From contig NZ_CP076545.1 of assembly GCF_018889955.1 (NCBI RefSeq), positions 434,001 to 498,000 of the forward strand: DNA of 64,000 nucleotides, given 5' to 3'. The DNA comes from Collinsella sp. zg1085. GTDB taxonomy: Bacteria; Actinomycetota; Coriobacteriia; Coriobacteriales; Coriobacteriaceae. The notes below the pieces were generated by a model. That model searched no databases. It saw only the letters and a list, made by a program, of their open reading frames with translations, and was not told the origin of the DNA. Positions 1 to 64,000 of the stretch are shown here, piece after piece. The translations under genes were made by a program, and so were the position numbers. Numbering within the stretch: position 1 is the first letter of the stretch; every line of letters begins with the position of its first letter.

Positions 1-991
1 CCCCTCAGATATGCCCGCCCCGCTTATTCCGCGTCAGCTCTCTGCGTCTCAAATTGAAAACTACCTGCGTTGTCCTTTGTGCTGGTTTGTTTCGGACCGC
101 ATTCGTCCCAGCTCGCTTGATGCGGGTTTTGGCAATATGGAGCTTGGAAATTTAGTACATGATGTGTTGTATCGCTTCCATAAAGAGCTGCTGGAACAAG
201 GTATTGAGCGCGTGACAACTCAGACGCTTGAGCAGGCACAAAATATATTGAAAAAGACGTTTGAGTGTGTCGTGTTAGAGCATAGAGTTGGCAAGACTTC
301 AAGCTCAGCGGCGCTTATTCCGCATTCTGAGCGAGATGCTGTACAGATTGACGAGACTTATGAGGCACTTAAGCAGGTGCTTTATGCAGAGGCTAAAACA
401 TTGCTGGGTTTTATACCCACCTACCTTGAGTTTTCTTTTAATAAATTTAAGGTTAACTACGCCGGACGTCCGCTGGGCGGGCGTATTGACCGCGTTGATG
501 TTGATGAGCAAGGGCGAGCGGTGGTTATTGATTATAAGCATCGCAAAAACCCTCGTCAGTTTGCTGTGCAAGACCCTACAGTTGTTCAATCGGGTGACTC
601 GAGCCTGCTCAGCGACAATCCAGAGTGGTTACCTGAGCATACGCAAACACTTATCTATGCCAAAGCCTTGCAAGATGCCAAGCTTGGCGTAGTGCCAAAA
701 GGAGCCTTATATTTCTGCACAAAAGACCAGGAGCCAGGATTTTGCGGTGCGCTTGCCGATGAACTCTGTGAGCAAGAACCCGGAGACGGGCATGTACCGC
801 ATGTGACCATGGGATTTCCGCACACTGCGCAGCAAGGAACTATGAGTTTTGAGCAGTTACTTAATCATGTTGAGAGCGTTATTGAAAAACGACTCGATGA
901 GATGAGTGCTGGCCACATTCATGAGCCAGAAGAGGGCTGCACCTCTCAGTATAGTTTGCATGGTTTGGGTTTCACACGAAGGGATGCATAA
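1..991 (+). CDS. AddB-like RecB-family nuclease, C-terminal part (5' truncated)
   Basis: This is the C-terminal PD-(D/E)XK nuclease domain of what is probably the AddB subunit of the AddAB helicase-nuclease, which resects double-strand breaks for RecA loading. The reading frame is open to the left edge, so the ATG at position 11 is probably internal and the gene starts outside the window. The domain begins with SASQIENYLRCPLCWF, the usual entry of this nuclease family. The active-site block is GRIDRVD followed by VVIDYKHR (Asp and Lys of the DxK motif), near residues 157-178 counted from position 11. The stop lies 5 bp before addA, which fits an addBA operon. The helicase-like N-terminal half cannot be seen, so a stand-alone RecB-like nuclease is not excluded. 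Confidence 0.75.
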   Translation, partial: PSDMPAPLIPRQLSASQIENYLRCPLCWFVSDRIRPSSLDAGFGNMELGNLVHDVLYRFHKELLEQGIERVTTQTLEQAQNILKKTFECVVLEHRVGKTSSSAALIPHSERDAVQIDETYEALKQVLYAEAKTLLGFIPTYLEFSFNKFKVNYAGRPLGGRIDRVDVDEQGRAVVIDYKHRKNPRQFAVQDPTVVQSGDSSLLSDNPEWLPEHTQTLIYAKALQDAKLGVVPKGALYFCTKDQEPGFCGALADELCEQEPGDGHVPHVTMGFPHTAQQGTMSFEQLLNHVESVIEKRLDEMSAGHIHEPEEGCTSQYSLHGLGFTRRDA

Positions 992-996
992 CGCAG

Positions 997-3900
997 ATGG
1001 ACTTAAGCAATTTAGAGCCTGAACAGCAAGAAATTGTGACCACGCTCGCTCAGCCTCTCTTTGTGTCGGCAGGTGCTGGTTCAGGTAAAACATTCACGTT
1101 GACGCGTCGTATTCTTTGGGCGCTTTCGCAGGAGTCTGGACCTACACTACGCTCGCTCGATGAGCTTATGGCCATTACCTTTACGCGTGATGCAGCTGCT
1201 GAGATTAGAGAGCGTGTGCGCTCGGCGCTCATTGAGGCGGGAATGGCGGATGCAGCACTTGCTGTTGACAATGCCTGGATTTCAACAATTGATGGTATGT
1301 GTGCGCGTATTTTGCGCAATCATGCCCTTGAGCTTGGCATCGACCCAGATTTTTCTGTTTCACCAGACACGGAAGATTTGCGCAACCAGGCAATTGAGTA
1401 TGTGATTGCTGAGCGACCAGATGCGCTTAAAAAGGCTATGTTTTGGTATACCTTAGAGCAAGAGGGAACATATCAAGGTCAAACGATACAAAACATACTT
1501 GACCAGCTTATGGATATGGCAAGTCGTCTGCCGGGGGGCTTTGCTGACATTGAGTTAATACCCGCTCAGGTTGATATGGCTCCCTTGCAGCAAGCCTATC
1601 ATGAGGCGCTTGCCTATGCGGCAAAAGGGAGCGCTGAAAAGGCTCGTTTGGCGTTAGCGGCGCTTGATGAGTTTGCATCAAGCAAGCAAAGCTTGCCAGA
1701 TTTGATGAGCTGTTTGCGTGAGTGCTCTGTACCAAAAAAAGGTGGCACCTTTAGTGCAGAGGACGTGGCTCAACTCAAAGCGGTGCGCGCTGATTGTTTT
1801 GTTTCAGCGTATCTCGCCTTAGAACATCAGGTGCCTGAGGCTTTGCTTGAACTTACGCGCCTTACGTTTGAGTGCTATACCCGTCTTAAGCAAGAGCAGT
1901 CCTTACTCGATTACGGTGACCTTCTTCGCTTAGCAACACGCGCCTTGCGCGAAAACCCTGAAATTCGTGCTCAATATAGCGAGCGCTTTAAGATGGTCAT
2001 GATTGATGAGTTTCAGGATACGGCACAAAATCAAATTGACCTCATCAATTTGATTCTTGATGGACATCCAGAGCGTTTGTGTACGGTAGGCGATGCTCAG
2101 CAGTCAATTTATCGTTTCCGAGGTGCTGAGGTTGAGGTGTTTCAACGTGCTGAGCGAAAAATGGGGGGAGGAGATTCTCCAAGCTCCGCTCAAGGCACAA
2201 ACGCTAGCTTTGTATCACACGAGCCGCTGGAGAGCGCGCCTCATGCGGCATCTGATGTAGTGCCCGGAAAAATAGTTAAACTTGTCAAAAATTTCCGGAG
2301 CCACGAGCAGGTATTGAGCTATGTTTCGAGCATTTTTAATGATGCTTGTGGTGGCATGATGCCAGGCTTTTTAGACCTTAAGCCACATGAGCTGCGTACT
2401 AATCTGCTAAAGGTTCCCCATGCTTTGCGGCGGCAGGCGTTTCTAGTGCTCGGGGGCGATTCCAAGGCACGTACACAAGCTGTGGCAATAGGAATAGCCC
2501 GCCGCTTTAAGGCTTTGGCTGATGCAGGTCAACCAGTCAAAGATATGGTTATTCTACTTGGCAGAATGAGCAACGCGGCTATATATGCCGAGGCAGTACG
2601 CTCAGTTGGTCTTGGATGCGTAATCACGGGAGGTTCGGTTTTTGCAGAAGCTCCTGAGGTGAAAAGCATCGCCGCACTTTTGACTTTTTTGGCAAATCCT
2701 CACGACACCGCCCCTGGTCTTATGCCGCTTTTATCCTCTCCTATGTTTGCTCTTGGCGCTGAGGAGTTTATGGCACTTGCAACTGCAATTGATAGCGTGA
2801 CAGGGGCTGTAAGCAGGCGAAATATTGATGTTGGTCTTATGAGCGATGATGATGCTCCAGGGCTTGATAAGCTTGCCTTGCTAAAGCGCGCTCGTCAGGT
2901 GCTGCGTTCTGCACGCTCTCGTGTAGGAAAAGACAAGTTGTCTCATATTGTTCGAGATGTTATACGAGGTAGCGGCTGGTTTATGAGACTTGAAGTTCAA
3001 GGGGTAGCAGGTCGCGCGATTGCAGCCAATATATATAAGGCTCTCGATATACTTATCGAGCTCGAGGCGCAAGGCCACCAGGGCGCTCGTGAGCTTAACC
3101 TTGCTTTTCAAAACTACCTTGCAGCAAAAGAGCCTCCGGGAGCACTGAATGAGGACAATAATAATGCTGTGCGCATTATGACGGTTCATGCAAGTAAGGG
3201 TCTTGAGTTTCCTATTGTGGCAGTTGCTGAGTGCTATCGCATACGTCATGGGGCTAATCGCGTGCGCTGGCAACGCGGGGATGACGGTATCTTGCGAGTA
3301 GTTGCCCTTCCGCAGCGCTATGCCGATGTACAGCTCGCTGACGGTACCCGGATGAGTGCCACCGACCACAAAAAACAGTTTACAAAGCTCATAGGTGCTT
3401 CTTCTGCGGACCTAAATCTTGAAACAGCGGAGGACGCTTGTGCAACAAGCTCACCCGCATACGCTTGGTTAAACTATGGTGAGGCTGAGCGCAAAGCTGA
3501 GCTTGAAGAGAAAAAACGCCTGCTATATGTTGCGATGACACGCGCACAGGAACTTTGTATTCTTGGTCTTGAGGCGGCACCAGCCTCAGCACGCTCAACT
3601 ACACTTAATTTTTCAGATGACTATGACCTTACGCATCGTATTCTTGAGCGCATCTTGCCTGATGGGTCTGAAAACCTCGATGTTGATAACCTTTGCGAAG
3701 AGGGCTTGCCGGGAAGCTTTGAGCTTATGGTGTTGAGCGAGCTCAGCTATCAGGATAAAACCTACACGCCAACGCTACCTATCAACAATGATGAAGCATG
3801 TTGTGCTGAGGAGGCCATGGCTAATGATGGAGAGACTTCGACTGAACGGGCGCATAACAGCCTAGCCCATAACACGAAAGACACTGAGCTGGATAGCTTT

Positions 3901-4713
3901 ACACTTGTTGAGCCTGACGATGTTCATTATCGGCTTGTCATGCAGCACTCCTATGCGCGTTCGTCATACAGCTATAGCTTGTTAGCACGAAATCATGCGG
4001 CTGTTGATGAAGATAGCGCGCTCGCGGCTCACCAATCTGCATCCGGTTTTGATGCAAATACCCTAGATTCCTATTTCGCTCATACGGATTCCCTTGATGC
4101 CGAACAAGCTCCAAGCAGCCATGCACAGATGGAGATTGTTACAGGTGATAGCGTCTATACCCCGCATTTCAAGAGCAATCAAGAAGACCCTACTGCCTTG
4201 GGTTCTGCCTTTCATGTGGCAGCACAATGGTTGGTTGAAACAGAAGCCGAACATGTCCCAGCTAATCGGCTCGATGCATTTGCTCGTCTTTGGAAATGTT
4301 CTGAACAACAAATCGAGCGCTTAAGAGTAGCATTAAAGCGATGGGAGTGCTCAACAGTGCGTGCAGAAGTGCGTCAGTGGCCTGAGCTGCGTGCTGAGGT
4401 TCCCTTTTATGTGGCAGGAAACCCAGCATATGCGCAAAAGTATGGAGCCTTTGTTGAAGGTGCAATCGATTTGCTCTGTACTGACCCTGCACGTCCTACG
4501 CGCGCGCTGGTTATTGACTATAAAACCGGTGGGTTAGCTCAAGAAACACCCGATGAGCTGCAAAAAAAGCATCACTTACAGGCTGAGGTATATGCCGATG
4601 CCCTTGCACAAATGGGCTATACACATATCAAGTTGATATTTGTGCGTGTTGAAATACCTGACGCTGCCAAACCTGCCGAACCTGAGCTTGTTATCTACCA
4701 ACGTAAATCATAA
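997..4713 (+). CDS. addA: ATP-dependent helicase/nuclease subunit A (AddA)
   Basis: A 1238-residue UvrD/Rep superfamily 1 helicase with a C-terminal nuclease, the motor subunit of AddAB. Visible motifs in order: Walker A SAGAGSGKT (about 24-32), DEFQDT (about 337), GDAQQSIYRFRG (motif III), TVHASKGLEFP (motif V, about 728), LLYVAMTRAQE (motif VI, about 841) and the nuclease block LVIDYKTGG (about 1170). The length and the helicase-then-nuclease order match AddA rather than UvrD or PcrA. A low-complexity acidic stretch around residues 930-1060 separates the helicase core from the nuclease and is probably a linker. The gene follows the AddB-like gene by 5 bp, as in other addBA operons. The ATG at 997 is accepted because it lies right after the upstream stop. 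Confidence 0.93.
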   Translation: MDLSNLEPEQQEIVTTLAQPLFVSAGAGSGKTFTLTRRILWALSQESGPTLRSLDELMAITFTRDAAAEIRERVRSALIEAGMADAALAVDNAWISTIDGMCARILRNHALELGIDPDFSVSPDTEDLRNQAIEYVIAERPDALKKAMFWYTLEQEGTYQGQTIQNILDQLMDMASRLPGGFADIELIPAQVDMAPLQQAYHEALAYAAKGSAEKARLALAALDEFASSKQSLPDLMSCLRECSVPKKGGTFSAEDVAQLKAVRADCFVSAYLALEHQVPEALLELTRLTFECYTRLKQEQSLLDYGDLLRLATRALRENPEIRAQYSERFKMVMIDEFQDTAQNQIDLINLILDGHPERLCTVGDAQQSIYRFRGAEVEVFQRAERKMGGGDSPSSAQGTNASFVSHEPLESAPHAASDVVPGKIVKLVKNFRSHEQVLSYVSSIFNDACGGMMPGFLDLKPHELRTNLLKVPHALRRQAFLVLGGDSKARTQAVAIGIARRFKALADAGQPVKDMVILLGRMSNAAIYAEAVRSVGLGCVITGGSVFAEAPEVKSIAALLTFLANPHDTAPGLMPLLSSPMFALGAEEFMALATAIDSVTGAVSRRNIDVGLMSDDDAPGLDKLALLKRARQVLRSARSRVGKDKLSHIVRDVIRGSGWFMRLEVQGVAGRAIAANIYKALDILIELEAQGHQGARELNLAFQNYLAAKEPPGALNEDNNNAVRIMTVHASKGLEFPIVAVAECYRIRHGANRVRWQRGDDGILRVVALPQRYADVQLADGTRMSATDHKKQFTKLIGASSADLNLETAEDACATSSPAYAWLNYGEAERKAELEEKKRLLYVAMTRAQELCILGLEAAPASARSTTLNFSDDYDLTHRILERILPDGSENLDVDNLCEEGLPGSFELMVLSELSYQDKTYTPTLPINNDEACCAEEAMANDGETSTERAHNSLAHNTKDTELDSFTLVEPDDVHYRLVMQHSYARSSYSYSLLARNHAAVDEDSALAAHQSASGFDANTLDSYFAHTDSLDAEQAPSSHAQMEIVTGDSVYTPHFKSNQEDPTALGSAFHVAAQWLVETEAEHVPANRLDAFARLWKCSEQQIERLRVALKRWECSTVRAEVRQWPELRAEVPFYVAGNPAYAQKYGAFVEGAIDLLCTDPARPTRALVIDYKTGGLAQETPDELQKKHHLQAEVYADALAQMGYTHIKLIFVRVEIPDAAKPAEPELVIYQRKS

Positions 4714-4783
4714 GAGTGCATTAAATTCTGGTGTAGTCAGCATGGTTTGAGCCTTACGCTTCCGTCACACAGAAATACATGGC

Positions 4784-4811
4784 TTGAACGGGCGTACGGT
4801 TTAGCTAGTAT
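4784..4811 (+). promoter_or_regulatory. Candidate sigma-A promoter of the dlt operon
   Basis: TTGAAC at 4784-4789 and TAGTAT at 4806-4811, 16 bp apart, lie about 40 bp upstream of the dltA start. Each hexamer matches the consensus at four of six positions. An overlapping TATAGC is an alternative -10. Called by eye. Confidence 0.35.
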
Positions 4812-4851
4812 AGCTAGCTGAATATATGAAAGAAACAAGCAAGGATGGTTC

Positions 4852-6393
4852 ATGAGGTTTATTGAGCGTGTTATAGAGCATGGACAAGTAAGGCCTGAAG
4901 GCTACGCAATGAAAAGTTCTGTTGGCAAAAGGCTTCGCTATGCTGAGTTGGTACAACAATCGGGCTCTCTTGCTTGCTATTTGGCTCAAGAAGTTGCAGG
5001 CACACCGGATATTCATCGGCCAGTGGTGGTGTATGGGCACAAAAACCCACTGATGCTTGTTGCCATGCTTGCAGCTATGCGCTCAGGACGTCCGTATGTT
5101 CCGCTTGACTGCTATTCAGTGCCTGCTGCGCGGGTTGCAACTATTTTAGAAACGCTGGGAACTGTTACCGTTATTGCAACTGAGCCTTTACCTGAGCATC
5201 TGGTATCAAAAGCAGAATCACTTGTATGCGGCGATACGCTTGCGCGTGCGGTGTGCGGGGCTCATACACCTAATCCTAAGTTAGCAATACAGGGCGAGGA
5301 TATTTGCTATATCTTGTTTACGTCTGGCTCTACCGGCGTGCCTAAGGGTGTTGAGGTAACCGCCGCCTGCGTTGATAATTTTATGGACTGGAATTTAACA
5401 CTGGGTGGCATTGAAAAAACAGGTCTTACCTATTTAGACCAAGCACCGTTTTCTTTTGACCTCTCAGTATTTGAGTTGGTGGGCGCTCTGGCTGCTGGCG
5501 GCACGCTCTATAGCCTGTGTCACGAAACACAACAGAGCATGGCGCAACAACTTACAGCACTTGCTCAGGCAGATATTGATGTATGGGTTTCCACGCCGAG
5601 TTTTGCAGATATGTGTTTGTCGGCGGCTGAGATGAATGAGGCACTGTTGCCTCATCTTAATCTGTTTCTTTTTTGCGGAGAGACGCTGGCATGTTCGACA
5701 GCGTCTCAGCTTCTCACCCGGTTTCCAGCAGCTCAGGTGCTTAATACCTATGGTCCCACTGAGTCAACCGTTGCGGTAACCGAGGTGCGTGTTACACCTG
5801 ATATGGCAACAGGTTGTGAGGCATTACCAGTTGGTACGCCGCGTCCAGGCACAGAGATTCATATTGTTAATGAGGCGGGAGAGCGTCAGCCTTACGGGCA
5901 GACTGGTGAGATTGTTATTGTGGGAGATACGGTAGCCAAGGCTTATTTTGGTCGGCCTGACCTTACCGAGCGCGTTTTTGGCCAGACGCACCGTGCAGAT
6001 GGCGTGCTTGTTCGCAGTTATCGCACTGGTGATGAGGGCTTTCTTGATGAGCAGGGAATGCTTCATTATCGCGGTCGCCTTGACTTACAAATTAAACTTA
6101 ACGGCTTTCGCATTGAACTCGGCGAGATAGAAGAACAGCTGCGCCAAGTACCAGGTGTTACGGCAGCGGCGTGCACCGCGCCAAAAAAAGATGGAAAGGT
6201 ATCTCACGTGGTGGCTCATGTGGTGTATTCAGGGGAGCGCTTGGAAGATGAGTCAGATTTTCGCTTGGGCTTGCGTATTAAAGAGCAGCTTAAACAGGTG
6301 CTACCGCATTATATGATTCCAAAAACGGTGCGCTTGCATGATGCATTGCCAGTTACTGGCAATGGCAAACTTGACCGCAAGGCGCTCGTATAG
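4852..6393 (+). CDS. dltA: D-alanine--D-alanyl carrier protein ligase (DltA)
   Basis: DltA activates D-alanine as its adenylate and loads it on the phosphopantetheine arm of DltC in the cytoplasm, the first step of lipoteichoic/wall teichoic acid D-alanylation. The 513-residue protein is an ANL-superfamily adenylating enzyme. It shows the P-loop-like core FTSGSTGVPKG (about 154-164), NTYGPTESTVA (A5 region), YRTGDEGF and GRLDLQIKLNGFRIELGEIE (hinge), and the catalytic lysine in NGKLDRKAL near the end. It is the first gene of a dltA-B-C-X-D operon; dltB begins a few bases after its stop. The length is typical of DltA and much shorter than NRPS modules, and the context removes other ANL options. 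Confidence 0.95.
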   Translation: MRFIERVIEHGQVRPEGYAMKSSVGKRLRYAELVQQSGSLACYLAQEVAGTPDIHRPVVVYGHKNPLMLVAMLAAMRSGRPYVPLDCYSVPAARVATILETLGTVTVIATEPLPEHLVSKAESLVCGDTLARAVCGAHTPNPKLAIQGEDICYILFTSGSTGVPKGVEVTAACVDNFMDWNLTLGGIEKTGLTYLDQAPFSFDLSVFELVGALAAGGTLYSLCHETQQSMAQQLTALAQADIDVWVSTPSFADMCLSAAEMNEALLPHLNLFLFCGETLACSTASQLLTRFPAAQVLNTYGPTESTVAVTEVRVTPDMATGCEALPVGTPRPGTEIHIVNEAGERQPYGQTGEIVIVGDTVAKAYFGRPDLTERVFGQTHRADGVLVRSYRTGDEGFLDEQGMLHYRGRLDLQIKLNGFRIELGEIEEQLRQVPGVTAAACTAPKKDGKVSHVVAHVVYSGERLEDESDFRLGLRIKEQLKQVLPHYMIPKTVRLHDALPVTGNGKLDRKALV

Positions 6394-6399
6394 AGCGTG

Positions 6400-7620
6400 A
6401 TGCATATGGCTTTCTACACCTCTCCGTCCTTTTTTATTGCAGTGGCGCTCGGTATTATTCCGGCCGCCTGCCTTGGTCTGTCTGAGCGCCGCATTGCACC
6501 ATATGGCATGGTGGCATCAGTGTTTATGCTGGCCTGTCTATTTGCTCAATCACTACAGGCTTTTGCCAGCTTCATGCTCTTCCTCATTATTTCAGTAACT
6601 TCAATTCAGCTGTTGCTGCGTATGTGGAAGCGTGATAATAAGCCTCTTGGCGTATATCGTTTTTGTCTTGCACTCTGTTTGATGCCTTTGGTGGTGTACA
6701 AGGTGTCAGCTGCTGCAGGGCCATCTCTTTTAGGCTTTATTGGCATTTCATATCTCACGTTCAAAACAATTCAGGTGCTCATTGAGATACGCGATGGTCT
6801 TATTACTGAGATGAGTTTTGTCGATACTATCTACTTTCTTATCTTTTTCCCCACTATTACCTCTGGCCCTATTGACCGCTCTCGACGCTTTTTATCAGAT
6901 GTACATACCCCTCTCAAGCGCGCGGAGTATGCCGAGCTTTTGAGTCGAGGTATTATGCTTATCCTTTTGGGCGCTGTTATGCAGCTGGTGATTGCATCGG
7001 TTTTGAGCAATTTTAATATGGTTGCTCCTGATGCAGGGCTTCTCAATGTGGGCAACCTTGGCTTACCGCATGGCACGCGGGCGCTTTTTCGCTCATATGT
7101 ATATGGGCTGTATCTCTTCTTTGACTTTGCAGGCTATTCGTATATGGCTATGGGTGTGAGCTATTGCTTTGGTATTCGGACACCCAAAAACTTTCAGGCA
7201 CCGTTTTTAGCGCAAGACATGAAAGATTTCTGGAACCGGTGGCATATTACGCTGTCATTTTGGCTGCGCGACTTTGTGTTTATGCGTTTTGTTCGCCATG
7301 CAACTAAAGCGCGATGGTTTAAGAAACGCATGCATACAGCCATGATGGGCTATATCCTCAACATGGGGCTTATGGGCGCCTGGCATGGTCTGAGCGTCGA
7401 TTATCTGGCGTATGGAATCTATCACGGCATACTGTTAGCAGTAACTGAACTCTATCAAAAAAAGTCGAAGTTTTATAAACGTAATCATAAAAAAGGCTGG
7501 TATCGCCTGTTGTCTTGGTTTATAACCTTGAACTTAGTTTTGGCGGGATTTGCAATCTTTTCAGGACAAGTACATGTTGTTGTTACCAATTTAGTGGAGG
7601 GACTTACTAATGGACAGTAA
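6400..7620 (+). CDS. dltB: D-alanyl transfer membrane protein DltB (MBOAT family)
   Basis: DltB is a multi-pass membrane O-acyltransferase that takes D-alanine from DltC on the cytoplasmic face and passes it across the membrane. About 406 residues with many hydrophobic segments. MBOAT signatures are WNRWHITLSFWLRD (about 278-291) and GLMGAWHGLS, whose histidine is the expected catalytic residue. Several starts are close together (GTG 6397, ATG 6400, ATG 6406). 6400 is chosen provisionally, because none has a clear Shine-Dalgarno and translation is probably coupled to dltA. The 3' end overlaps dltC by 11 bp, a sign of tight co-translation. Confidence 0.94.
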   Translation: MHMAFYTSPSFFIAVALGIIPAACLGLSERRIAPYGMVASVFMLACLFAQSLQAFASFMLFLIISVTSIQLLLRMWKRDNKPLGVYRFCLALCLMPLVVYKVSAAAGPSLLGFIGISYLTFKTIQVLIEIRDGLITEMSFVDTIYFLIFFPTITSGPIDRSRRFLSDVHTPLKRAEYAELLSRGIMLILLGAVMQLVIASVLSNFNMVAPDAGLLNVGNLGLPHGTRALFRSYVYGLYLFFDFAGYSYMAMGVSYCFGIRTPKNFQAPFLAQDMKDFWNRWHITLSFWLRDFVFMRFVRHATKARWFKKRMHTAMMGYILNMGLMGAWHGLSVDYLAYGIYHGILLAVTELYQKKSKFYKRNHKKGWYRLLSWFITLNLVLAGFAIFSGQVHVVVTNLVEGLTNGQ

Positions 7621-7855
7621 TGAGATTGAAGAGCAAGTGCTCGATATGCTTGAACAAATTTGTGACGATGAAGCCGTGCGTGAAGAGCGCGATATAGACC
7701 TGTTTGATGCAGGCTTGCTTGATTCTATGGCGGCTATTGAGGTGTTGGTTACGATTGAGGAGCGCTTTGGCGTGGAGATTGCCCCAACTGAGCTCGAGCG
7801 TGAAGAGATGAATACGGTCAATAAGATTATTGAACAGATTGAGGAGCGTTTATGA
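7610..7855 (+). CDS. dltC: D-alanyl carrier protein DltC
   Basis: An 81-residue acyl-carrier-type protein that holds D-alanine as a thioester on 4'-phosphopantetheine. The attachment serine is in GLLDSMAAIEVL (Ser about residue 38), the usual LDS motif. The protein is strongly acidic, as expected for a carrier. A GGAGGG at 7596-7601 lies 8 bp before the ATG, within the end of dltB. Its stop overlaps the start of the next small gene as ATGA. Confidence 0.95.
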   Translation: MDSNEIEEQVLDMLEQICDDEAVREERDIDLFDAGLLDSMAAIEVLVTIEERFGVEIAPTELEREEMNTVNKIIEQIEERL

Positions 7856-8058
7856 GTGAGCAACCAGGAAGTTTGTCGCAGATACGAAATGCGATTAGCG
7901 CCTGGACTATCAGGCTTGTTGACTGGTTTTTAGGGGACTCCATGAGCGCTTCTATTGCTTGGGCAGTTGCCTTGGTATCGTTGATTGCACTTCTTGTATG
8001 GTTCTTCATTATTTCACCCTATGGTGTTCCGGCGGCTCCGGTGTACGCGGAGTTTTAG
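7852..8058 (+). CDS. Small membrane protein, DltX-like, between dltC and dltD
   Basis: A 68-residue protein with one hydrophobic segment (SIAWAVALVSLIALLVWFFI, about 34-53) and the C-terminal end PYGVPAAPVYAEF. It overlaps dltC by ATGA and has a GAGGAG upstream, so it is very probably translated. DltX of Bacillales and Lactobacillales is a single-pass protein of about 50 residues, usually encoded before dltA. It ends in a conserved Tyr-containing motif of the form F-I-Y-x-E-F, whose tyrosine has been proposed to carry D-alanine between DltB and DltD. The V-Y-A-E-F end here keeps Tyr, Glu and Phe in register. Identity as DltX is inferred from this tail, the topology and the operon; the N-terminal extension and the gene position are unusual. 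Confidence 0.7.
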   Translation: MSEQPGSLSQIRNAISAWTIRLVDWFLGDSMSASIAWAVALVSLIALLVWFFIISPYGVPAAPVYAEF

Positions 8059-8069
8059 GGAAGTGCTTA

Positions 8070-9368
8070 ATGGATAAGAAGAACGCAACAGCAACAACCA
8101 CCAAGCTGCACCAACAAGCACAAAGCTCTGGTCGTCGCCTTGTGGTGGTAGTTTTGACCCTGGTGCTTATGGGTGCTTTGCTGTCAGGTACGGGCTTTTG
8201 GCTTATGTCGCGTGCAACCCGAATAAGTTCGACGATTGTTACCTATCCTGTCAATTCACAGCTTAAAAGCTTTGACTACATGATGGGGAGTTATCAGGCA
8301 CGCGTGCGTCGAGGGGAGCTGCCCATACCGTTGTTTGGTTCTTCTGAGCTTGCGCCTAACGATGCAGGCTGGTCGCATCCAGCACTGTTATATACCAATG
8401 GTCGCTATGCCTTTGACGCCATGGTTATGGGTCGTGCGGGTACCACTGATTTGTGGAGTGCGATTGAGCTGGGTGCTATGGCACCGCAACTTAAAGATAA
8501 GCGTGTTGTTTATTTTGTAAGCATGCAGTGGTTTATGACATATCGAAAGCCCAAAAAAGAGTTTCCAGCAGTTTTTTCTGAGGGTGCCTATCGCGCTTGT
8601 ATGAAAAACGAACGTATTCCGCAGGAGCTTAAAGACCGTATTACAAGCCGGATGGCTGAGTATGGCGTTGACCGGAGAAGCGGATCGTCTCCCGTGCGAA
8701 AGCTGGTGCAGGCAGTTGATGCGCAGGCTGCAAATCTATCAAATAACTTGCGCCAAGCTGCAGGCATTGACCCAAATATCTTACCTGGAGCACAAACGAC
8801 TACCTTGAGGTCACCTGCTGAGGTCCGCTCAGGAGCAACCGAGGCTACCCAGCCCTCTCTGACAGATGGTAGCCCTGATTGGAAGCAGATATTTGCATGG
8901 GCAACGCAAGATGCTACAGAAAAATCTGCAGGTAATGAGATTGGCTTTAATTCCTCTTGGTATAAGAAAGACTTTAAGCGCTGGCAGCAAGGCGCTCAGG
9001 CAAAATGGAAAAAACCCAAAGATGGCTCCTATTTTAGTATGCAGGAGTACGAGGACTTTAAGACGGCTCTAGCGGTGGCAAAGGCAGCTGGTCTTAAGCC
9101 CTTGGTGGTGATGCAGCCGGTTAAAGGCAAGGCATATGACGAAACCATCTATAAGCAGGATATTCGCCAGAACTATTATCAAATGATTCGTGATGCCTGT
9201 TCAGAGGCAAAGGTAGGCTTGGCAGATTTTTCAGGCTATGAATATAACCCACTTTTCCTGCGCGATTACTCGCATCCCTCTGCTTTAGGCGGCGCGTACT
9301 ATGCGCGCGCCTTGTATTCGTGGTTTGAAACGGGTACCGCACACACTGACCCGGTGAGTGAAGAATAG
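8070..9368 (+). CDS. dltD: D-alanyl-lipoteichoic acid biosynthesis protein DltD
   Basis: DltD is a membrane-anchored extracytoplasmic SGNH-like esterase that transfers D-alanine to the teichoic acid chain. The 432-residue protein has an N-terminal membrane anchor (about residues 17-42). The catalytic block is PLFGSSELAPN (Ser in GSSE, about 92) and the C-terminal Asp/His pair lies in FLRDYSHPSALGG. The ATG at 8070 is chosen over an in-frame ATG at 7959 because it follows an AGGGA and lies just after the DltX-like stop, and because the longer form would overlap most of that gene. A Gln/Ser-rich stretch around residues 200-285 is probably a loop. It is the last gene of the dlt operon. Confidence 0.93.
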   Translation: MDKKNATATTTKLHQQAQSSGRRLVVVVLTLVLMGALLSGTGFWLMSRATRISSTIVTYPVNSQLKSFDYMMGSYQARVRRGELPIPLFGSSELAPNDAGWSHPALLYTNGRYAFDAMVMGRAGTTDLWSAIELGAMAPQLKDKRVVYFVSMQWFMTYRKPKKEFPAVFSEGAYRACMKNERIPQELKDRITSRMAEYGVDRRSGSSPVRKLVQAVDAQAANLSNNLRQAAGIDPNILPGAQTTTLRSPAEVRSGATEATQPSLTDGSPDWKQIFAWATQDATEKSAGNEIGFNSSWYKKDFKRWQQGAQAKWKKPKDGSYFSMQEYEDFKTALAVAKAAGLKPLVVMQPVKGKAYDETIYKQDIRQNYYQMIRDACSEAKVGLADFSGYEYNPLFLRDYSHPSALGGAYYARALYSWFETGTAHTDPVSEE

Positions 9369-9384
9369 AGCTGCACGTGCCGTT

Positions 9385-9424
9385 GCGCGCGAGACACCGT
9401 GCACGTGTAGTGTCGCGCGCGTTT
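9385..9424. terminator. Hairpin between convergent dltD and M20 gene
   Basis: Arms GCGCGCGAGACAC (9385-9397) and GTGTCGCGCGC (9410-9420) pair with a small bulge around CGTGCACG, followed by GTTTA. The position between convergent genes suggests a bidirectional terminator, although the T-run is poor. Confidence 0.45.
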
Positions 9425-9430
9425 ATGCTG

Positions 9431-10684
9431 CTATTCAGCTAGGAAGTCAAGGGCATATTGAGCGGCAAGCATGCTTCCTTGGACGAGAACCGATTCGTCA
9501 ATGGTGTAGTAGCAGCTGTGCTGAGCGTAGGTAGCGCCAACAGCTGGGTTTCTAGTGCCCAAAAATGCCAATGCACCGGGAACCTCAGCAAGGTATTCGC
9601 TAAAGTCTTCGCCTGAGAGCGTTCCTCGGTAGTTGGCGAGAGAATGAGCACCGAGAACCTTTTGCGCAGCAGCTTGGCAGCGCGCGGCAGATTGAGCGTC
9701 GTTATCAACCTTGTAGTTAGCAATGGTGTAGTCTGATAACTCAGCCTCAGCTCCTAGGGCCGCGGCAGTATGTGCAGCGATACGGCGAATAAGCTCGGGC
9801 ATCATAGCATGCGTTTCAGCCCCATAGGTGCGCACGGTGCCGGTGAGATAGGCAGTCCCTGCAATAACGTTGCGCGCGGCACCTCCGTGGATTTCGCCTA
9901 CGGTGACAACCGCTGGTTCATAGGGCGAGAGATCGCGGCTTACAATGGTTTGCAACGCACTCACAATAGAGGCTGCTGCCATGACCGCATCGGCTCCGCG
10001 CTGTGGCATAGCGCCATGACAGCTGGTACCGGTTACATCAATGCGAAACCAGTCGGTATTTGCCATGCGAGGACCAGGGTCACAGTTAATGGTGCCTGCG
10101 TCAATCTCGCTCCAAATATGCATGCCAAAAACGCCGTCAACCCCTTTAGTTGCCCCTTTTTCAATCATGAGCTTGGCGCCCTTGCCATTTTCTTCAGATG
10201 GTTGAAAGACAACACGCACCTCACCATGCAGCTCATCGCGCATTTGATTCAAGATTTGCATGGCGCCAAGCATCATGGCTATATGGCAATCGTGACCGCA
10301 GGCATGCATATATCCGGTGTTTTTGCTGGCGTAATCAACCTTTGTGCGCTCAAGTACCGGCAAGGCATCAATGTCTGCACGAAGCAGAATGCGACGGCGC
10401 GCACTACCATCTGCGTGATAGGCTTCGGGTGCTGTGCCTGCAATGTGCGCAATAAGACCAGTGGCAAGCGGGCGCTCAAACGGAATGCCAAGCTCAGTGA
10501 GAATCTGAGCAATATCTTCGGTAGTTTGAAATTCTTCTAGGCTTGCTTCAGGATGTTGATGAAAATGACGGCGTTGCTCAATGATAGAAGGCTCAAGGGT
10601 GCGGCCAAGTTCTTGAATTTTTGCCGTACGTAGGGTTTCTTCGTCACTTGATTGAAAAACGTAATCTGACAAGGCATCACACAT
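9431..10684 (-). CDS. M20 family amidohydrolase (N-acyl amino acid/peptide hydrolase)
   Basis: A 417-residue zinc-dependent M20D-type amidohydrolase, the family of hippurate hydrolases, N-acyl-L-amino-acid amidohydrolases and N-acetyldiaminopimelate deacetylases. Visible motifs: HFHQHPEASLEE near the N-terminus, LLRADIDALPV (about 100), MHACGHDCHIAMMLG (metal-binding Cys/His, about 125) and VVFQPSEENGKGA (catalytic Glu). There is no signal peptide, so it is cytoplasmic. The substrate cannot be read from sequence. It stands alone on the minus strand, divergent from the U32 gene. The 70-residue tract after the start resembles other family members, so the ATG at 10684 is plausible. Confidence 0.88.
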   Translation of the reverse strand: MCDALSDYVFQSSDEETLRTAKIQELGRTLEPSIIEQRRHFHQHPEASLEEFQTTEDIAQILTELGIPFERPLATGLIAHIAGTAPEAYHADGSARRRILLRADIDALPVLERTKVDYASKNTGYMHACGHDCHIAMMLGAMQILNQMRDELHGEVRVVFQPSEENGKGAKLMIEKGATKGVDGVFGMHIWSEIDAGTINCDPGPRMANTDWFRIDVTGTSCHGAMPQRGADAVMAAASIVSALQTIVSRDLSPYEPAVVTVGEIHGGAARNVIAGTAYLTGTVRTYGAETHAMMPELIRRIAAHTAAALGAEAELSDYTIANYKVDNDAQSAARCQAAAQKVLGAHSLANYRGTLSGEDFSEYLAEVPGALAFLGTRNPAVGATYAQHSCYYTIDESVLVQGSMLAAQYALDFLAE

Positions 10685-10775
10685 GACGCTCAGTCCTTTC
10701 GCTGTTGAGAGCTGCTTATATACACCATACCCAAGTTGGTAGTGTTTGGCGGCAGAACTTCATTTGAAACATGGT

Positions 10776-10781
10776 TATAAT
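10776..10781 (+). promoter_or_regulatory. Candidate -10 element (TATAAT) upstream of the U32 gene
   Basis: A perfect TATAAT lies about 80 bp before the U32 gene in the divergent interval 10685-10861. No convincing -35 sits at 16-18 bp spacing, so this is a weak promoter call. Confidence 0.3.
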
Positions 10782-10861
10782 CGGTGCGTTATTATTGAGT
10801 GAGAGGCTTTGCGTGCAAAAAGCCGCAATAGAACAAATCAGTTTCAGGATTGTATGGTTAT

Positions 10862-13489
10862 ATGCGCCCGTTAACATCTGAGTTAAAACCTTATCTGCCC
10901 CGTCCTGAGCTGCTGGCACCTGCGGGCTCTCTTGATGCCTTTGCGGCAGCACTCGCGGCTGGCGCTGATGCAATATATTGCGGATTTGGTAGTTTTAATG
11001 CCCGGCGTAAGGCAACAAATTTTACCGATGAGCAATTTGGGTCAGCATGTCGTGCAGCTCATGTGGCTGGGGCTCGTGTATATGTCACCGTTAATATTGT
11101 CATCAAAGACGAAGAAATGGCACAAGCCTTGGAGTTGATTCGTCGTGCGAGTGAGCTTGGGGCCGATGCGTTTATTATCCAAGACTGGGGTTTATTTGCA
11201 GAGCTTCGCCGGTATATGCCGTGGGCTGAAATACATATCTCAACGCAGGCAAATATTCATGATGCAAGAGCAACGCGCTGGTGTCGTTTGCAAGGTGCTG
11301 AACGTGTGACATTGTCACGTGAGCTTTCAGTACCAGAAATTGCGCAGATTGCAAAAACAGGTGTAGAGCTTGAGGTGTTTGCGCACGGTTCAATTTGTTT
11401 TAGCTATTCGGGTGTTTGTTTGTTATCGAGCTTTGCGTGCGCAGGACGCTCAGCAAACCGTGGTATGTGCGCACAACCCTGTCGCTTGCCATATGAGTTG
11501 GTAGATGAGCATGGTCATGTGCTTACAGCGCCGGGACGCGACCGAGCGCTGTGCCCGCGTGATACCAATACGTCCACAATGCTCAATGAGCTGCTGCAAG
11601 CTGGTGCTCATGCCCTAAAGCTTGAAGGGCGCATGAAGGCACCCGATTATGTCTATGCAGTTGTTGATGTGTATCGCAAGCAACTTGATGATTATATGGC
11701 AGCTATAGAACCCTCAGCTGAGGAAGCTGCAGCACGTGCGCGTAAGCTTAAGCGGAGCTTTAATCGCGATTTTACCCATGAATACCAGCATGGACGCTCA
11801 GGTGATGAGATGATGAGCTACGAGCGCTCAAATAATCGCGGTCAAGAAGTGGGCACGGTGCTCGATTGCAAGCCTGTAAAGTTTGAAGGACGATTGCATC
11901 GCGACGACAAGCGTCGCCGACTGGCGCGTGTTCTCATTTCGCTGACCGAGCCAATTGGTAGGTCAGATTTACTGGAGCTTCGCCATGATGATGAACAAGA
12001 CCAGTTTTTAGCGGTTTCTTCCCCCGTTGATGCTCGCGCTGGTGAGCGCGTGTGGTTACAGATTCCGCGCGCTGTTGCGGTGGGTGCGCGCGTGCGCGTG
12101 ATTCGTTCGCAGGCGGCATTTGACGAGGTGGACGCAGCGCTCAAGCAAACAGTATGGCGCCGTCGCAAGGTTGCGGTTTATGTGAGCGCTGAGCAGGGCA
12201 GGCCTTTGCGTATTCGCTTGAGCTGCGTTGATAATGCTGCGCTGACTGTTGAGTGTACTGGTGCAGAGGTTGAACCGGCGCGTACACGTGCCGTTACGCG
12301 TGAAGAACTTATTGAGCATGTTGGTCGCATGGGCACGTCTTTGTTTGAGGCTATATCGTTTGATGTGGTGCTCGATGAGGGCGTGGGTATGAGTTTTTCT
12401 GCTCTGCATAAGCTACGCGCTACGGCGTGCGCGGAGCTTGAGAAGATAATTTTGGCTGATGTGGATGCGCGTATTGAACAAGCACGAACCACATTATTGC
12501 TCACGAGCGATGATTTCTATACCGATAGCGAGATAGTAGTAGGAGAGCTGCGAGGAGTGGGCGCACGTCCCGCAGCGAAAGACCATTCAGAAAGTAAAGC
12601 TTCACTGTCGGGTGAGCAACGAGTGCGTGTGCAGACCTTTGGCGCACAGCAAGCGCTGCCACCAGTTGAGCACGCTGTGCCTGAGCTTTGTGCACAGGTG
12701 TTTGACCACGCCAGCCTTGCACGTGCCCGAGCGGCGGGAATTGAGCGCGTGTATATGCCTGTTGATGCCTTGCTTGATGAGGGTTATACGCCAGCGCGCG
12801 CGGCAGCTGAGGGGATTATTCCGGTACTAGATGAGGTGAGTCGTGCATCTGACCTTGCCCGCCTTGACCCGTGGGTACAGACAGCCCAGCCGGTGGCAGT
12901 TGGTACTATCTCTGAGCTGGTACTTTGTCAGGAGCGTGGTGCCCATGCTGAGCTGCGCAGTTGCATACCTCTGCATAACCGCAGCGCTGCTGCCTTTTTA
13001 GCAGGTGCCGGTGCGGTTTCAGCCTGGCTTTCTCCCGAGCTAACCTTGACTGAGCTTGAGCGCTGGGCAACATCAACGCCGCTTATTATGGGCATGATGG
13101 TGATTGGTCGCGCGCGCGTTATGACAAGCGAACACTGCATGTTAATGGCTGCAAATCGCTGTATCGACGATTGCGAGCGTTGCACGTTGCGCCGTAAACG
13201 TCTCTCACTCAAAAATATCGATGGTAAGCTGATGCCCGTAACAACTGATATTCATGGTCGCTCAAAGATGTACGCGCCAACGCTCACCGACATTACACCG
13301 CAGCTTGATAAGTTGGTGCGGGCAGGTATTACGCGCTTTATGGTAGATTTAACGATGCTTTCAGAGGCTGAGCAAGAGCAGGCGTTGGCGCAGGCATGTG
13401 CTGCTAAGCGCGCGCTTAATGCGGGGCAAAAACCGGGTCGGCGTATAGCGGGGGCAAGCGCTGGCTGCCTTTTTGTGGGTGTGGACTAA
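10862..13489 (+). CDS. U32 family peptidase-like protein (RlhA/TrhP type)
   Basis: A large U32-family protein (875 residues from ATG 10862; a TTG at 10850 would add four). It opens with PRPELLAPAGSLDAFAAAL. It carries the U32 signature VFAHGSICFSYSGVC, followed by SANRGMCAQPCR with its cysteine cluster (about residues 177-205). The region around 300-550 resembles the DUF3656 collagenase-like domain of E. coli RlhA. Family members annotated as proteases have been shown to be RNA hydroxylases (RlhA on 23S rRNA, TrhP on tRNA wobble uridine), so an RNA modification role is more likely than proteolysis. A Cys-rich block near the C-terminus (CIDDCERCTLRRKR) may help bind an Fe-S cluster. The exact RNA target is not known. 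Confidence 0.85.
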   Translation: MRPLTSELKPYLPRPELLAPAGSLDAFAAALAAGADAIYCGFGSFNARRKATNFTDEQFGSACRAAHVAGARVYVTVNIVIKDEEMAQALELIRRASELGADAFIIQDWGLFAELRRYMPWAEIHISTQANIHDARATRWCRLQGAERVTLSRELSVPEIAQIAKTGVELEVFAHGSICFSYSGVCLLSSFACAGRSANRGMCAQPCRLPYELVDEHGHVLTAPGRDRALCPRDTNTSTMLNELLQAGAHALKLEGRMKAPDYVYAVVDVYRKQLDDYMAAIEPSAEEAAARARKLKRSFNRDFTHEYQHGRSGDEMMSYERSNNRGQEVGTVLDCKPVKFEGRLHRDDKRRRLARVLISLTEPIGRSDLLELRHDDEQDQFLAVSSPVDARAGERVWLQIPRAVAVGARVRVIRSQAAFDEVDAALKQTVWRRRKVAVYVSAEQGRPLRIRLSCVDNAALTVECTGAEVEPARTRAVTREELIEHVGRMGTSLFEAISFDVVLDEGVGMSFSALHKLRATACAELEKIILADVDARIEQARTTLLLTSDDFYTDSEIVVGELRGVGARPAAKDHSESKASLSGEQRVRVQTFGAQQALPPVEHAVPELCAQVFDHASLARARAAGIERVYMPVDALLDEGYTPARAAAEGIIPVLDEVSRASDLARLDPWVQTAQPVAVGTISELVLCQERGAHAELRSCIPLHNRSAAAFLAGAGAVSAWLSPELTLTELERWATSTPLIMGMMVIGRARVMTSEHCMLMAANRCIDDCERCTLRRKRLSLKNIDGKLMPVTTDIHGRSKMYAPTLTDITPQLDKLVRAGITRFMVDLTMLSEAEQEQALAQACAAKRALNAGQKPGRRIAGASAGCLFVGVD

Positions 13490-13542
13490 TGGGGCATGGG
13501 CGGAATAAGCTTGTATCGAGAGTTTTCGCTGCTTAGATATAA

Positions 13543-14256
13543 CTAGATATAGGCAAGGCAGCTTGCCAAAATGAGCGAAGGTAACAAGTTTGCCACGCGA
13601 AAGGTTTTTGGCCAAATAAGGTTTGTGCCTACGCAGAAGATAAGAATGGATCCAAGCATTGATATGGCGTCAAGAGCAGTTTGCGTAAGCAGAGGCTCAA
13701 GAGCATGTGCACCAAGTGTGATAGAACCCTGAAAAACAATGACAGGGATAACCGAGAAGATAGCGCCTTTGCCGATAGAGCTGGTAAAAATACAAACAAG
13801 CACTGCATCAAGAGCACCTTTTAGCGCCAGAATAGTCCAGTCGCCGTTTACGCCGTCCTGAATAGAACCAACAACTGCCATAGCGCCAATACAAACCGTG
13901 AGGGTCGCGCTTACAAAAGCATCAACAAAGCTGTTGTCACCCTCGTTAGCGGTCTTTGCCTTGAGCCAGCAACCAAAATCATTCATGCGTTGCTCAATGT
14001 TAATGGTCTCACCAATGATGCAGCCAAGGACAAGCGAAATGAGAATACGACCTGAGCCACCGCTTTGAACGGAGATACCCTCTATGCGAAGCATCTGCTC
14101 AAGGGCGCCTGCAATACCAATAAACATAATGCTAATAGCACTGGCTTTCATAATGGCATCTTGCAAGCGCGTGGTGAGCAGGCGACCACCCAGCATGCCT
14201 GCCAAACCGCCCAAAAGAATCATGCCAGCGTTAAAGACAGTTCCAAAACCAACCAT
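13543..14256 (-). CDS. DUF554 family integral membrane protein
   Basis: A 237-residue hydrophobic protein with about six or seven membrane segments, recognised as the DUF554 (YdfK/YqgA-like) family. It begins GTVFNAGMILLGGLAGMLGG, the usual N-terminal block, and contains LGCIIGETINIEQRMNDFG and VGSIQDGVNGDWTILALKGALD, which are typical of the family. The function is unknown. It is convergent with the U32 gene (53 bp apart) and has no operon partner, so context gives no clue. Confidence 0.85.
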   Translation of the reverse strand: MVGFGTVFNAGMILLGGLAGMLGGRLLTTRLQDAIMKASAISIMFIGIAGALEQMLRIEGISVQSGGSGRILISLVLGCIIGETINIEQRMNDFGCWLKAKTANEGDNSFVDAFVSATLTVCIGAMAVVGSIQDGVNGDWTILALKGALDAVLVCIFTSSIGKGAIFSVIPVIVFQGSITLGAHALEPLLTQTALDAISMLGSILIFCVGTNLIWPKTFRVANLLPSLILASCLAYI

Positions 14257-14704
14257 AAGCAGCCTTTCAGATGTTTTGATAGCACAAATGGGTCAAAATG
14301 ATGGGTGAGTATAGCATAGGGGTGTTAGTCAATATTGAATAGCATAGGAGATTTAACTTAGTACTCGCTTATGCGGCTTGTCTGGATTACACGTGCTGTT
14401 GCTCACAGAAAACCGCAGGTAGAACATGTGAACAACTTAAGTTTAGAGAGCAAATCTGCCTAGTGTACGAATTTTCCGGCGGTGCCCACGCATACTTTGC
14501 TTAACTAAAGCGTAAATCCTGCGGAAATGGAGAAAAGTTCGCTTGCACCAACCCCCTATACTCGAGGTGCGAACGAAAAATCGTACATTTAATTGATTTG
14601 CCTAGAAATGGAGGCTGTATCTGCATGCTCTGCAATACAACTACTCTGCAAAACGCTGTTTTGAAAAGCAGCTATGATAGATGCGTTAACGTCTAGGAGG
14701 ATTC
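14257..14704. other. Intergenic region with inverted repeats, no gene
   Basis: 448 bp without a credible gene. A hairpin pairs GTTC..GCACC (14537-14549) with GGTGCGAAC (14566-14574). A wider inverted pair, TGTACGAATTTTCCG near 14463 and CGAAAAATCGTACA near 14575, encloses it. AGGAGG at 14695-14700 is the ribosome binding site of the next gene. The repeats could be operators or a decayed element. Confidence 0.4.
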
Positions 14705-15616
14705 ATGAGCTACACCTACCTTCCCGAGCAGGCAAGTGGCGAGCTGCGCGAGCGCTTGAGCAAGATTCGTTATGTATTTACCGATATGGATGGCACGATG
14801 CTCGCTCCGGGCTCAACTGTGCTTGCCGACGCTGAGGGTAATCCATCTCTTGCATTGTCATCGACATTAGTTGAGCTTCGTCAGGCTGGTATTGAAGTTA
14901 TTCCGTGTTCGGGTCGTAATCGCTCTATGTTGCATGAAGATGTGCGCGTGCTAGGCTTGAACGCATATATCGGCGAGATGGGTGGCTTGATTATGTTTAG
15001 CCATAAAGATAGCCACTGGGAATACTTTACTGCCGATATGGATTATGACCCTGCCTGTGGACTTACTCCGCATCAAGTTATCGAGGCAACGGGCGTTTGC
15101 GATTTGTTCTCAACCCGTTGGCCGGGTTTGCTTGAGTATCACAATGATATGTCGCGCGGATATAAATATCGTGAGGTTACGGTGGCTCTGCGCGGTGAAA
15201 TCCCTGATGAAGATGCGTATGAAATTTTGTCAAAAAGCGGACTTGCGCTTGAATGGGGCGACAACGGCTTTTTGGGCTATATTTCGGCTCCTACCACGCT
15301 CACTCTCCCCGAAGGAGTTCCGGGTCGAGCCTATAACATTTCGCCTGCCGGCCTCAATAAAGGCCGAGCTATTGCACGTTTTTGTGAGATTCGTGGCATA
15401 GACCCAGCAAGCACATTGTCCTTAGGCGATTCGCGTGCAGACTACTCCATGGCCGATGTTACTGGGTTGTTCTTCTTAGTAGAAAATGGTCTTGAAAACG
15501 CAGATGCCGCTGAGTTTTTACAGCAGCATGACCATGCGTATGTAGCGCGGGGTCGCTCGTGCGATGGTTGGGTTGCTGCGATGCAAACCGTGCTTGAGGC
15601 TGCACATAATCACTAA
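14705..15616 (+). CDS. HAD-superfamily phosphatase (Cof-type)
   Basis: A 303-residue haloacid dehalogenase hydrolase. Motif I is FTDMDGTML with nucleophile Asp27 and Asp29. Motif II is in IPCSGRNRS, and motif III/IV is GLNKGRAIARF followed by LSLGDSRADYSMAD. The large cap between motifs II and III marks the Cof/type IIB class, whose members dephosphorylate sugar phosphates and nucleotides. The substrate cannot be assigned. The AGGAGG 4 bp upstream of the ATG supports the start. It stands 86 bp before murI and may be co-transcribed with it. Confidence 0.85.
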   Translation: MSYTYLPEQASGELRERLSKIRYVFTDMDGTMLAPGSTVLADAEGNPSLALSSTLVELRQAGIEVIPCSGRNRSMLHEDVRVLGLNAYIGEMGGLIMFSHKDSHWEYFTADMDYDPACGLTPHQVIEATGVCDLFSTRWPGLLEYHNDMSRGYKYREVTVALRGEIPDEDAYEILSKSGLALEWGDNGFLGYISAPTTLTLPEGVPGRAYNISPAGLNKGRAIARFCEIRGIDPASTLSLGDSRADYSMADVTGLFFLVENGLENADAAEFLQQHDHAYVARGRSCDGWVAAMQTVLEAAHNH

Positions 15617-15702
15617 GCAGACGCATGCCAGAGACACCGCAAGAAACATACAAAGCGATGGTAGCGCAGAAGTAGCGGGCATCCTGAGAGAAAGGGCTGC
15701 TT

Positions 15703-16683
15703 ATGGGGCAGCAATTGAACGATAAAAGCCAAACGGGAATGCCCAGTAGCGGCATAGATAGTTCACTCAATAGCCCAGCTCCCAACATGCCTGTCGCTTC
15801 GTTTGGTGACACTCGCGCCATTGGTGTTTTTGACTCAGGGCTTGGTGGTTTAACTGTTGCCCGTGCTATTGCAAACGATTTACCAGGGGAGTCAATCCAC
15901 TACTTTGGTGACACAGCGCGGTGTCCGTATGGCATGCGTTCAGAGAGTGAGGTTCGCCGTTTTGCGCTGGAAGCGGCTCGGTGGCTTGAGGCACATGCGG
16001 TAAAGATTATTGTGGTGGCTTGCAATACCGCAACGGCGGCGGCGCTACCAACTTTGCAGCAGCTCATATCGGTACCCGTGATTGGTGTTATTGACCCCGG
16101 TGCGCGCGCCGCTATTAACAGCACCCGCACCCGGCGCGTTGGCGTACTTGCCACCGAGCTTACGGTGAGAAATGGTGCCTATACCCGCGCAATCCATAAT
16201 CGCGATGCAGGTGTTGACGTGTATAGTTGCTCGGCCTCCTCATTTGTTTCGGTGGTAGAAGATGAGCTGGCAACAGGCGCTCATGTGCATAAACGCTGGC
16301 TTTGTGACTCTGATGTGTTTGATACCCCCGCCGTACACAAGCTTGTTGAAACAACGGTAGCGCCGCTGGTGCATGCGGGTGTGGACACAGTTGTTCTGGG
16401 TTGCACGCATTTTCCTTTGCTTGCAGGTCCTATCACACGGGTTTTGGGGTCGCATGTGCGTGTGGTAAGTTCGGCGGAAGAAACAACAGCTGAGCTTTTT
16501 GACATTCTGAGTCGTCGCGAGCAGTTGGCTCCTGCTAATACTCAGCCCAAACATCGCTTTGCTACAAGTTCTAACAACATGGCAAGCTTTGTAGCAGCAG
16601 GTAGTTTTATTTTTGGGCAAGCGCTCAATAGTATTGAACAGGTGAGTATTGCTGAGCTTGAGCAGCTTGGACAGGCGGTGTAG
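15703..16683 (+). CDS. murI: Glutamate racemase
   Basis: Makes D-glutamate for peptidoglycan from L-glutamate by a two-cysteine, cofactor-free mechanism. Motifs: GVFDSGLGGLTV (Asp about 44), FGDTARCPYG, VVACNTATAAALP (catalytic Cys107) and VLGCTHFPLL (catalytic Cys234). At 326 residues it is about 50 longer than most MurI. Some of this is an N-terminal tail of about 28 residues before an in-frame ATG at 15787. The upstream start is kept because AAAGGG precedes it at good spacing. It leads into rph-rdgB-dtd. Confidence 0.93.
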   Translation: MGQQLNDKSQTGMPSSGIDSSLNSPAPNMPVASFGDTRAIGVFDSGLGGLTVARAIANDLPGESIHYFGDTARCPYGMRSESEVRRFALEAARWLEAHAVKIIVVACNTATAAALPTLQQLISVPVIGVIDPGARAAINSTRTRRVGVLATELTVRNGAYTRAIHNRDAGVDVYSCSASSFVSVVEDELATGAHVHKRWLCDSDVFDTPAVHKLVETTVAPLVHAGVDTVVLGCTHFPLLAGPITRVLGSHVRVVSSAEETTAELFDILSRREQLAPANTQPKHRFATSSNNMASFVAAGSFIFGQALNSIEQVSIAELEQLGQAV

Positions 16684-16800
16684 ATTGTAGCTTGTCAAGC
16701 AGCGCTAATAGCTACTAGACCTGCGCATGCGGTAGCTCTGCGTGCATTATAGGTAGCTGAAACCATTAAACCTTGCATGGGTCAATTGAAAGGAAACACT

Positions 16801-17544
16801 ATGGAAGCCCTTGAAATTCAACGAGCGCATAATCGCGCTATGGACCGCATGCGCCCTGTGACACTTACTCGTGATGTTATGAAGCATGCCCTTGGTTCGT
16901 GCATGATTGAGTGTGGTGATACCAAGGTGCTTTGCGCAGCAACTATCGAAGAGGGCGTGCCTGCATGGCGGCGTAATGCGCATGCAGGTTGGGTTAGTGC
17001 AGAATATGCCATGCTGCCAGCATCAACAAACTATCGCACGCGTCGTGAGTTGGGTGCACGTAAGGGACGTTCTATGGAAATCGAGCGTCTGATTGGTCGA
17101 AGCTTGCGAAGCGTTGTCAATCTTAAAGCGCTGGGTGAGTATACGGTCACGGTCGATTGCGATGTACTTCAGGCTGATGGTGGCACCCGCACCGCAAGCA
17201 TCACCGGTGCATGGGTAGCTTTGCATGACGCGCTGATGCAGTGGGTGCAGGCAGGTAAAATTCCTCGTTTACCGCTGATAGGTCAGGTTGCTGCAGTTTC
17301 AGTAGGGGTTGTTGACGGTGCAAGTCTGCTTGACCTTGACTACAGCGAGGATTCTCGTGCCGAGGTTGACATGAACGTGGTAGGTACAAACGAGGGTGAG
17401 TTTGTTGAGATTCAGGGCACCGGTGAGCGTATTAGCTTTAATCGCGCGCGTCTCAACCAGTTGCTTGATTTAGCAGAAGGTGGTTTAGCGCACCTTCTAG
17501 CCTTGCAAAATGAAATCACAGCTTTTTGTGACGAGGACAAATAG
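16801..17544 (+). CDS. rph: Ribonuclease PH
   Basis: Phosphorolytic 3'-5' exoribonuclease that trims tRNA 3' ends. The 247-residue protein contains MRPVTLTRDVMKHALGSCMI near the start, GWVSAEYAMLPASTNYRTRR and RLIGRSLRSVVNL (phosphate-binding Arg), DCDVLQADGGTRTASITGAW, and DLDYSEDSRAEVDMNVV, all classic RNase PH blocks. The ATG at 16801 follows AAAGGAAACACT and gives the usual length; an upstream in-frame ATG at 16777 is less suited. The rph-rdgB order is common in bacteria and both act on nucleotides. Confidence 0.95.
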   Translation: MEALEIQRAHNRAMDRMRPVTLTRDVMKHALGSCMIECGDTKVLCAATIEEGVPAWRRNAHAGWVSAEYAMLPASTNYRTRRELGARKGRSMEIERLIGRSLRSVVNLKALGEYTVTVDCDVLQADGGTRTASITGAWVALHDALMQWVQAGKIPRLPLIGQVAAVSVGVVDGASLLDLDYSEDSRAEVDMNVVGTNEGEFVEIQGTGERISFNRARLNQLLDLAEGGLAHLLALQNEITAFCDEDK

Positions 17545-17552
17545 GAGTAAGA

Positions 17553-18344
17553 ATGGCTGCTCATATGCCCTTACCTGATGGCTTTGACCCCAAGCATACC
17601 GTGGTTGTTGCGACGGGCAATATGCATAAACTAACCGAAATTGAAGCCATTTTAAGCGAGGTACTGCCTGGTGTGCGTTTTATTGCTTGGGGTCAGTTGG
17701 CTGCGCATAACGAGCCTGAGGAGACGGGCGCAAGCTTTGAGGAGAATGCCCTTATTAAAGCACGCGCTTGTGTAGCGGCAACAGGACTTCCATCGATTGC
17801 AGATGATTCGGGTCTTGTGGTTGATGCGCTGGACGGAGCGCCAGGCGTATATTCGGCACGATATGCCGGTGTTCATGGAGACGATGTAGCAAACAATGCT
17901 AGGCTGCTCTCTGCGCTCGAAGCAGTGCCTGATGAAGAGCGCAATGCCCGCTTTATGAGCGTGGTGGCCTATGTGGAGCCAGAGATAGCACAAAGTGCAG
18001 CAGAAGCATCAAAGCCAGATAAAGAGCTTGCTGCTGCGTCAGATGTAGATTCAGCCAATATGCCATACCTAGAGGCAAGCGCAGAGATAAACGGACAAAT
18101 GTCCAGCGGCAATCCAGCGATACTTCTGGGGTGTGGAACGTGCGAGGGACGCATAGCTCGCGCCTTGCGAGGTGACTTTGGCTTTGGCTATGACCCGCTC
18201 TTTTTACCGCAAGCACGACCCGGAAAAAGTATGGCTGAGCTTTCGCCATCTGAGAAAAATGCTATCAGCCATCGCTTTTTTGCGCTGAAAGATTTGGCTC
18301 ATAAACTGCACGAGCATATGCAGAGCAAGGCAGGTAGGTTTTGA
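17553..18344 (+). CDS. rdgB: dITP/XTP pyrophosphatase (RdgB/HAM1) with an internal insertion
   Basis: House-cleaning enzyme that hydrolyses dITP, ITP and XTP to monophosphates, keeping deaminated purines out of DNA and RNA. Family motifs: VVATGNMHKLTEI at the N-terminus, ETGASFEENALIKA, ADDSGLVVDALDGAPGVYSA, GDFGFGYDPLF and SPSEKNAISHR. At 263 residues it is longer than the usual 195-205. The surplus lies at about residues 140-185, between VVAYVE and GCGTCEGRI, as a Ser/Ala/Asp/Glu-rich tract that looks like a surface loop. A TAGGAG precedes the ATG. The stop overlaps the start of dtd. Confidence 0.93.
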   Translation: MAAHMPLPDGFDPKHTVVVATGNMHKLTEIEAILSEVLPGVRFIAWGQLAAHNEPEETGASFEENALIKARACVAATGLPSIADDSGLVVDALDGAPGVYSARYAGVHGDDVANNARLLSALEAVPDEERNARFMSVVAYVEPEIAQSAAEASKPDKELAAASDVDSANMPYLEASAEINGQMSSGNPAILLGCGTCEGRIARALRGDFGFGYDPLFLPQARPGKSMAELSPSEKNAISHRFFALKDLAHKLHEHMQSKAGRF

Positions 18345-18787
18345 GAGCAGTTGTACAGTGTGTTTTAGAAGCGTCAGTGAGTATTGATGGTGAGTGCACG
18401 GCTCAGATAGGTCCAGGATACCTTGTGTTGCTAGGTGTTGGTCATGCAGACACCAAAGAGACGGCGGATAAGCTTTGGAATAAGCTGCGCGATTTGCGCA
18501 TATGCGCCGATGAGGACGGCAAGACCAATCTTTCTATTCAAGATACCCATGGTGCGGTACTGATTGTTTCGCAGTTTACACTCTATGCAAATTGTCGGCG
18601 AGGGAGGCGTCCTTCTTTTACAGAGGCTGCTCTGCCCGAGCATGCTAAAGCACTCTATGAGTATGTTGTTGAGCGTGCGCGTGCCGATATTGATGAAGTG
18701 GCAACGGGGCGTTTTGCTGCTGATATGAAGGTCAGCCTTATTAACGATGGACCTTTTACCGTTGTTCTTGACACTGATGAGCTGTAA
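18341..18787 (+). CDS. dtd: D-aminoacyl-tRNA deacylase
   Basis: Removes D-amino acids (and glycine on tRNA-Ala) mischarged onto tRNA. The 148-residue protein starts MRAVVQCVLEASVSI, the canonical DTD N-terminus, from a TTG at 18341 that overlaps the rdgB stop. AGGTAGG lies just upstream, so the TTG start is well supported. Active-site motifs are SQFTLYANCRRGRRPSF and the C-terminal NDGPFTVVLD carrying the Gly-cisPro pair. It is translationally coupled to rdgB. Confidence 0.95.
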   Translation: MRAVVQCVLEASVSIDGECTAQIGPGYLVLLGVGHADTKETADKLWNKLRDLRICADEDGKTNLSIQDTHGAVLIVSQFTLYANCRRGRRPSFTEAALPEHAKALYEYVVERARADIDEVATGRFAADMKVSLINDGPFTVVLDTDEL

Positions 18788-18878
18788 GCGTTTTTGCTGG
18801 TACATATTTCAGATGGCTTTGCGCACCTGATAACTCTTGCATGCTTTTGGGTAGTTCAGTTATTTGAAGCCTATGGTA

Positions 18879-18908
18879 TTGACGTGCAGTTCTGCACAGG
18901 CTTATAAA
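18879..18908 (+). promoter_or_regulatory. Candidate promoter of veg-ispE
   Basis: TTGACG (18879-18884) and TATAAA (18903-18908) with an 18-bp spacer, about 65 bp before the veg start. Both hexamers match five of six consensus bases. A TATACT at 18916 is an alternative -10 but has no matching -35. Confidence 0.55.
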
Positions 18909-18974
18909 GCCTTGTTATACTCATGCGCTGCTGAGATTAACGATGGGTGGATTCTGCCCACATGGAGGCATACG

Positions 18975-19271
18975 ATGGAAGAGCTAGAAGTAAACCACGT
19001 AGAAGAGATTCAAGAGCGTTTAATTCATATGGTTGGTGACCGTGTGCGGGTAAAGGCCAACATGGGGCGTACCCGGGTTATTGAGCGCATGGGTATCATT
19101 AAAACGGTGCATCCAGCTGTGTTTATTGTCGAGGTTGATGAGCGTCGTGGACGCAAGTCCCGCCAGTCGTATCAATATGTCGATGTCCTTACGGGCTCGG
19201 TTGAGCTTTTTGATCCAGAATCGGGTGAACATCTCTTTACGCCGCTTGGCAATCAACTCGAGGAGCATTAG
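18975..19271 (+). CDS. veg: Veg-like protein (DUF1021)
   Basis: A 98-residue protein of the Veg family, small and strongly expressed in Gram-positives. In Bacillus subtilis Veg affects biofilm formation through SinR; its role outside Bacillus is unknown. Recognisable blocks are GDRVRVKANMGRTRVIERMG, VFIVEVDERRGRKSRQSYQY and VDVLTGSVELF. The ATG at 18975 is chosen over an in-frame ATG at 18864 because GGAGG stands 6 bp before it and because a promoter seems to lie between the two. It is followed 3 bp later by ispE, as veg often is in Gram-positives. Confidence 0.88.
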   Translation: MEELEVNHVEEIQERLIHMVGDRVRVKANMGRTRVIERMGIIKTVHPAVFIVEVDERRGRKSRQSYQYVDVLTGSVELFDPESGEHLFTPLGNQLEEH

Positions 19272-19274
19272 GCA

Positions 19275-20162
19275 ATGAGTATGCGGTCCCTAAGGGTTGC
19301 CGCACCTGCAAAAATCAACCTGCATTTGGGCGTTTACCCAGGTTGTGATGACGCGGGCTATCACCGAGTTGATACCGTTATGGCAACCGTGAGCTTGGCT
19401 GATGTGGTCTATATTGAGCCATCTGATGAGTTGTGCGTAACCATGGACCCACCGAGCGATGTTTCGCTTGAAGAGAATTCGGTATATCGTGCCGCTTGTG
19501 CGCTGGGTCACGCTTTAGGCTTTAATCCTCATGTTGCTATCCACGTTGAAAAACATATTCCGCTGCGGGCTGGTCTTGGTGGTCCTTCAACCGATGCTGC
19601 CGCACTTATTAAGGGCTTGTGTCAGCTTTGGAATATTGATGTGCACGATACGCGGGTACTTAATGTAGCACGGGCGATTGGTGCTGATGTTCCGTTTTTT
19701 CTTTATAACTCACCGGCGTATTTAAGCGGTCGGGGAGATGAGGTTCGCGAGATTTTTCAGTCGCTTGGTTCTTTGCCGGTGGCGCTGGTAGGTCCGGCAG
19801 GACCTGCTGGCGGTGTTACATCGCAGGCTGCCTATGCGCGATTTGACAGCTTTCCTGTTGAGCCGCAAGACCCAGGTGCCATAATTCGCGCCATGCGCGT
19901 GGGCGATATGGATGCGGTGCTTGCACATATTTCAAATAATTTGGCTGATGCTGCCATGAGTCATTCTCCTGAGGTGGCTCAAATTCTTAGTTGGCTGCGA
20001 GCACATGATGGCGTTTTAGCAGCAGATGTTTGCGGTTCAGGGTCAACAAGTTTTGCAATTTGTAGCGATGATGCTATTGCTCAGCGCATTGTTGAGGAAG
20101 CAGCTAAAAAAGATGCTTGGTGGGCATATTTTGCAAAGATGGAAAATCAAGCCGAGCACTAA
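19275..20162 (+). CDS. ispE: 4-diphosphocytidyl-2-C-methyl-D-erythritol kinase
   Basis: Fourth step of the MEP isoprenoid pathway: phosphorylates CDP-methylerythritol at the 2-position. The 295-residue GHMP kinase shows APAKINLHLGVYP at the N-terminus, the ATP-binding loop IPLRAGLGGPSTDAAA and the C-terminal GSGSTSFAI. GAGGAG just upstream supports the start at 19275. The pathway partners ispD and ispF are found at 28.6-29.9 kb in this window, so three MEP genes occur in two operons about 8 kb apart. Confidence 0.94.
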   Translation: MSMRSLRVAAPAKINLHLGVYPGCDDAGYHRVDTVMATVSLADVVYIEPSDELCVTMDPPSDVSLEENSVYRAACALGHALGFNPHVAIHVEKHIPLRAGLGGPSTDAAALIKGLCQLWNIDVHDTRVLNVARAIGADVPFFLYNSPAYLSGRGDEVREIFQSLGSLPVALVGPAGPAGGVTSQAAYARFDSFPVEPQDPGAIIRAMRVGDMDAVLAHISNNLADAAMSHSPEVAQILSWLRAHDGVLAADVCGSGSTSFAICSDDAIAQRIVEEAAKKDAWWAYFAKMENQAEH

Positions 20163-20209
20163 AGCTACTCTAGCATTGCGGGTTTGCTTTTGTTACTATA
20201 GGCAAGCTT

Positions 20210-20286
20210 CGGGTTGTGGCTCAGTTTGGTAGAGCACTGCGTTCGGGACGCAGGGGTCGCTGGTTCAAATCCAGTCAACCCGACCA
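20210..20286 (+). tRNA. tRNA-Pro (CGG)
   Basis: Cloverleaf read by eye: acceptor CGGGTTG/CAACCCG, D-arm GCTC..GAGC, anticodon stem CTGCG/CGCAG around loop TTCGGGA (anticodon CGG), T-arm with GGTTCAAATCC, and an encoded CCA. It is single and followed by its own terminator. Confidence 0.95.
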
Positions 20287-20297
20287 TTGCAGCTATG

Positions 20298-20329
20298 CGG
20301 CGGTGTCTTTGGAGGCATCGCCGTTTTTT
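20298..20329 (+). terminator. Rho-independent terminator of tRNA-Pro
   Basis: Stem CGGCGGTG/CATCGCCG (8 bp with one G-U pair) followed by TTTTTT. Confidence 0.8.
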
Positions 20330-20597
20330 GTGAATTGCAGCGAGCCGCAGAAAAACCGTTGCTCCTCATATGCTTCCAATCGTTCATGCCTGAGCATACG
20401 TACGTGCGTGGCTGGTGTATCTCAAGCATGGCGCTCGGTTTTTGAACCCAGCCAATTTGCCTATTACATACCGCACCCGTGGAAATCTTCCGAAGTGTTG
20501 AGCGAGTTGCCCTTGCGCGTTATACTCTGCTGTTAGCTATCTGGCACAAGACTGCCACCACAGCTCCGCTTGGCGGAGGATCGATGAGAGGAAATGC
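20330..20597. other. Intergenic region before tatA
   Basis: About 270 bp with no credible gene. The one strong signal is the tatA promoter at 20498-20526. Confidence 0.5.
20498..20526 (+). promoter_or_regulatory. Candidate promoter of tatA
   Basis: TTGAGC (20498-20503) and TATACT (20521-20526) with an ideal 17-bp spacer, 73 bp before the tatA ATG. Confidence 0.6.
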
Positions 20598-20598
20598 T

Positions 20599-20874
20599 AT
20601 GTTCCCAAAGGGCTTTGAGTGGGTTGTTATCCTGATTGTGGCGCTGCTAATCTTTGGACCTAAGAATCTGCCAAAGCTTGGTAAGTCGCTTGGTTCAACG
20701 GTCAAGAACCTGCGCGAGGGTATGGATTCTGGCGATAAGGGCGCTGCTCAAACGGTTGAGGCTGAGACTGTTGTTGAGGACGAGTCCGATGCTGAGATTC
20801 GTGAGCTTGAGGCTAAGCTTGCTGCTGCAAAGGCTAAAAAAGAAGAGGCTCACGAGGAGTCTGAGGCACACTAA
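20599..20874 (+). CDS. tatA: Twin-arginine translocase subunit TatA/E
   Basis: A 91-residue TatA-type protein that forms the pore of the Tat export system for folded proteins. The membrane segment WVVILIVALLIFG is followed by PKNLPKLGKSLGSTVKNLRE, the classic F-G-P-K-x-L-P-x-L-G hinge and amphipathic helix, and then a charged tail rich in Glu and Ala. The ATG at 20599 is chosen because AGAGGA precedes it and because it puts the membrane segment at the N-terminus as in the family. TatC is not in this window. Confidence 0.92.
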   Translation: MFPKGFEWVVILIVALLIFGPKNLPKLGKSLGSTVKNLREGMDSGDKGAAQTVEAETVVEDESDAEIRELEAKLAAAKAKKEEAHEESEAH

Positions 20875-20928
20875 GATTGTGTCTCGTGCTAGTTTCCTGT
20901 TTTTCTTACACACAAGGAGTTCATCTGT

Positions 20929-21399
20929 ATGGATGTTGCCGACATCGTATTAACTGCTGAAGGTCGCCAAAAGCTTGCTGAGGAGCTTGCATATCGTGAG
21001 GGCGAAAAGCATCAAGAGATTATTGAGCATCTAAAAGAAGCGCGTGCCTTTGGTGACCTTTCTGAGAATGCTGAGTATGACGCTGCAAAAGAAGAAGAGG
21101 CTAAAAATGCCTCGCGTATTGCTGAGATTCGCGCCATATTGGCAAAGGCTCAGGATGCCGACGAGCAATCTGCACAGATTGTTTCTATTGGTTCGACGGT
21201 TGCCATGGTTGATGGCGACGGTGTTGCCACAGAGGTTACCATTGTAGGAACCACTGAAACCAACTCGCTTACCCGCAGGATTTCTAATGAAAGCCCTGTT
21301 GGTCGTGCCATTATTGGTCACGTTGAGGGCGAGACGGTAGAAATCATTACTCCAGGCGGCAAGCGCCGGAGCTATACCATCACTAAGATTTCGCGCTAG
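20929..21399 (+). CDS. greA: Transcription elongation factor GreA
   Basis: Rescues backtracked RNA polymerase by stimulating cleavage of the nascent RNA 3' end. The 156-residue protein has the N-terminal coiled coil with EARAFGDLSENAEYDAAKEE, which contains the acidic tip residues Asp and Glu, and the C-terminal FKBP-like half with SPVGRAIIGHVEGETV. AAGGAG precedes the ATG. It ends in a strong terminator, so it is transcribed separately from lysS. Confidence 0.95.
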   Translation: MDVADIVLTAEGRQKLAEELAYREGEKHQEIIEHLKEARAFGDLSENAEYDAAKEEEAKNASRIAEIRAILAKAQDADEQSAQIVSIGSTVAMVDGDGVATEVTIVGTTETNSLTRRISNESPVGRAIIGHVEGETVEIITPGGKRRSYTITKISR

Positions 21400-21421
21400 A
21401 CCTAGGGTCAAGCGCTGAGAG

Positions 21422-21457
21422 CTCCCTAGGGTCATATGCGGCCTTAGGGAGTTTTTT
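21422..21457 (+). terminator. Terminator after greA
   Basis: CTCCCTAGG (21422-21430) pairs with CCTTAGGGAG (21442-21451) and is followed by TTTTTTGTT. Confidence 0.8.
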
Positions 21458-21475
21458 GTTATAAAGGAGACAGGT

Positions 21476-23488
21476 ATGACAAACGAGCAGAACTCAGCAA
21501 CTACTCATATTTCTGAGCGCGAGCAGCGCTTATCGCGCCGTTTATCACTTTTTGAGGCGGGTACCAATCCCTATCCAGAACATTCCGAGATAAATGTGTA
21601 CGTTGCAGACCTTATTGTGCGCTATGCGGAGCTTGAAGATGGCGGCATCACCGAGGATGTCTATTCTATTGCGGGTCGTGTGGTCAGTATTCGTAACCAA
21701 GGTAAGCTGGCGTTTTTAACTTTGCGCGATCCGTCAGCCGATATTCAGCTATTTTGCCGCATCAACGATATGTCTGAGGCTGATTGGGAGCTCCTTAAAA
21801 GTCTCGACTTAGGTGATATTGTTAATGCTACCGGTACCATATTGCGCACACGCCGCTCTCAGCTCTCTCTAGCCCCCACCACGCTTACCTTGTTGAGTAA
21901 GAGTGTTCGTCCCTTGCCAGAAAAGTTTCACGGGCTCTCCGATAAAGAGACGCGCTATCGTCAGCGCTATGTCGATTTAATTGTGAACGAGGATGTTCGT
22001 GAGACCTTCCGTAAGCGCTCGGCTATTGTGTCTGAGTTTCGTCGCTATATGGAAGCCGACGGCTATATGGAAGTGGAAACGCCCATCTTGCAAACCATTC
22101 AAGGTGGTGCAACTGCAAAGCCTTTTATCACACATTTTAATGCGCTTAATCAAGAGAACTATTTGCGTATTGCTACCGAGCTGCATCTCAAGCGTTTGTT
22201 GGTAGGCGGCTATGAACGCGTTTTTGAGATTGGCCGTATATTTCGCAATGAGGGCATAGACCTAACCCATAATCCTGAGTTTACTACCATGGAAGCCTAT
22301 CGCGCCTACAGCGATCTTGATGGCATGAAAGAGCTGGCAGAAGGTGTTATTAAGGCAGCAAATGCTCGCGTGAATGATAGTGAGCAGCTTGAGTACCAAG
22401 GTCAGGTAATTGACCTTTCAGGTAGCTGGCCAAGTATTCCTATGAGCGAGGTGGTATCGCGCGTTGTTGGTAAAGAGCTTAATCTTGATACGCCCCTTGA
22501 AGAGCTGCGTGAGGTAGCTAAAACCCATGGTATTGAGGTGCATAATACTTGGGGAGCGGGCAAGCTTATCGCTGAGCTTTATGACGAGATTGGTGAAGCA
22601 TCTTTGGTGAACCCAACCTTTGTTGTGGATTATCCTGTTGAGGTGTCACCCCTTGCTAAGCGCCGCGAAGACGACCCGCGTCTTACCCATCGCTTTGAGT
22701 TGGTTATCGCAGGACACGAATACGCCAATGCTTTCTCTGAGCTTAATGACCCGGTTGACCAAGCTGAACGTTTCCAACAGCAGATGGAAGAGAAGGCTGG
22801 GGGCGACGATGAAGCTATGGAATATGACGAGGACTACATTCGTGCGCTTGAGTATGGTATGCCGCCCGCCGGCGGTATTGGAATTGGTATCGACCGCGTG
22901 GTGATGTTGCTTACCAACTCGTCCTCTATCCGTGACGTGCTGCTTTTCCCGCATATGCGCCCTGAAAGCAAGAACAATACAGAGGCTGCTGACGCCCGTG
23001 CCAGCCAAGAAACTGAGCAAGAAATTACAACTACTGGCGCAACTGAGACACAGGCTTGTTGTGTTGCATCATCGCCTGAAACATCTGATAGTGCGTGCTC
23101 GCTCGCTCCTGCGCTTCTTGAAAAGGTCAGCATTGAGCCACTCTTTGAGGACTATGTTGACTTTGAGACCTTCTCAAAGTCAGATTTTCGTGTGGTAAAG
23201 GTAAAGGCCTGCGAGGCAGTTAAGAAGAGCAAAAAGCTTCTGCAGTTTACACTTGATGATGGCACCGGAGATGACCGCATTATTTTGTCGGGCATTCATA
23301 TGTATTATGAGCCTGAGGAGCTGGTGGGAAAGACACTTGTTGCTATTGTAAACTTACCGCCTCGTGCCATGATGGGCATTGATTCTTGTGGCATGCTCTT
23401 GAGTGCAATTCATGAGGTTGAAGGCGAGGAACGCCTGAATTTGCTGATGCTTGATGATGGCATTCCAGCAGGCGCGAAGCTGTATTAG
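21476..23488 (+). CDS. lysS: Lysyl-tRNA synthetase (class II) with C-terminal tRNA-binding domain
   Basis: Charges tRNA-Lys. The class II core spans residues 1 to about 500, with an anticodon-binding OB-fold around 60-150, motif 2 in FEIGRIFRNEGIDLTHNPEF and motif 3 in GIGIGIDRVVMLLTN. It then carries a 50-residue Glu/Thr/Ala linker (about 505-553) and a C-terminal domain (about 555-670) containing DFRVVKVKACEAVKKSKKLL and NLPPRAMMGIDSCGMLLSA. This domain is recognisable as the Trbp111/EMAP-II/MetRS-C-type OB-fold. Typical LysRS is about 490-505 residues, so this is a fusion. It probably raises tRNA affinity in the manner known for MetRS. An AAAGGAG before the ATG supports the start. Confidence 0.93.
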   Translation: MTNEQNSATTHISEREQRLSRRLSLFEAGTNPYPEHSEINVYVADLIVRYAELEDGGITEDVYSIAGRVVSIRNQGKLAFLTLRDPSADIQLFCRINDMSEADWELLKSLDLGDIVNATGTILRTRRSQLSLAPTTLTLLSKSVRPLPEKFHGLSDKETRYRQRYVDLIVNEDVRETFRKRSAIVSEFRRYMEADGYMEVETPILQTIQGGATAKPFITHFNALNQENYLRIATELHLKRLLVGGYERVFEIGRIFRNEGIDLTHNPEFTTMEAYRAYSDLDGMKELAEGVIKAANARVNDSEQLEYQGQVIDLSGSWPSIPMSEVVSRVVGKELNLDTPLEELREVAKTHGIEVHNTWGAGKLIAELYDEIGEASLVNPTFVVDYPVEVSPLAKRREDDPRLTHRFELVIAGHEYANAFSELNDPVDQAERFQQQMEEKAGGDDEAMEYDEDYIRALEYGMPPAGGIGIGIDRVVMLLTNSSSIRDVLLFPHMRPESKNNTEAADARASQETEQEITTTGATETQACCVASSPETSDSACSLAPALLEKVSIEPLFEDYVDFETFSKSDFRVVKVKACEAVKKSKKLLQFTLDDGTGDDRIILSGIHMYYEPEELVGKTLVAIVNLPPRAMMGIDSCGMLLSAIHEVEGEERLNLLMLDDGIPAGAKLY

Positions 23489-23756
23489 TTGCGCACATAA
23501 ATACGTCAACACACATGGTAAGCAGGCGCTATACTAGGCAATACTTTTGCATATGGTATAGCGTTTGCTATCACGCAGAGCTTTATTTGGACGTGCGGAA
23601 CAGGCTAGAGTTTGGATACTCGTAACAAGTGCGGCTATTTTTGCATGTTTGTTACTCAAACTGCTCACTGTATAAGCTATGCACTAATACGGTAGTATTT
23701 TATATGCACGCATGGCTCAAATATGTGGGAGCTTGAACAGAAAAAAGGGGGATTAG

Positions 23757-24482
23757 ATGAAGCAGTTTATTGCAGAAGACTCGTTTTGGGAGCTCTTTCC
23801 GGAGGCTATGATTGGCGTTGTTGTGGCGCGTCATATGAAGCTCGCATCTGAGGTTAGTGAGGCCGATCGCGCAGAAATAGCTGAAAAGCTCGATTTGGCA
23901 AATCGTCGCGCTGAGCGTTTCTTAACCAGTGACACTATCTCTGAAAATAAGCCTGTACAGGTTTGGCGCCGTGCGTATCAGCAGTTTAAGACCAAGAAGG
24001 GTGCCCGTTGCGCAATCGAAAACCTGTTGAAGCGCGTGCTTAAAGATAAGCCGGTTGGCTCTATCTCTCCGTCTGTTGACATCTATAACTCCGTGTCGCT
24101 GACCTATGCATTTCCAACGGGTGGTTTCGACCTAAATAAGATTGAAGGAAATTATCGTCTCTGCACCACCGAGGGTGGCGATTCTTTCTTGCCAATTGGC
24201 GAGGACGCTGAGGAGCCAACGCTTCCAGGCGAGCTGATTTATGTTGATGATGCAGGTGCAACTAGTCGTTGCTGGAACTGGCGCGATTCTCAACGTACAG
24301 CTCTGAGCGATGAAACAACTGATGCAGTACTGGTTTTCGAGTGCTTAGAGCCTGAACGCATTGAGGATGCTAAGGCTGAGCTGGCTGATTTGTCTGATTT
24401 GCTTAGTCATTACTTTGGCGCAACAATTACTGCTCAAGAGCTGGTAACCACCGATAATAGGGTAGTTACCCTCGACGAATAG
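23757..24482 (+). CDS. Free-standing B3/4 domain protein
   Basis: A 241-residue protein matching the B3/4 domain of the phenylalanyl-tRNA synthetase beta subunit, the fold that carries editing activity. Recognisable parts are VWRRAYQQFKTKKGARCAIE, PSVDIYNSVSLTYAFPTGGF, PTLPGELIYVDDAGATSRCW and NWRDSQRTAL. Free-standing B3/4 proteins occur widely and are suspected to deacylate mischarged tRNA or modified amino acids, but the substrate is not settled. It has a purine-rich ribosome site (GGGGGA) and lies between lysS and clpC as an independent unit after a 268-bp gap. Confidence 0.85.
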   Translation: MKQFIAEDSFWELFPEAMIGVVVARHMKLASEVSEADRAEIAEKLDLANRRAERFLTSDTISENKPVQVWRRAYQQFKTKKGARCAIENLLKRVLKDKPVGSISPSVDIYNSVSLTYAFPTGGFDLNKIEGNYRLCTTEGGDSFLPIGEDAEEPTLPGELIYVDDAGATSRCWNWRDSQRTALSDETTDAVLVFECLEPERIEDAKAELADLSDLLSHYFGATITAQELVTTDNRVVTLDE

Positions 24483-24600
24483 GCAAATGTGTAGTGCACC
24501 TCGGTTGAGAAAATTGAGTTTATACCCTCGTGTTAGCGTCGCTCTAATGTGGGTACACACTTGCATTGATAGTTAGATTCTGCACGTAAGAGGGATACAT

Positions 24601-27342
24601 ATGCTAGATAGATTTACCGACCGTGCACGACGGGTTATGTCGATGTCAAAAGAGGAGGCGCTCTCCCTTGGCTCGTCCAAGGTTGGCACTGAGCATCTTC
24701 TGCTGGCACTTGCAAAAGAAGAGACCGGTATTGCTGCTGCGGCATTACGCGAGCTTGAGATAACGCATGAAGATATTCTTGCTGAGCTTGCAAAAAGCGG
24801 CGCAGCAGCTCCTACAGCTGAGATGCACGGGGATACTACGGGCACCGAGACCCCAACTCAGGCGGAGCCAGATAATGCTCAATCTAAAGCCGATGGCTCA
24901 GATGTAAGCTCTAATGCCGCATCTGATGTGCAACCAACTCAGGCTGCAGCATTTAAGAAGTTGGCATTTACCCCTTCGGTTATTGCGGTTATGGAAAAGA
25001 GTTTTCGTCTCGCACGCGAAAACAACCAGACATATGTTTCAACTGAGCATTTGTTGTTGGCAATAGTCGCTGAACCTGAAAACCGCGCTGTACACATTCT
25101 TACGAGTCTCGGAATTTCGCCCGATTCGGTTAAGAGTGCTGTCGAAAAGCTGACAGCAAAAGACCAGGGTGGCAAGCGTCCCATGGCTGGCGCGGGTTCG
25201 GGTCGTCCTGGTGCTGGTCTACCATTTTTCTCAGGCTCCGGCGATGGGCAAGAAAAATCAACCCTTCAACAATTTGGCACCAATCTTACCGAAGAGGCGA
25301 GAGACGGCAAACTTGACCCAGTAATAGGGCGCGAAAAGGAGATTTCCCGTATGATGGAAATTCTTTCGCGTCGTGCCAAAAACAACCCGCTCATCTTGGG
25401 CGATCCAGGTGTGGGCAAAACAGCTATTGTTGAGGGCTTGGCACAAGAAATTGCTGCAGGTAATGTCCCACAAAATCTTGCCGATAAAGAAGTGTGGACA
25501 CTTGATTTACCCGGTCTTGTGGCGGGTGCAAAATATCGTGGTGAGTTTGAAGAGCGCTTGAAAAACGTTATTCAAGAGGCTACTGAGTCGGACAAAATCA
25601 TTCTGTTCATTGACGAGATGCACACGCTTATTGGAGCAGGCTCTGCTGAGGGCTCAATTGATGCAAGTTCTATGCTCAAGCCAGTGCTCGCGCGTGGTGC
25701 ATTCCAAATTATTGGAGCAACCACCGCTGAGGAGTTCCGCAAACATCTTTCAAAAGACCCAGCCTTTGAGCGGAGATTCCAAGCAATTGATGTGGCGGAG
25801 CCAAACACCGAGGATACTGTTCGCATTTTAAGCGCGCTCATTCCACGCTATGAGAAGCACCACCATGTGAGCTATACCACAGGTGCTATTGAGGCGGCTG
25901 CAAATTTGTCGAGTCGCTATATTCAAGACCGTTATCTGCCTGATAAGGCAATTGATTTAATTGATGAGGCAGGTGCTCGCGCGCGCATCGCCGCAAATAA
26001 AGCTCCAGCTGAGGTGCGTGCTGCCGAGCGTCATGTTAAAGAGATTGCCGCTCAACTTGAAGCCGCAAACAAAGATAAGGATGCCGAGCGCACAGATGAG
26101 CTCACAGCCGAGCAAAAACAGGCTAAGCTTGACCTTGATGAAGCACGGGCGCGCTGGAATGCTGATATGGAAAAGCATCCGCTCATCATTGATGTCTCAG
26201 AAATAGCTGATATTGTCTCGGCAACCTCTGGAGTGCCGGTATCATCGCTTACCGAGGATGAGTCGCGTCGTCTTTTGGCCTGCGAAGACATGCTCAAGAC
26301 GCGCATCATTGGTCAAGATGAGGCGGTGGCAGCTGTTGCAAAGGCTATTCGGCGTTCTCGCTCACCGCTTAAAGACCCCCGTCGCCCGGGTGGCTCATTT
26401 ATCTTCTTAGGTCCCACGGGTACGGGCAAAACAGAGCTCGCAAAAACCCTTGCTGAGTATCTCTTTGGAAGCAAAGATGCCCTCATTAGCCTTGATATGT
26501 CTGAATATGCAAGTCAGTACGAGGTATCTAAACTCATTGGTAGTCCTCCGGGATATGTGGGCCACGACGAAGGCGGTCAGCTTACTAAAGCGGTGCGGCG
26601 TCATCCGTATTCGGTGGTGCTCTTTGACGAGATTGAAAAGGCGCATCCCGACATCTTCAATATTTTGTTGCAGGTGCTCGATGAGGGTCGCCTCACGGAT
26701 AGCCAAGGTAAAACGGTTGATTTCCGTAATACAGTTATCATTATGACGTCAAATGTTGGCGCACGCGAAATTGCGCAGGACGCAAGCGTGGGCTTTGGGA
26801 CAACGGGTCAAGTTGGCCTTACCTCAGGCGAGATTCGCACGCGTGCCATGGGCGAGCTCAAGCGTCTCTTTAGACCCGAGTTCTTGAACCGTATTGATGA
26901 TATTGTGGTATTCAAGAAGCTTGAGGGCGAGAACTTGGCAAGCATTGCACGTTTGCTTATCGATGATGTACGCCAGCGTCTTATTGCACACGGTATGAAT
27001 ATTGAGTTCACCGATGCGGCAATCGCGCGTATTGTTGCCGTTGGCACCGATTTAAGCAACGGTGCTCGTCCTTTGCGCCGCGCCATTCAGACTCATGTTG
27101 AAGACCCGCTGAGCGAGGATTTGCTGGCAGGTACTTGGAAGCCGGGCGATACCGTTGTGGTTGACGTGGCAGACGATAAGTTTGTCTTTAGAGCAGGTTC
27201 AGGCGAAATACCGTCCCCGCGCCCGACGGGTTCGCTTGGTGCAAGCTTTGAGGCTGCGCCGCGCAGTAGCGTATCGAAGAGCTCGGGCTCGCATGCGCAA
27301 AATGATGGTGGCGTGCTGCTTGAGGCGGGTGCTACGCGTTAA
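24601..27342 (+). CDS. clpC: ATP-dependent Clp protease ATPase subunit (ClpC)
   Basis: A 913-residue class I Hsp100 unfoldase that feeds proteins to ClpP. Order: Clp-N repeat 1 (about 1-65), an unusual Asp/Ala/Thr-rich insert (about 66-118), Clp-N repeat 2 (about 119-185), AAA1 with [15 protein letters not shown] (about 268), a short coiled-coil middle domain with [16 protein letters not shown], and AAA2 with [19 protein letters not shown] (about 602). The tripeptide VGF after QDAS resembles the ClpP-docking loop. The short middle domain and this loop favour ClpC over ClpB. No CtsR box or CIRCE-like repeat was seen upstream, and mcsA/mcsB/ctsR are absent next to it. Confidence 0.9.
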
Positions 27343-27405
27343 AGCTTGGCTTGTTTGGCGCTGCTTGTTTGGTATGTGCGCTTAATAGCCTGCATCTTGA
27401 TGTTC

Positions 27406-27439
27406 AAGCTCTGTCTCTTTCATAGAGGCAGAGCTTTTT
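27406..27439 (+). terminator. Terminator after clpC
   Basis: AAGCTCTGTCTCT pairs with AGAGGCAGAGCTT and is followed by a T-run ending TTTTTG. It separates clpC from disA. Confidence 0.8.
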
Positions 27440-27519
27440 GTATGCGTGTTTCATGTCAGCGCCTCTGAACGTGTAACAATAGATGAGGTCTGTTTATTGA
27501 CGGTGGCAGGAGCATTGAT

Positions 27520-28590
27520 ATGGAATTGAGTGATGCCCAGAAAAAAATGCAAGAGGCAATTCGTCTGACTGCCCCCGGGCAGCCCATTCGCACAGCACTT
27601 GACATGATTATCGCTGGACATCTAGGTGCTCTTATTTGTGTGGGAGATACCGAGCACGTGCTTGCCGCAGGCAATGACGGCTTTCCTCTCAATATTTCCT
27701 TTACGGCAAACCGCTTGTTTGAGCTTTCAAAAATGGACGGCGCTATTGTTATTGATAGTGACCTCACGCAAATTCTACGTGCCAATTTTCATCTAAACCC
27801 TGATGCTTCACTGGTAACAAGTGAGACGGGTATGCGTCATCGCACCGCTGCGCGCATGTCGGTGCTCACCGACGCCATTATCATTTCGGTTTCGTCGCGC
27901 CGTGCGGTGGTTAATATTTATGTGCATGGTAAGAGCTATGAGTTGCAGCCGGTGAGTGCGCTTATGGCATCGGTTAATCAGCTTATTGCAACTCTTCAAA
28001 CTACGCGCGCCGCACTTGATCGCTCGCTGCTACGCTTAACCGCCCTTGAGCTTGATGACTACGTTACACTAGCCGATATTACTGATATTTTTTCGAGTTT
28101 TGAGATTATGCAGCAGGCAAAATTGGGTCTGGAAGATTTAATCGTTAAGCTGGGAACGCAGGGCAAACTGGTACGCCTACAGCTTGAGCAGCTAGCCGGT
28201 TCTACTATGGAAGATGAATATAATCTCATGATTCGAGATTATGCGGCAGATTCCTCTGAGGAACATGCAGCGCGTATTCGCGACGAGTTCTGGGCAATGC
28301 CGGCACGTGAGCTTACAAATCCACGGCGTGTAGCTGAGGTACTGGGCTTTGATAACCTGGACGAGGACTCGGTGCTCACCCCGTTGGGTCTGCGTACCTT
28401 GTCGCGTGTTTCAGTGGTGCGTGAGGGCGTTGCTGAGCGCATTGTTGATGAGTATGGTTCTTTGCAAGACCTTATGGATGATATTCGCAACGACCCTGAG
28501 CGTCTGGGTGACTTTGGTGTTAATAATCCAGCAATTTTAGCCGATAGCCTGTATCGCATGCGCGATGGTAAGCCTCAGGTGGGCGCTTAA
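27520..28590 (+). CDS. disA: DNA integrity scanning diadenylate cyclase DisA
   Basis: Makes the second messenger c-di-AMP from two ATP and binds branched DNA. The 356-residue protein has the N-terminal DAC domain with KMDGAIVID (DGA motif, about 72) and GMRHRTAARMS (RHR motif, about 106), a helical spine, and a C-terminal helix-hairpin-helix DNA-binding region (LTNPRRVAEVLGFDNLDED onwards). It heads the disA-ispD-ispF-cysS-rlmB-yacP operon, and its stop overlaps the ispD start by one base. In B. subtilis radA precedes disA; here clpC comes directly before it. Confidence 0.95.
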   Translation: MELSDAQKKMQEAIRLTAPGQPIRTALDMIIAGHLGALICVGDTEHVLAAGNDGFPLNISFTANRLFELSKMDGAIVIDSDLTQILRANFHLNPDASLVTSETGMRHRTAARMSVLTDAIIISVSSRRAVVNIYVHGKSYELQPVSALMASVNQLIATLQTTRAALDRSLLRLTALELDDYVTLADITDIFSSFEIMQQAKLGLEDLIVKLGTQGKLVRLQLEQLAGSTMEDEYNLMIRDYAADSSEEHAARIRDEFWAMPARELTNPRRVAEVLGFDNLDEDSVLTPLGLRTLSRVSVVREGVAERIVDEYGSLQDLMDDIRNDPERLGDFGVNNPAILADSLYRMRDGKPQVGA

Positions 28591-29336
28591 TGTCGCGCGT
28601 GTGCGCCGTTATAGCGGCAGGTGGCACTGGCTCGCGCTTTGGCAATCCCGGCGGCAAACAGCTGGTAAACGTTGCGGGAAAGCCGCTGATGACGTGGTCA
28701 ATTTTGGCTTTTGACCGCTCTGCTTACGTTGAGCATATCGTAGTGGTATGTCCCCCACGCCGTCGTGCAGATATGTATCATGCGGCAATCGAGCCGTATG
28801 AGATTCATACGCCAATCACCTTTGCAGATTCGGGCGAAACACGGCAGGATTCTACGCGTGCGGCAGTTGATGTGGTGCCAGAGGGTTTTCAATATGTAGC
28901 CATTCACGATGGAGCACGCCCGCTCATTACCACAGAGTCAATTAATGCAGCGATTAGCGTGCTTCTCGATACGCCTGGCCTCGATGGCGTTGTATGTGGA
29001 CAGCCGGCTATTGATACCTTAAAAATTGTTGAGGGAGCACGCATTCAAGAGACTCCACCCCGAAAACTTTTTTGGGCAGCTCAGACACCGCAGATTTTTA
29101 GCATCGACGCTATTCGCTCAGCTCATGAGGCAGCGCTTGCTGAGGGATTTACAGGAACCGATGACTCTTCTCTGGTAGAACGTGCGGGCGGCTCGGTGCT
29201 TTGCGTGCAAAGCCCGCGCGATAACCTTAAAGTGACCGTACCGGAGGATTTGCGCCCTGTGACAGCTATTTTGTTGGGTCGCATGGCAGACGCTGAGAGC
29301 GTGCAAGACACAGGTATGTTTCCTCGCCTTGGCTAG
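28590..29336 (+). CDS. ispD: 2-C-methyl-D-erythritol 4-phosphate cytidylyltransferase
   Basis: Third step of the MEP pathway: couples CTP with MEP. The 248-residue protein shows the nucleotide-binding start AVIAAGGTGSRFGNPGGKQL, then VAIHDGARPL and LFWAAQTPQIFS, and ends with the DDSSLVERAG motif and DNLKVTVPEDL. The start codon overlaps the disA stop (TAATG). It is separated from ispF by about 50 bp. Confidence 0.95.
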   Translation: MSRVCAVIAAGGTGSRFGNPGGKQLVNVAGKPLMTWSILAFDRSAYVEHIVVVCPPRRRADMYHAAIEPYEIHTPITFADSGETRQDSTRAAVDVVPEGFQYVAIHDGARPLITTESINAAISVLLDTPGLDGVVCGQPAIDTLKIVEGARIQETPPRKLFWAAQTPQIFSIDAIRSAHEAALAEGFTGTDDSSLVERAGGSVLCVQSPRDNLKVTVPEDLRPVTAILLGRMADAESVQDTGMFPRLG

Positions 29337-29386
29337 TGCAGCTGCGCTATGATGTCCAGTATTGTTTACGTCTAATAAGGGGATAT

Positions 29387-29869
29387 ATGGGCAGCTTGCG
29401 CATAGGGCATGGATATGACGTACACCAACTCGTTGAAGGGCGACCTCTCGTTTTAGGTGGCGTTCATATTCCTTATAACTTGGGTTTACTTGGACACAGC
29501 GATGCCGATGTGCTTGCACATGCCTTGTCTGATGCAATTTTGGGGGCAGCGCGTGCGGGTGATATTGGCAAGTTATTTCCCGATACCGATGCTGCTTATA
29601 AAGATGCTGACTCACTGGTACTTTTGGCATCGGTTATGCAGCATGTGCGCAGCCTCGGTTTTGAGCTGGTAGATGCTGATTGCACACTTGCCTGTGAGCA
29701 GCCCAAACTTTCACCTCATCGCTATCAAATGCGCGCTAATCTTGCGCGTGCTATGGGTGTATCCCTTGAGCAGGTCGGGGTAAAAGCTACCACAACTGAA
29801 CAGCTTGGCTGGGAAGGTCAAGGGCTCGGCATTGGTGCTTGGGCTGTTTGTTTGCTAGAGAAACGTTAG
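29387..29869 (+). CDS. ispF: 2-C-methyl-D-erythritol 2,4-cyclodiphosphate synthase
   Basis: Fifth step of the MEP pathway, forming MEcPP with loss of CMP. The 160-residue protein has the metal ligands in GHGYDVHQL (Asp and His), the signature LGHSDADVLAHALSDAILGA, and KATTTEQLGWEGQG near the end. ATG 29387 is chosen over an in-frame upstream start at 29336 because AAGGGGA precedes it and because family members begin close to RIGHGYD. Confidence 0.95.
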   Translation: MGSLRIGHGYDVHQLVEGRPLVLGGVHIPYNLGLLGHSDADVLAHALSDAILGAARAGDIGKLFPDTDAAYKDADSLVLLASVMQHVRSLGFELVDADCTLACEQPKLSPHRYQMRANLARAMGVSLEQVGVKATTTEQLGWEGQGLGIGAWAVCLLEKR

Positions 29870-29876
29870 GAGAATC

Positions 29877-31406
29877 ATGCGCATTTATTCGTCGCAAACA
29901 CATAGCAAGACTGATTTTAAGCCCATCGATTCGGGTCGGGTGCGCATGTATGTCTGTGGCCCTACGGTCTATGATAATATTCATATTGGCAACGCGCGGA
30001 CCTTCATTAGTTTTGATGTTATTCGGCGGTGGTTGATAGCCTCTGGTTATGAGGTGAGTTTTGCGCAAAATCTAACGGATGTTGACGACAAGATTATCAA
30101 TCGAGCAAACGAGCAAGGGCGCACATCAGAAGCGGTAGCCGAAGAGTTTTCTCAGCGCTTTATTGAGGTTATGCGCGCGGTTAATGTGCTTGACCCTGAT
30201 ATCCGGCCGCGTGCAACAAAAGAAATTGGTCCTATGATTGGCATGATTAAAAGTCTTATTGAACAAGGTCATGCCTATGCGGCAGAAAACGGTGACGTGT
30301 ATTTCTCGGTGCGTAGCGACGAGCGCTATGGTGAGGTATCAGGTCGCAAGATTGATGACCTTATGGTGGGTGCGCGTATTGAGGAGAATGAGGATAAGCG
30401 CGACCCGCTCGACTTTGCGCTTTGGAAGGCAGCAAAGCCTGGTGAGCCGAGCTGGCCAAGTCCGTGGGGCGCTGGTCGTCCAGGCTGGCACACTGAATGT
30501 GCAGCTATGGTGCATCGTTATTTAGGCGTGCCAATAGACATCCATGGAGGGGGGTCTGATTTAGCGTTCCCGCACCATGAAAACGAATGTGCACAGGCAC
30601 ACTGCGCATGGCATGCTGGCTTTGCCAATATCTGGATGCACACCGGCATGTTGTTGGTTGATGGCGAAAAAATGTCAAAAAGTCTGGGAAATTTCTATAC
30701 GCTGGCTGAGGTGCTTGAAAAACATTCAGGTGCGGCACTGCGCTTGCTGATGGCGCAGACACACTATCGTTCACCACTCGATTTTTCTTGGGAGCGCCTG
30801 GCTGGTGCCGAAAACTCATTGGCGCGTGTGGCAACAAGTGTTGAAAATCTGCGCTGGGCAGCGCATAAGGCACAAGATGATAGCACGTTCATCGAGCACT
30901 CTTCGCTGGCTGATGGCGATGCAACAGGCGCTTGCGATGTTTTGAGCACAACTAGTGAGGCGGCGTCTGAGTTGCAGCGTGCCTGTGAGTGCGCTTGCGC
31001 AGACTTTGAATCTCATATGAATGATGACTTTAATACTGCAGGTGCTGTAGCGGCTTTGTTCTCACTGGTAAATGCAGCAAATAGCTATTTAGAGACTGCA
31101 AGATTTTTTGATGCGTCGCTCTGCGAGCAGGCGGCTGATATTTTGCTGGACCGATTTGCAACCTTAGGCATTGAAGTGTCGGTGCGAGAAGAGGAGCTTC
31201 CGCATGAGTTGGTGGGGCTTGCCAAGCGCTTGCTGGGCTTTGCAGGCACCGATATAGATGCTGCCGCTACCGCTTTGCTCAAGGCTCGCTCTGAAGCGCG
31301 AGCAGATAAGGATTGGTCACGCGCCGATGCTATACGCAATGAGCTTGCTGGTGTAGGTGTAGTTGTTGAGGATACCGCCACGGGTTCTCGTCTTAAGCGA
31401 GCATAG
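29877..31406 (+). CDS. cysS: Cysteinyl-tRNA synthetase
   Basis: Class I synthetase that charges tRNA-Cys. The 509-residue protein shows YVCGPTVYDNIHIGNARTF (HIGH-like motif and zinc Cys), HTECAAMV and FPHHENECAQ (zinc ligands), GEKMSKSLGNF (KMSKS) and a C-terminal anticodon domain with KDWSRADAIRNELAG. It starts 7 bp after ispF, and GTTAGGAG serves as ribosome site. The length is slightly above the usual 460-470, due mostly to a loop around residues 320-370. Confidence 0.95.
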   Translation: MRIYSSQTHSKTDFKPIDSGRVRMYVCGPTVYDNIHIGNARTFISFDVIRRWLIASGYEVSFAQNLTDVDDKIINRANEQGRTSEAVAEEFSQRFIEVMRAVNVLDPDIRPRATKEIGPMIGMIKSLIEQGHAYAAENGDVYFSVRSDERYGEVSGRKIDDLMVGARIEENEDKRDPLDFALWKAAKPGEPSWPSPWGAGRPGWHTECAAMVHRYLGVPIDIHGGGSDLAFPHHENECAQAHCAWHAGFANIWMHTGMLLVDGEKMSKSLGNFYTLAEVLEKHSGAALRLLMAQTHYRSPLDFSWERLAGAENSLARVATSVENLRWAAHKAQDDSTFIEHSSLADGDATGACDVLSTTSEAASELQRACECACADFESHMNDDFNTAGAVAALFSLVNAANSYLETARFFDASLCEQAADILLDRFATLGIEVSVREEELPHELVGLAKRLLGFAGTDIDAAATALLKARSEARADKDWSRADAIRNELAGVGVVVEDTATGSRLKRA

Positions 31407-31415
31407 GGAGCGGCT

Positions 31416-32363
31416 GTGTCCAGAGATTCAAAACGCAACCGGTCTGAGCAATCTCATCGAAGTGCTTCAATCAGGCGTGAACAGCCGCGCGAACGTCGAG
31501 CAAAGCAAGGACCTCGCGCTGCTCAGGGCGCAAAAGACGCTCGAATGATGGGTAAGTTGTACAGCCAAGGTGCTGGGCAGGTTCAAAGAAAAGTTCGGGA
31601 CCGCGATAAGTCGCGTCTACAAGGTCTCTACATTGAAGGTCGTCGTGCTGCAGAAGAAGCCTTGAAGCTTGGTTTTCCGGTGCGGCGGGTGCTGGTGGCG
31701 GCAGGACAAGAGAGTGCACTTGCTTTGCTGATGACGGGTTTTCAAGCGGCGGGTGTGCGTGTTGAAATCTGTGAGCGCCACGTGCTAGATGAGCTTTCGA
31801 GTCACGGTGCTCACCAGGGGATTTGTCTTGAAATAGGCGAATTTCCCTATGCTGATATAGCTGATGTGCTTGCAGCTTCAGGTACTGGAGCATCGCTTGT
31901 GGTGGTGCTTGACCACGTGACCGATGAAGGAAACCTTGGGGCAATTATTCGCTCGGCTGAGGTGGTGGGCGCAGCAGGTGTTGTCATTGCACAAAAACGC
32001 GCGGCAGGTGTAGGCACTGGCACCTTTAAGACTTCTGCTGGTGCGGTTATGCATCTACCCGTTGCTCGCGTACCCAATATCGCACAGGCGCTTGAGGCCT
32101 TGCAAGAGGCTGGTTTTTGGGTGGTAGGCGCGTCTGAACATGCTCATGCAACTTGCTGGGACGAGCCATTAACTGGGCGCATTGCCCTGGTTATGGGTTC
32201 TGAGGGAGATGGTATTGCGCGTCTTATTCAAGAGCGATGCGATAGTTTGGTAAAGCTCCCGCAGCGTGGTCAGACCGAAAGCTTAAACGTTGCTCAGGCA
32301 GCAACAGTGCTTTGCTATGAGTGGCTGCGCACTAATGCGCATGAGTTAAAAATAGGGGAGTAG
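31416..32363 (+). CDS. rlmB: 23S rRNA (guanosine-2'-O)-methyltransferase RlmB-type (SpoU family)
   Basis: SPOUT-class methyltransferase that 2'-O-methylates a 23S rRNA guanosine (G2251 in E. coli). The 315-residue protein has a basic N-terminal tail, an L30e-like substrate domain (IEGRRAAEEALKLGFPVRRV), and the SpoU knot with LDHVTDEGNLGAIIRSAE, LVMGSEGDGIARL and LPQRGQTESLNVAQAATVL. The GTG at 31416 lies 9 bp after cysS; the next internal ATG would remove part of the basic tail only. The cysS-rlmB-yacP order matches Bacillus. Confidence 0.92.
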   Translation: MSRDSKRNRSEQSHRSASIRREQPRERRAKQGPRAAQGAKDARMMGKLYSQGAGQVQRKVRDRDKSRLQGLYIEGRRAAEEALKLGFPVRRVLVAAGQESALALLMTGFQAAGVRVEICERHVLDELSSHGAHQGICLEIGEFPYADIADVLAASGTGASLVVVLDHVTDEGNLGAIIRSAEVVGAAGVVIAQKRAAGVGTGTFKTSAGAVMHLPVARVPNIAQALEALQEAGFWVVGASEHAHATCWDEPLTGRIALVMGSEGDGIARLIQERCDSLVKLPQRGQTESLNVAQAATVLCYEWLRTNAHELKIGE

Positions 32364-32374
32364 CAGGTAGCGTC

Positions 32375-33082
32375 ATGACCAAGAAGAATAGGGCAAAAGC
32401 AAAGGCCAAGCGCTTTGGTGAGGGCTCAGTGCGCGATGCTGTGACAAGCTCAACCTATGGCGCGGGTAACGCCTTTGCTGCTCTTGGAACACATGAGCCT
32501 GTTATGCCTGACCGCGGTGTCTCGGCATCAGGCTTACCTGAGCTATTGGTGGTTGATGGCTACAACATTATTCATGCAACACCTAAATATGAGCAGCTTA
32601 TGTTTGATGAGGGGGACCACCCGTTTTCAACAGACCGCTATGATGCGGCGCGAACAGCGCTTATCGCTGATGTTGCAGCTTTTGCTCAAGGGAGCTATGA
32701 GGCAGTTATCGTCTTTGATGGTGCAGGTAATGTGAACGCCGAACGACCTAATCTGTCTCAGGCGGGTATTCGGATTGAGTATTCACCCACAGGTGTATCA
32801 GCCGATACGGTGATACAGCAGCTGTGCCGTGAGGCACGGGAATGTGGTCGCGCATGTTCGGTAGTAACAAGCGATGGCGTTATTCAGGCAACCGTGATGG
32901 GAAAAGGGGTAACGCGCATTTCGGCTCGTATGCTCGTTGAGGAGATTGGGCATATCGAGCACGAAATTGAGCGCGTGCAGGCTGAGGCACCTAACATGAA
33001 ATTAACGCTGGGCAGCCGTTTGTCTCCAAAGATTCGCACCCAACTTGAGGCTTTAGGACACCGTAAACAGTCGCTTAGCTAG
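32375..33082 (+). CDS. NYN domain protein, YacP/Rae1-like ribosome-associated endonuclease
   Basis: A 235-residue protein with a NYN (PIN-like) nuclease domain of the YacP family. Blocks include LLVVDGYNIIHATPKYEQL, VIVFDGAGN, IEYSPTGVSADTVIQQ and SVVTSDGVIQ, which hold the conserved acidic residues. B. subtilis YacP (Rae1) cleaves mRNA in the ribosomal A site. A basic leader of about 20 residues (KKNRAKAKAKR) may aid RNA or ribosome contact. It is the last gene of the disA operon. Its neighbours rlmB and cysS support orthology, although action on the same mRNAs is unproven. Confidence 0.85.
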   Translation: MTKKNRAKAKAKRFGEGSVRDAVTSSTYGAGNAFAALGTHEPVMPDRGVSASGLPELLVVDGYNIIHATPKYEQLMFDEGDHPFSTDRYDAARTALIADVAAFAQGSYEAVIVFDGAGNVNAERPNLSQAGIRIEYSPTGVSADTVIQQLCREARECGRACSVVTSDGVIQATVMGKGVTRISARMLVEEIGHIEHEIERVQAEAPNMKLTLGSRLSPKIRTQLEALGHRKQSLS

Positions 33083-33270
33083 GGTGTATGCAGCTGGGTC
33101 TTAGCTTTACTGGAGCCAGCGACAGGAATCGACACGCGGTATAAATACCGCGTGAGTCGCTGCGCCAGCCTTTGGCTGGCTTGCGCGCTTCGCTGGAAAA
33201 TAGCTTACGCATTTTCTCAGCTTCGCGCCCTCTCGCGGGTTCAATTCCTGTCTAAAGGGTGCTTTCTAGC

Positions 33271-33302
33271 AAAAAACCCAGTTCAGCATAGGTGAACTGG
33301 GT
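33271..33302 (-). terminator. Terminator inside repeat copy 1 (minus strand)
   Basis: Stem ACCCAGTTCA/TGAACTGGGT; read on the minus strand it is followed by TTTTTT. Same sequence as the tRNA-Thr terminator at 33474-33505. Confidence 0.7.
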
Positions 33303-33473
33303 CTTAGATTTACTGGAGCCAGCGACAGGAATCGACACGCGGTATAAATACCGCGTGAGTCGCTGCGCCAGCCTTTGGCTGGCTTGCGCGCTTCGCTGGA
33401 AAATAGCTTACGCATTTTCTCAGCTTCGCGCCCTCTCGCGGGTTCAATTCCTGTCTAAAGGGTGCTTTCTAGC

Positions 33474-33505
33474 AAAAAACCCAGTTCAGCATAGGTGAAC
33501 TGGGT
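33474..33505 (-). terminator. Terminator of tRNA-Thr (minus strand)
   Basis: Perfect 10-bp stem ACCCAGTTCA/TGAACTGGGT with a TTTTTT tract on the minus strand, 11 bp past the tRNA 3' end. It is part of the 203-bp repeat unit. Confidence 0.85.
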
Positions 33506-33516
33506 CTTAGATTTAC

Positions 33517-33591
33517 TGGAGCCAGCGACAGGAATCGAACCCGCAACCCACTGATTACAAATCAGTTGCTCTACCGTTGAGCCACGCTGGC
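33517..33591 (-). tRNA. tRNA-Thr (TGT)
   Basis: On the minus strand: acceptor GCCAGCG/CGCTGGC, D-arm GCTC..GAGC, anticodon stem ACTGA/TCAGT with loop TTTGTAA (anticodon TGT), T-arm GCGGG-TTCGATT-CCTGT and an encoded CCA. Its 3' end is the source of the ends of the adjacent 203-bp repeats. Confidence 0.93.
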
Positions 33592-33603
33592 GCGCTACGG
33601 TAG

Positions 33604-33630
33604 CTTATATGAGTTGATGACGTTTTGCAA
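33604..33630 (-). promoter_or_regulatory. Weak candidate promoter of tRNA-Thr
   Basis: On the minus strand TTGCAA (33630-33625) and TATAAG (33609-33604) are separated by 15 bp, slightly short. The position just upstream of the tRNA is right. Confidence 0.3.
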
Positions 33631-33993
33631 TACCGCATATTGAAGTGGACCCTGTAGAAATCATTAGAGAGGCTTAAAGTAGTTTCTAACCGCAATATGT
33701 CAAAGTGTAAAGCGCAAAGCACAGAAGAATAGAAGGGTAGCACCAGCACGAAATGAGACTGGGATTGCCGTACAGTAAGATACAAATGCCCCACCATGGG
33801 TTCCAACAAGATAGAGTCTGCATCGGTGTATCCATTACATTCATTTAACACGAATGTGAATATCGTATGCACAAAGCAATCTACATGCAGAAAAACTGCT
33901 TTATCAAAATTCCAATTGCGCAGCTCAGAGGCTGTGAAATACAACTCAACTACACAAGGGAAACGCCCGAGCCCGTGGATTAGAGAAATTCGG
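33631..33993. other. Intergenic region between tRNA genes
   Basis: About 360 bp with no protein that resembles a known family. The longest open frame (minus strand, ending inside the tRNA) has an unnatural composition. No repeat or hairpin stands out. Confidence 0.4.
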
Positions 33994-34023
33994 TTGACAT
34001 CTGAACTATGAGCGTCGTACTAT
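33994..34023 (+). promoter_or_regulatory. Strong promoter of the tRNA-tuf operon
   Basis: A perfect -35 TTGACA (33994-33999), an 18-bp spacer and TACTAT (34018-34023), 57 bp before tRNA-Tyr. Strong transcription fits the tRNA/EF-Tu cargo. Confidence 0.75.
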
Positions 34024-34079
34024 TCTTCTGCTTGCGAGCGCCGGCAAAAAGCTGAGCATGAGCAAGTCTTGTACGAAAT

Positions 34080-34161
34080 GGGAGTGTGCCCGAGTGGTTA
34101 ATGGGGACGGGCTGTAAACCCGTTGGCTATGCCTACCAAGGTTCGAATCCTTGCGCTCCCA
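34080..34161 (+). tRNA. tRNA-Tyr (GTA)
   Basis: Acceptor GGGAGTG/CGCTCCC, anticodon stem ACGGG/CCCGT with loop CTGTAAA (anticodon GTA), and a long class II variable arm as expected for Tyr. The 3' CCA does not seem to be encoded (ACCCCG follows the acceptor). Confidence 0.93.
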
Positions 34162-34173
34162 CCCCGTATAAGC

Positions 34174-34249
34174 GCCTGTGTAGCTCAGTCGGTAGAGCAC
34201 TTCGTTGGTAACGAAGAGGTCACCGGTTCAAGTCCGGTCGCAGGCTCCA
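34174..34249 (+). tRNA. tRNA-Thr (GGT)
   Basis: Acceptor GCCTGTG/CGCAGGC, anticodon stem CTTCG/CGAAG with loop TTGGTAA (anticodon GGT), T-arm GGTTCAAGTCC, encoded CCA. It follows tRNA-Tyr by 12 bp. Confidence 0.95.
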
Positions 34250-34252
34250 TTT

Positions 34253-34329
34253 GGCGGTGTAGCTCAGTTGGTTAGAGCACACGGTTCATACCCGTGGCGT
34301 CACTGGTTCGAATCCAGTCACCGCTACCA
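34253..34329 (+). tRNA. tRNA-Met (CAT), elongator type
   Basis: Acceptor GGCGGTG/CACCGCT with a terminal G-U pair, anticodon stem CACGG/CCGTG with loop TTCATAC (anticodon CAT), T-arm GGTTCGAATCC, encoded CCA. The paired first position argues against an initiator tRNA. A CAU-Ile tRNA modified by TilS cannot be fully excluded by eye. Confidence 0.9.
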
Positions 34330-34424
34330 AGGTATCAGAAGTGGCCCTTTCGGTAATCCGGTTGGGTCACTTAGGGTTAGAGGCAAAGTCCCATAAGGGG
34401 ACGACCTTTGAAGGAGGAGGCTTT

Positions 34425-35615
34425 ATGGCCAAGGAAAAGTTCGAGCGCACTAAGCCGCATGTTAACATCGGCACCATCGGCCACGTCGATCATGGTAAGA
34501 CTACCCTGACGGCCGCCATCACCAAGGTTCTCTCCGAGACTGAGGGCTGCAAGGCAGACTTCACCGCCTTTGAGAACATTGACAAGGCTCCCGAGGAGCG
34601 CGAGCGTGGTATTACCATTTCCGTTGCTCACGTAGAGTATGAGACGGCTCCCCGCCACTATGCTCACGTTGACTGCCCCGGCCACGCCGACTACGTTAAG
34701 AACATGATTTCTGGTGCTGCTCAGATGGACGGCGCAATTCTCGTAATTGCTGCTACTGACGGCCCTATGGCTCAGACTCGTGAGCACATCCTGCTCGCTC
34801 GTCAGGTAGGCGTACCTTACATCGTTGTCTTCCTGAACAAGTGCGACATGGTTGATGACGAGGAGCTTATTGACCTCGTTGAGATGGAGACTCGTGAGCT
34901 CCTCTCTGAGAACGAGTTCCCTGGCGACGACATCCCTGTTGTACGTGGCTCCGCTTTGGGCGCTCTCAACGGCGAGGAGAAGTGGGCTGACTCCATCCGT
35001 GAGCTCATGAACGCTGTTGACGAGTACATCCCCACTCCTGAGCGCGACAACGATAAGCCATTCTTGATGGCTATCGAGGACACTATGACCATTTCTGGTC
35101 GTGGTACCGTTGCTACCGGTCGTGTTGAGCGCGGCGAGCTTCGCCTCAACGACCCTGTCGAGATTGTTGGTATCAAGGAGACTTCCAACTCCGTTGCTAC
35201 TGGTATCGAGATGTTCCGTAAGTCCATGGACTTCTGCGAGGCAGGCGACAACGTTGGTATTCTGCTCCGTGGTGTTAAGCGCGAGGACATCGAGCGCGGT
35301 CAGGTTCTCTGCAAGCCGGGTTCAGTAACTCCACACACCAAGTTCACCGCTGAGATTTATGTTCTCACCAAGGACGAGGGTGGCCGTCACACGCCGTTCT
35401 TCTCCAACTATCGTCCTCAGTTCTACTTCCGTACTACGGACGTAACTGGCACCATTAAGCTGCCTGAGGGCACTGAGATGGCTATGCCTGGCGACCACGT
35501 AACCATCGAGGCTGAGCTCATCCACGGCATTGCTATGGAGGAGGGCGTACGCTTCGCTATCCGTGAGGGTGGTCACACCGTAGGTTCAGGTATCGTTTCT
35601 AAAATTGAGGCCTAA
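34425..35615 (+). CDS. tuf: Elongation factor Tu
   Basis: GTPase that delivers aminoacyl-tRNA to the ribosome. The 396-residue protein has [14 protein letters not shown] (P-loop), the switch regions ERERGITI and [13 protein letters not shown], and [10 protein letters not shown]. The codons are visibly more C-ending (AAC, TTC, CAC, ATC) than in neighbours, as expected for a top-expressed gene. GGAGGAGG precedes ATG 34425. It sits behind three tRNA genes, an arrangement like E. coli tufB (tRNA-tuf-secE-nusG-rplKA), and not in the str operon. Confidence 0.98.
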
Positions 35616-35645
35616 GCTTAGCTGCGTCTATGCAATAAGTTTTGT

Positions 35646-35679
35646 AAGCCGGTGTCCGTTTGGGCACCGGCTTTTTTTG
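35646..35679 (+). terminator. Terminator after tuf
   Basis: AAGCCGGTG/CACCGGCTT stem around a short loop, followed by TTTTTTTG. Confidence 0.85.
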
Positions 35680-35994
35680 TTTTCGCAATGGAAGGCCAGA
35701 AATACGCGCCTGCATTGAGGTATATATTTAATAATTAAAACCCATATTAAATGATGGCATCGGCAAAGCTAAGCAGCTTTTTCATGTCGATTTATCTACA
35801 CCAGAGTTTTGATTATTTGAATAACATAAGATGGCTTAAGCACGCAAATTACTATAGAACTATATGTTAGGTTTTGATATTGTTCTTATTAAGAAATGCC
35901 TTGTAGTTGTTTATTTTGTTTTAAAAAATGAATAACTATAGTATATTTCAGGACAATTTATTTTCATGATGAGTTACAGAAAAAGGGAGCACCT
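35680..35994. other. AT-rich leader of the surface protein gene
   Basis: About 315 bp with clearly more A and T than its surroundings and no gene. It ends in AGGGAG, the ribosome site of the GTG-started surface protein. Several AT-rich -10-like hexamers occur and none stands out. The base shift marks the left edge of what may be an inserted segment. Confidence 0.5.
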
Positions 35995-38900
35995 GTGAAA
36001 CGTAGCCTTTTTGCCCTTATGTTTGTCCTCTGCATAAGTTTGTTGGGCATACAACCAGCTCACGCTGCATCAACCGTAACATCAGAGGCAGAATTGCGCC
36101 AAGCTCTTGCCTCAGGTGAAACTGAGATTACTACTACAGGTACCATCACCATCACCCAGTCTCTAATGATTACGCAGGGTACCGTTACCATGAATGTTGA
36201 GCGTTTGAACCTTGCTGAGGGTGTAAACTCCATGTTCGTTATCTCCTCGGGGGCTCACCTTAAGCTGGTTGGGGGAACGCTTGATGGACAGCAGCATGGT
36301 CGTTTGATAGAGACCCTCGATGGGTCTAGTCTTTCAATTGATAGTTCCACGCTCACCAACGGGTCAACAGATAGTTTTGAAAAGAAGTTGGTTAACGGTA
36401 CAAATGAGCAGCGCTATCAAGGCGGAGCCATTTGGGCAAATCATGCTACTATCAATTTGGTTAATACAAACTTTACCAACAATCACACCAAGCACGCTGC
36501 TCCTGTTCAGGAGCCTGATAAACAGCCTGCTATCAATACACATGGCGGTGCAATTTATGCTGGTGCGTCAAGCGTTACTATAACCGGTGGCTCATTTATA
36601 GATAACTATTCTGGCGGTAATGAGGGTGGCGTCTACTACGGTGAGGGCGGTGCCATCAAGCTTGAGGTTTCAACACTTAAAATGAACGAGACAGGAGCAA
36701 CCCGTACACGGTTTGATGGCAATCACAATTATATGGCGGCGGCAAATAGAGGCGGCTTGCAAGGCGGCGCTCTTGAGATTACCGAGTCAAATGGTGTTAT
36801 TCGCAATGCAGACTTTGTTGTAAAAGGCGGCTTTGATACTGGTGGCGCTATTAAATTTCAAGAGTCAGGTCAGTCTGGCAATCATTTTAAGGTTCAGGAT
36901 TCTACATTTAAGCTGATTGGAAAGGTACTGCCAACAGCGCCCGTCACAAGTGGATATTTTGGAACATCGGGTGGCGCCATTATGTCTGAGAGCTCATATC
37001 TTACGGTTGAGCGTTCTCATTTTTCGATGCAAAATACACCATCGGTAAGCTTTGCTGGTGGACACATAGACGTGGTGGGTACCGGTGAGTTTAAGCTCCT
37101 CGAATCAACGTTATTGGGAAATGGCGTTGGCTGGAATGAAGCATGGAGAAGCTCTGCCAAATATGGTGGTGCGCTTGCCTTTGAGAATGGCTGCAGTGTA
37201 GTTGCCGAAATTAGAAACACCAACTTTACTGGCTTTACAACCGACCACGTTGGAGGCGTAATTGCGGTTGGACATCGTGTTGGTGGTGAACCTAATGATG
37301 CGTTTGGGCATACAACGGTTAAGCTCAATATGTACAAAACCAACCTCAATGATGCTCGCGCCTATACATGGGATGCAAAAGCTGCAGGTGCTGGCATGTA
37401 TATATCTGAGGGCTCTGAGCTTGTTATGTCGGGTGGCTCTATAGCAAATATGCAAGCTAATTATGCAGGAGCCATTTTTAATAAGGGAAAAGTAACCCTG
37501 ATTGATGGGGCAACTATTCAAAATAATAGTGCCACTCAGATGGTGGGCGGTATCTTTAATGACGGGTATCTCAATGTACATTCCGCAGTTCTGAAGAATA
37601 ATACCAAGACAACAGATACACTTTTTGCCGGTGGCAACCACGAGCTCTCTAGCGGCGAGCACTCTGGTGGCACCATTTACGCAAAGCGTGATGTTATTAT
37701 TGGCTCTGATGCTCGCTTTGATACGAATGCACGTGCAGATGTGCGTGTTATTAATGGGCAGTCGGCTGTTTTACTATCTGGTGCGCGCACGTCACAGCTC
37801 AATATTTCAATTAGTGAGACAGAAAATAATCCTGGTGGCTCGCAGTTTTCAAAGCTGTTTGGAGAGCCTGCGCATCGTCATCTTGGATATGTGGTTGCTC
37901 GTGGTGTTGTTGCAGGCGACTTAACAGCAAGTTATATGCCTGATGGCGTAGCGGCTTATGAGCTCACACCGAATGATGCAAAGTCGCTTCACTATGTTTC
38001 AAAGACGGTTGCTCAAGATAAGATTGCTGCCTTTAGCGACCATATAAAACCGGCGCTATGGGACTATGTATATAACCCCGAGACTAAGACGGCAGTGCTT
38101 GGACAGCGTGCTGTGATGACCTATCACACCAATCATGCTGATGCCACGATTGAAGCGGGCGTTGCAGACACAACCGGTCAAAAGCGCGAGCAGACCTATA
38201 CGTTCTACGCGCCTCATAAAGTTTCACTCAATGATAAGCCGGCTACTGACCTTACCGTGCTTGAGGCAAAGCCTGAACTGAGCATCAATAATGTGCGATA
38301 TACCTTCCGAAACTGGTATACCGATGCTGCTTTAGGCAAGCCGCTTTATGATGTAGCAACGCATACACCAGCCGATAGCGATGTCTATCCCTTTGAGACG
38401 GCAACATTTAGAGCGAGCTGGTCTATTCCTGATGAAGTGACTGACATCATCAATCCAGCGTCTCATAACACGCTTCATACCTATGCGGTGTATGATGCAC
38501 TCATGACGGTTGAAGTTGGAAAGACGTGGCAAGACACTTTGGATGCCGATAAGCAAGATGTCACGTTTGTACTCAAAGGTGGTGCTGCAGAGCAAGAAAA
38601 AACTTTGTCTGCAAACTCAACTGAGCGGGTGCGCTTTGAGAATTTGCCACGTTTCAAGTCTGATGGCTCTGCATATAACTATCGCATAGAAGAAAAAGGT
38701 GCTGCGAACGGAGTGATAACGCTCGGCGGAAAGATGTATAGCAGCGAAGTCTCCGAGCCTGAAGTAAACGGTAATGTTACGAGTTTTACCGTTACTAACC
38801 AACGTATCATTAACTTAAAAGTTACTAAGCACTGGCAAGCTCCTAATTCCGATAAAACTCCTGTTCAGGTGCAGCTCATGCAAAACGGTGTTGCTTATGG

Positions 38901-40662
38901 AAATCCGGTTACGGTAAATGAAGATAGCCAATGGACCTATGACTTTACGTCTCTTCCTCATGCAGGTATGAGTGATAGCGGTCGAGTGGCTTATACCTAC
39001 ACCGTTAAAGAAGTGGGAGAGACTGACGGCTCTCTAACCTTAGGCGACAAGAAGTTTAAGGTAAGTTATGGTGGCAGTGCAGCAGATGGTTTTACCATTA
39101 CCAATACCCGTGAGCTTTCCTCAACACCTATCACTCCGGCAACTACTTCTTTAACTGTTGTTAAGCGCTGGGAGAGAACCACTGCTACTGCTCCCATCAA
39201 GGTGCAACTCATGCGCGATGGTGTAGCACAAGGTGACCCTGTTGAGCTCTCAGCTACTAACAACTGGACACATCGCTTTGACCAGCTACCCGTTCAAGCA
39301 GCTGCAAACTCCACTAAGGCCTACACCTACACCGTTGCCGAGGTAGGAGAGCAAGGCGGTAAGATTACGCTAGGAAATCATAGCTTTGCTGTGGCGTATA
39401 CAACTACTGCAAATAATCGCAGTGTGCTTATCACGAATACTATGGATAACCCCACCAAGAGCATTACTGTTAATAAAACATGGGTAGATGGTGCAAATGC
39501 CCAAAATACACGCCCGCAAGAAGTCGAAGTGCAACTACTAGCCAACGGTCAGGTCACCGAGAAAGTGGCTCATATAAGTGCGGCTACAAATTGGCAATAT
39601 AGTTTTGAAGGCTTGCCAACCTATGCAGAGGACGGTTCTACCATTGCCTATACCGTGCAGGAGCGCCCGGTCGCAGGTTACGCAAGCGAGATTCAAGGAA
39701 ACGCGGAGAATGGCTTTACCTTTGTTAATACCTTGCATACTGCTATCAAGGTAACTAAGACATGGAGGGCATCAGAGGCTGACAAAAGCCCAGTATCTAT
39801 TCAGCTTCAGCGAGCAGATGGAACTAATATAGGTTCTTCTGTGACGCTTAATGATACAAATCAGTGGAGCTATACATTCAAGGATTTGCCAGCAGCAGAG
39901 CTTAAAGAAGATGCTGATACAGCTATTACCTACACCGTTAAAGAAGTGGGAGAGACTGACGGCTCTCTAACTTTAGGCGACAAGAAGTTTAAGGTAAGTT
40001 ATGGTGGCAGTGCAGCAGATGGTTTTACCATTACCAATACCCGTGAGCTTTCCTCAACACCTATCACTCCGGCAACTACTTCTTTAACTGTTGTTAAGCG
40101 CTGGGAGAGAACCACTGCTACTGCTCCCATCAAGGTGCAACTCATGCGCGATGGTGTAGCACAAGGTGACCCTGTTGAGCTCTCAGCTACTAACAACTGG
40201 ACACATCGCTTTGACCAGCTACCCGTTCAAGCAGCTGCAAACTCCACTAAGGCCTACACCTACACCGTTGCCGAGGTAGGAGAGCAGGGCGGTAAGATTA
40301 CGCTGGAAGGTACTGAGTTCACGGTAGGATATGAACTGAGTGATGATAATCACACGGTGACAATTACCAACACGGCTCCAGAGCAAACTCCGCCTCCGAC
40401 ACCTGAGCCCGAGCCTGAGCCGATGCCTCATCCAAACCCAGAACCTCAACCGGCTCCTAACCCCAACCCTGAGCCTAGCCCGAGCCCTGCGCCTACACCC
40501 AAGCCGCAAGACTCTAAACCGCCTGTGCTTAAGAAGAAAACGCGCAAAACTCAGAAAGCATTGCCTTCAACCGGTGATATGGCGCTCGCCATCACAGCAC
40601 TGCTTTCAGTTGGTGGTCTGGGTTTGTCTACCATCGCAATTCATCGCCGTAATAAGCGATAG
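35995..40662 (+). CDS. LPXTG-anchored surface protein: Pmp-like beta-helix, Flg_new-type repeat and CnaB domains
   Basis: A 1555-residue cell-wall protein. Order: signal peptide (residues 1-24, ending QPAHAA); a right-handed beta-helix region (about 30-640) rich in GGAI/GGAL and F-x-x-N repeats like chlamydial Pmp proteins; a Listeria/Bacteroides Flg_new-like module (about 703-800, TFRNWYTDAALGKPLYD); six CnaB-type domains (about 830-1480) that each start like ITVNKTWVDG and end in ITNT or FVNT; a Pro-rich wall spanner; LPSTG (1523-1527); a membrane helix and the tail HRRNKR for sortase. CnaB domains often form isopeptide bonds that stiffen stalks. The GTG start has AGGGAG upstream. An adhesin role is inferred; the ligand is unknown. 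It interrupts the conserved tuf-rpmG interval. Confidence 0.9.
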   Translation: MKRSLFALMFVLCISLLGIQPAHAASTVTSEAELRQALASGETEITTTGTITITQSLMITQGTVTMNVERLNLAEGVNSMFVISSGAHLKLVGGTLDGQQHGRLIETLDGSSLSIDSSTLTNGSTDSFEKKLVNGTNEQRYQGGAIWANHATINLVNTNFTNNHTKHAAPVQEPDKQPAINTHGGAIYAGASSVTITGGSFIDNYSGGNEGGVYYGEGGAIKLEVSTLKMNETGATRTRFDGNHNYMAAANRGGLQGGALEITESNGVIRNADFVVKGGFDTGGAIKFQESGQSGNHFKVQDSTFKLIGKVLPTAPVTSGYFGTSGGAIMSESSYLTVERSHFSMQNTPSVSFAGGHIDVVGTGEFKLLESTLLGNGVGWNEAWRSSAKYGGALAFENGCSVVAEIRNTNFTGFTTDHVGGVIAVGHRVGGEPNDAFGHTTVKLNMYKTNLNDARAYTWDAKAAGAGMYISEGSELVMSGGSIANMQANYAGAIFNKGKVTLIDGATIQNNSATQMVGGIFNDGYLNVHSAVLKNNTKTTDTLFAGGNHELSSGEHSGGTIYAKRDVIIGSDARFDTNARADVRVINGQSAVLLSGARTSQLNISISETENNPGGSQFSKLFGEPAHRHLGYVVARGVVAGDLTASYMPDGVAAYELTPNDAKSLHYVSKTVAQDKIAAFSDHIKPALWDYVYNPETKTAVLGQRAVMTYHTNHADATIEAGVADTTGQKREQTYTFYAPHKVSLNDKPATDLTVLEAKPELSINNVRYTFRNWYTDAALGKPLYDVATHTPADSDVYPFETATFRASWSIPDEVTDIINPASHNTLHTYAVYDALMTVEVGKTWQDTLDADKQDVTFVLKGGAAEQEKTLSANSTERVRFENLPRFKSDGSAYNYRIEEKGAANGVITLGGKMYSSEVSEPEVNGNVTSFTVTNQRIINLKVTKHWQAPNSDKTPVQVQLMQNGVAYGNPVTVNEDSQWTYDFTSLPHAGMSDSGRVAYTYTVKEVGETDGSLTLGDKKFKVSYGGSAADGFTITNTRELSSTPITPATTSLTVVKRWERTTATAPIKVQLMRDGVAQGDPVELSATNNWTHRFDQLPVQAAANSTKAYTYTVAEVGEQGGKITLGNHSFAVAYTTTANNRSVLITNTMDNPTKSITVNKTWVDGANAQNTRPQEVEVQLLANGQVTEKVAHISAATNWQYSFEGLPTYAEDGSTIAYTVQERPVAGYASEIQGNAENGFTFVNTLHTAIKVTKTWRASEADKSPVSIQLQRADGTNIGSSVTLNDTNQWSYTFKDLPAAELKEDADTAITYTVKEVGETDGSLTLGDKKFKVSYGGSAADGFTITNTRELSSTPITPATTSLTVVKRWERTTATAPIKVQLMRDGVAQGDPVELSATNNWTHRFDQLPVQAAANSTKAYTYTVAEVGEQGGKITLEGTEFTVGYELSDDNHTVTITNTAPEQTPPPTPEPEPEPMPHPNPEPQPAPNPNPEPSPSPAPTPKPQDSKPPVLKKKTRKTQKALPSTGDMALAITALLSVGGLGLSTIAIHRRNKR
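38994..39371 (+). repeat. Intragenic repeat, copy 1 (378 bp)
   Basis: Nearly identical to 39927-40304, with two base differences seen by eye and an offset of 933 bp. It covers the end of CnaB domain 2 and most of domain 3 of the surface protein. Confidence 0.95.
39927..40304 (+). repeat. Intragenic repeat, copy 2 (378 bp)
   Basis: Second copy of the 378-bp module, covering the end of CnaB domain 5 and most of domain 6. Near-identity shows a recent duplication or ongoing conversion. Recombination between copies would remove or add 933 bp (311 codons) in frame. Confidence 0.95.
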
Positions 40663-40671
40663 ATTAGCCGT

Positions 40672-40707
40672 GAACCACGCAAGCAGTTTGTTTGCGTGGT
40701 TCTTTTG
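40672..40707 (+). terminator. Terminator after the surface protein gene
   Basis: Perfect 11-bp stem GAACCACGCAA/TTGCGTGGTTC followed by TTTTGT. Confidence 0.85.
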
Positions 40708-40736
40708 TCAATCTTCAAGGTGTTGCAACTTTTAGC

Positions 40737-40766
40737 TTGACAGGGTATTTTGCCCACTGATAGAGT
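40737..40766 (+). promoter_or_regulatory. Promoter of rpmG-tRNA-Trp-secE region
   Basis: Perfect TTGACA (40737-40742), 18-bp spacer and TAGAGT (40761-40766), 54 bp before rpmG. Confidence 0.55.
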
Positions 40767-40820
40767 TCTCTACTGCACTGTCTGCGATGCACGCGTCAGT
40801 GCCTGTCTACGGGAGGTTAC

Positions 40821-40970
40821 ATGCGTACAATGGTTACCCTTGCATGCACTGAGTGCAAGCGTCGTAACTACACGACGACCAAGAACAAGGCAAACATGCC
40901 TGATCGTATGGAGATTAAGAAGTATTGTCCTTGGTGCCAAAAGCACGTAGTGCACAAGGAGACACGCTAG
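40821..40970 (+). CDS. rpmG: 50S ribosomal protein L33
   Basis: A 49-residue ribosomal protein starting [20 protein letters not shown] and ending KHVVHKETR. It has two Cys pairs (CTEC and CPWC), so it is the zinc-binding C+ form, which is often replaced by a C-minus paralogue under zinc limitation. GGGAGGT lies 3 bp before the ATG. It is followed at once by tRNA-Trp and secE, the order found in many Gram-positives. Confidence 0.95.
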
Positions 40971-40985
40971 TCTCCTCTATGTCAC

Positions 40986-41061
40986 ACGCCAGTAGTTCAA
41001 TTGGTAGAGCATCGGTCTCCAAAACCGAGTGTTGAGGGTTCGAGTCCTTCCTGGCGTGCCA
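40986..41061 (+). tRNA. tRNA-Trp (CCA)
   Basis: Acceptor ACGCCAG/CTGGCGT, anticodon stem TCGGT/ACCGA with loop CTCCAAA (anticodon CCA), T-arm GGGTTCGAGTCC, encoded CCA. It lies between rpmG and secE, as in many actinobacteria and firmicutes. Confidence 0.95.
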
Positions 41062-41070
41062 GTCATCAAT

Positions 41071-41101
41071 CCGTAAGCCTCATCATGAGGCTTACGGTTT
41101 T
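41071..41101 (+). terminator. Terminator or attenuator between tRNA-Trp and secE
   Basis: Perfect 12-bp stem CCGTAAGCCTCA/TGAGGCTTACGG followed by TTTTC. The short T-run may allow read-through into secE-nusG. Confidence 0.65.
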
Positions 41102-41138
41102 CACGGATTAGGGTATATCTGCCCCGGAGGTTTGAGCG

Positions 41139-41459
41139 ATGGCCAAAAACAAAACAACAAAGAAGGCCCAAGTGGAGGAGAACTCTGCTCAGAAAGCTCC
41201 TTCTAAGGCTGAATCCAAGAAGGCTGTTGCAAAAAAGGCAGCTAAGAAGCAGAAGAAGCCGGGCGTGTTCTCACGCTTCACGGGCTATCTTTCAAGCGTC
41301 CGTTCAGAGATGCGGCGTGTGGTGTGGCCGAGCAAAAAAGAGCTTGTCAACTACTCAATTGCCGTCGTTGTATCTCTTGTGGTTGTTGGCGTGGCAATTG
41401 CCCTGCTTGATACAGCCATTAGTCAGGGCTTGGTACTCTTCTCAGGTCTAAGAGGTTAG
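41139..41459 (+). CDS. secE: Preprotein translocase subunit SecE
   Basis: The 106-residue SecE stabilises SecY in the Sec translocon. It has a Lys/Ala-rich cytoplasmic N-terminus, the conserved amphipathic block SSVRSEMRRVVWPSKKELVN, and a single membrane helix (SIAVVVSLVVVGVAIALLDT). GGAGG precedes the ATG. nusG starts 1 bp after its stop, the near-universal secE-nusG pair. Confidence 0.96.
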   Translation: MAKNKTTKKAQVEENSAQKAPSKAESKKAVAKKAAKKQKKPGVFSRFTGYLSSVRSEMRRVVWPSKKELVNYSIAVVVSLVVVGVAIALLDTAISQGLVLFSGLRG

Positions 41460-41460
41460 T

Positions 41461-41997
41461 ATGTCAAAGCGCTGGTACATTGTTCATACCTACTCAGGAT
41501 ACGAAAACAAGGTCAAGGCAGACCTTGAGCATCGTATCGAGACCATGGGTATGCAAGACCGTATTTTCGATATTCAAATTCCTACTGAGCGTGTCACCGA
41601 GATTAAAGAGGGTGGCAAGCGTGAGGTTAAGGATTCTAAGATTTTCCCAAGTTACGTGCTGGTGCGCATGGAGATGGACGATGACGCATGGACATGCGTT
41701 CGCAACACGCCAGGCGTCACAGGCTTTCTAGGAGCTAATGGCAAGCCTGCACCCCTTTCGCGTGACGAGTACAACAAGATGATGCGTCGCGCTGATACCG
41801 GCGAGGCCTCTAAGCGTACCGCTGTACATGTTGAGGTTGGCTCCTCGGTTCGCGTAACCAACGGTCCGCTATCCGGCTTTGATGGTCAGGTTTCTGAGGT
41901 TAACGCCGAGGCAGGTCGTGTGAAGGTATCCTTGCTCATCTTTGGTCGCGAGACCCCAGTAGAGCTAACCTTCGATCAGATTGAAGTGATTGCATAG
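41461..41997 (+). CDS. nusG: Transcription termination/antitermination protein NusG
   Basis: A 178-residue elongation factor that binds RNA polymerase and links it to the ribosome or Rho. The NGN domain starts RWYIVHTYSGYENKVKADLE and includes KIFPSYVLVRMEMDDDAW. The KOW domain is GSSVRVTNGPLSGFDGQVSE near the end. No large insertion is present, unlike some actinobacterial NusG. Confidence 0.97.
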   Translation: MSKRWYIVHTYSGYENKVKADLEHRIETMGMQDRIFDIQIPTERVTEIKEGGKREVKDSKIFPSYVLVRMEMDDDAWTCVRNTPGVTGFLGANGKPAPLSRDEYNKMMRRADTGEASKRTAVHVEVGSSVRVTNGPLSGFDGQVSEVNAEAGRVKVSLLIFGRETPVELTFDQIEVIA

Positions 41998-42111
41998 TAG
42001 ACGTTTGCGCGCAGGTGTTCGATGCAGACCGCTCATCAGCATCGTTGCTTCTCAACTGCTTGCATGCGATAGATTGAAACGTTTAAACGTTCGTATGAGA
42101 AAGGTTCGACC

Positions 42112-42540
42112 ATGGCAGATAAAAAGGTCGTTAACGTTATTAAACTACAAATTCCTGCAGGTCAGGCTAATCCAGCTCCTCCGGTAGGTCCCGCTCTTGG
42201 TGCTGCACAAGTTAACATTATGCAGTTCTGCCAAGCGTTTAATGCCGCTACGCAGGATAAGATGGGCGATATTATCCCCGTTGAGATTTCGGTCTTTGAA
42301 GATCGCTCCTTTGACTTTGTAACCAAGACCCCACCTGCAGCTCACCTCATCAAGAAGGAGCTGAAGCTTAAAGGTGGCTCTTCTACGCCGCAAAGCGTGA
42401 AGGTTGGTCAGTTAACCGATGAGCAGCTTACCAAGATTGCTGAGATTAAGCTGCCAGACCTTAATGCAAATGACATTGATGCAGCTAAAAAGATTATTGC
42501 CGGTACTGCTCGTTCTATGGGTGTTACCATCGCTGAATAA
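42112..42540 (+). CDS. rplK: 50S ribosomal protein L11
   Basis: The 142-residue L11 of the GTPase-associated centre, needed for RelA and release factor function. It shows [20 protein letters not shown] at the N-terminus, [19 protein letters not shown], and the C-terminal [12 protein letters not shown]. It lies 114 bp after nusG and 85 bp before rplA. Confidence 0.97.
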
Positions 42541-42551
42541 CAGGTGTTTAT

Positions 42552-42576
42552 ACGCAGCTGCATAAGGTAGCTGCGT
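42552..42576 (+). promoter_or_regulatory. Hairpin between rplK and rplA, possible L1 target
   Basis: Perfect 8-bp arms ACGCAGCT (42552-42559) and AGCTGCGT (42569-42576) lie 49 bp before rplA. L1 autoregulates its operon in several bacteria by binding an mRNA mimic of its rRNA site. The classic asymmetric loop was not confirmed, so this is a candidate only. Confidence 0.3.
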
Positions 42577-42625
42577 GAGACGTGGAAGGGCAAAGAAGCC
42601 CGTTTGTACCACAGGAGGTATTGAT

Positions 42626-43336
42626 ATGGCTAATAAACATGGTAAGCAGTATCGTGCTGCTGCAGAGAAGGTAGACCGGAGCCTTGCTTACAGTCCACTT
42701 GCTGCTATTAAGCTCGTTAAAGAGGCTGCACAAGCTAAGTTTGATGAGACGGTAGAAGTTCACTTCCGCCTAGGCATTGACACCCGCAAAGCAGACCAGA
42801 ACATTCGTGGTTCTATTTCCCTGCCTCATGGCACGGGCAAGACCGTTCGTGTAGCAGTGTTTGCTGAGGGCGAGAAGGCTCGTGAGGCAGAAGAGGCTGG
42901 TGCTGACGTTGTTGGCTCAGACGAGCTGGTAGCCGCCATTCAGGCTGGTAATATCAACTTTGATGCTGCCATTGCAACTCCTAACATGATGGCCAAGGTT
43001 GGTCGCATTGGTAAGATTCTCGGCCCTCGTGGTCTTATGCCTAACCCTAAGCTGGGTACGGTAACCATGGATGTTGCCAAGATGGTATCTGAGCTCAAGG
43101 CTGGCCGTGTTGAGTATCGTGCCGACCGCTATGGCATTTGCCATGTTCCTATGGGTCGTGTGAGCTTTGACAATGAGAAGCTCGTTGAGAACTACGCTGC
43201 CCTCTACACCGAGATTCTTCGCGTAAAGCCCGCATCTGCCAAGGGTCGCTACGTCAAGAGCATTTCGGTGTCATCCACCATGGGTCCTGGTGTTAAGGTT
43301 GATTCTGCTGTTCAGCGCGACTTTATGGCTGAGTAA
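42626..43336 (+). CDS. rplA: 50S ribosomal protein L1
   Basis: The 236-residue L1 of the ribosomal stalk near the E site. Blocks: [60 protein letters not shown] and [14 protein letters not shown] 42626 follows AGGAGG; an in-frame upstream start at 42575 is rejected. A terminator follows, so rplJ-rplL are not continued here. Confidence 0.97.
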
Positions 43337-43369
43337 CGGTTTATATACCGCCTATATTTAGTGTTGTAC

Positions 43370-43407
43370 AACCTGGTTTCGGAGTTCCGAGACCAGGTTA
43401 TTTTTTT
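43370..43407 (+). terminator. Terminator after rplA
   Basis: ACCTGGTTTCGG/CCGAGACCAGGT stem followed by TATTTTTTT. It closes the rplKA unit. Confidence 0.85.
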
Positions 43408-43563
43408 GGGCGTATAGTGCGCATGGGTTGTTTGGTAGTTTGCCTGTGTAGCAGATGATAAAGCAGCCTGCAAAGGGCCCGAATTGGCTACATCGGGGTA
43501 CTATAGACATGACGTAGCCTCATATAAGGGCAGCTTTCAAAACATACGCACGATAGGGATACT

Positions 43564-45732
43564 ATGGCAGCAACAGAGCATAATTTATCACGCAGCACCG
43601 ACGATTTGGTAATGCAGGAAGAACAAGAGCATCTCTCAGAGCTCTATGCAACCTTGCTCAAGTTGCGTGATGAATTAAGCCACGAGCTCGATACAAAACA
43701 TGAGCAGGCGGCAGCAGATTTGCGGAGTCTTAGCCAAGAAATTCGTCCTAATTTTACCGGCTGGGACGAAACGCTTGAAACCCTCGCTGCTATTGAGTCG
43801 CTTAATTTGGTTATTGATACCTACAATCAATATCATGACTTTAATGTTGATAAGCTCAGAAAGATTTTGCTGCTTTTACGTCAGCCGTACTTTGCTAAGG
43901 TCAAGCTTAAAATGCGACCTGACCGTCCGGCACGAGATGTGTATATTGGCACTGCTGGTCTAACTGATGACCATCACATTCCGCTCGTTGTTGACTGGCG
44001 CAATCCCATTGCAGAAACATACTATAACCAAGAGAATGGACAAACTTCCTACACCGTACATGGTGCGCTGCGCACCGTTGAGCTTTTGTTGCGTCGTCAG
44101 TTTGACATCGACCGCGATATGCTCAAAGATTATTTTGACACCACGGTGGCAATTGAGGACTCGTTGCTCTTACATGCGCTGCGCTCCCATCATTCGGAAA
44201 AGCTCAAGGCTATTACGGCGACCATTCAGCGTGAGCAAAATGAGGTTGTACGCCACGAAGATGTTCCGGTGATGCTGGTGTCAGGCATTGCGGGTTCGGG
44301 TAAAACCTCGGTGATGCTCCAGCGCATTGCCTACTTGCTTTATCACGAGCATGAGCGCTTAGCGGCAGATCAAGTATATTTGTTTACGCCAAACAAGCTC
44401 TTTGAACACTATATCGATGGGGTGTTGCCCTCGCTTGGCGAGGCAAATCCACAGCTTTATACTTGGCAGTCTTTTATTGAGCATGAGGGTGCGGGCAACC
44501 GCGATGACGGCTCGCATGCAGATATCAAAAATCTTGAAAAGCTTGAACAAGCGTTACCAAGTCTTTGCCTTCATGAAGGCGACGTGCGTGCGATTACGGT
44601 TGACGGTGAGACGCTTCTGAGCGCATCTCAGGTTGCTGCGGTGGTGAATAAGCATAGCAAGTTTGGTTTGGGTCCACAGTTTACGACACTGGTGAGCGAT
44701 GAGTTGCGCGAGCGTCTAGCACGCCGCCTTGCCTCGTTTGCGCACGATGAAGTATGGCAAGAGCGTCTGCAAAGCATGGATGTTGAAGAGCAGATTCGCC
44801 TTATTGGCTCGGCGGTTAATCCAGCTGATGATGAAGAGATGGCAACGCTCACAAGGAACTACGTTGACATATTGTTTGCCGAAGCTGGGGAGCGTGCGAT
44901 TGATACCCTTGCTTGGCTTAAACTTGATCGAGTGGGTATGCGCGTGCTGGGGTTAAAGACCTTGTCAGCAACCGATTTGTTGTACCTACGCTTGCTCTTG
45001 ATGGGTCGTGCGTCGTCGCGTGCTCGTTATGTCATGATTGATGAAGTGCAAGACTATTCAGCAGCACAGCTTAAGGTGTTGTCTCGCTTCTTTATTGGTG
45101 CACATTTCTTGCTGCTTGGCGACCCCAATCAGGCTATTCGAGAGGGGACGCCGTCGTTTGAAGAGATTCAGACTATATTTGAGGCAAGTCATGGTCAGGT
45201 TGACGTGTGTCGTCTGCTGACAAGCTATCGTTCTTCTCCTGAGGTGACTGCGCTGTTTAGCGGGCTTGTAAACCTTGAGGCAGATATTAAGTTGGCAAGT
45301 GTGCGTCGTGCAGGTACAGCGGCAGTGCGTCTACGTTTTGAAACAGAGGAGGCTTTGCTTGCGCATATGCGCCCTCTGTTAACAGAGGCAATGGCTGATA
45401 CTCAGACCTTAACTGCGGTGCTATTGCATGACCAGCGCCGTGCTGCGCGCTTTGCTAAGCAGCTGGATAATTTGGTGCCCTTTGTAAGACGAAACGAGGT
45501 GTTGCCGGCGACAGGCGCGGTTATCATGACGCTTGACATGGCTAAGGGGCTTGAGTTTGATCACGTTATCATTGCGGATGCTGATGAGCGGAACTATCCA
45601 GATACTTTGCTGGCGCGTCGGAGGTTGTATACCGCTATATCTCGCGCAATGCATCAGGTGAGTTTGTTTGCAGTGGGTAGCTGGACTCCGCTTCTTGCTG
45701 AGGATGGGGGAGAGGTTATAGCTAGCCAATAG
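43564..45732 (+). CDS. helD: HelD-like RNA polymerase recycling motor ATPase
   Basis: A 722-residue UvrD-like SF1 ATPase of the HelD family, which pries RNA polymerase off nucleic acid and recycles stalled complexes; some class II HelDs also give rifampicin tolerance. It has an N-terminal coiled coil (about 15-65) that can insert into a polymerase channel. DVYIGTAGLTDDHHIPLVVDWRNPIAE follows in two parts. Walker A is SGIAGSGKTSVML (about 240), then VMIDEVQDYSAAQLKVL and MTLDMAKGLEFDHVIIADA (motif V). It follows rplKA after a terminator, so it is a separate unit within a transcription/translation neighbourhood. A DNA helicase role is the weaker alternative. Confidence 0.85.
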   Translation: MAATEHNLSRSTDDLVMQEEQEHLSELYATLLKLRDELSHELDTKHEQAAADLRSLSQEIRPNFTGWDETLETLAAIESLNLVIDTYNQYHDFNVDKLRKILLLLRQPYFAKVKLKMRPDRPARDVYIGTAGLTDDHHIPLVVDWRNPIAETYYNQENGQTSYTVHGALRTVELLLRRQFDIDRDMLKDYFDTTVAIEDSLLLHALRSHHSEKLKAITATIQREQNEVVRHEDVPVMLVSGIAGSGKTSVMLQRIAYLLYHEHERLAADQVYLFTPNKLFEHYIDGVLPSLGEANPQLYTWQSFIEHEGAGNRDDGSHADIKNLEKLEQALPSLCLHEGDVRAITVDGETLLSASQVAAVVNKHSKFGLGPQFTTLVSDELRERLARRLASFAHDEVWQERLQSMDVEEQIRLIGSAVNPADDEEMATLTRNYVDILFAEAGERAIDTLAWLKLDRVGMRVLGLKTLSATDLLYLRLLLMGRASSRARYVMIDEVQDYSAAQLKVLSRFFIGAHFLLLGDPNQAIREGTPSFEEIQTIFEASHGQVDVCRLLTSYRSSPEVTALFSGLVNLEADIKLASVRRAGTAAVRLRFETEEALLAHMRPLLTEAMADTQTLTAVLLHDQRRAARFAKQLDNLVPFVRRNEVLPATGAVIMTLDMAKGLEFDHVIIADADERNYPDTLLARRRLYTAISRAMHQVSLFAVGSWTPLLAEDGGEVIASQ

Positions 45733-45807
45733 AATTTGCGTGCAGGATTTGTATGCGGTGTTTGCACGTGGTATGGGTACGTGGCAGTTGTACGTGTTGA
45801 GTTGTTG

Positions 45808-46157
45808 TGACAAAGCGAGGACTTGCATGCGGCGATTGAGTGCGTCTGAACCGTTTTAACAGAAGTAGGGAATTGTACGCGTTGAGTTGTTGTAACAGAA
45901 ATGGACAATTGGACGCGGTTTGGTCGTTGTGACAAAACGGGCAATTCAACGCGGCTGGGGCGTTTTGACTAAAGCGGACAATTCGACGTGAATGGTTTTG
46001 ACTAAAACGGGCAATCTGGCAGTAAAAACTGACAAAAATGGCCAATCTGGTAATAAACCCCCTATAGCCAGAAAATCAGCAACCTATCTACCTGCGGGTT
46101 TATAAAATAACTATCAACCCACGGGGGTTCTACACTGCCAAATTGCCCATTTCTGTC
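45808..46157. repeat. Hairpin/iteron element, locus 1
   Basis: Seven degenerate direct repeats with core GACAAAACGGGCAAT start near 45808, 45858, 45894, 45931, 45967, 46000 and 46031; the spacing shrinks from 36-37 to 31 bp. The last copy (46031-46050) pairs in 17 of 20 positions with an inverted copy at 46138-46157. Inside, AACCCCC (46056-46062) faces GGGGGTT (46123-46129) around a TTTATAAAATAA stretch. The spacing is not a multiple of three, so coding is unlikely. It is homologous to 62857-63225 in mirror orientation. Confidence 0.85.
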
Positions 46158-46277
46158 AAAAGCGAGTTTGAGCAATAACGGCAATTGATAGCGTAGATAA
46201 CTACACGGGTAATGCCCAAGCCATTGCGTAAACTTGCAACATTCTTGTAATAGATTCAGCAAACAAGTTTCGGGTGT

Positions 46278-46305
46278 TTGCCTAGATTGTTGAGCGCGAT
46301 ATGAT
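46278..46305 (+). promoter_or_regulatory. Candidate promoter of the nitroreductase gene
   Basis: TTGCCT (46278-46283) and TATGAT (46300-46305), 16 bp apart. The -10 overlaps a false upstream ATG at 46301, which favours the start at 46349. Confidence 0.45.
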
Positions 46306-46348
46306 AAAGCTGAGAAACATCGGAGCAACTACAACGATAGGAGTAGGT

Positions 46349-46996
46349 ATGACAAGCAATACAACTGATGTAGCTAGCCCTCAAAACACCGCAGATAGTG
46401 AAACTGCTAGTCAAATGGCTCAACATGCGTTTGCAGAGCTTGTGCGTGCAACGCGCAGCCATCGTCGCTATGACGCACGTGTGCCAGTAAGCAAAGAGCA
46501 GCTCAACTATATCCTTGAGATGGCGCGCAACGTGCCATCTGCTATTAATCGGCAGCCGCTGCGCTATCGTGTTGTATCCGATGCAGCAACGTGTGAAGCT
46601 GTGTTTCAAACCCTTGGCTGGGCACTTGGTGCTCGCGGACGCGCTATTCCTGAGCCAGGTCAACGCCCAAGCGCTTATCTGGTGATTTGCGACACTGAGC
46701 AAACACCCAATGCCGCTGTTGACCGTGGTATTGCGGCTCAGACCATTATGCTTGCCGCGCGTGCGGTTGGCCTTGGTTCGTGTATGCTACATACCTTTAA
46801 TAAAGCTCGTGCTGCTGAGGTACTTGAGTTGCCTGAAGCGGCTCCACCTGTGATGGTTATCGCACTTGGTGTTTCAACCGATGTGGTACAGCTTGAAGGC
46901 GTTGAGAGCTCGCCAGATGGTAGCCTTGCAAATTGGGACGACGAAGCAGGGGTTCATCACGTTCCTAAGCGCAGTCTTGCAGATATGCAAATTTAG
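46349..46996 (+). CDS. Nitroreductase family protein
   Basis: A 215-residue FMN-dependent nitroreductase-fold protein. Family marks are RSHRRYDARVPVSKEQLNYI (FMN phosphate-binding Arg), EMARNVPSAINRQPLRYRVV, and AAQTIMLAARAVGLGSCML. The C-terminal tail HVPKRSLADMQI is short. Start 46349 has TAGGAG at the right distance; the longer frame from 46301 would begin inside the putative promoter. The next gene is a multi-cluster ferredoxin, suggesting that electrons reach the flavin from ferredoxin. The substrate is unknown. Confidence 0.85.
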   Translation: MTSNTTDVASPQNTADSETASQMAQHAFAELVRATRSHRRYDARVPVSKEQLNYILEMARNVPSAINRQPLRYRVVSDAATCEAVFQTLGWALGARGRAIPEPGQRPSAYLVICDTEQTPNAAVDRGIAAQTIMLAARAVGLGSCMLHTFNKARAAEVLELPEAAPPVMVIALGVSTDVVQLEGVESSPDGSLANWDDEAGVHHVPKRSLADMQI

Positions 46997-47063
46997 CATG
47001 CGTGCGCGTTTACACTCGCGCTAAACTAAAGGCTTGCTGCGCGTCGCGGTAGAGGAGGGACCC

Positions 47064-48329
47064 TTGGCAGAACAGCACGATTTAGTTGATGACCTCATCG
47101 ACATTAGTAAGGGCTTGGGCGTCCTGCGAAATCCTCTGAGCGGTCTTACCGATACGCTGTTAGGCACGGGCGGTGTTAATCGCCCGGTTTGGAATCCAGC
47201 CGATTACAAGGAGAAGCCGCGTGGCAATACCTTACAGTGCATGTTGTGTCGTTATGAGCAAAGTGCCTGTTCAGCCTGTATGGATGTCTGTCCGGTTGAC
47301 GCTATCACTATTGAGGACGACGCCATTTCTGTTAGCGATGATTGTCGCGAATGTGGTCTTTGCGTTTCGGTTTGTCCAACTGAAAGCTTTGTTTCGCCTA
47401 AGATTCAGCCTAAGAAACTGTATGAGCTTATTGCCGCAGCAGCTCAGGCACATGAAACAGCTTATGTAACCTGCACGCGCTCTCTCAAGCGGGTTCCACG
47501 TGAGAATGAAGTGGTACTTGCCTGCGTGGGTGATGTATCGCCTGAGCTTTGGTTTGCCATTTTGGCTGAGTATGACAACGTGAGTGTGTTTTTGCCGGTT
47601 GATATTTGTGCGCGTTGTAAGACAACTACAGGCGAAGAGCAGCTGAGTGAGTTTATAGCGCAAGGTGAAGAATGGGCGGGAGTAGGTCTGGGGCTTGAGG
47701 TTGACGCTCGTGCGTTGCGCTGCGTAAAGCGGCGCGAGTATGAGCGCAAAGAGTTTATGGACAACATTGTGCGCACAACTGGTCTTGCGGTATCAAAATT
47801 CAATCCTGCAACTGCCGCTTTGATGAGCGTGACGCAAAAGCTCCGTGAGCACAGCAATCGGCTGAGTGATTTAGAAAAAACACTGAGCACGGCAGCTGGT
47901 ATTAGTTCAGAAAAACGGCGACGGATTTTGCAGCAGGGGCGCCAGCTCATGTTGTCGGCGCTTCAACTTCACCCTGAGCTGGCGCAATCGGTGCGTGTGT
48001 GGTTGCCAGAGTGCGATTATAGTCGGTGCGCAATGTGTGCCGAGTGCGTACGTCAGTGCCCAGTACATGCTTGTGATTTAGTGGCTAGTGGTCGTTTTAA
48101 GGTGGAGCCTGAGTATTGCGTTGGCTGTGGTTTGTGCGCAGAGGTGTGTCCTAATCGAGCGTTGTCAATGCATGAGTGCAATTGTGAGCAGCTTGTTGTA
48201 TCTGACCCAGCTATTGAGAAGAAAAAGCAGGCAGAACAACTTGTTGCAACGCGTGCTGCAGCAGCAGGCGCCGCCGCCCGCAAAAAACTTGATAGCCTGC
48301 TTGACCAGGTTGAAAAGCTCGGGGAATAA
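47064..48329 (+). CDS. Ferredoxin-type protein with two paired 4Fe-4S sites
   Basis: A 421-residue iron-sulfur protein. The N-terminal part has a first, imperfect cluster motif CMLCRYEQSACSACMDVCPV and a second CRECGLCVSVCP (about residues 55-110). The C-terminal part has CAMCAECVRQCPVHACDL and CVGCGLCAEVCP. In the middle is an extra motif DICARCKTTTGEEQ with a CxxC pair. The start TTG 47064 lies 4 bp after GAGGAGGGA. Likely an electron-transfer protein; a soluble partner for the nitroreductase is inferred from adjacency alone. No signal peptide or membrane helix is seen. Confidence 0.8.
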   Translation: MAEQHDLVDDLIDISKGLGVLRNPLSGLTDTLLGTGGVNRPVWNPADYKEKPRGNTLQCMLCRYEQSACSACMDVCPVDAITIEDDAISVSDDCRECGLCVSVCPTESFVSPKIQPKKLYELIAAAAQAHETAYVTCTRSLKRVPRENEVVLACVGDVSPELWFAILAEYDNVSVFLPVDICARCKTTTGEEQLSEFIAQGEEWAGVGLGLEVDARALRCVKRREYERKEFMDNIVRTTGLAVSKFNPATAALMSVTQKLREHSNRLSDLEKTLSTAAGISSEKRRRILQQGRQLMLSALQLHPELAQSVRVWLPECDYSRCAMCAECVRQCPVHACDLVASGRFKVEPEYCVGCGLCAEVCPNRALSMHECNCEQLVVSDPAIEKKKQAEQLVATRAAAAGAAARKKLDSLLDQVEKLGE

Positions 48330-48628
48330 GTCTGTCCTGTTGTGCACGTATACCACCAATGGGCGCTGGGCATTTTGCATGGGAAATGCCCTAATTGCTG
48401 CCATGGTGCATCGAATTGGCAAGGTTTTGGCTGGACGACACAAAGAGAGGTACTAGAACAAGCTGCTGTGCGCTGCCAGGCGGAAGATGCTAGTTAAGGG
48501 CGTGAAAAAGCCATGACTCACCTACACCAACGACGCGCCGCATTACGGTGCTTAGAACTATAAGATTTGTGTCCAGACGCTCAGATACAATACTTTTATA
48601 GATAGCCCTACGGTGCTTGGAGCACACT
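48330..48628. other. Intergenic region with a short hairpin
   Basis: About 300 bp with no credible gene. GGGCATTT (48368-48375) pairs with AAATGCCC (48384-48391) but lacks a following T-run; it may act as a weak terminator for the ferredoxin gene. A TACAAT at 48586-48591 is a possible -10 for the next gene. Confidence 0.4.
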
Positions 48629-49747
48629 ATGTCAGATGAGCGAAGCGCTAATCAGCAGGTCAGTAATACCTCTCAGGTAGATGCTGCACATATGGCAGCA
48701 GTTCAGGCAGTGCACACGGTTTGCTTGAACAAGATTGCGAGCGTCACACCTGCACCACTAGATGGGGCATCTGCTAATCATAAGAGTATTTACGACCTAG
48801 ACCCGAGCACTGCGTATTACACGCTTGGGAGAGAAGACTTACACGATTACCTCAAGCATATGGAAGAGGAAAGAAAGGCTAAACTCATCGAACAGGCTCG
48901 AGCTGAAGGCAAAAATATTGACGAGGAGTTTTTACAAAGTCTTGAAAAACCCACCATTGAGGCTCCAACCGGCTTTCTCTGGGGTGTGTTTGGCTTTCTG
49001 GCGTTTATGGCTATGCTGGCAATCTTTGTCGATGTTATCTACATTGTGTATCTCTTGATTAGCTATATAGACCCTCATAGCTATATTGCTGTCTGGAAGT
49101 ATTACGCGGGTATTGGCGCATTTCCACTCTTGTTGTTTTTTGACATTGTGTACCTGTCTCGCTCTACGGGGAGTACACAAACGCTTTTTGAAGACATGCT
49201 GGAAAGCGCAATAATGACTCTTGATATCACGTGCGTATTCGCATCGCTTCCAGCTATGATTTATTTTTTGTACATGTTAGTACAGCAGACAAACAAAAGC
49301 ATTGATTTTCCTTGGTGGCATTATGCCATCTGTATTATCTTGCCGGTTTATACTGCTAAGTTTGCTAAGTTTGGGCTGTTTGCGGGCGCAAAAAGCTATA
49401 AAGAACGTGAGGTGTATAAAGAAGAACAAAGAGAAAAAGCAGAGCAACGTCGTCGTAAGCAAGAAGAGCAAGCACGTTTAGCCGCAGAGCACGCTGCTCA
49501 GAGCCCGCAGATTCATCCGCGTGTCTATAAACAAATGAAAAAACAAGGTTTGGTTTGTCCGCATTGTGGAAGCTTAGATGTCGTTTTGATTACCTCACGT
49601 GGTAATTTTTCAATTGGAAATGCCTTACTTGGCAACTTTATTACCAATAGCTCGCTTGGTTATCTAGCTGGGTTTATTCCATCAAAATACAAACAAACCT
49701 TCATTTGTAACAACTGTGGCAAAAAGTACAAGAAGAAAGTTAAATAG
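48629..49747 (+). CDS. Membrane protein with C-terminal zinc ribbon, unknown function
   Basis: A protein of 372 residues from ATG 48629 (GGAG lies upstream; a TTG at 48617 would add four residues). Residues 1-110 are polar. Four hydrophobic segments follow, at about 118-142, 155-172, 195-215 and 228-245. Next comes a Lys/Glu/Arg-rich coiled-coil-like tract (about 255-292). The end holds CPHCGSLDV and CNNCGKKYKKK, a zinc ribbon split by about 45 residues with the Gly/Asn-rich stretch NALLGNFITNSSLGYLAGF. No family was recognised. It stands alone between repeat-free gaps, so context gives no function. Confidence 0.75.
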   Translation: MSDERSANQQVSNTSQVDAAHMAAVQAVHTVCLNKIASVTPAPLDGASANHKSIYDLDPSTAYYTLGREDLHDYLKHMEEERKAKLIEQARAEGKNIDEEFLQSLEKPTIEAPTGFLWGVFGFLAFMAMLAIFVDVIYIVYLLISYIDPHSYIAVWKYYAGIGAFPLLLFFDIVYLSRSTGSTQTLFEDMLESAIMTLDITCVFASLPAMIYFLYMLVQQTNKSIDFPWWHYAICIILPVYTAKFAKFGLFAGAKSYKEREVYKEEQREKAEQRRRKQEEQARLAAEHAAQSPQIHPRVYKQMKKQGLVCPHCGSLDVVLITSRGNFSIGNALLGNFITNSSLGYLAGFIPSKYKQTFICNNCGKKYKKKVK

Positions 49748-49754
49748 GAGTGGC

Positions 49755-49791
49755 ATGCGGCGAAGAGAGCTACTAGAGCATACTGCCGCAT
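49755..49791. terminator. Hairpin between convergent genes
   Basis: ATGCGGC (49755-49761) and GCCGCAT (49785-49791), extended by TGG/CCA, between the convergent zinc-ribbon and kinase genes. There is no T-run, so terminator function is uncertain. Confidence 0.35.
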
Positions 49792-49802
49792 ACCATCAGC
49801 TG

Positions 49803-50840
49803 CTAATAGTCCACAATTGTGCGCATGGTGTGGGTTGCCGCGTGGATTTCTTCGCTTGATAAGTAGTTAATGCTGCCTGGGATACTTGCTTTCAGCACGC
49901 TTGAGGTAAGAGCATAGGTAATAATTTCGTCTGCAACCCAAGCCTTATGAATACCATGAATAATTCCAGCAGCAAAGGAGTCTCCGCATCCTGAATGCTC
50001 ACCGCTCATGATTTCGCGCGGTCCAGCATAGGCAAAGGTACCGTCTTTGTACAACAGAGCGCTCCAGCGTCCAATACCGCTGGTTGCAAGGGAGCGAATC
50101 TCAATAGCTACGGTATGGCAACCAAATTTCATGGTGAGGTCTTGCGCAACATCACGGTAATAGTCTAAAAATCCCAGCGTCGTTATCTTGTTAGGCATAA
50201 TGCCTGCTTGAGGAAATAGGCTCCAGATATCCTCATCGTTTGCAATACATACATCAATGAAAGGCAAAAACTCATTCCAGCTTTGGCGTGCTTCCTCAAC
50301 TGTCCACATGCGTGACCGAAAGTTCAAGTCGCAAAAGGTTTGAATGCCGCGTCCCTTACAGGCATGTAAAGCATCAAGCAAGGCAAGTCGCAACTCAGCA
50401 TTGATAGCGGCAAGTGTTCCTGAGAAATAAAAGGAATCAATGCCATTGAGCAGGCTGTCCCAGTCAAAATCGCTTCGACTCAGCAGGGTAATGGGTGTGT
50501 TATTGCGATCATATACCACGTTGGCTGGTCGCTCGCCACTCCCGCGCTCAAAATAAAATAACCCCATACGTCCCGGAACTTGCTGTACACGTGATAGGTC
50601 AATACCCGCTCCTGCAAGTGTCATTACAACTTTTTTTGCCAGACGGTTATCGCTGATGGTTGTCATATATGCAACACGTTCACCCTGACTCGCAAGCGAT
50701 AGTGCCGTCATAGCTTCAGCACCTTCAACAAAAAGTTGGAGGTCTTCTGTCTGTTCAATACGCTGATTTCCATGAGGGGAGAGTCGAATGAGCGCCTCGC
50801 CAAAGCAAAGCGTCTTATTTGAAAACGTAAAACTGTTCAT
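49803..50840 (-). CDS. PfkB/ribokinase family sugar kinase (KDG kinase-like)
   Basis: A 345-residue carbohydrate kinase. The N-terminal block is CFGEALIRLSPHGNQRI, and FVEGAEAMTALSLASQGERV replaces the usual GG-x-N sugar-binding loop, as in 2-keto-3-deoxygluconate kinases. The catalytic motif is SGCGDSFAAGIIHGI (Asp base in GCGD; most members have GAGD). ATG 50840 is preferred to TTG 50846 because GAGG lies 7 bp before it. It is the last gene of the minus-strand trio with the AEC transporter and a membrane protein, opposite the PTS operon. Substrate uncertain: 2-keto-3-deoxy sugar acid or ketose. Confidence 0.75.
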   Translation of the reverse strand: MNSFTFSNKTLCFGEALIRLSPHGNQRIEQTEDLQLFVEGAEAMTALSLASQGERVAYMTTISDNRLAKKVVMTLAGAGIDLSRVQQVPGRMGLFYFERGSGERPANVVYDRNNTPITLLSRSDFDWDSLLNGIDSFYFSGTLAAINAELRLALLDALHACKGRGIQTFCDLNFRSRMWTVEEARQSWNEFLPFIDVCIANDEDIWSLFPQAGIMPNKITTLGFLDYYRDVAQDLTMKFGCHTVAIEIRSLATSGIGRWSALLYKDGTFAYAGPREIMSGEHSGCGDSFAAGIIHGIHKAWVADEIITYALTSSVLKASIPGSINYLSSEEIHAATHTMRTIVDY

Positions 50841-50847
50841 AAACAAG

Positions 50848-50865
50848 CCTCGTTTTCGTGCGAGG
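50848..50865 (-). promoter_or_regulatory. Hairpin over the kinase ribosome binding site
   Basis: On the minus strand CCTCG and CGAGG pair around GCACGAAAA-like loop bases; the second arm contains the Shine-Dalgarno GAGG of the kinase. It could damp translation of this gene relative to the AEC gene. Confidence 0.3.
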
Positions 50866-50886
50866 GGATGGTTTGCATGGTATGTA

Positions 50887-51813
50887 TCATAGCATGGTCA
50901 TCTGGAGTGAACTAAAAAATGCAAGTGCGCAGATTCCAAGAACAATGGTGATTGAGTTAGCCAGACCTGCAAGCCCATAATCAGCTTTTATCCATAAGGT
51001 ATAAACCGGCCCGAGCGAAGCAATGGGTGACCATACAAGCGTGCTAACAACAAGTCGATGCTCTAAACTGAGTGGCAGGCAGAAAAAAACAAACAAGGAC
51101 ATTACGGTGCTTAATAGTATGCGACCACCAACAAGTCTGCAGAGTTTCTCTAGTTTTTGCTTGTCTACGTGAAAGTTAATCATAAGCCCAATCATGAAAA
51201 GAGATAGAAAGGCATTTGCTTGTGATAGGGGTTCGGTTATAGCAATAAGCTCGTTTGGAATGGTGATGTTGAGCAGCGCCACTAGTATAAGCACTAGATA
51301 AGTGTCAAAAGCGATAGATGAAATAAGCCGTTTGAATGGGTTCAGGGTGCACGGTCTATCCTCTGTCTGCGCGAGAAGCATCTGTGTTGCTGTGTAACTT
51401 CCGCCGGTGACCATGAGGGCGTTTCCCGCATCAAACAGGCAGGTGAGTACAGCAGCAAAGGGTGGAAAAAGGGCTTGTATGAAGGGGAGTGCAAAGCAGC
51501 CAATATTAAAGCCTGAGATGTTGAGTAGGTAGAGCTTACGATCTGAGACGGGCGTGTTTTGCGTGAAATAGGCACTGATAGCAAAAGGGATAACAGTGCA
51601 CAAAAACCCCAGCAATACGAGATACATTGCATCCAGCGTAACAGTCGTGGTTCCAAAGGCGTGGATAATGGCTGCGGGTAATGTGAAACTAAATACTATC
51701 TTTGATAGATTTTGGCTGGTATTACCATCAACAAGCTTGCGAGACCGCGCGATAATGCCTAAGAAAATGATGTTTATAAAGGCAAGTATTTTGAAAGCAA
51801 TCAAATTCATCAT
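50887..51813 (-). CDS. AEC (auxin efflux carrier) family transporter
   Basis: A 308-residue integral membrane protein with about ten hydrophobic segments of the AEC/malate permease type, which in bacteria move organic acids such as malate or malonate. Recognisable parts: FINIIFLGIIARSRKLVDG at the N-terminus, NISGFNIGCFALPFIQALFP, and the Pro/Gly-rich SPIASLGPVYTLW near the end. AAAGGA precedes the ATG. It sits 6 bp from the upstream membrane protein gene and 46 bp from the kinase, so the three form an operon. It may export an acid end product or import a sugar acid for the kinase. Confidence 0.82.
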   Translation of the reverse strand: MMNLIAFKILAFINIIFLGIIARSRKLVDGNTSQNLSKIVFSFTLPAAIIHAFGTTTVTLDAMYLVLLGFLCTVIPFAISAYFTQNTPVSDRKLYLLNISGFNIGCFALPFIQALFPPFAAVLTCLFDAGNALMVTGGSYTATQMLLAQTEDRPCTLNPFKRLISSIAFDTYLVLILVALLNITIPNELIAITEPLSQANAFLSLFMIGLMINFHVDKQKLEKLCRLVGGRILLSTVMSLFVFFCLPLSLEHRLVVSTLVWSPIASLGPVYTLWIKADYGLAGLANSITIVLGICALAFFSSLQMTML

Positions 51814-51819
51814 ATTCCT

Positions 51820-52359
51820 TTATACATGTGATGCAATCTCGTATGCGCTAGCTCGAAGTATGCGCACATGGCGTAGAAGCTCTTGTGCATCAATGGGGAG
51901 CTCAAGTGTATCGAGCTGTATGCGCACCGGACTATATCCCATGTTGAGATTAGCCTGAACCAAGCGTTGCTGCCTAGTATTCAGGGTTGTTTTCCAAGCT
52001 TCAAGCTCGTGTATATCGAGGCAAAGATATGTTGATGCGCCAAGCTTTTGGAGATGGATATGAGCAATACTATCCCATGCAATAAAGCCCGGCGAAAGCA
52101 TACTTGTGAAATCATATATACCGGTCGTATTGATACGCAGTAACTCACGTGGAAAGCAAAGTTTTTTGACATGTACTACTAGTATGAGACAGCTGAATGG
52201 CAGCCCAAGGTGGCCAACTAGCGCCTTAAACAAAAGCGGGTTGTCTACTCCTTTCAGCTCGGGGCTTACAAGTGCTAAAACCGCCGCAACGAGCATGCAA
52301 AGGCTCATGCAGATAAGACCGCATTGTTTGAGAGGCCTACGTTGTGCAAAGACACGCAT
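51820..52359 (-). CDS. Small membrane protein with PH-like domain (STM3941-like)
   Basis: A 179-residue protein with two N-terminal hydrophobic segments (about 14-34 and 45-66) followed by a soluble domain with LLRINTTGIYDFTSMLSPGF, WDSIAHIHLQKLGASTYLCL and a Leu/Arg-rich C-terminal helix. The layout resembles the STM3941 family (two helices then a PH-like fold), but this is a by-eye resemblance. It is the first gene of the minus-strand trio. Function unknown. Confidence 0.6.
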   Translation of the reverse strand: MRVFAQRRPLKQCGLICMSLCMLVAAVLALVSPELKGVDNPLLFKALVGHLGLPFSCLILVVHVKKLCFPRELLRINTTGIYDFTSMLSPGFIAWDSIAHIHLQKLGASTYLCLDIHELEAWKTTLNTRQQRLVQANLNMGYSPVRIQLDTLELPIDAQELLRHVRILRASAYEIASHV

Positions 52360-52442
52360 AAAAGTATTTCACCGTCCTGTCATCTATACCGAATGTGGTT
52401 AAGCATACTCCTCTTGAACGTCGTCCCGTTACATATGAAGAA

Positions 52443-52556
52443 AATATGTCTGAAATGAGCTATAAATTTGAAGAAACTATGTGTATAAGCGTTAAAAGGT
52501 CGATTTTTCTCCTTAAACGGTCAATAAATATGGATAAAAAGTGTTTTAGACATATT
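52443..52556. promoter_or_regulatory. AT-rich divergent control region with inverted half-sites
   Basis: AATATGTCT (52443-52451) and its reverse complement AGACATATT (52548-52556) lie 96 bp apart in the AT-rich interval between the minus-strand trio and the PTS operon. They could be operator half-sites for a looping or paired repressor; no regulator gene lies in the cluster. Confidence 0.35.
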
Positions 52557-52569
52557 TAATTCACATAAT

Positions 52570-52597
52570 TTGAATAAAGTAGCAGAAATTTTATAGA
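52570..52597 (+). promoter_or_regulatory. Candidate promoter of the PTS operon
   Basis: TTGAAT (52570-52575) and TATAGA (52592-52597) with a 16-bp spacer, 52 bp before the IIB gene and directly after the distal inverted half-site. Confidence 0.5.
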
Positions 52598-52649
52598 GAA
52601 ACTATGATGTAAACACCGAATGACAGCTGACTGAGGAAAGGGAGCAGCC

Positions 52650-52967
52650 ATGTCAAAGAAGTTCATTGTGGGGGTGACGTCGTGCATGATAGGTATTGCG
52701 CATACCTATATGGCGGCGGAGGCAATGGAGCGTGCACTTAAGAAGGCGGGGTGCGACTGCAAGGTTGAGCTCCAAGGTGCGAATGGAACCGAGAACGAGC
52801 TTACTGAAGAAGACCTTGCACGCTGTGATGCGGCATTAATTGCTGCGGATGTGCGCATCAAAAAGATAGAGCGCTTTCAGCCCATTCCAACACTTACTGT
52901 CGGAACCGAGGAAGTCATTAAAGATGGCGATGGCATTGTTGCTGAACTTTTGGAGGCGATTGGATAA
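52650..52967 (+). CDS. PTS fructose-type transporter subunit IIB
   Basis: A 105-residue IIB domain of the fructose/mannitol PTS superfamily, which takes phosphate from IIA on a cysteine and passes it to the sugar. The active-site block reads VTSCMIGIAHTYMAAEAMER, with Cys12. Most fructose IIBs have C-P-T-G-I-A-H-T here, so Pro-Thr is replaced by Met-Ile. The rest is typical (LQGANGTENELTEEDLARCD, ADVRIKKIERF). GGAGCAGCC precedes the ATG. It overlaps the IIC gene by 1 bp (TAATG). Confidence 0.9.
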   Translation: MSKKFIVGVTSCMIGIAHTYMAAEAMERALKKAGCDCKVELQGANGTENELTEEDLARCDAALIAADVRIKKIERFQPIPTLTVGTEEVIKDGDGIVAELLEAIG

Positions 52968-54085
52968 TGGCAGAGATTCAACGCAAGGGTGCAAAAGCAA
53001 AGAAGAAAAGTGAGCTTGTTCGCATGAAAGACGCCATTATGACAGGCGTTTCTTACATGATTCCCTTTATTGTGGGCGGTGGTGTGTTACAAGGAATTGC
53101 AAAGGCTATGGGTGGATATGACATTGCTGCTCAAGCGGCAAATCTACCCTGGTCAGAGTTTACGCTCGCAATGACCATCCACGCTATTGGAGCCGCCATA
53201 TTTACTGTTGCCGTTCCAATCATTGGTGCCTATGTTGCCTTTGCTCTAGCCGATAAACCAGGAATCGCTCCGGGTTTTGCTGTGGGTGTTGTGTCCACGA
53301 CGGTGGCTGCGGGCTTCTTGGGTGCTCTCGTGGGCGGTATCATGGCAGCTTATGTAACTAACTATCTAAAGGAGCTTTCACGCAAAGTTCCTGAAGATGT
53401 GAAATCGGTCTTTCCTATTTTGCTAATCCCGGTTGGTTCTACTCTTATATGTTGCCTCATGATGTGGTACGTCATCGGTGTGCCCATCGGTTGGCTTATG
53501 ACGGGTCTTGAGACATTGTTGACAAACCTTCAGGGTTTTGGTCGTTTTGCCTTTGGTGCAGCAATTGGTGCCGGCATGTCAACCGACCAAGGAGGTCCTA
53601 TCTCAAAGGCGGTGGCTCTCTTTACCAACGGCCTCAATACTCAGGGCATTTTAGGACCTACCGCTTCAAAGATGTGCGGTGGCATGCAAAATCCTCTAGG
53701 CATATGCATTGCCATGTTACTTGGTGGCAAAAAGAAGTTCTCAAAGAAAGAGCGCTCAACAATTGTTTCTGGTTTGGTACTTGGCTGCTGCTATATCCAA
53801 GAGTACGTGATTCCGTTTCTCATTAAAGACACTTGGCGCTGCATTATTCCGTGCATGATTGGTGGCGCGGTGTCAGGCGGTACGGTTATGCTCTTGGGTG
53901 TGGAGTCTGCAGCTGTGCACGGCGGTGTATTTGTTGTTGCTATGATGAGCAACCCACTAGTCTTTGTGGGTTGCTGGCTGTTAGGTGCATGTGTAACCGG
54001 TGTCTTGTATGCCATTTTGCGTCAACCTCTTGAGCCCGATATGACCGATGGCGGTAACGCTATTCTTGATCAGTTGATGGACTAG
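52967..54085 (+). CDS. PTS fructose-type transporter subunit IIC
   Basis: A 372-residue membrane channel subunit with about eight to ten hydrophobic segments. Family blocks: VSYMIPFIVGGGVLQGIAKA, DKPGIAPGFAVGV, GFLGALVGGIMAAYV and MSTDQGGPISKAV. The charged start (KGAKAKKKSELVRMKDAIMT) is the usual cytoplasmic leader. With separate IIB and IIA genes it forms one complete permease. Fructose-type IIC proteins import ketoses and related polyols; the actual sugar cannot be named. Confidence 0.9.
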   Translation: MAEIQRKGAKAKKKSELVRMKDAIMTGVSYMIPFIVGGGVLQGIAKAMGGYDIAAQAANLPWSEFTLAMTIHAIGAAIFTVAVPIIGAYVAFALADKPGIAPGFAVGVVSTTVAAGFLGALVGGIMAAYVTNYLKELSRKVPEDVKSVFPILLIPVGSTLICCLMMWYVIGVPIGWLMTGLETLLTNLQGFGRFAFGAAIGAGMSTDQGGPISKAVALFTNGLNTQGILGPTASKMCGGMQNPLGICIAMLLGGKKKFSKKERSTIVSGLVLGCCYIQEYVIPFLIKDTWRCIIPCMIGGAVSGGTVMLLGVESAAVHGGVFVVAMMSNPLVFVGCWLLGACVTGVLYAILRQPLEPDMTDGGNAILDQLMD

Positions 54086-54165
54086 TGTTTGAGAACTGAG
54101 TGTTGATAAACGAGAGCGCGGCCCCGAGATGGTTAGCTGCGTTATAGCTTGAAAGGCATGAGTTC

Positions 54166-55047
54166 ATGTATGTATCTATGAAAGAAATGCTTCTCCATGC
54201 AAGTGAGCATCGCTATGCAGTTATGGCAATTAATTGTGTCAATCTTGAGCAGGCAAAGGCAATTTGTTATGCAGCTGACGCAGAGGCCGCGCCCGTTATT
54301 ATCAATATTTCTCCCCGGCAAATGAAAGCGCATGCGACACCAGAGGTAATGGTGCCGCTTATTCGAGCGCTCGCTGAGCCATTGGATGTGCCTGTGGCAC
54401 TAAATCTTGACCATGGTGCTGAGTTCAAGGATATTACGCGTTGTATACGAGCGGGTTACTCAAGTGTGATGGTCGATGCCTCACAGTATGATTTTGAGGA
54501 GAATATACGCCGCACACGTCTTGTTACAGCGCTTGCTCATGAGCGTGGTATTTCGGTTGAGGCTGAACTTGGACACGTTGGTCAGGCAGCTGCAGGAGAT
54601 GGGCAAGAGGCAGATTTTTATACTCGTGTGGATAAGGCGGTAGAGTTTGTTGAGCGGACGCATTGTGATGCTCTGGCTGTGGCAATTGGTACGGCACATG
54701 GGTCATATCCTGACAATTACGTGCCGCAGCTTGATTTTGACAGGCTTGCTCAGTTAAAAGAAGCCCTTAACATGCCCTTAGTATTGCATGGTGGTTCAGG
54801 TGCAGGTGAGGCTAATATTCGCAAAGCTGTGGCGCTTGGTATCAACAAGATTAACGTATGCACCGATTTGTTTCGTCATCAGCGCGCAGCTATGCACAAG
54901 CAACTCAATACAGAGCCCACAATCGATTATATGGATATTCAGATGCATGGTATGCAGGCCGCTTGCGCATTCATTCGCTCTTATATGCACATGATAGGTT
55001 CGAGTGGGCGTTATCAATTTAGGCATACAGGGGACGCGTATGATTAG
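54166..55047 (+). CDS. Class II ketose-bisphosphate aldolase family protein
   Basis: A 293-residue zinc aldolase of the FbaA/GatY/KbaY group that splits ketose (bis)phosphates into DHAP and an aldehyde. Metal and substrate motifs: ALNLDHGAEFKDI (His), VEAELGHVGQAA (Glu), AIGTAHGSYPDNY (His) and LVLHGGSGAGEANIRKA (His and phosphate loop), then KINVCTDLF. AAAGG precedes the ATG. The position between PTS IIC and an Fe-alcohol dehydrogenase points to a catabolic aldolase acting on the imported sugar phosphate, not to glycolytic Fba. Either a 1-phosphate or a 1,6-bisphosphate substrate is possible. Confidence 0.87.
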   Translation: MYVSMKEMLLHASEHRYAVMAINCVNLEQAKAICYAADAEAAPVIINISPRQMKAHATPEVMVPLIRALAEPLDVPVALNLDHGAEFKDITRCIRAGYSSVMVDASQYDFEENIRRTRLVTALAHERGISVEAELGHVGQAAAGDGQEADFYTRVDKAVEFVERTHCDALAVAIGTAHGSYPDNYVPQLDFDRLAQLKEALNMPLVLHGGSGAGEANIRKAVALGINKINVCTDLFRHQRAAMHKQLNTEPTIDYMDIQMHGMQAACAFIRSYMHMIGSSGRYQFRHTGDAYD

Positions 55048-55092
55048 TCTATTGCACGCAGGTTACGGTTTATAGAGAGGTTGGAAGCGCAT

Positions 55093-56289
55093 ATGATTAA
55101 CTTTGAGTTTTTGGTTCCCACGAAAGTGTTATTTGGAAAAGATACCGAGGCTGAGGCGGGTCGGCTCGTTAAAGAGTTTGGCGGTCACAAAGTATTACTT
55201 CACTGGGGTGGGTCCTACGTTCGCGAGACCGGTTTGTTACAGCGTGTGCAAGCTGGTTTAGACGCTGAACACATTTCCTACGTTGAGTTTGATGGAGTAG
55301 TGCCTAATCCTCGGCTTTCTCTTGTTAAACGAGGCGTTGAACTTTGCCGTCGCGAAGGAGTTGACTTTGTTTTAGCAATTGGAGGCGGCTCGGCGATAGA
55401 CTCTGCAAAAGCAATTGCATATGGCTTAGCAAACGACTTTGAGCTTGAAGACCTTTTTATGCATAAGGTAACTACTAATGCCATTGCTAAGCTGGGTGCT
55501 ATTACTACGCTTGCAGGCACTGGTTCTGAAACATCAAATTCAACCGTTATCAACGTCGATACGCTTGATACTGGTGTTGAATATAAGCGCTCCTATAATC
55601 ATGAGTGTGCCCGCCCGCTTTTTGCCATCATGAATCCTGAGCTAACTTATTCGGTACCGGCATTTCAAACGGCAGCGCCTGGTGCAGATATTATGTTGCA
55701 TACTATGGAGCGCTATTTTACGCAGGAGCGCGGTGCCCATCTTACTGATGCGCTTGCAGAGGCGCTTATGCGAACTGTGCGTACAGCTGTGCCCGAAGCG
55801 GTGGCACATCCACAGAGCTATGAAGCACGTGCTAATTTATTGTGGGCTGGCTCGTTGTCGCACAATGGTTTGACGGGTGCTGGTGTTGTAGGCGATTTTG
55901 CGTGTCATGCCATCGAACATGAAATAGGAGCACTTTTTGATGTGGCGCACGGTGCAGGTTTAACGGCTATTTGGTCAAGTTGGGCGCGCTACGTTATTGA
56001 TGCATGTCCTGAGCGCTTTGCCCAGTTTGCCGTTAATGTGTTTGGTGTTACGCAAGATTTTTCAAATCCGAAAAAGACAGGGCTTCGGGGTATTCAGGCT
56101 TGGGAGCATTGGTGTTTGAGTATTGGTCTACCTATTACCCTAGGTGAGCTGGGTATTTTCCCAACTGATGCAGAGTTGACCGCAATTGCCAAGGGAGCTT
56201 GCGCTGCGCGTGGAACAGAGAAAATCGGCGCGTTTATGCAACTTGGCACAGACGATATTGAGGCGATTTTGCGCATGGCACAGGGCTAG
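55093..56289 (+). CDS. Iron-containing alcohol dehydrogenase (YqhD/BdhA-like)
   Basis: A 398-residue group III alcohol dehydrogenase. It has the N-terminal FLVPTKVLFGK start, the cofactor-binding FVLAIGGGSAIDSAKAIAYG, GTGSETSNSTVIN, and metal ligands in GADIMLHTMERYF (Asp/His) and CHAIEHEIGALFDVAHGAGL (His, His). The closest general type is NADPH-dependent butanol/aldehyde reductase (YqhD). ATG 55093 is chosen since GAGAGG lies 12 bp before it and the TTG at 55081 is too close. In this operon it probably reduces the aldehyde released by the aldolase. Confidence 0.87.
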   Translation: MINFEFLVPTKVLFGKDTEAEAGRLVKEFGGHKVLLHWGGSYVRETGLLQRVQAGLDAEHISYVEFDGVVPNPRLSLVKRGVELCRREGVDFVLAIGGGSAIDSAKAIAYGLANDFELEDLFMHKVTTNAIAKLGAITTLAGTGSETSNSTVINVDTLDTGVEYKRSYNHECARPLFAIMNPELTYSVPAFQTAAPGADIMLHTMERYFTQERGAHLTDALAEALMRTVRTAVPEAVAHPQSYEARANLLWAGSLSHNGLTGAGVVGDFACHAIEHEIGALFDVAHGAGLTAIWSSWARYVIDACPERFAQFAVNVFGVTQDFSNPKKTGLRGIQAWEHWCLSIGLPITLGELGIFPTDAELTAIAKGACAARGTEKIGAFMQLGTDDIEAILRMAQG

Positions 56290-56314
56290 ACCTGGTAGCA
56301 GAAGGGGGGCGCAG

Positions 56315-56770
56315 ATGACAGAATTTGTTCGAGCGCAAAACGTCTATCTTGATGTGGAGTTGCACTCAAAAGATGAGGTTCTGCTGTTCTTGTCACAGAT
56401 GGCAGAGCAGTGTGGCTATACCGCAAACGCCGAGGTAGTTAAGCGAGCCTTTGTAGAGCGTGAAGCTTTGGGGCCAACGGGCATGATTGATGGCATTGCG
56501 GTACCGCACGCTAAATCGGCTGCAATTTCTCATGCGGGAGTACTAGTTGTTCGCTTTACTGAGGCGCTTGATACATGGGAGAGCATTGATGGTTCACCGG
56601 TGTCAGTGGCTATTGCTCTGCTCGTGCCTGAGGCTGCATCAGGCGATGGGCACGTTGCTTTGCTGGCGCGTGTAGCGCGAGCGCACATGGACAATGAACT
56701 TCGTACGTGTATTAAGATATCTGATGACCCCGCGCACGTTGCAGCTTGTATAAACGCGCTGCTGGACTAG
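56315..56770 (+). CDS. PTS fructose/mannitol-type subunit IIA
   Basis: A 151-residue EIIA of the fructose/mannitol class that receives phosphate from HPr on a histidine, seen in MIDGIAVPHAKSAAIS (His about 66). ATG 56315 has AAGGGGGG upstream, 25 bp after the dehydrogenase stop; a longer in-frame start at 56186 overlaps that gene and is rejected. It completes the IIB-IIC-IIA set as the last gene of the operon. Confidence 0.92.
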   Translation: MTEFVRAQNVYLDVELHSKDEVLLFLSQMAEQCGYTANAEVVKRAFVEREALGPTGMIDGIAVPHAKSAAISHAGVLVVRFTEALDTWESIDGSPVSVAIALLVPEAASGDGHVALLARVARAHMDNELRTCIKISDDPAHVAACINALLD

Positions 56771-57022
56771 CTGTAAAGAAGTTTATGAAACTCATGGACG
56801 TTAGCGAGAGCTGCGCGGTATCCTAAGCGCACGGTGCCTGTGCGCTACAGTACAGCGAAGAGAGCTTCTGCCTGATACGCCATAGTACGGCGCACGGGTG
56901 CGCATAACCTGCTATGATGTGCACTGTATCGCATTGTATTTGTGCACGTGTGCAGGGTCAAAGTGTGGCTACGTTTTGACCTTGCCCACAGCAACAGACG
57001 CGCCAACCTGCAAGGGAGTTTC

Positions 57023-58426
57023 ATGGACCGCATCAAAATCGCTCAGCTCTATGCTGATGCTGCAACGTTTGCTCAACAAACGATTACGGTTGCCGGCTGG
57101 GTAAAGTCGGTGCGTGATATGAAAAATTTTGGCTTTGTAACGCTTAATGATGGTAGTTGCTTTGCAGACTTGCAAGTTGTTATGAATCGCGACAGTTTGC
57201 CTAACTATGATGACATTGCGCACCAAAATGTCTCTGCAGCGCTCATCGCCACCGGTACAATTAAGCTCACGCCCGATGCCCCGCAGCCTTTTGAGCTTGT
57301 GGCGAGCTCCATGGTGGTCGAGGGTACATCCACACCTGAGTATCCTTTGCAGAAAAAGCGTGCCACCCTTGAGTTTTTGCGCACGCAGCAGCATTTGCGT
57401 CCACGCACCAATTTGTTCCGTGCAGTTTTTCGCATTCGCTCTGTTGCGGCTGCTTCTATTCATCGCTTCTTTCAGGAGCGCGGTTTTGTATACGTAAACA
57501 CCCCTGTTATCACGGCTAATGATGCTGAGGGTGCAGGCGAGATGTTTCATGTAACAACAATTGACCCTGCAAATCCGCCTCAAACTGAGGAAGGCGCAAT
57601 AGATTACACGCAGGATTTCTTCGGTAAGCCAGCCTCGTTGACGGTATCGGGTCAGCTTAATGCTGAGAACTTTGCCATGGCCTTTGGTGATGTATACACC
57701 TTTGGTCCAACCTTTCGTGCTGAAAACTCAAATACTGCGCGGCATGCAGCTGAGTTTTGGATGATTGAGCCTGAGATTGCCTTTGCCAATCTAAACGATG
57801 ATATGAACCTCGCCGAAGACATGCTGAAATATGTCATTTCAGATGTTATGCAGACCTGCAAAGACGAACTTACCATGCTCAATACGTTTGTTGATAAGGG
57901 GCTCATCGAGCGCCTAACGCACGTGGCTCATTCAGATTTTGCACGTGTGACCTACACAGAGGCAATTGATATTCTTGAGCAAGCGGTTGCAGCTGGTCAT
58001 AGCTTTGAGTTCCCAGTTTCATGGGGTATTGACCTTCAAACCGAGCATGAGCGTTTCTTAACCGAGCAGCATTTTAAGTGCCCAACCTTTGTAACCGACT
58101 ATCCGCGTGACATCAAGGCCTTCTACATGCGTCTCAATGAGGACGGCAAAACGGTGGCTGCAATGGATTGTTTAGTGCCTGGCATTGGTGAGATTATTGG
58201 TGGCAGTCAGCGCGAGGAGCGGCTTGAGGTGCTGGAGCAGCGAATTGCTGAGCTGGGTATGGAAGCTGAGCAATATCGTCACTACCTCGACCTGCGGCGC
58301 TATGGCAGCTGTGCACATGCAGGCTATGGCTTGGGTTTTGAGCGTTTGGTTATGTATCTCACGGGTGTTTCTAATATTCGCGACGTTATTCCGCATCCGC
58401 GCACGGTAGGAAACGCTGAGTTTTAG
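57023..58426 (+). CDS. asnS: Asparaginyl-tRNA synthetase
   Basis: Class IIb synthetase charging tRNA-Asn. The 467-residue protein starts with an OB anticodon domain ([20 protein letters not shown]), then [20 protein letters not shown] (motif 2), [11 protein letters not shown], and [20 protein letters not shown] (motif 3). The FRAENSNT tract and the absence of a GAD domain separate it from AspRS. ATG 57023 follows AAGGGAG; the upstream start at 56942 is rejected. A hairpin AGCGCAC/GTGCGCT near 56826 in the leader has no clear T-box features. Confidence 0.95.
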
Positions 58427-58449
58427 AAGGTGGTCACCCGCCGGTACTG

Positions 58450-59010
58450 TTAGTTGCTGGCGGTGGCTCCAAGCTCGTTGATAAGGCAATCCACTTGACA
58501 GCTGAGCATGGTGCTCAGGGCTGCTTGGTGATTTTTGGCATTGGTGCCTGCACAAAGGTTTCCCCATACCACCAGGGGTACCTCTGGAAGGCTCGCCTTG
58601 ATGAGCAGAGCATTACTTGCAACGCAAATATCGGTCGCCACACCGCAAAGCTCAATGCGGTCTATGGCTTGTTTGCGATGCTCTTGTGCTAACCAATCAG
58701 CCAGTGCGATAGAGCCAAAGGTAGGTTTTTCAAAAACACGTACCTTGCGTTCTGCTTGCAGGCGGGCGAGTGCGGGAATAAGCTGCCAGCCTTCGGTATT
58801 TGCTATACAGTGCTTAATGGGAAGGCGTCTGCCTTCCTGTGTTTCGGAGTAGTGCTCATCGTGGGTATCCTGTGTAAATACCAGTGTACCAGGATAGCTT
58901 TGTGCATAGGCAACCACCTGATCGGCAATGGCCACGGCTGCTGCTGAACCCATGCTTCCGGTAACAAAGTCATTTTGCATATCAATAACAACCAAGTACG
59001 AGTTTGACAT
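58450..59010 (-). CDS. Isochorismatase-fold cysteine hydrolase (nicotinamidase-like)
   Basis: A 186-residue hydrolase with the triad Asp (VIDMQNDFV), Lys (FEKPTFGS) and Cys (CGVATDICVASNALL). The metal-ligand-like TQDTHDEHY resembles the D-x-H-x-x-x-H segment of PncA, so nicotinamidase (nicotinamide to nicotinate, NAD salvage) is the favoured function. Other amidases of this fold are possible. AGGAGG-like bases precede the ATG on the minus strand. It is convergent with asnS. Confidence 0.72.
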   Translation of the reverse strand: MSNSYLVVIDMQNDFVTGSMGSAAAVAIADQVVAYAQSYPGTLVFTQDTHDEHYSETQEGRRLPIKHCIANTEGWQLIPALARLQAERKVRVFEKPTFGSIALADWLAQEHRKQAIDRIELCGVATDICVASNALLIKASLPEVPLVVWGNLCAGTNAKNHQAALSTMLSCQVDCLINELGATASN

Positions 59011-59381
59011 GGTGCCTCCTCAGCACGGTAGTTTTATAAAGCCGCAGCTACTAAGGATTATATGGTCTGTATCTATATGCGAGCGTGAGAGGAGCAAAAT
59101 ACCAGAATAACAAGCAAATATGCTGAGATGTGTTTTGCAGTTTGGCATATTTGAGCGTGCATCTACAGGTGTAAAGAGTTGATGCGAGCATCAGCGCGTT
59201 ACGCTCTCGTTTGTTCGTTTGCCCGTGCGTCTGTTTGCTCGTGTGCCCGTTTGTCAGTGCGCCCGTTTTCCCCTGTCCGTGATAGTGCATTCTCTTCGTA
59301 TTTTTGAACTGTGGTGAAAAAACTGGCGACGTCGCGGAATAATGGCTGCAAACACAAGTGACATCTTAGAAGGATAGCAAT
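59011..59381. other. Intergenic region containing a 16-bp tandem repeat
   Basis: About 370 bp between divergent genes with no credible protein. At 59217-59280 four units of 16 bp occur, GTTTGCCCGTGCGTCT, GTTTGCTCGTGTGCCC, GTTTGTCAGTGCGCCC and a decayed GTTTTCCCCTGTCCGT. The rest holds nothing clear apart from AGAAGGA before map. Confidence 0.6.
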
Positions 59382-60266
59382 ATGTTTGATGATGGAATAC
59401 AGCTGGGTCGCAACGATATGTGCTGGTGTGGCAGCGAGAAAAAATATAAGAAGTGCCATATGGGCTTTGATGAGCGCTTGCAACAATGTGCGCACGCAGG
59501 CGCAGAGGTTTTGCCACGTTCCTTATATAAAACAGCGGCAGACATTGAAGGTATGAAAAAAAGCGCTGAGATTAATCGCGGCGCACTTGATTATGTTGCC
59601 GCACACATTAAACCCGGTATCTCAACGGCTGAGATAGACCGTTGGGTACATGATTACACCGTTGAGCATGGCGCTATTCCGGCACCTCTTAATTATGAGG
59701 GTTTCCCTAAGTCGTGTTGTACCTCAATAAATAATGTAGTGTGTCACGGTATACCCTCTGAGCAGGAAATTCTCAATGAAGGTGACATTATCAATGTAGA
59801 CTGCTCAACTATTCTAAATGGCTATTTCTCCGATTCGTCGCGAATGTTCCTAGTCGGTGAGGTGTCTGATGAGCGCCAGCGCTTGGTTGAAGTGACAAAA
59901 CGCTCGGTTGAGGCTGGGCTTGCGGCAGTAAAGCCGTGGGGTTATCTGGGTGATGTTGCGCATGCGGTACAGACCTGTGTTGAAGAGGCGGGTATGAGCG
60001 TGGTGCGTGAGTTTGGCGGACACGGTATTGGCCTCGAGTTTCACGAAGACCCCTTTGTAGGTTTTGTTGGTGAGCCGGGTGAAGGTGTGGTACTTGCGCC
60101 GGGCTTTTGTTTTACGATTGAGCCTATGGTAAACGCTGGTCGCCCACAGATACATATAAGCGAGGACGATGGCTGGACAGTGACTACCGCTGACGGGTCT
60201 GATTCTGCGCAGTGGGAGGTTCAGCTGGTGGTAACTGAGGAGGGCTACGAGCTTCTGAGTTGGTAA
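59382..60266 (+). CDS. map: Methionine aminopeptidase with N-terminal SEC-C motif
   Basis: Removes the initiator Met from nascent proteins. The 294-residue protein has an N-terminal SEC-C zinc motif (GRNDMCWCGSEKKYKKCH, about 10-27), which in other proteins helps ribosome or SecB contact. The pita-bread core follows: VVCHGIPSEQE (His), INVDCSTILNGYFSDSSRM (two Asp), GHGIGLEFHEDPF (His), FTIEPMVNAG (Glu) and QWEVQLVVTEEGY (Glu). All five metal ligands are present. The ATG follows AGAAGGA. The next gene, a LysR regulator, is 27 bp on. Confidence 0.93.
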   Translation: MFDDGIQLGRNDMCWCGSEKKYKKCHMGFDERLQQCAHAGAEVLPRSLYKTAADIEGMKKSAEINRGALDYVAAHIKPGISTAEIDRWVHDYTVEHGAIPAPLNYEGFPKSCCTSINNVVCHGIPSEQEILNEGDIINVDCSTILNGYFSDSSRMFLVGEVSDERQRLVEVTKRSVEAGLAAVKPWGYLGDVAHAVQTCVEEAGMSVVREFGGHGIGLEFHEDPFVGFVGEPGEGVVLAPGFCFTIEPMVNAGRPQIHISEDDGWTVTTADGSDSAQWEVQLVVTEEGYELLSW

Positions 60267-60293
60267 CTACGCCACAGCGCAGAAAGAACTTAC

Positions 60294-61223
60294 ATGACCT
60301 TTGTCCAGCTAAAATATGTACTTGCAATTGCCTGTGAAGGCTCGATGAGTCGTGCTGCTAAGGCGTTGTTTATTTCTCAGCCATCGCTTTCAAATGCCGT
60401 GCAAGAGCTTGAGTCTGAACTGGGAATTACGCTGTTTCATCGCACCACAACAGGTGTGGTTGTTACTACTGACGGTGCTGAGTTTTTGCGATATGCCCAC
60501 CAGGTTATTGAACAGACCAAGCTAATTGAGGAGCGCTATTTTGGTAGCGCTCCCATTAAGCATCAGTTTTGTGTGTCGACGCAGCACTATTCGTTTGCGG
60601 TTGAAGCCTTTGTCGAGTTAATTCGGCAGCTCGGTGGTCCAGAATACGACTTTCGTTTACGAGAAACACAGACCTTTGAGATTATCGAGGATGTAGCAGC
60701 TCTTCGCTCTGAGGTGGGCGTGCTCTACCTCAACGACTTTAATCGTAGTGTGATAGAAAAATGCCTCGCTGATAATGAGCTTATCTTTACCCAGCTGTTT
60801 GTTGCAAAGCCACATGTCTTTGTTGGAGCACATTCGCCTTTAGCAGGTCTACCTTCCGTAACGCTTCATGATTTGGCACCATTTCCGCGACTTTCGTATG
60901 AGCAGGGTGATGAGCATAATGCCTTTTATTTTGCTGAGGAGTTGCAGAGCACGCGGGAGAGCGCGAAAGATATTTTGGTGCGTGACCGTGCAACCTTGTT
61001 TAATCTCATGTTGGGGCTAGACGGTTATACAATAAGCAGTGGGGTCATTAATGCAGAGCTTAACGGGCCACAGATTGTTGCAGTTCCTCTGGATGTGGAT
61101 GATGCCATGGAAATTGGCTACATCACGCATACTCGGGTGGCGCCGGGTGTCTTTGCCGAGCGCTATATTGCAGAACTCAAACGATGTGCCGATGCCGCTC
61201 GTCAATCAGGGATTGCGCAATAG
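60294..61223 (+). CDS. LysR family transcriptional regulator
   Basis: A 309-residue LysR-type regulator. The winged helix is residues 1-62, with GSMSRAAKALFISQPSLSNAVQELESELGI, given here in overlapping parts: AAKALFISQPSLSNAVQELE is the recognition segment. An effector-binding periplasmic-protein-like domain follows (about 90-300). It lies before the MetE-like gene on the same strand, which it may control, although LysR genes are more often divergent from their targets. The 8-bp repeat at 61217-61248 runs across its stop codon. Confidence 0.9.
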   Translation: MTFVQLKYVLAIACEGSMSRAAKALFISQPSLSNAVQELESELGITLFHRTTTGVVVTTDGAEFLRYAHQVIEQTKLIEERYFGSAPIKHQFCVSTQHYSFAVEAFVELIRQLGGPEYDFRLRETQTFEIIEDVAALRSEVGVLYLNDFNRSVIEKCLADNELIFTQLFVAKPHVFVGAHSPLAGLPSVTLHDLAPFPRLSYEQGDEHNAFYFAEELQSTRESAKDILVRDRATLFNLMLGLDGYTISSGVINAELNGPQIVAVPLDVDDAMEIGYITHTRVAPGVFAERYIAELKRCADAARQSGIAQ

Positions 61224-61248
61224 GGCAATAGAGCAATAGGGCAATTGG
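61217..61248 (+). repeat. 8-bp tandem repeat at the LysR stop
   Basis: Four units GCAATAGG, GCAATAGA, GCAATAGG and GCAATTGG span the end of the LysR gene. The unit shares GGGCAAT with the iteron core of the large repeat elements, possibly by chance. Confidence 0.7.
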
Positions 61249-61432
61249 GTCTGAACGCGTTTTGCTTTTCGGGGCTTTCTTAGACTGCTCTATCTACCTC
61301 GTATTATAGAGAAAAGCTATAGCCCATAATTACTACTTTGTATTTCCCGTATTGAGTATGTCTTGCTACGATGCTGCGCAGTGTTAAAACGTATGCCTCT
61401 AGCAGGTATGGATAGATACAGGAGAAGATGCA

Positions 61433-62548
61433 ATGGCAGATGTACATGCACCGTTTCGTTTTGATTATGTAGGCAGTTTTTTGCGCCCTGATGTGCTCAA
61501 GCAAGCGCGTGCTGACGCTGAAGCAGGTCTTTTGAGTGCCGAGCAGCTGCGAGTGGTTGAAGACGTTTGCATTCGCGATTTGGTAAAAAAGCAGCAATCA
61601 GCAGGCTATGCGGTAATTACTGATGGCGAGTTTCGTCGGAGCTATTGGCATCTCGACTTCATGTGGGGCTTAAACGGGATTGAGCACCTTGAACTCGACC
61701 ACGGGTATTTTTTCCATGGCGAAGAAACAACACATGGTTCAGCTGAAGTTTCAGGCAAAATCAGCGGAGAGCATCATCCCTTTGTTGAGGACTTCAAGTT
61801 TGTTCAGGCGCTTTGTGATGAGCATACCGTTGCAAAGCAGTGTATTCCCGCGCCAGCACAGACTCTCGCCGAGCTGTTTCGTGAGGATAATGGCATTACT
61901 ACGCGCAAGTTTTATCCTAGTGACGATGAGCTTATTCATGATTTAGCCGCTGCGTATCACACAGTTATTCTCGATTTGTATGAGGCGGGCTGCCGCAATA
62001 TTCAGCTTGACGATTGCACTTGGGGCATGCTGGTTGATGATGGCTATTGGGCACATAAGATGAACGAGGGCGTAAGCTTTGAGGAGGAGGCTGAGCGTTT
62101 CTTGACGGTCAATAATTTGGCGCTTGAGAATTTACCTCAAGATTTGACGGTTACCACACATGTTTGTCGCGGAAACTATCACTCAACCTACGCATGCACC
62201 GGTCCTTATGACCGTGTTGCCCCATATTTGTTTGCTCGAGAGCGGGTTGATGCATTCTACCTTGAGTTTGATGATGAGCGCTCAGGTGGCTTTGAGTGCT
62301 TAGCCGAGCTTCCCACTGATAAGAAGGTGGTTCTTGGTCTTGTAACATCTAAGCGTCCAGAACTTGAGAGTGCTGAGCTCATAAAGGCGCGGGTTGCAGA
62401 AGCTGCTGCTTTTGTTGATAGGGAACGCCTATATCTATCACCTCAGTGTGGTTTTGCGTCTTGTGAGATTGGCAATAAGTTAAGCGAGGCTGAACAGTGG
62501 GCTAAGCTGGCACATGTTCGCGCACTTGCAGAGGAAATTTGGGCATAG
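61433..62548 (+). CDS. MetE-like methyltransferase (C-terminal domain type, YxjG/YxjH-like)
   Basis: A 371-residue protein matching the catalytic barrel of cobalamin-independent methionine synthase without the N-terminal half. Family marks: DYVGSFLRPDVLKQARAD near the start, VITDGEFRRSYWHLDFMW, NIQLDDCTWGMLVDD, TTHVCRGNYHSTYA (zinc His/Cys) and LYLSPQCGFASCE (zinc Cys). Short MetE-like proteins transfer methyl groups to homocysteine from donors that are poorly known. In firmicutes they are under SAM or methionine control, but no S-box was seen here. AGGAGA lies before the ATG. A LysR gene upstream may regulate it. Confidence 0.88.
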   Translation: MADVHAPFRFDYVGSFLRPDVLKQARADAEAGLLSAEQLRVVEDVCIRDLVKKQQSAGYAVITDGEFRRSYWHLDFMWGLNGIEHLELDHGYFFHGEETTHGSAEVSGKISGEHHPFVEDFKFVQALCDEHTVAKQCIPAPAQTLAELFREDNGITTRKFYPSDDELIHDLAAAYHTVILDLYEAGCRNIQLDDCTWGMLVDDGYWAHKMNEGVSFEEEAERFLTVNNLALENLPQDLTVTTHVCRGNYHSTYACTGPYDRVAPYLFARERVDAFYLEFDDERSGGFECLAELPTDKKVVLGLVTSKRPELESAELIKARVAEAAAFVDRERLYLSPQCGFASCEIGNKLSEAEQWAKLAHVRALAEEIWA

Positions 62549-62691
62549 CGTTTTTGCGTGTGCACGGTTTTTGCGCGGTAAGTAGCGGGCTTATTTGCGT
62601 GTGTTGCTGCGGTAGCTGATGCGTGTTTGTAGTTGCGCGTCTGAGCGTGTATTGGCACTTGAGCTGCTTGTGCCGTGCTTGCAATGTCATA

Positions 62692-62735
62692 CAAGGGGAT
62701 GGGTAGTGTGGTGCTACGCATTCCCTTGTTTTGTT
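62692..62735 (+). terminator. Strong terminator after the MetE-like gene
   Basis: A 15-position stem with one mismatch, CAAGGGGATGGGTAG against CTACGCATTCCCTTG, followed by TTTTGTTT, about 145 bp past the stop. Confidence 0.75.
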
Positions 62736-62856
62736 TGAGCAGCGTGTGTTTAACGGGCTGTGGGTTTTATTCGTGAGATTCGCTCACCTGATGCTTTTTT
62801 AACGAGAAAACTTACATGTAGTGAAGTCTGTTACTTAAATGATAGATGTGCTTTTT

Positions 62857-63225
62857 GACAGAAATGGGCAATCTGACACTAAAGAACCCCCGAGGGTTGG
62901 TAGTTATTTTATAAAACTGCAGGTAGATGAGTTGCATATAAAAACCCAATAGGGGGTTAATTACCAAATTGCCCGTTTTTGTCAGAATTTAGTGCCAGAT
63001 TGCCCATTTCTGTCAAAAGTACTGGCAGCAGTACCACCACATTGCCTGTTCTGCCAAAATCGATACATCAATCTATCACCGCATTGCCCGTTTCAACCAA
63101 CAGCATTAACAGCTGCCTTACCGGATTGCTCGTTTCAACCAACAGCATTAACAGCTGCCTCATCGGATTATCCGTTTCCACCAAAACAGGTAGCGGCCGT
63201 ATCACCCACATTGCCCGCCTCCACC
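62857..63225. repeat. Hairpin/iteron element, locus 2
   Basis: Mirror-oriented homologue of locus 1. Left arm GACAGAAATGGGCAATCTGA (62857-62876) pairs with CCAAATTGCCCGTTTTTGTC (62964-62983). Inside, AACCCCC (62885-62891) faces GGGGGTT (62952-62958) around TTTTATAAAAC. To the right lie six more inverted-orientation copies of the core ATTGCCCGTTTC at 62995, 63037, 63079, 63121, 63163 and 63206, with a period of 42-43 bp after a first step of 31. Two neighbouring units share AACAGCATTAACAGCTGCC. Open frames through it are shadows of the repeat. Confidence 0.85.
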
Positions 63226-63240
63226 AAAACTGCTGCCAGC

Positions 63241-63613
63241 CGCTTGCTTATGGCTTGGCTCAATTGGTTGCCACTTAGCAAGCACTGTTAAAAAACTTTG
63301 GTGACGGAATCAGGCTACCCATAAATGACTTGCCAATCGTTATTAGTCAAATTAGGGGTGCTACAAAAATATTCCATAGTTGAGCTTGTGGAAAACTATA
63401 TGCTCAACTTATGTAAAAAATAACAATTGTTAGATTTCTTTACTCAAAATATAGCCTCTGAACTGTAGTGGAGTTTTGGAGTAGCTACACGTGAGATTCA
63501 ACGAAGATGTTGAGAAGATTTAGGCTAGATTGTTGAGCAGTTTTCCACCGATGAACTGCGTATATGTAAAACTTTAGTTCGCTTTTTTCGTTCTAATTTG
63601 CGATGCTCTCTAC
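63241..63613. other. AT-rich intergenic region before the last gene
   Basis: About 370 bp, more AT-rich than average. It holds two weak DnaA-box-like words (TGTGGAAAA near 63390 and TTTTCCACC near 63541), which are not convincing as an origin. The leader TTCGCTTTTTTCGTTCTAA precedes the partial gene; no strong ribosome site is visible. Confidence 0.4.
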
Positions 63614-64000
63614 ATGAGACTTTGTATTTCACATCAAACGGCGCGCGCCTGGTATCGGCTGAAGGATTATCCGGCAGCCTCATTGTTAGTGCCCAATCAA
63701 GCTCAAGCGCTTCAAGACTTTAAGGTTGTCCATGACGATGTAGCACAAGCACAGAGAGTGCTTGCTGCATATGGATTGCCACAACAAGACTATATGCCCT
63801 TGCATATTTTAGTGCCGAGTACACAAGCTCGTTTGCGTACTCCTCATCTAAGTTGTCATGTATGTTCGCAGGCATTGCCGGCTCAAAGTCTGCAGGTTTT
63901 TGAACACCTAATGGTTCCAACGGCACCCTTGCTTGCGGTGCAGTCATCTCAAGATTTTAGTTTCCTTGAACTCGTTGAATATTTTTATGAACTGTGTGGA
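63614..64000 (+). CDS. Partial hypothetical protein (3' truncated), possible Coriobacteriia-type AbiEi/endonuclease-like family
   Basis: An open frame from ATG 63614 to the window edge gives 129 residues without a stop. It begins MRLCISHQTARAWYRLKDYP and contains HLSCHVCSQALPA (CxxC pair) and SSQDFSFLELVEYFYELCG. The last segment resembles a common ending pattern (SPE-x-x-F-L-x-L-A...ELCG) in Coriobacteriia proteins that I recall as AbiEi-like or Vsr-endonuclease-like hypotheticals, but this is from memory and is weak. The codon use looks natural. The rest of the protein lies outside the window. Confidence 0.5.
   Translation, partial: MRLCISHQTARAWYRLKDYPAASLLVPNQAQALQDFKVVHDDVAQAQRVLAAYGLPQQDYMPLHILVPSTQARLRTPHLSCHVCSQALPAQSLQVFEHLMVPTAPLLAVQSSQDFSFLELVEYFYELCG

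Follow-up and report, generated by a model that had tools for sequence, protein, structure and literature searches.

The array behind the tRNA-Thr(TGT) gene of Collinsella sp. zg1085 probably represents a mobile, non-coding DNA cassette of approximately 180–200 bp, present twice; it would target the T-arm, copy its arms from the target and restore the tRNA on insertion. Such cassettes apparently insert at tRNA 3′ ends without breaking the gene. Comparison of the elements establishes, at the level of sequence, four parts: (i) a direct copy of the T-arm 3′ strand, the acceptor strand, CCA and the terminator, (ii) an inverted T-arm, (iii) a conserved core with the stems P2–P4 and (iv) a variable hairpin, P5; the cassette ends at the T-loop, where a further copy of the tRNA 3′ end starts. 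The same comparison places one core downstream of no fewer than 21 tRNA kinds and of tmRNA, each of them with the universal T-arm.

The window is the whole stretch of DNA that was analysed, 64,000 nucleotides of contig NZ_CP076545.1. Tandem Repeats Finder gave the array a score of 883. Read on the minus strand, the order is tRNA-Thr, trailer, terminator, inverted T-arm, core, hairpin and a copied tRNA 3′ end with CCA, and the repeat starts with the T-arm/acceptor 3′ strand and CCA of tRNA-Thr. The features are as follows.

33517..33591, minus strand: tRNA-Thr(TGT), the host gene (ARAGORN; Rfam RF00005, 69.1 bits)
33094..33538, minus strand: whole array, two 203-bp units plus the 3′ end of tRNA-Thr itself
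33500-33538, minus strand: 39-nt continuation past unit 1, toward the tRNA
33474..33504, minus strand: tRNA-Thr terminator, stem 33480-33488/33496-33504, T-run 33474-33479 (inverted repeat I6)
33297-33499, minus strand: unit 1, tRNA-proximal (period 203)
33438..33455, minus strand: inverted T-arm of unit 1, complementary to the tRNA-Thr T-arm at 17/18 positions (inverted repeat I4)
33361..33442, minus strand: conserved core P2–P4 of unit 1 (fold, covariation, R1 match of 82.1 bits), with P2 at 33431-33442, P3 at 33389-33430 (GAA/GAA internal loop) and P4 at 33361-33388
33336..33357, minus strand: P5 hairpin of unit 1, which differs among elements (inverted repeats, fold)
33314..33335, minus strand: right end of unit 1, copied T-arm 3′ strand, acceptor 3′ strand and CCA of tRNA-Thr (I9); pairs with 33444-33455 as stem P1
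33271..33301, minus strand: second copy of the terminator (inverted repeat I5)
33094-33296, minus strand: unit 2, distal (period 203)
33235..33252, minus strand: inverted T-arm of unit 2 (inverted repeat I3)
33158..33239, minus strand: conserved core P2–P4 of unit 2 (unit 1 coordinates minus 203)
33133..33154, minus strand: P5 hairpin of unit 2
33094..33132, minus strand: distal copy of the tRNA 3′ end (33111-33132) with the start of the trailer (direct repeat D2)

The first-pass annotation had described two exact 203-bp units and a partial third. The tandem units are real, but they are alike at 202 of 203 positions, differing at 33105 (C) versus 33308 (A), and the supposed third unit is the genuine tRNA's own 3′ end (33517-33538) with its trailer. 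At its distal end the array lacks the terminator and is followed by unrelated sequence. The outer stem proposed from GACAGGAAT and ATTCCTGTC exists (inverted repeats I7–I10): the inverted T-arm pairs with the copied T-arm 3′ strand and encloses four hairpins (P2–P5), which lie side by side instead of forming three nested ones. Both the tie to the tRNA 3′ end and the structured nature of the unit were borne out. No tRNA origin is recognisable for the core that lies between the arms, and a scan of the stretch with Rfam found tRNA alone, apart from one 17.6-bit match far under the gathering score. A plus-strand open reading frame convergent to the array ends at 33082. Elsewhere in the window, positions 35995-40662 encode a large cell-surface-like protein with a long duplicated internal stretch and an LPSTG-like end, and tandem repeats with units of 31–42 bp occur at 45852-46057 and 63076-63184.

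The unit is also present behind other tRNAs. Collinsella sp. zg1085 (1.72 Mb, one contig) carries a second array of three 187-bp units behind tRNA-Val(TAC), whose core is 86% alike, so that two of its 45 tRNA genes are occupied. An assembly error is therefore unlikely, since the units of this second array in the same single-contig genome have their own point differences and comparable arrays occur in other genomes; for the same reason the array is no one-off.

BLAST searches with the core gave matches in 36 of 65 Coriobacteriaceae genomes, and a covariance model built from 26 elements found it in 51 of the 65, in five of six genera, with 2–20 matches each. Across the order, 60 of 395 genomes matched at an E-value of 0.001, a broader model matched 57 of 395, and in either case 51 of the matching genomes were Coriobacteriaceae; the E-values of these models are rough. 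With an even draw across the phylum, the 12 matching genomes of 396 all belonged to this family. The genome set holds one genome per species and shows within-species events only indirectly. Among named genomes, all 76 stretches with the core pattern came from Collinsella, Enorma or uncultured Coriobacteriaceae. Of the few matches beyond the family, some are real: genome G124 has two cores, behind tRNA-Arg and tRNA-Glu. Phage and plasmid collections contained no match to the unit, and viral contigs none, the core patterns included. In the open-access literature, including passages of PMC8040213, no description of such units was found, which is weak evidence of novelty as it extends to open papers only.

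The position of the core relative to tRNA genes was determined in two sets. The first covered 108 unique elements: 84 were located 52–71 nt and 13 were located 230–430 nt downstream of a tRNA on the same strand, and for 11 no tRNA was called. For a second, more diverse set of 120 cores, tRNAs were counted if within 500 nt. ARAGORN placed 109 of these cores 46–430 nt 3′ of a same-strand tRNA, 88 of them less than 80 nt away, and 21 tRNA kinds were represented. Three further cores lie behind an Rfam-confirmed tmRNA, bringing the total behind tRNA or tmRNA to 112 of 120. Two of the others follow a tRNA-Ser-like 3′ end with an unrecognised 5′ part, five are at contig ends, and one (L264), near a contig end, has no visible tRNA 3′ end upstream. 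The first anticodon position is T, C or A in nearly all targets, and G only in Ser-GCT (four) and Phe-GAA (one) among the 109; operon position could cause this bias. At L022 and L171 (tRNA-Gly of G025) and L030 (tRNA-Lys), units stand behind tRNA 3′ halves that begin near the anticodon loop. In G025 a distance of 2 kb separates the two 3′ halves, a layout that would fit integration of another element at the anticodon loop with displacement of the array.

The ends of the elements follow the local tRNA. In 77 of 85 elements, against 26.3 expected, the inverted arm carries the same pair of variable T-loop bases as the tRNA beside it, and the 17-nt T-arm match averaged 14.11 compared with 12.12 for shuffled pairs, the highest of 1000 shuffles reaching 12.49. 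The acceptor part of the inverted arm showed no excess match in the 88 elements tested (2.47 of 8 positions against 2.38 by chance), suggesting that copying from the target is restricted to the T-arm. Later compensatory change instead of copying could also produce the arm match. On the right-hand side, a copy of the last 18 nt of the tRNA was found in 70 of 88 first units. The identity between the two copies of trailer and terminator was 0.81 (median 0.88), compared with 0.49 between other tRNAs, and exceeded the 95th percentile in 55 of the 70. Together with the 18-nt copy, these similar trailers indicate that a direct repeat, made up of the 3′ end and terminator of the target, stands on either side of the unit. 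Single units measure 177–250 bp from CCA end to CCA end, which leaves no coding room.

A fixed distal boundary of the duplication was rejected. Among the 41 arrays with a usable alignment (arrays scoring below 30 were dropped), the duplication ended before the inverted arm in 17, within it in nine and in a truncated or second core in 15. At L044 (tRNA-Thr of G003) the inverted arm continues past CCA and the trailer and reaches into the terminator; the result is an almost perfect palindrome with arms of about 45 bp, followed by a truncated core. A U-turn at the terminator as a general mechanism, considered on the basis of L044, was dropped in view of the chance-level acceptor match in the 88 elements tested; it is a possible special case for long inverted copies of the L044 type.

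According to the cassette reading, the unit would enter tRNA and tmRNA genes at the T-loop. The 3′ end and terminator of the target would be duplicated in this step, leaving the gene intact and terminated. The inverted arm would take its sequence from the new target, or be kept in agreement with it, and could then pair with the T-strand to re-close the folded unit. If units were simply exchanged between different tRNAs, the acceptor strands would change places, and hence the target sequence must be copied. The likeliest route would be via folded single-stranded DNA or a replication or repair intermediate, where the universal T-arm GGTTCGANTCC, present in both orientations, might let synthesis switch from target to core and back to target. 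We tentatively propose that host enzymes or a putative trans-acting protein do this work. Tandem copies would then be gained and lost via recombination between the direct repeats. Whether the whole amounts to mobile DNA with neither a gene nor a dedicated enzyme, which spreads into any tRNA or tmRNA gene by way of the universal T-arm, has its arm re-copied and duplicates the tRNA 3′ end and terminator while the host gene survives, seems to us rather doubtful.

In a scenario of site-specific recombination of the integron or phage type, the unit would be an attC-like or CTX-attP-like site and the T-arm its partner in double-stranded form; circular units would be inserted and excised by a tyrosine recombinase, perhaps the housekeeping Xer pair or the integrase of a passing phage. 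The junction in the T-loop, the near-palindromic T-arm, the outer stem formed by inverted arms and the tandem arrays all fit this idea, as do the tyrosine recombinase genes (PF00589) present in 65 of 65 Coriobacteriaceae genomes and the reordering of terminator-variant units between strains of C. aerofaciens. We nevertheless think it unlikely, because the acceptor strand of the donor would break the target, yet 21 tRNA species keep their own 3′ ends. Furthermore, the copy-rich genomes G004 (20 copies) and G040 (19) hold two such recombinase genes each, just as the element-free G056 does, and phage and plasmid collections and viral contigs are devoid of the unit. Of the two origins suggested earlier, repeated insertion at the 3′ end of the tRNA is the more convincing, but a simple integrase attachment site is not supported: no unit encodes an integrase, and the tRNA-Thr and tRNA-Val arrays of Collinsella sp. 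zg1085 contain no integrase reading frame. Other helper enzymes fared no better. No Y1 transposase was found in the carriers G000, G002, G004, G019 and G021 (5, 16, 20, 3 and 11 matches), and a reverse transcriptase (RVT_1) was present in only 20 of 65 genomes and in none of G000, G002, G004, G018 and G021. As none of the three enzymes tracks copy number, all were rejected as helpers.

The fold was examined by energy calculation and covariation. As RNA, a 142-nt core segment folds at −74.0 kcal/mol compared with −44.1 (sd 3.8) for 200 shuffles (z −7.9); as DNA, the same segment gave z-scores of −7.2 and −6.7 for the two strands. Over 114 distinct core sequences, 96.8% of the cells pair, and 17 of 21 pairs have changed on both sides. 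The covariation score of 0.284 was equalled in none of 500 shuffles (0.094); the alignment was fitted to the model and is biased toward it, and slid controls still stayed at or below 0.060. The d(GCGNAGC) sequence, known for extra-stable mini-hairpins, was set aside as the recognised form, since two-sided base changes favour a long P3 stem and the motif is missing from one core variant (L181). A second core class, with the GRA/GNA internal loop of P3 altered, occurs at L181 (G044), L213 (G018) and L225 (G048); one example has CTCATGCTG/CAGCATGAG, fully paired, in place of the internal loop, and at L181 both classes are adjacent within one array.

The type of base pair was used to distinguish DNA from RNA hairpins in the 115 of 151 unique hits that could be parsed. 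The P4 hairpins contained 548 Watson–Crick, two G-T, one A-C and one other pair, and the P5 hairpins 868, 12, 24 and 61, respectively. For the distinct P4 and P5 hairpins, 14 G-T and 24 A-C pairs were counted. Terminators, which must function as RNA, had 1020 Watson–Crick, 110 G-T, 13 A-C and 12 other pairs at these loci (Fisher p = 3e-10 for G-T versus A-C, P4/P5 against terminators). The missing G-T excess in P4 and P5, unlike in terminators, favours DNA hairpins. P3 does contain G-U pairs (e.g. 17 of 112 cells at columns 45-77), and this RNA-like behaviour points against the DNA reading for that stem.

A functional structured RNA, transcribed with or after the tRNA and acting in trailer processing, as a tRNA decoy or as a regulator, would account for the strand always shared with the tRNA, for the strong RNA fold with its covariation and for the G-U pairs in P3. 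We regard it as improbable, since a terminator separates tRNA and core, P4 and P5 lack the G-U preference of the terminators at the same loci, presence at a given tRNA is patchy among close relatives and 43 of the 45 tRNA genes of Collinsella sp. zg1085 have no unit.

Both copy number and presence differ among relatives; G048, for instance, has eight genus mates that are free of the element. For the comparison of cores, a single element was retained for each genome and tRNA; G124 was excluded, as were short rows and rows lacking a tRNA. In 76 of the 89 elements left, the nearest relative resides at another tRNA species. Within a genome, cores at different tRNA kinds are more alike (0.677) than cores across genomes and kinds (0.646; 0 of 500 permutations as high). 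Elements at the same tRNA in different genomes reach 0.670 against the same 0.646, more than expected, and part of the pattern is thus vertical. Among 101 of the 120 elements, 42 core pairs at least 90% alike sit at different tRNA species, 27 of them in different genomes, and their flanks show a mean identity of 0.63. Selection on core conservation could explain part of this mobility pattern. At tRNA-Gly(TCC), G034 carries a unit where G038 has only tRNA and terminator with the downstream sequence shared (L176 versus L179). Many 'empty' tRNA-Gly sites retain remnants of the inverted arm and look, by their sequence, like losses and not like sites that were never filled. In the tRNA-Val arrays of C. 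aerofaciens, units have different terminators and their order varies between strains. Slippage of a palindromic tRNA-derived element, the other origin proposed initially, is compatible with the change in copy number but not with one core across 21 tRNA species and tmRNA. Downstream of the Val, Glu and Gln arrays of C. aerofaciens (L088, L096, L060, L142 and others), a further palindromic element was observed, roughly 250 bp long and with termini resembling CAAAAAATGGCAAATATGAGTACTG / CAGTACTCATATTTGACGTTTTTTG.

These data also bear on a vertically kept, cis-acting DNA element that serves as a roadblock, a backup terminator or a decoy shielding the tRNA from integrases. Same-tRNA elements do show slightly higher similarity across genomes, the att-like 3′ end of the tRNA recurs in the units, and two tRNA 3′ halves severed by other insertions adjoin units (L022, L030), but with the nearest relatives at other tRNAs in 76 of 89 cases and patchy presence we consider this explanation very improbable. 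Prophages and integrative elements leave direct repeats of tRNA 3′ ends such as those observed, but remnant attachment sites of lost elements, multiplied by slippage, can hardly be what these arrays are, as one covarying core across tRNA species and genera is not expected of leftovers, single units span only 177–250 bp and viral or phage matches are missing.

We compared the cassette with known systems, among them REP/RAYT elements (PMC2817692) and CRISPR arrays and casposons (PMC4046053). Integron cassettes combine attC sites, cargo genes and an IntI-type tyrosine integrase. The cassette shares with them a folded unit whose inverted ends are imperfect, tandem arrays at a single site and a changing unit order; unlike them, it has no cargo gene, no demonstrated integron integrase, a tRNA as anchor and target-dependent arms. 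Genomic islands and phages integrate at tRNA 3′ ends. Here, too, the target is the 3′ part of the tRNA, a copied 3′ end restores the gene, a direct repeat of this end flanks the unit (70 of 88 first units) and tandem arrays form, for which islands such as SGI1 (PMC2297512) are a comparison. Unlike islands, with their integrase and cargo between attL and attR, the cassette has 180–200 bp (single units 177–250 bp) without a gene, and one core serves 21 tRNA species and tmRNA. Folded attP sites of the CTX-phi type are used by XerCD at dif, where a forked single-strand hairpin mimics the double-stranded target in a similar manner; in our case the target is the T-arm, not dif, and no phage was found. 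REP sequences are short, dispersed palindromic repeats that go with a RAYT-type Y1 transposase. Palindromic, non-coding and present in several copies per genome as DNA hairpins, they resemble the cassette. The present elements differ in being bound to tRNA or tmRNA 3′ ends (112 of 120) instead of lying between genes independently of one gene class, in the five-stem unit with its target-matched arm and in the lack of a Y1 transposase in the five carriers. CRISPR arrays grow by duplicating a repeat at each step. A repeat duplicated per step and arrays that may start and end with a repeat are features that the cassette would share with them; the 'spacer' of the cassette, in contrast, is a conserved core. 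RU and other MITE-like enterobacterial sequences are small, non-autonomous and mobile as well, and the abstracts of PMC2229807 and PMC2759123 show no link to tRNA ends; the ends of the cassette, in contrast, follow the local tRNA. DDE-type MITEs have fixed inverted repeats and a short target duplication, whereas the present arm follows the local tRNA and the direct repeat spans tRNA 3′ end, trailer and terminator. A derivative of a retron or group II intron is at odds with the carriers that lack a reverse transcriptase, and among Rfam families tRNA alone reached the threshold.

By analogy, the unit would work most like an integron cassette array or a tRNA-integrating element pared down to the attachment site alone. 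As it carries neither cargo nor integrase, as Y1 transposase and reverse transcriptase are missing in carriers and as its ends follow the target, we place it in none of these families and, with caution, regard it as a new kind. If this holds, a mobile element without genes targets the T-arm of tRNA and tmRNA, and the cassette provides a compact, testable case of non-coding DNA that moves and fits its ends to the target. It would also account for the recurrence of tRNA 3′ ends in a genus common in the human gut, offer strain markers and raise the question of which enzyme, host or foreign, acts on the cassette.

Follow-up and report, generated by a model that had tools for sequence, protein, structure and literature searches.

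The window analyzed here is a 64,000-nucleotide stretch covering positions 434001-498000 of the host chromosome (genome G000), a single contig of 1,720,218 bp with dnaA at position 628. An inverted-repeat element of 166 bp (locus 2) occupies window positions 62853-63018, and an inverted-repeat search showed that its two 31-nt arms (62853-62883 and 62988-63018) are 97% complementary and are separated by 104 nt. The parts of this element and those of a related copy in the window (locus 1) are listed in Table 1. A preliminary description had placed a second hairpin/iteron element with a regular 42-bp period at 62857-63225; the element and its period are real, with array steps of 42-43 bp, but the true start is 62853, the element itself ends at 63018, and the array continues to ~63246. 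Steps between successive right-arm units are 31, 42, 42, and 42 bp, and a larger, 42-nt unit recurs at steps of 42, 42, and 43 bp. The 31-bp first step that had been noted beside the hairpin exists, but it is part of the basic element, and the extra array consists of the 42-bp part only. Allowing up to 3 mismatches, the arm motif ATTGCCCRTTTYTGTCA has 11 matches in the window, compared with 0.62 expected and with 0 of 100 shuffles reaching 11, and 9 of the 11 fall within locus 1 and locus 2.

Table 1. Coordinates of the element parts at locus 2 and of the related copy at locus 1
Feature	Window position	Strand	Basis or remark
Locus 2, left arm, one site, TTTTGACAGAAAYGGGCAATNTGGCA type	62853..62883	+	Inverted-repeat search; position constant in the copies measured
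Locus 2, inner inverted repeat, left half AACCCCC	62885..62891	+	Near-invariant, 28 copies
Locus 2, mini-hairpin AACCCCCGAGGGTT (AACCC..GGGTT)	62885..62898	+	Common to class 2
Locus 2, core AAAACTGCAGGTAGATGAGTTG	62913..62934	+	Part common to Coriobacteriales
Locus 2, inner inverted repeat, right half GGGGGTT	62952..62958	+	Near-invariant, 28 copies
Locus 2, right arm unit 1	62960..62985	+	Position +53 from the core in nearly all copies
Locus 2, right arm unit 2; the basic element ends here	62988..63018	+	Complementary to the left arm
Locus 2, extra array in which right-arm units decay (42-43-bp period)	63033..63246 (end approximate)	+	Most other copies are without an array
Locus 1, class-1 copy, 81% identity	45996..46161	-	Whole-genome copy search
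Locus 1, extra arm array, steps 33-37 bp	45852..45995	-	Arm-unit spacing

Copies were counted in whole-genome searches, and their surroundings were read over ~0.55 Mb of the genome. The kinship that had been proposed between the locus 2 hairpin and locus 1 on the opposite strand was borne out, and further copies exist: the host chromosome holds 30 copies of this type (class 1) and ~29 of a paralogue (class 2), and relatives occur across the order. The left arm has an identity of 0.94 across 28 class-1 copies. In nearly all of the 29 class-1 copies measured, the left unit lies at -59 and the right units lie at +53 and +84 from the core, a few copies deviating by 1 nt. The class 2 arms (TTTGGCAAAAATGAC...GTCATTTTTGCCAAA) are unlike those of class 1, whereas the layout is the same, with a left arm, the core AAAMCYGCAGGTAGAYGAGNYG, and then two right arms 31 bp apart. 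Save for copies with added units, class 1 measures 165-166 bp and class 2 measures 162-163 bp, and a GTAG tetranucleotide sits in the middle of the core.

Extended arrays are present in only 4 of the 30 class-1 copies (at genome position 420110, at locus 1, at locus 2, and at the sister of locus 2), and their periods differ, being 31 bp at 420110, 33-37 bp at locus 1, and 42-43 bp at locus 2. The sister copy, at 498655, 1.8 kb downstream of locus 2, differs in its hairpin at ~2 of 168 positions, and its array is rearranged, has lost ~44 bp, and has diverged from that of locus 2. Extra arrays decay faster than the hairpin, in keeping with the earlier view that the hairpin is kept while arrays come and go. 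The source of such arrays, including the 42-bp array here, would be an arm duplicated locally in tandem, and the arrays would decay because selection acts on the basic module only. Locus 2 and its sister are direct copies that flank a single, defence-like DUF559 protein gene (genome 496850-498939, window 62850 onward), and the element at 374884 precedes a gene for a C-5 cytosine DNA methylase.

Many copies reside in composite intergenic units of ~1.4-2 kb, in the order class-3 inverted repeat (CTAGTGTACGA...TCGTACACTAG), class 2, class 1, and three REP-like palindromes. One composite that carries class 3 is L121:6854-8280; in it, as in many others, class 1 is followed by three distinct long palindromes in a constant order (GACCAAGGTATTGCGTTCGG.., ACGAATGATTGCG.., and GGTGGCATAGCTTTTC..GCGAAGCGC..). 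Class 3 has a conserved word of its own, TCCTGCGRAAAYGCYG, which was found in 33 of 249 Coriobacteriales genomes, up to 14 times per genome. A diverged copy of this word lies in a repeated segment at window 14448-14598, and CCTGCGG occurs both in the word and in the reverse of the class-1/2 core. The window also contains a 203-bp tandem duplication (33094-33538; 2.2 copies, 99% identical) that adjoins a tRNA cluster and overlaps its tRNA at 33520-33591.

Intergenic regions that carry elements are far longer than the others (median, 1222 versus 113 bp), and the 36 such regions comprise 10 between convergent, 23 between tandem, and 3 between divergent genes. Orientation is even relative to tandem genes (18 same, 15 opposite) and neutral relative to replication (16 of 30); the bias in chromosome position is not significant (KS p = 0.17), and a ter-proximal deficit (6 versus 12, p = 0.04) was a post hoc observation. 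Given the lack of strand bias and of a significant position bias, we rejected replication-polarity or fork-trap sites as a reading. An intrinsic terminator was discarded on the grounds that TTTT precedes the arms and AAAA follows them, which is the wrong order, and that the mini-hairpin is among the weak terminator-like hits, on both strands. Stop codons often precede standalone copies, as they would a 3'-UTR element, but overall orientation is unbiased, and the promoter-like arrangement TTGGCA-core-TATAAT, seen at one locus, is not general; these two readings were likewise rejected.

The preliminary description had also suggested that the core of the hairpin is selected or recently copied. 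The hairpin is indeed conserved, but what was called the core there merges lineage-specific arms with a core of 17-22 nt that is shared across the order. The 17-mer core AMCYGCAGGTAGAYGAG was found in 32 of 397 Coriobacteriales genomes, compared with five single hits for a reversed control pattern, and its occurrences are mostly intergenic and mostly flanked by inverted arms 13-47 bp long. At 19 of the 30 loci fetched in that search, the core is enclosed by arms that match exactly as inverted repeats over 13 bp or more, up to 47 bp. Arm sequences show no relation from one lineage to another (for example, CAAAACTATGCCGGWTTAC, GCAAATGTGGGGATAAA, GTTGTGCGCACT, ACTGTACGAAC, GAGTTTCTGGCCA, and TACCCCCGTTTAGGGGACGGTTTTG), and in a gap-free alignment on the core only ~22 columns are conserved. 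Since the core served to retrieve the loci, part of its conservation in this set is built in; the independent evidence for it is the enrichment over the control together with the surrounding arms. Claims about the core rest on the 17-mer because a shorter 14-mer, AAAMCYGCAGGTAG, is enriched yet also matches coding sequence. The class-1 sequence was absent from all 39 other genomes searched. In other genera (group f5; L205, L208, and L215 from G090, G093, and G108), the 14-mer core is flanked by palindromic arrays of quite another kind, such as GTTGCAACCTSAGGTTGCAAC, GTGAGTACACT, and CTACCCCACAACCGA. In the same-genus genome G052 (L128, 8700-9850), two direct element copies flank a defence-like Mrr restriction endonuclease gene.

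The genus family A (154 bp) is present in 24 of 45 species, mostly in 2-7 copies each. Across 40 sequences it is essentially gap-free at 154 bp, with a mean pairwise identity of 0.94-0.96 in the outer arms, 0.89 in the core, and 0.56-0.65 in the spacers. At one site that lies between convergent genes and is orthologous in 11 species, identity is 0.91-0.97 in the arms and the core, and it is 0.73-0.79 in the least conserved stretches of the spacer and of the flank that separates the two elements of the site. A second orthologous site carries, depending on the species, no module (G012), A, A plus linker, A+B, A+B+A, or A+A, and its junctions are consistent with B having been lost or gained through recombination between GGATCATTTTKGCC linkers. 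The linker GGGGACGGAGGAAAACGGATCATTTT between modules (L183, L186, L255, and relatives) resembles a separate REP-type palindrome and may be the RAYT-mobilized part of the mosaics.

Presence and absence at an orthologous site are also what a pure MITE family would produce, that is, a nonautonomous repeat with terminal inverted repeats whose transposase has been lost from the host, which has no host function, and whose core is a site for a transposition cofactor. Like MITEs, the elements are short (<~600 bp), noncoding, and dispersed, with inverted ends, and their arms are common within a lineage and different between lineages. In MITEs, however, the center is usually the least conserved part, whereas here it is the most widely conserved, and the ends are exchanged. 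An intact transposon with these arms was not found in the host genome, where arm matches are element copies; the empty site in G012 is without a clear target duplication, although the flanks there have diverged; and inert insertions would not be expected to keep their arms and core conserved at one site in 11 species. We consider such a family rather unlikely. Half-elements that might have been the ends of a larger transposon have other explanations, the one in G007 being a Mutator/IS256-family insertion sequence inside one family-A element (L248:7370-9040) and those in G010 and G044 lying at contig ends.

Folded as DNA, the locus 2 element has a z of -9.0 relative to dinucleotide shuffles, and this strong hairpin potential could be read as a structured RNA in which a long stem made by the arms, and an inner stem, present the conserved core in an apical region. 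The inner stem is kept in several families, and folding of the apical domains is slightly more favorable than that of shuffles (mean z, -1.7 over 72 related sequences). The covariation test that had been proposed for the hairpin, run within the host genome, gave little signal: paired cells amount to 97.1%, compared with 96.6% after shuffling; 17 of the 28 outer pairs never vary; pairs that change on both sides number 4 against 2.1 expected, a value reached in 44 of 500 shuffles; and the covariation score is 0.064 versus 0.054 for shuffled data, reached in 8 of 500. The arm positions that vary most seem to do so independently on either side, as would positions that a binding protein does not read. 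It is by their sequence that the arms are conserved, as would be expected of repeated binding sites for a protein, and not via compensatory changes within copies. In family A the arms have been replaced on both sides together (31 versus 9 sequences), as a stem would require, but this covariation is a single block exchange, and the arms are otherwise near-invariant. Repeated right arms are hard to reconcile with a single stem, and a search of Rfam gave no match to the element, which disposes of a known RNA family.

Weak covariation within the genome, rigid lengths, and random orientation relative to genes thus favor a double-stranded DNA that is probably recognized by protein over an RNA. Two observations speak for a folded form, whether RNA or cruciform: the mild apical folding, and the very long arms in the termite-gut genome G390, which differ between copies yet are still complementary, a pattern easier to reconcile with folding than with an unvarying protein site. 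We nevertheless judge a structured RNA to be quite improbable.

A conserved core with lineage-specific repeated sites and arm arrays also recalls an iteron/hairpin origin of replication or transfer of the HUH Rep type, with a nick site as the core, replicon-specific iterons, and scattered remnants. Many copies are dispersed over one chromosome, however, and a scan of the genes beside both window loci showed an ordinary chromosomal set and no Rep. The composite matches no plasmid or phage record among those searched, which led us to reject a phage or plasmid origin, and the arms are absent from IMG/VR. We regard an HUH Rep origin as extremely unlikely. In two related viral contigs from IMG/VR (L152 and L153), the core is intergenic, with no clear arms.

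In Escherichia coli, BIME-1 (RIB/RIP) has an IHF-binding sequence flanked by two REPs in inverted orientation, and BIMEs form mosaic chains (PMC2817692); a role as barriers between supercoiling domains has been proposed for BIMEs (PMC6907758). Most REPs are located where the neighboring genes are tandem or convergent (PMC3733652). BIME-1 is the closest known kind, with a matching general design: in both, two inverted arms surround a conserved central sequence that is probably bound by protein, and both are extragenic, chained into mosaic arrays, and placed between tandem or convergent genes. The module chains of our element vary between species, as those of BIME mosaics do. Unlike the BIME-1 units (REPs of the GTAG type), the arms here are 13-47 bp long, are mutually unrelated, and have no GTAG foot; and unlike BIME-1, the element swaps its arms between lineages while keeping its center, has a right arm doubled at 31 bp, and belongs to another phylum. 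Its core is unlike the IHF consensus.

With REPs and REPINs (PMC2817692, PMC3733652, PMC3116915), the element shares palindromic intergenic repeats, inverted pairs, and lineage-specific sequence, but GTAG lies in the middle of the core and not, as in REPs, at the foot of a 20- to 40-bp palindrome. A RAYT (Y1_Tnp, PF01797) was present in six of eight genomes and was found neither in the host genome nor in the incomplete genome G390; the core was absent from the four RAYT loci read in relatives. We therefore rejected a Y1 transposase/RAYT as the mobilizer, and membership of the REP/RAYT family fails on the lack of a host RAYT and on the position of GTAG.

Taken together, the comparisons describe a module whose length is fixed, at ~150-170 bp across the measured families. 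Its inverted arms are specific to the lineage and enclose an inner inverted repeat and a core that is order-wide. Modules join other palindromes in chains that form mosaic islands in intergenic DNA, and their number varies between species. The explanation that we prefer, with about even confidence, is a BIME-like, noncoding intergenic DNA element that is bound by protein as double-stranded DNA and is not a gene or an RNA; it looks like a chromosome-organizing or mobile repeat. On this explanation two putative factors would bind the element: a conserved host protein on the core and, on the arms, a fast-changing, sequence-specific protein that could be either a nucleoid protein or the transposase behind an earlier spread of the module. 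The arm factor would be seated at a fixed helical spacing, the 31 bp between the right sites approximating three turns, and modules would be gained and lost partly via recombination between linker repeats.

A further-reaching reading, which we think possible but doubtful, is that the elements are an ancient, order-wide class of DNA sites in the Coriobacteriales, in which a 17- to 22-bp core would be held by a putative conserved binder, the inverted iteron arms would be replaced wholesale as a fast-evolving partner protein changes, and the whole would be selected in mosaic islands as a nucleoid or domain-boundary system unrelated to REP/RAYT. A prior description of these elements was not found in the open literature searched, the coverage of which was limited.

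Repeats of the REP/BIME type are best known from the Proteobacteria and are tied to RAYTs. Here, a mosaic repeat of REP/BIME-like design occurs in a distant actinobacterial order of gut bacteria, in a host without a RAYT, and at one locus the growth of mosaic repeats can be followed through a series of species (none, A, A+B, A+B+A). The usual pattern is reversed, in that the center is deeply conserved and the arms are disposable, and because of this the function of such repeats becomes testable: one protein would be expected to track the core across the order, and another would be expected to track each arm type.
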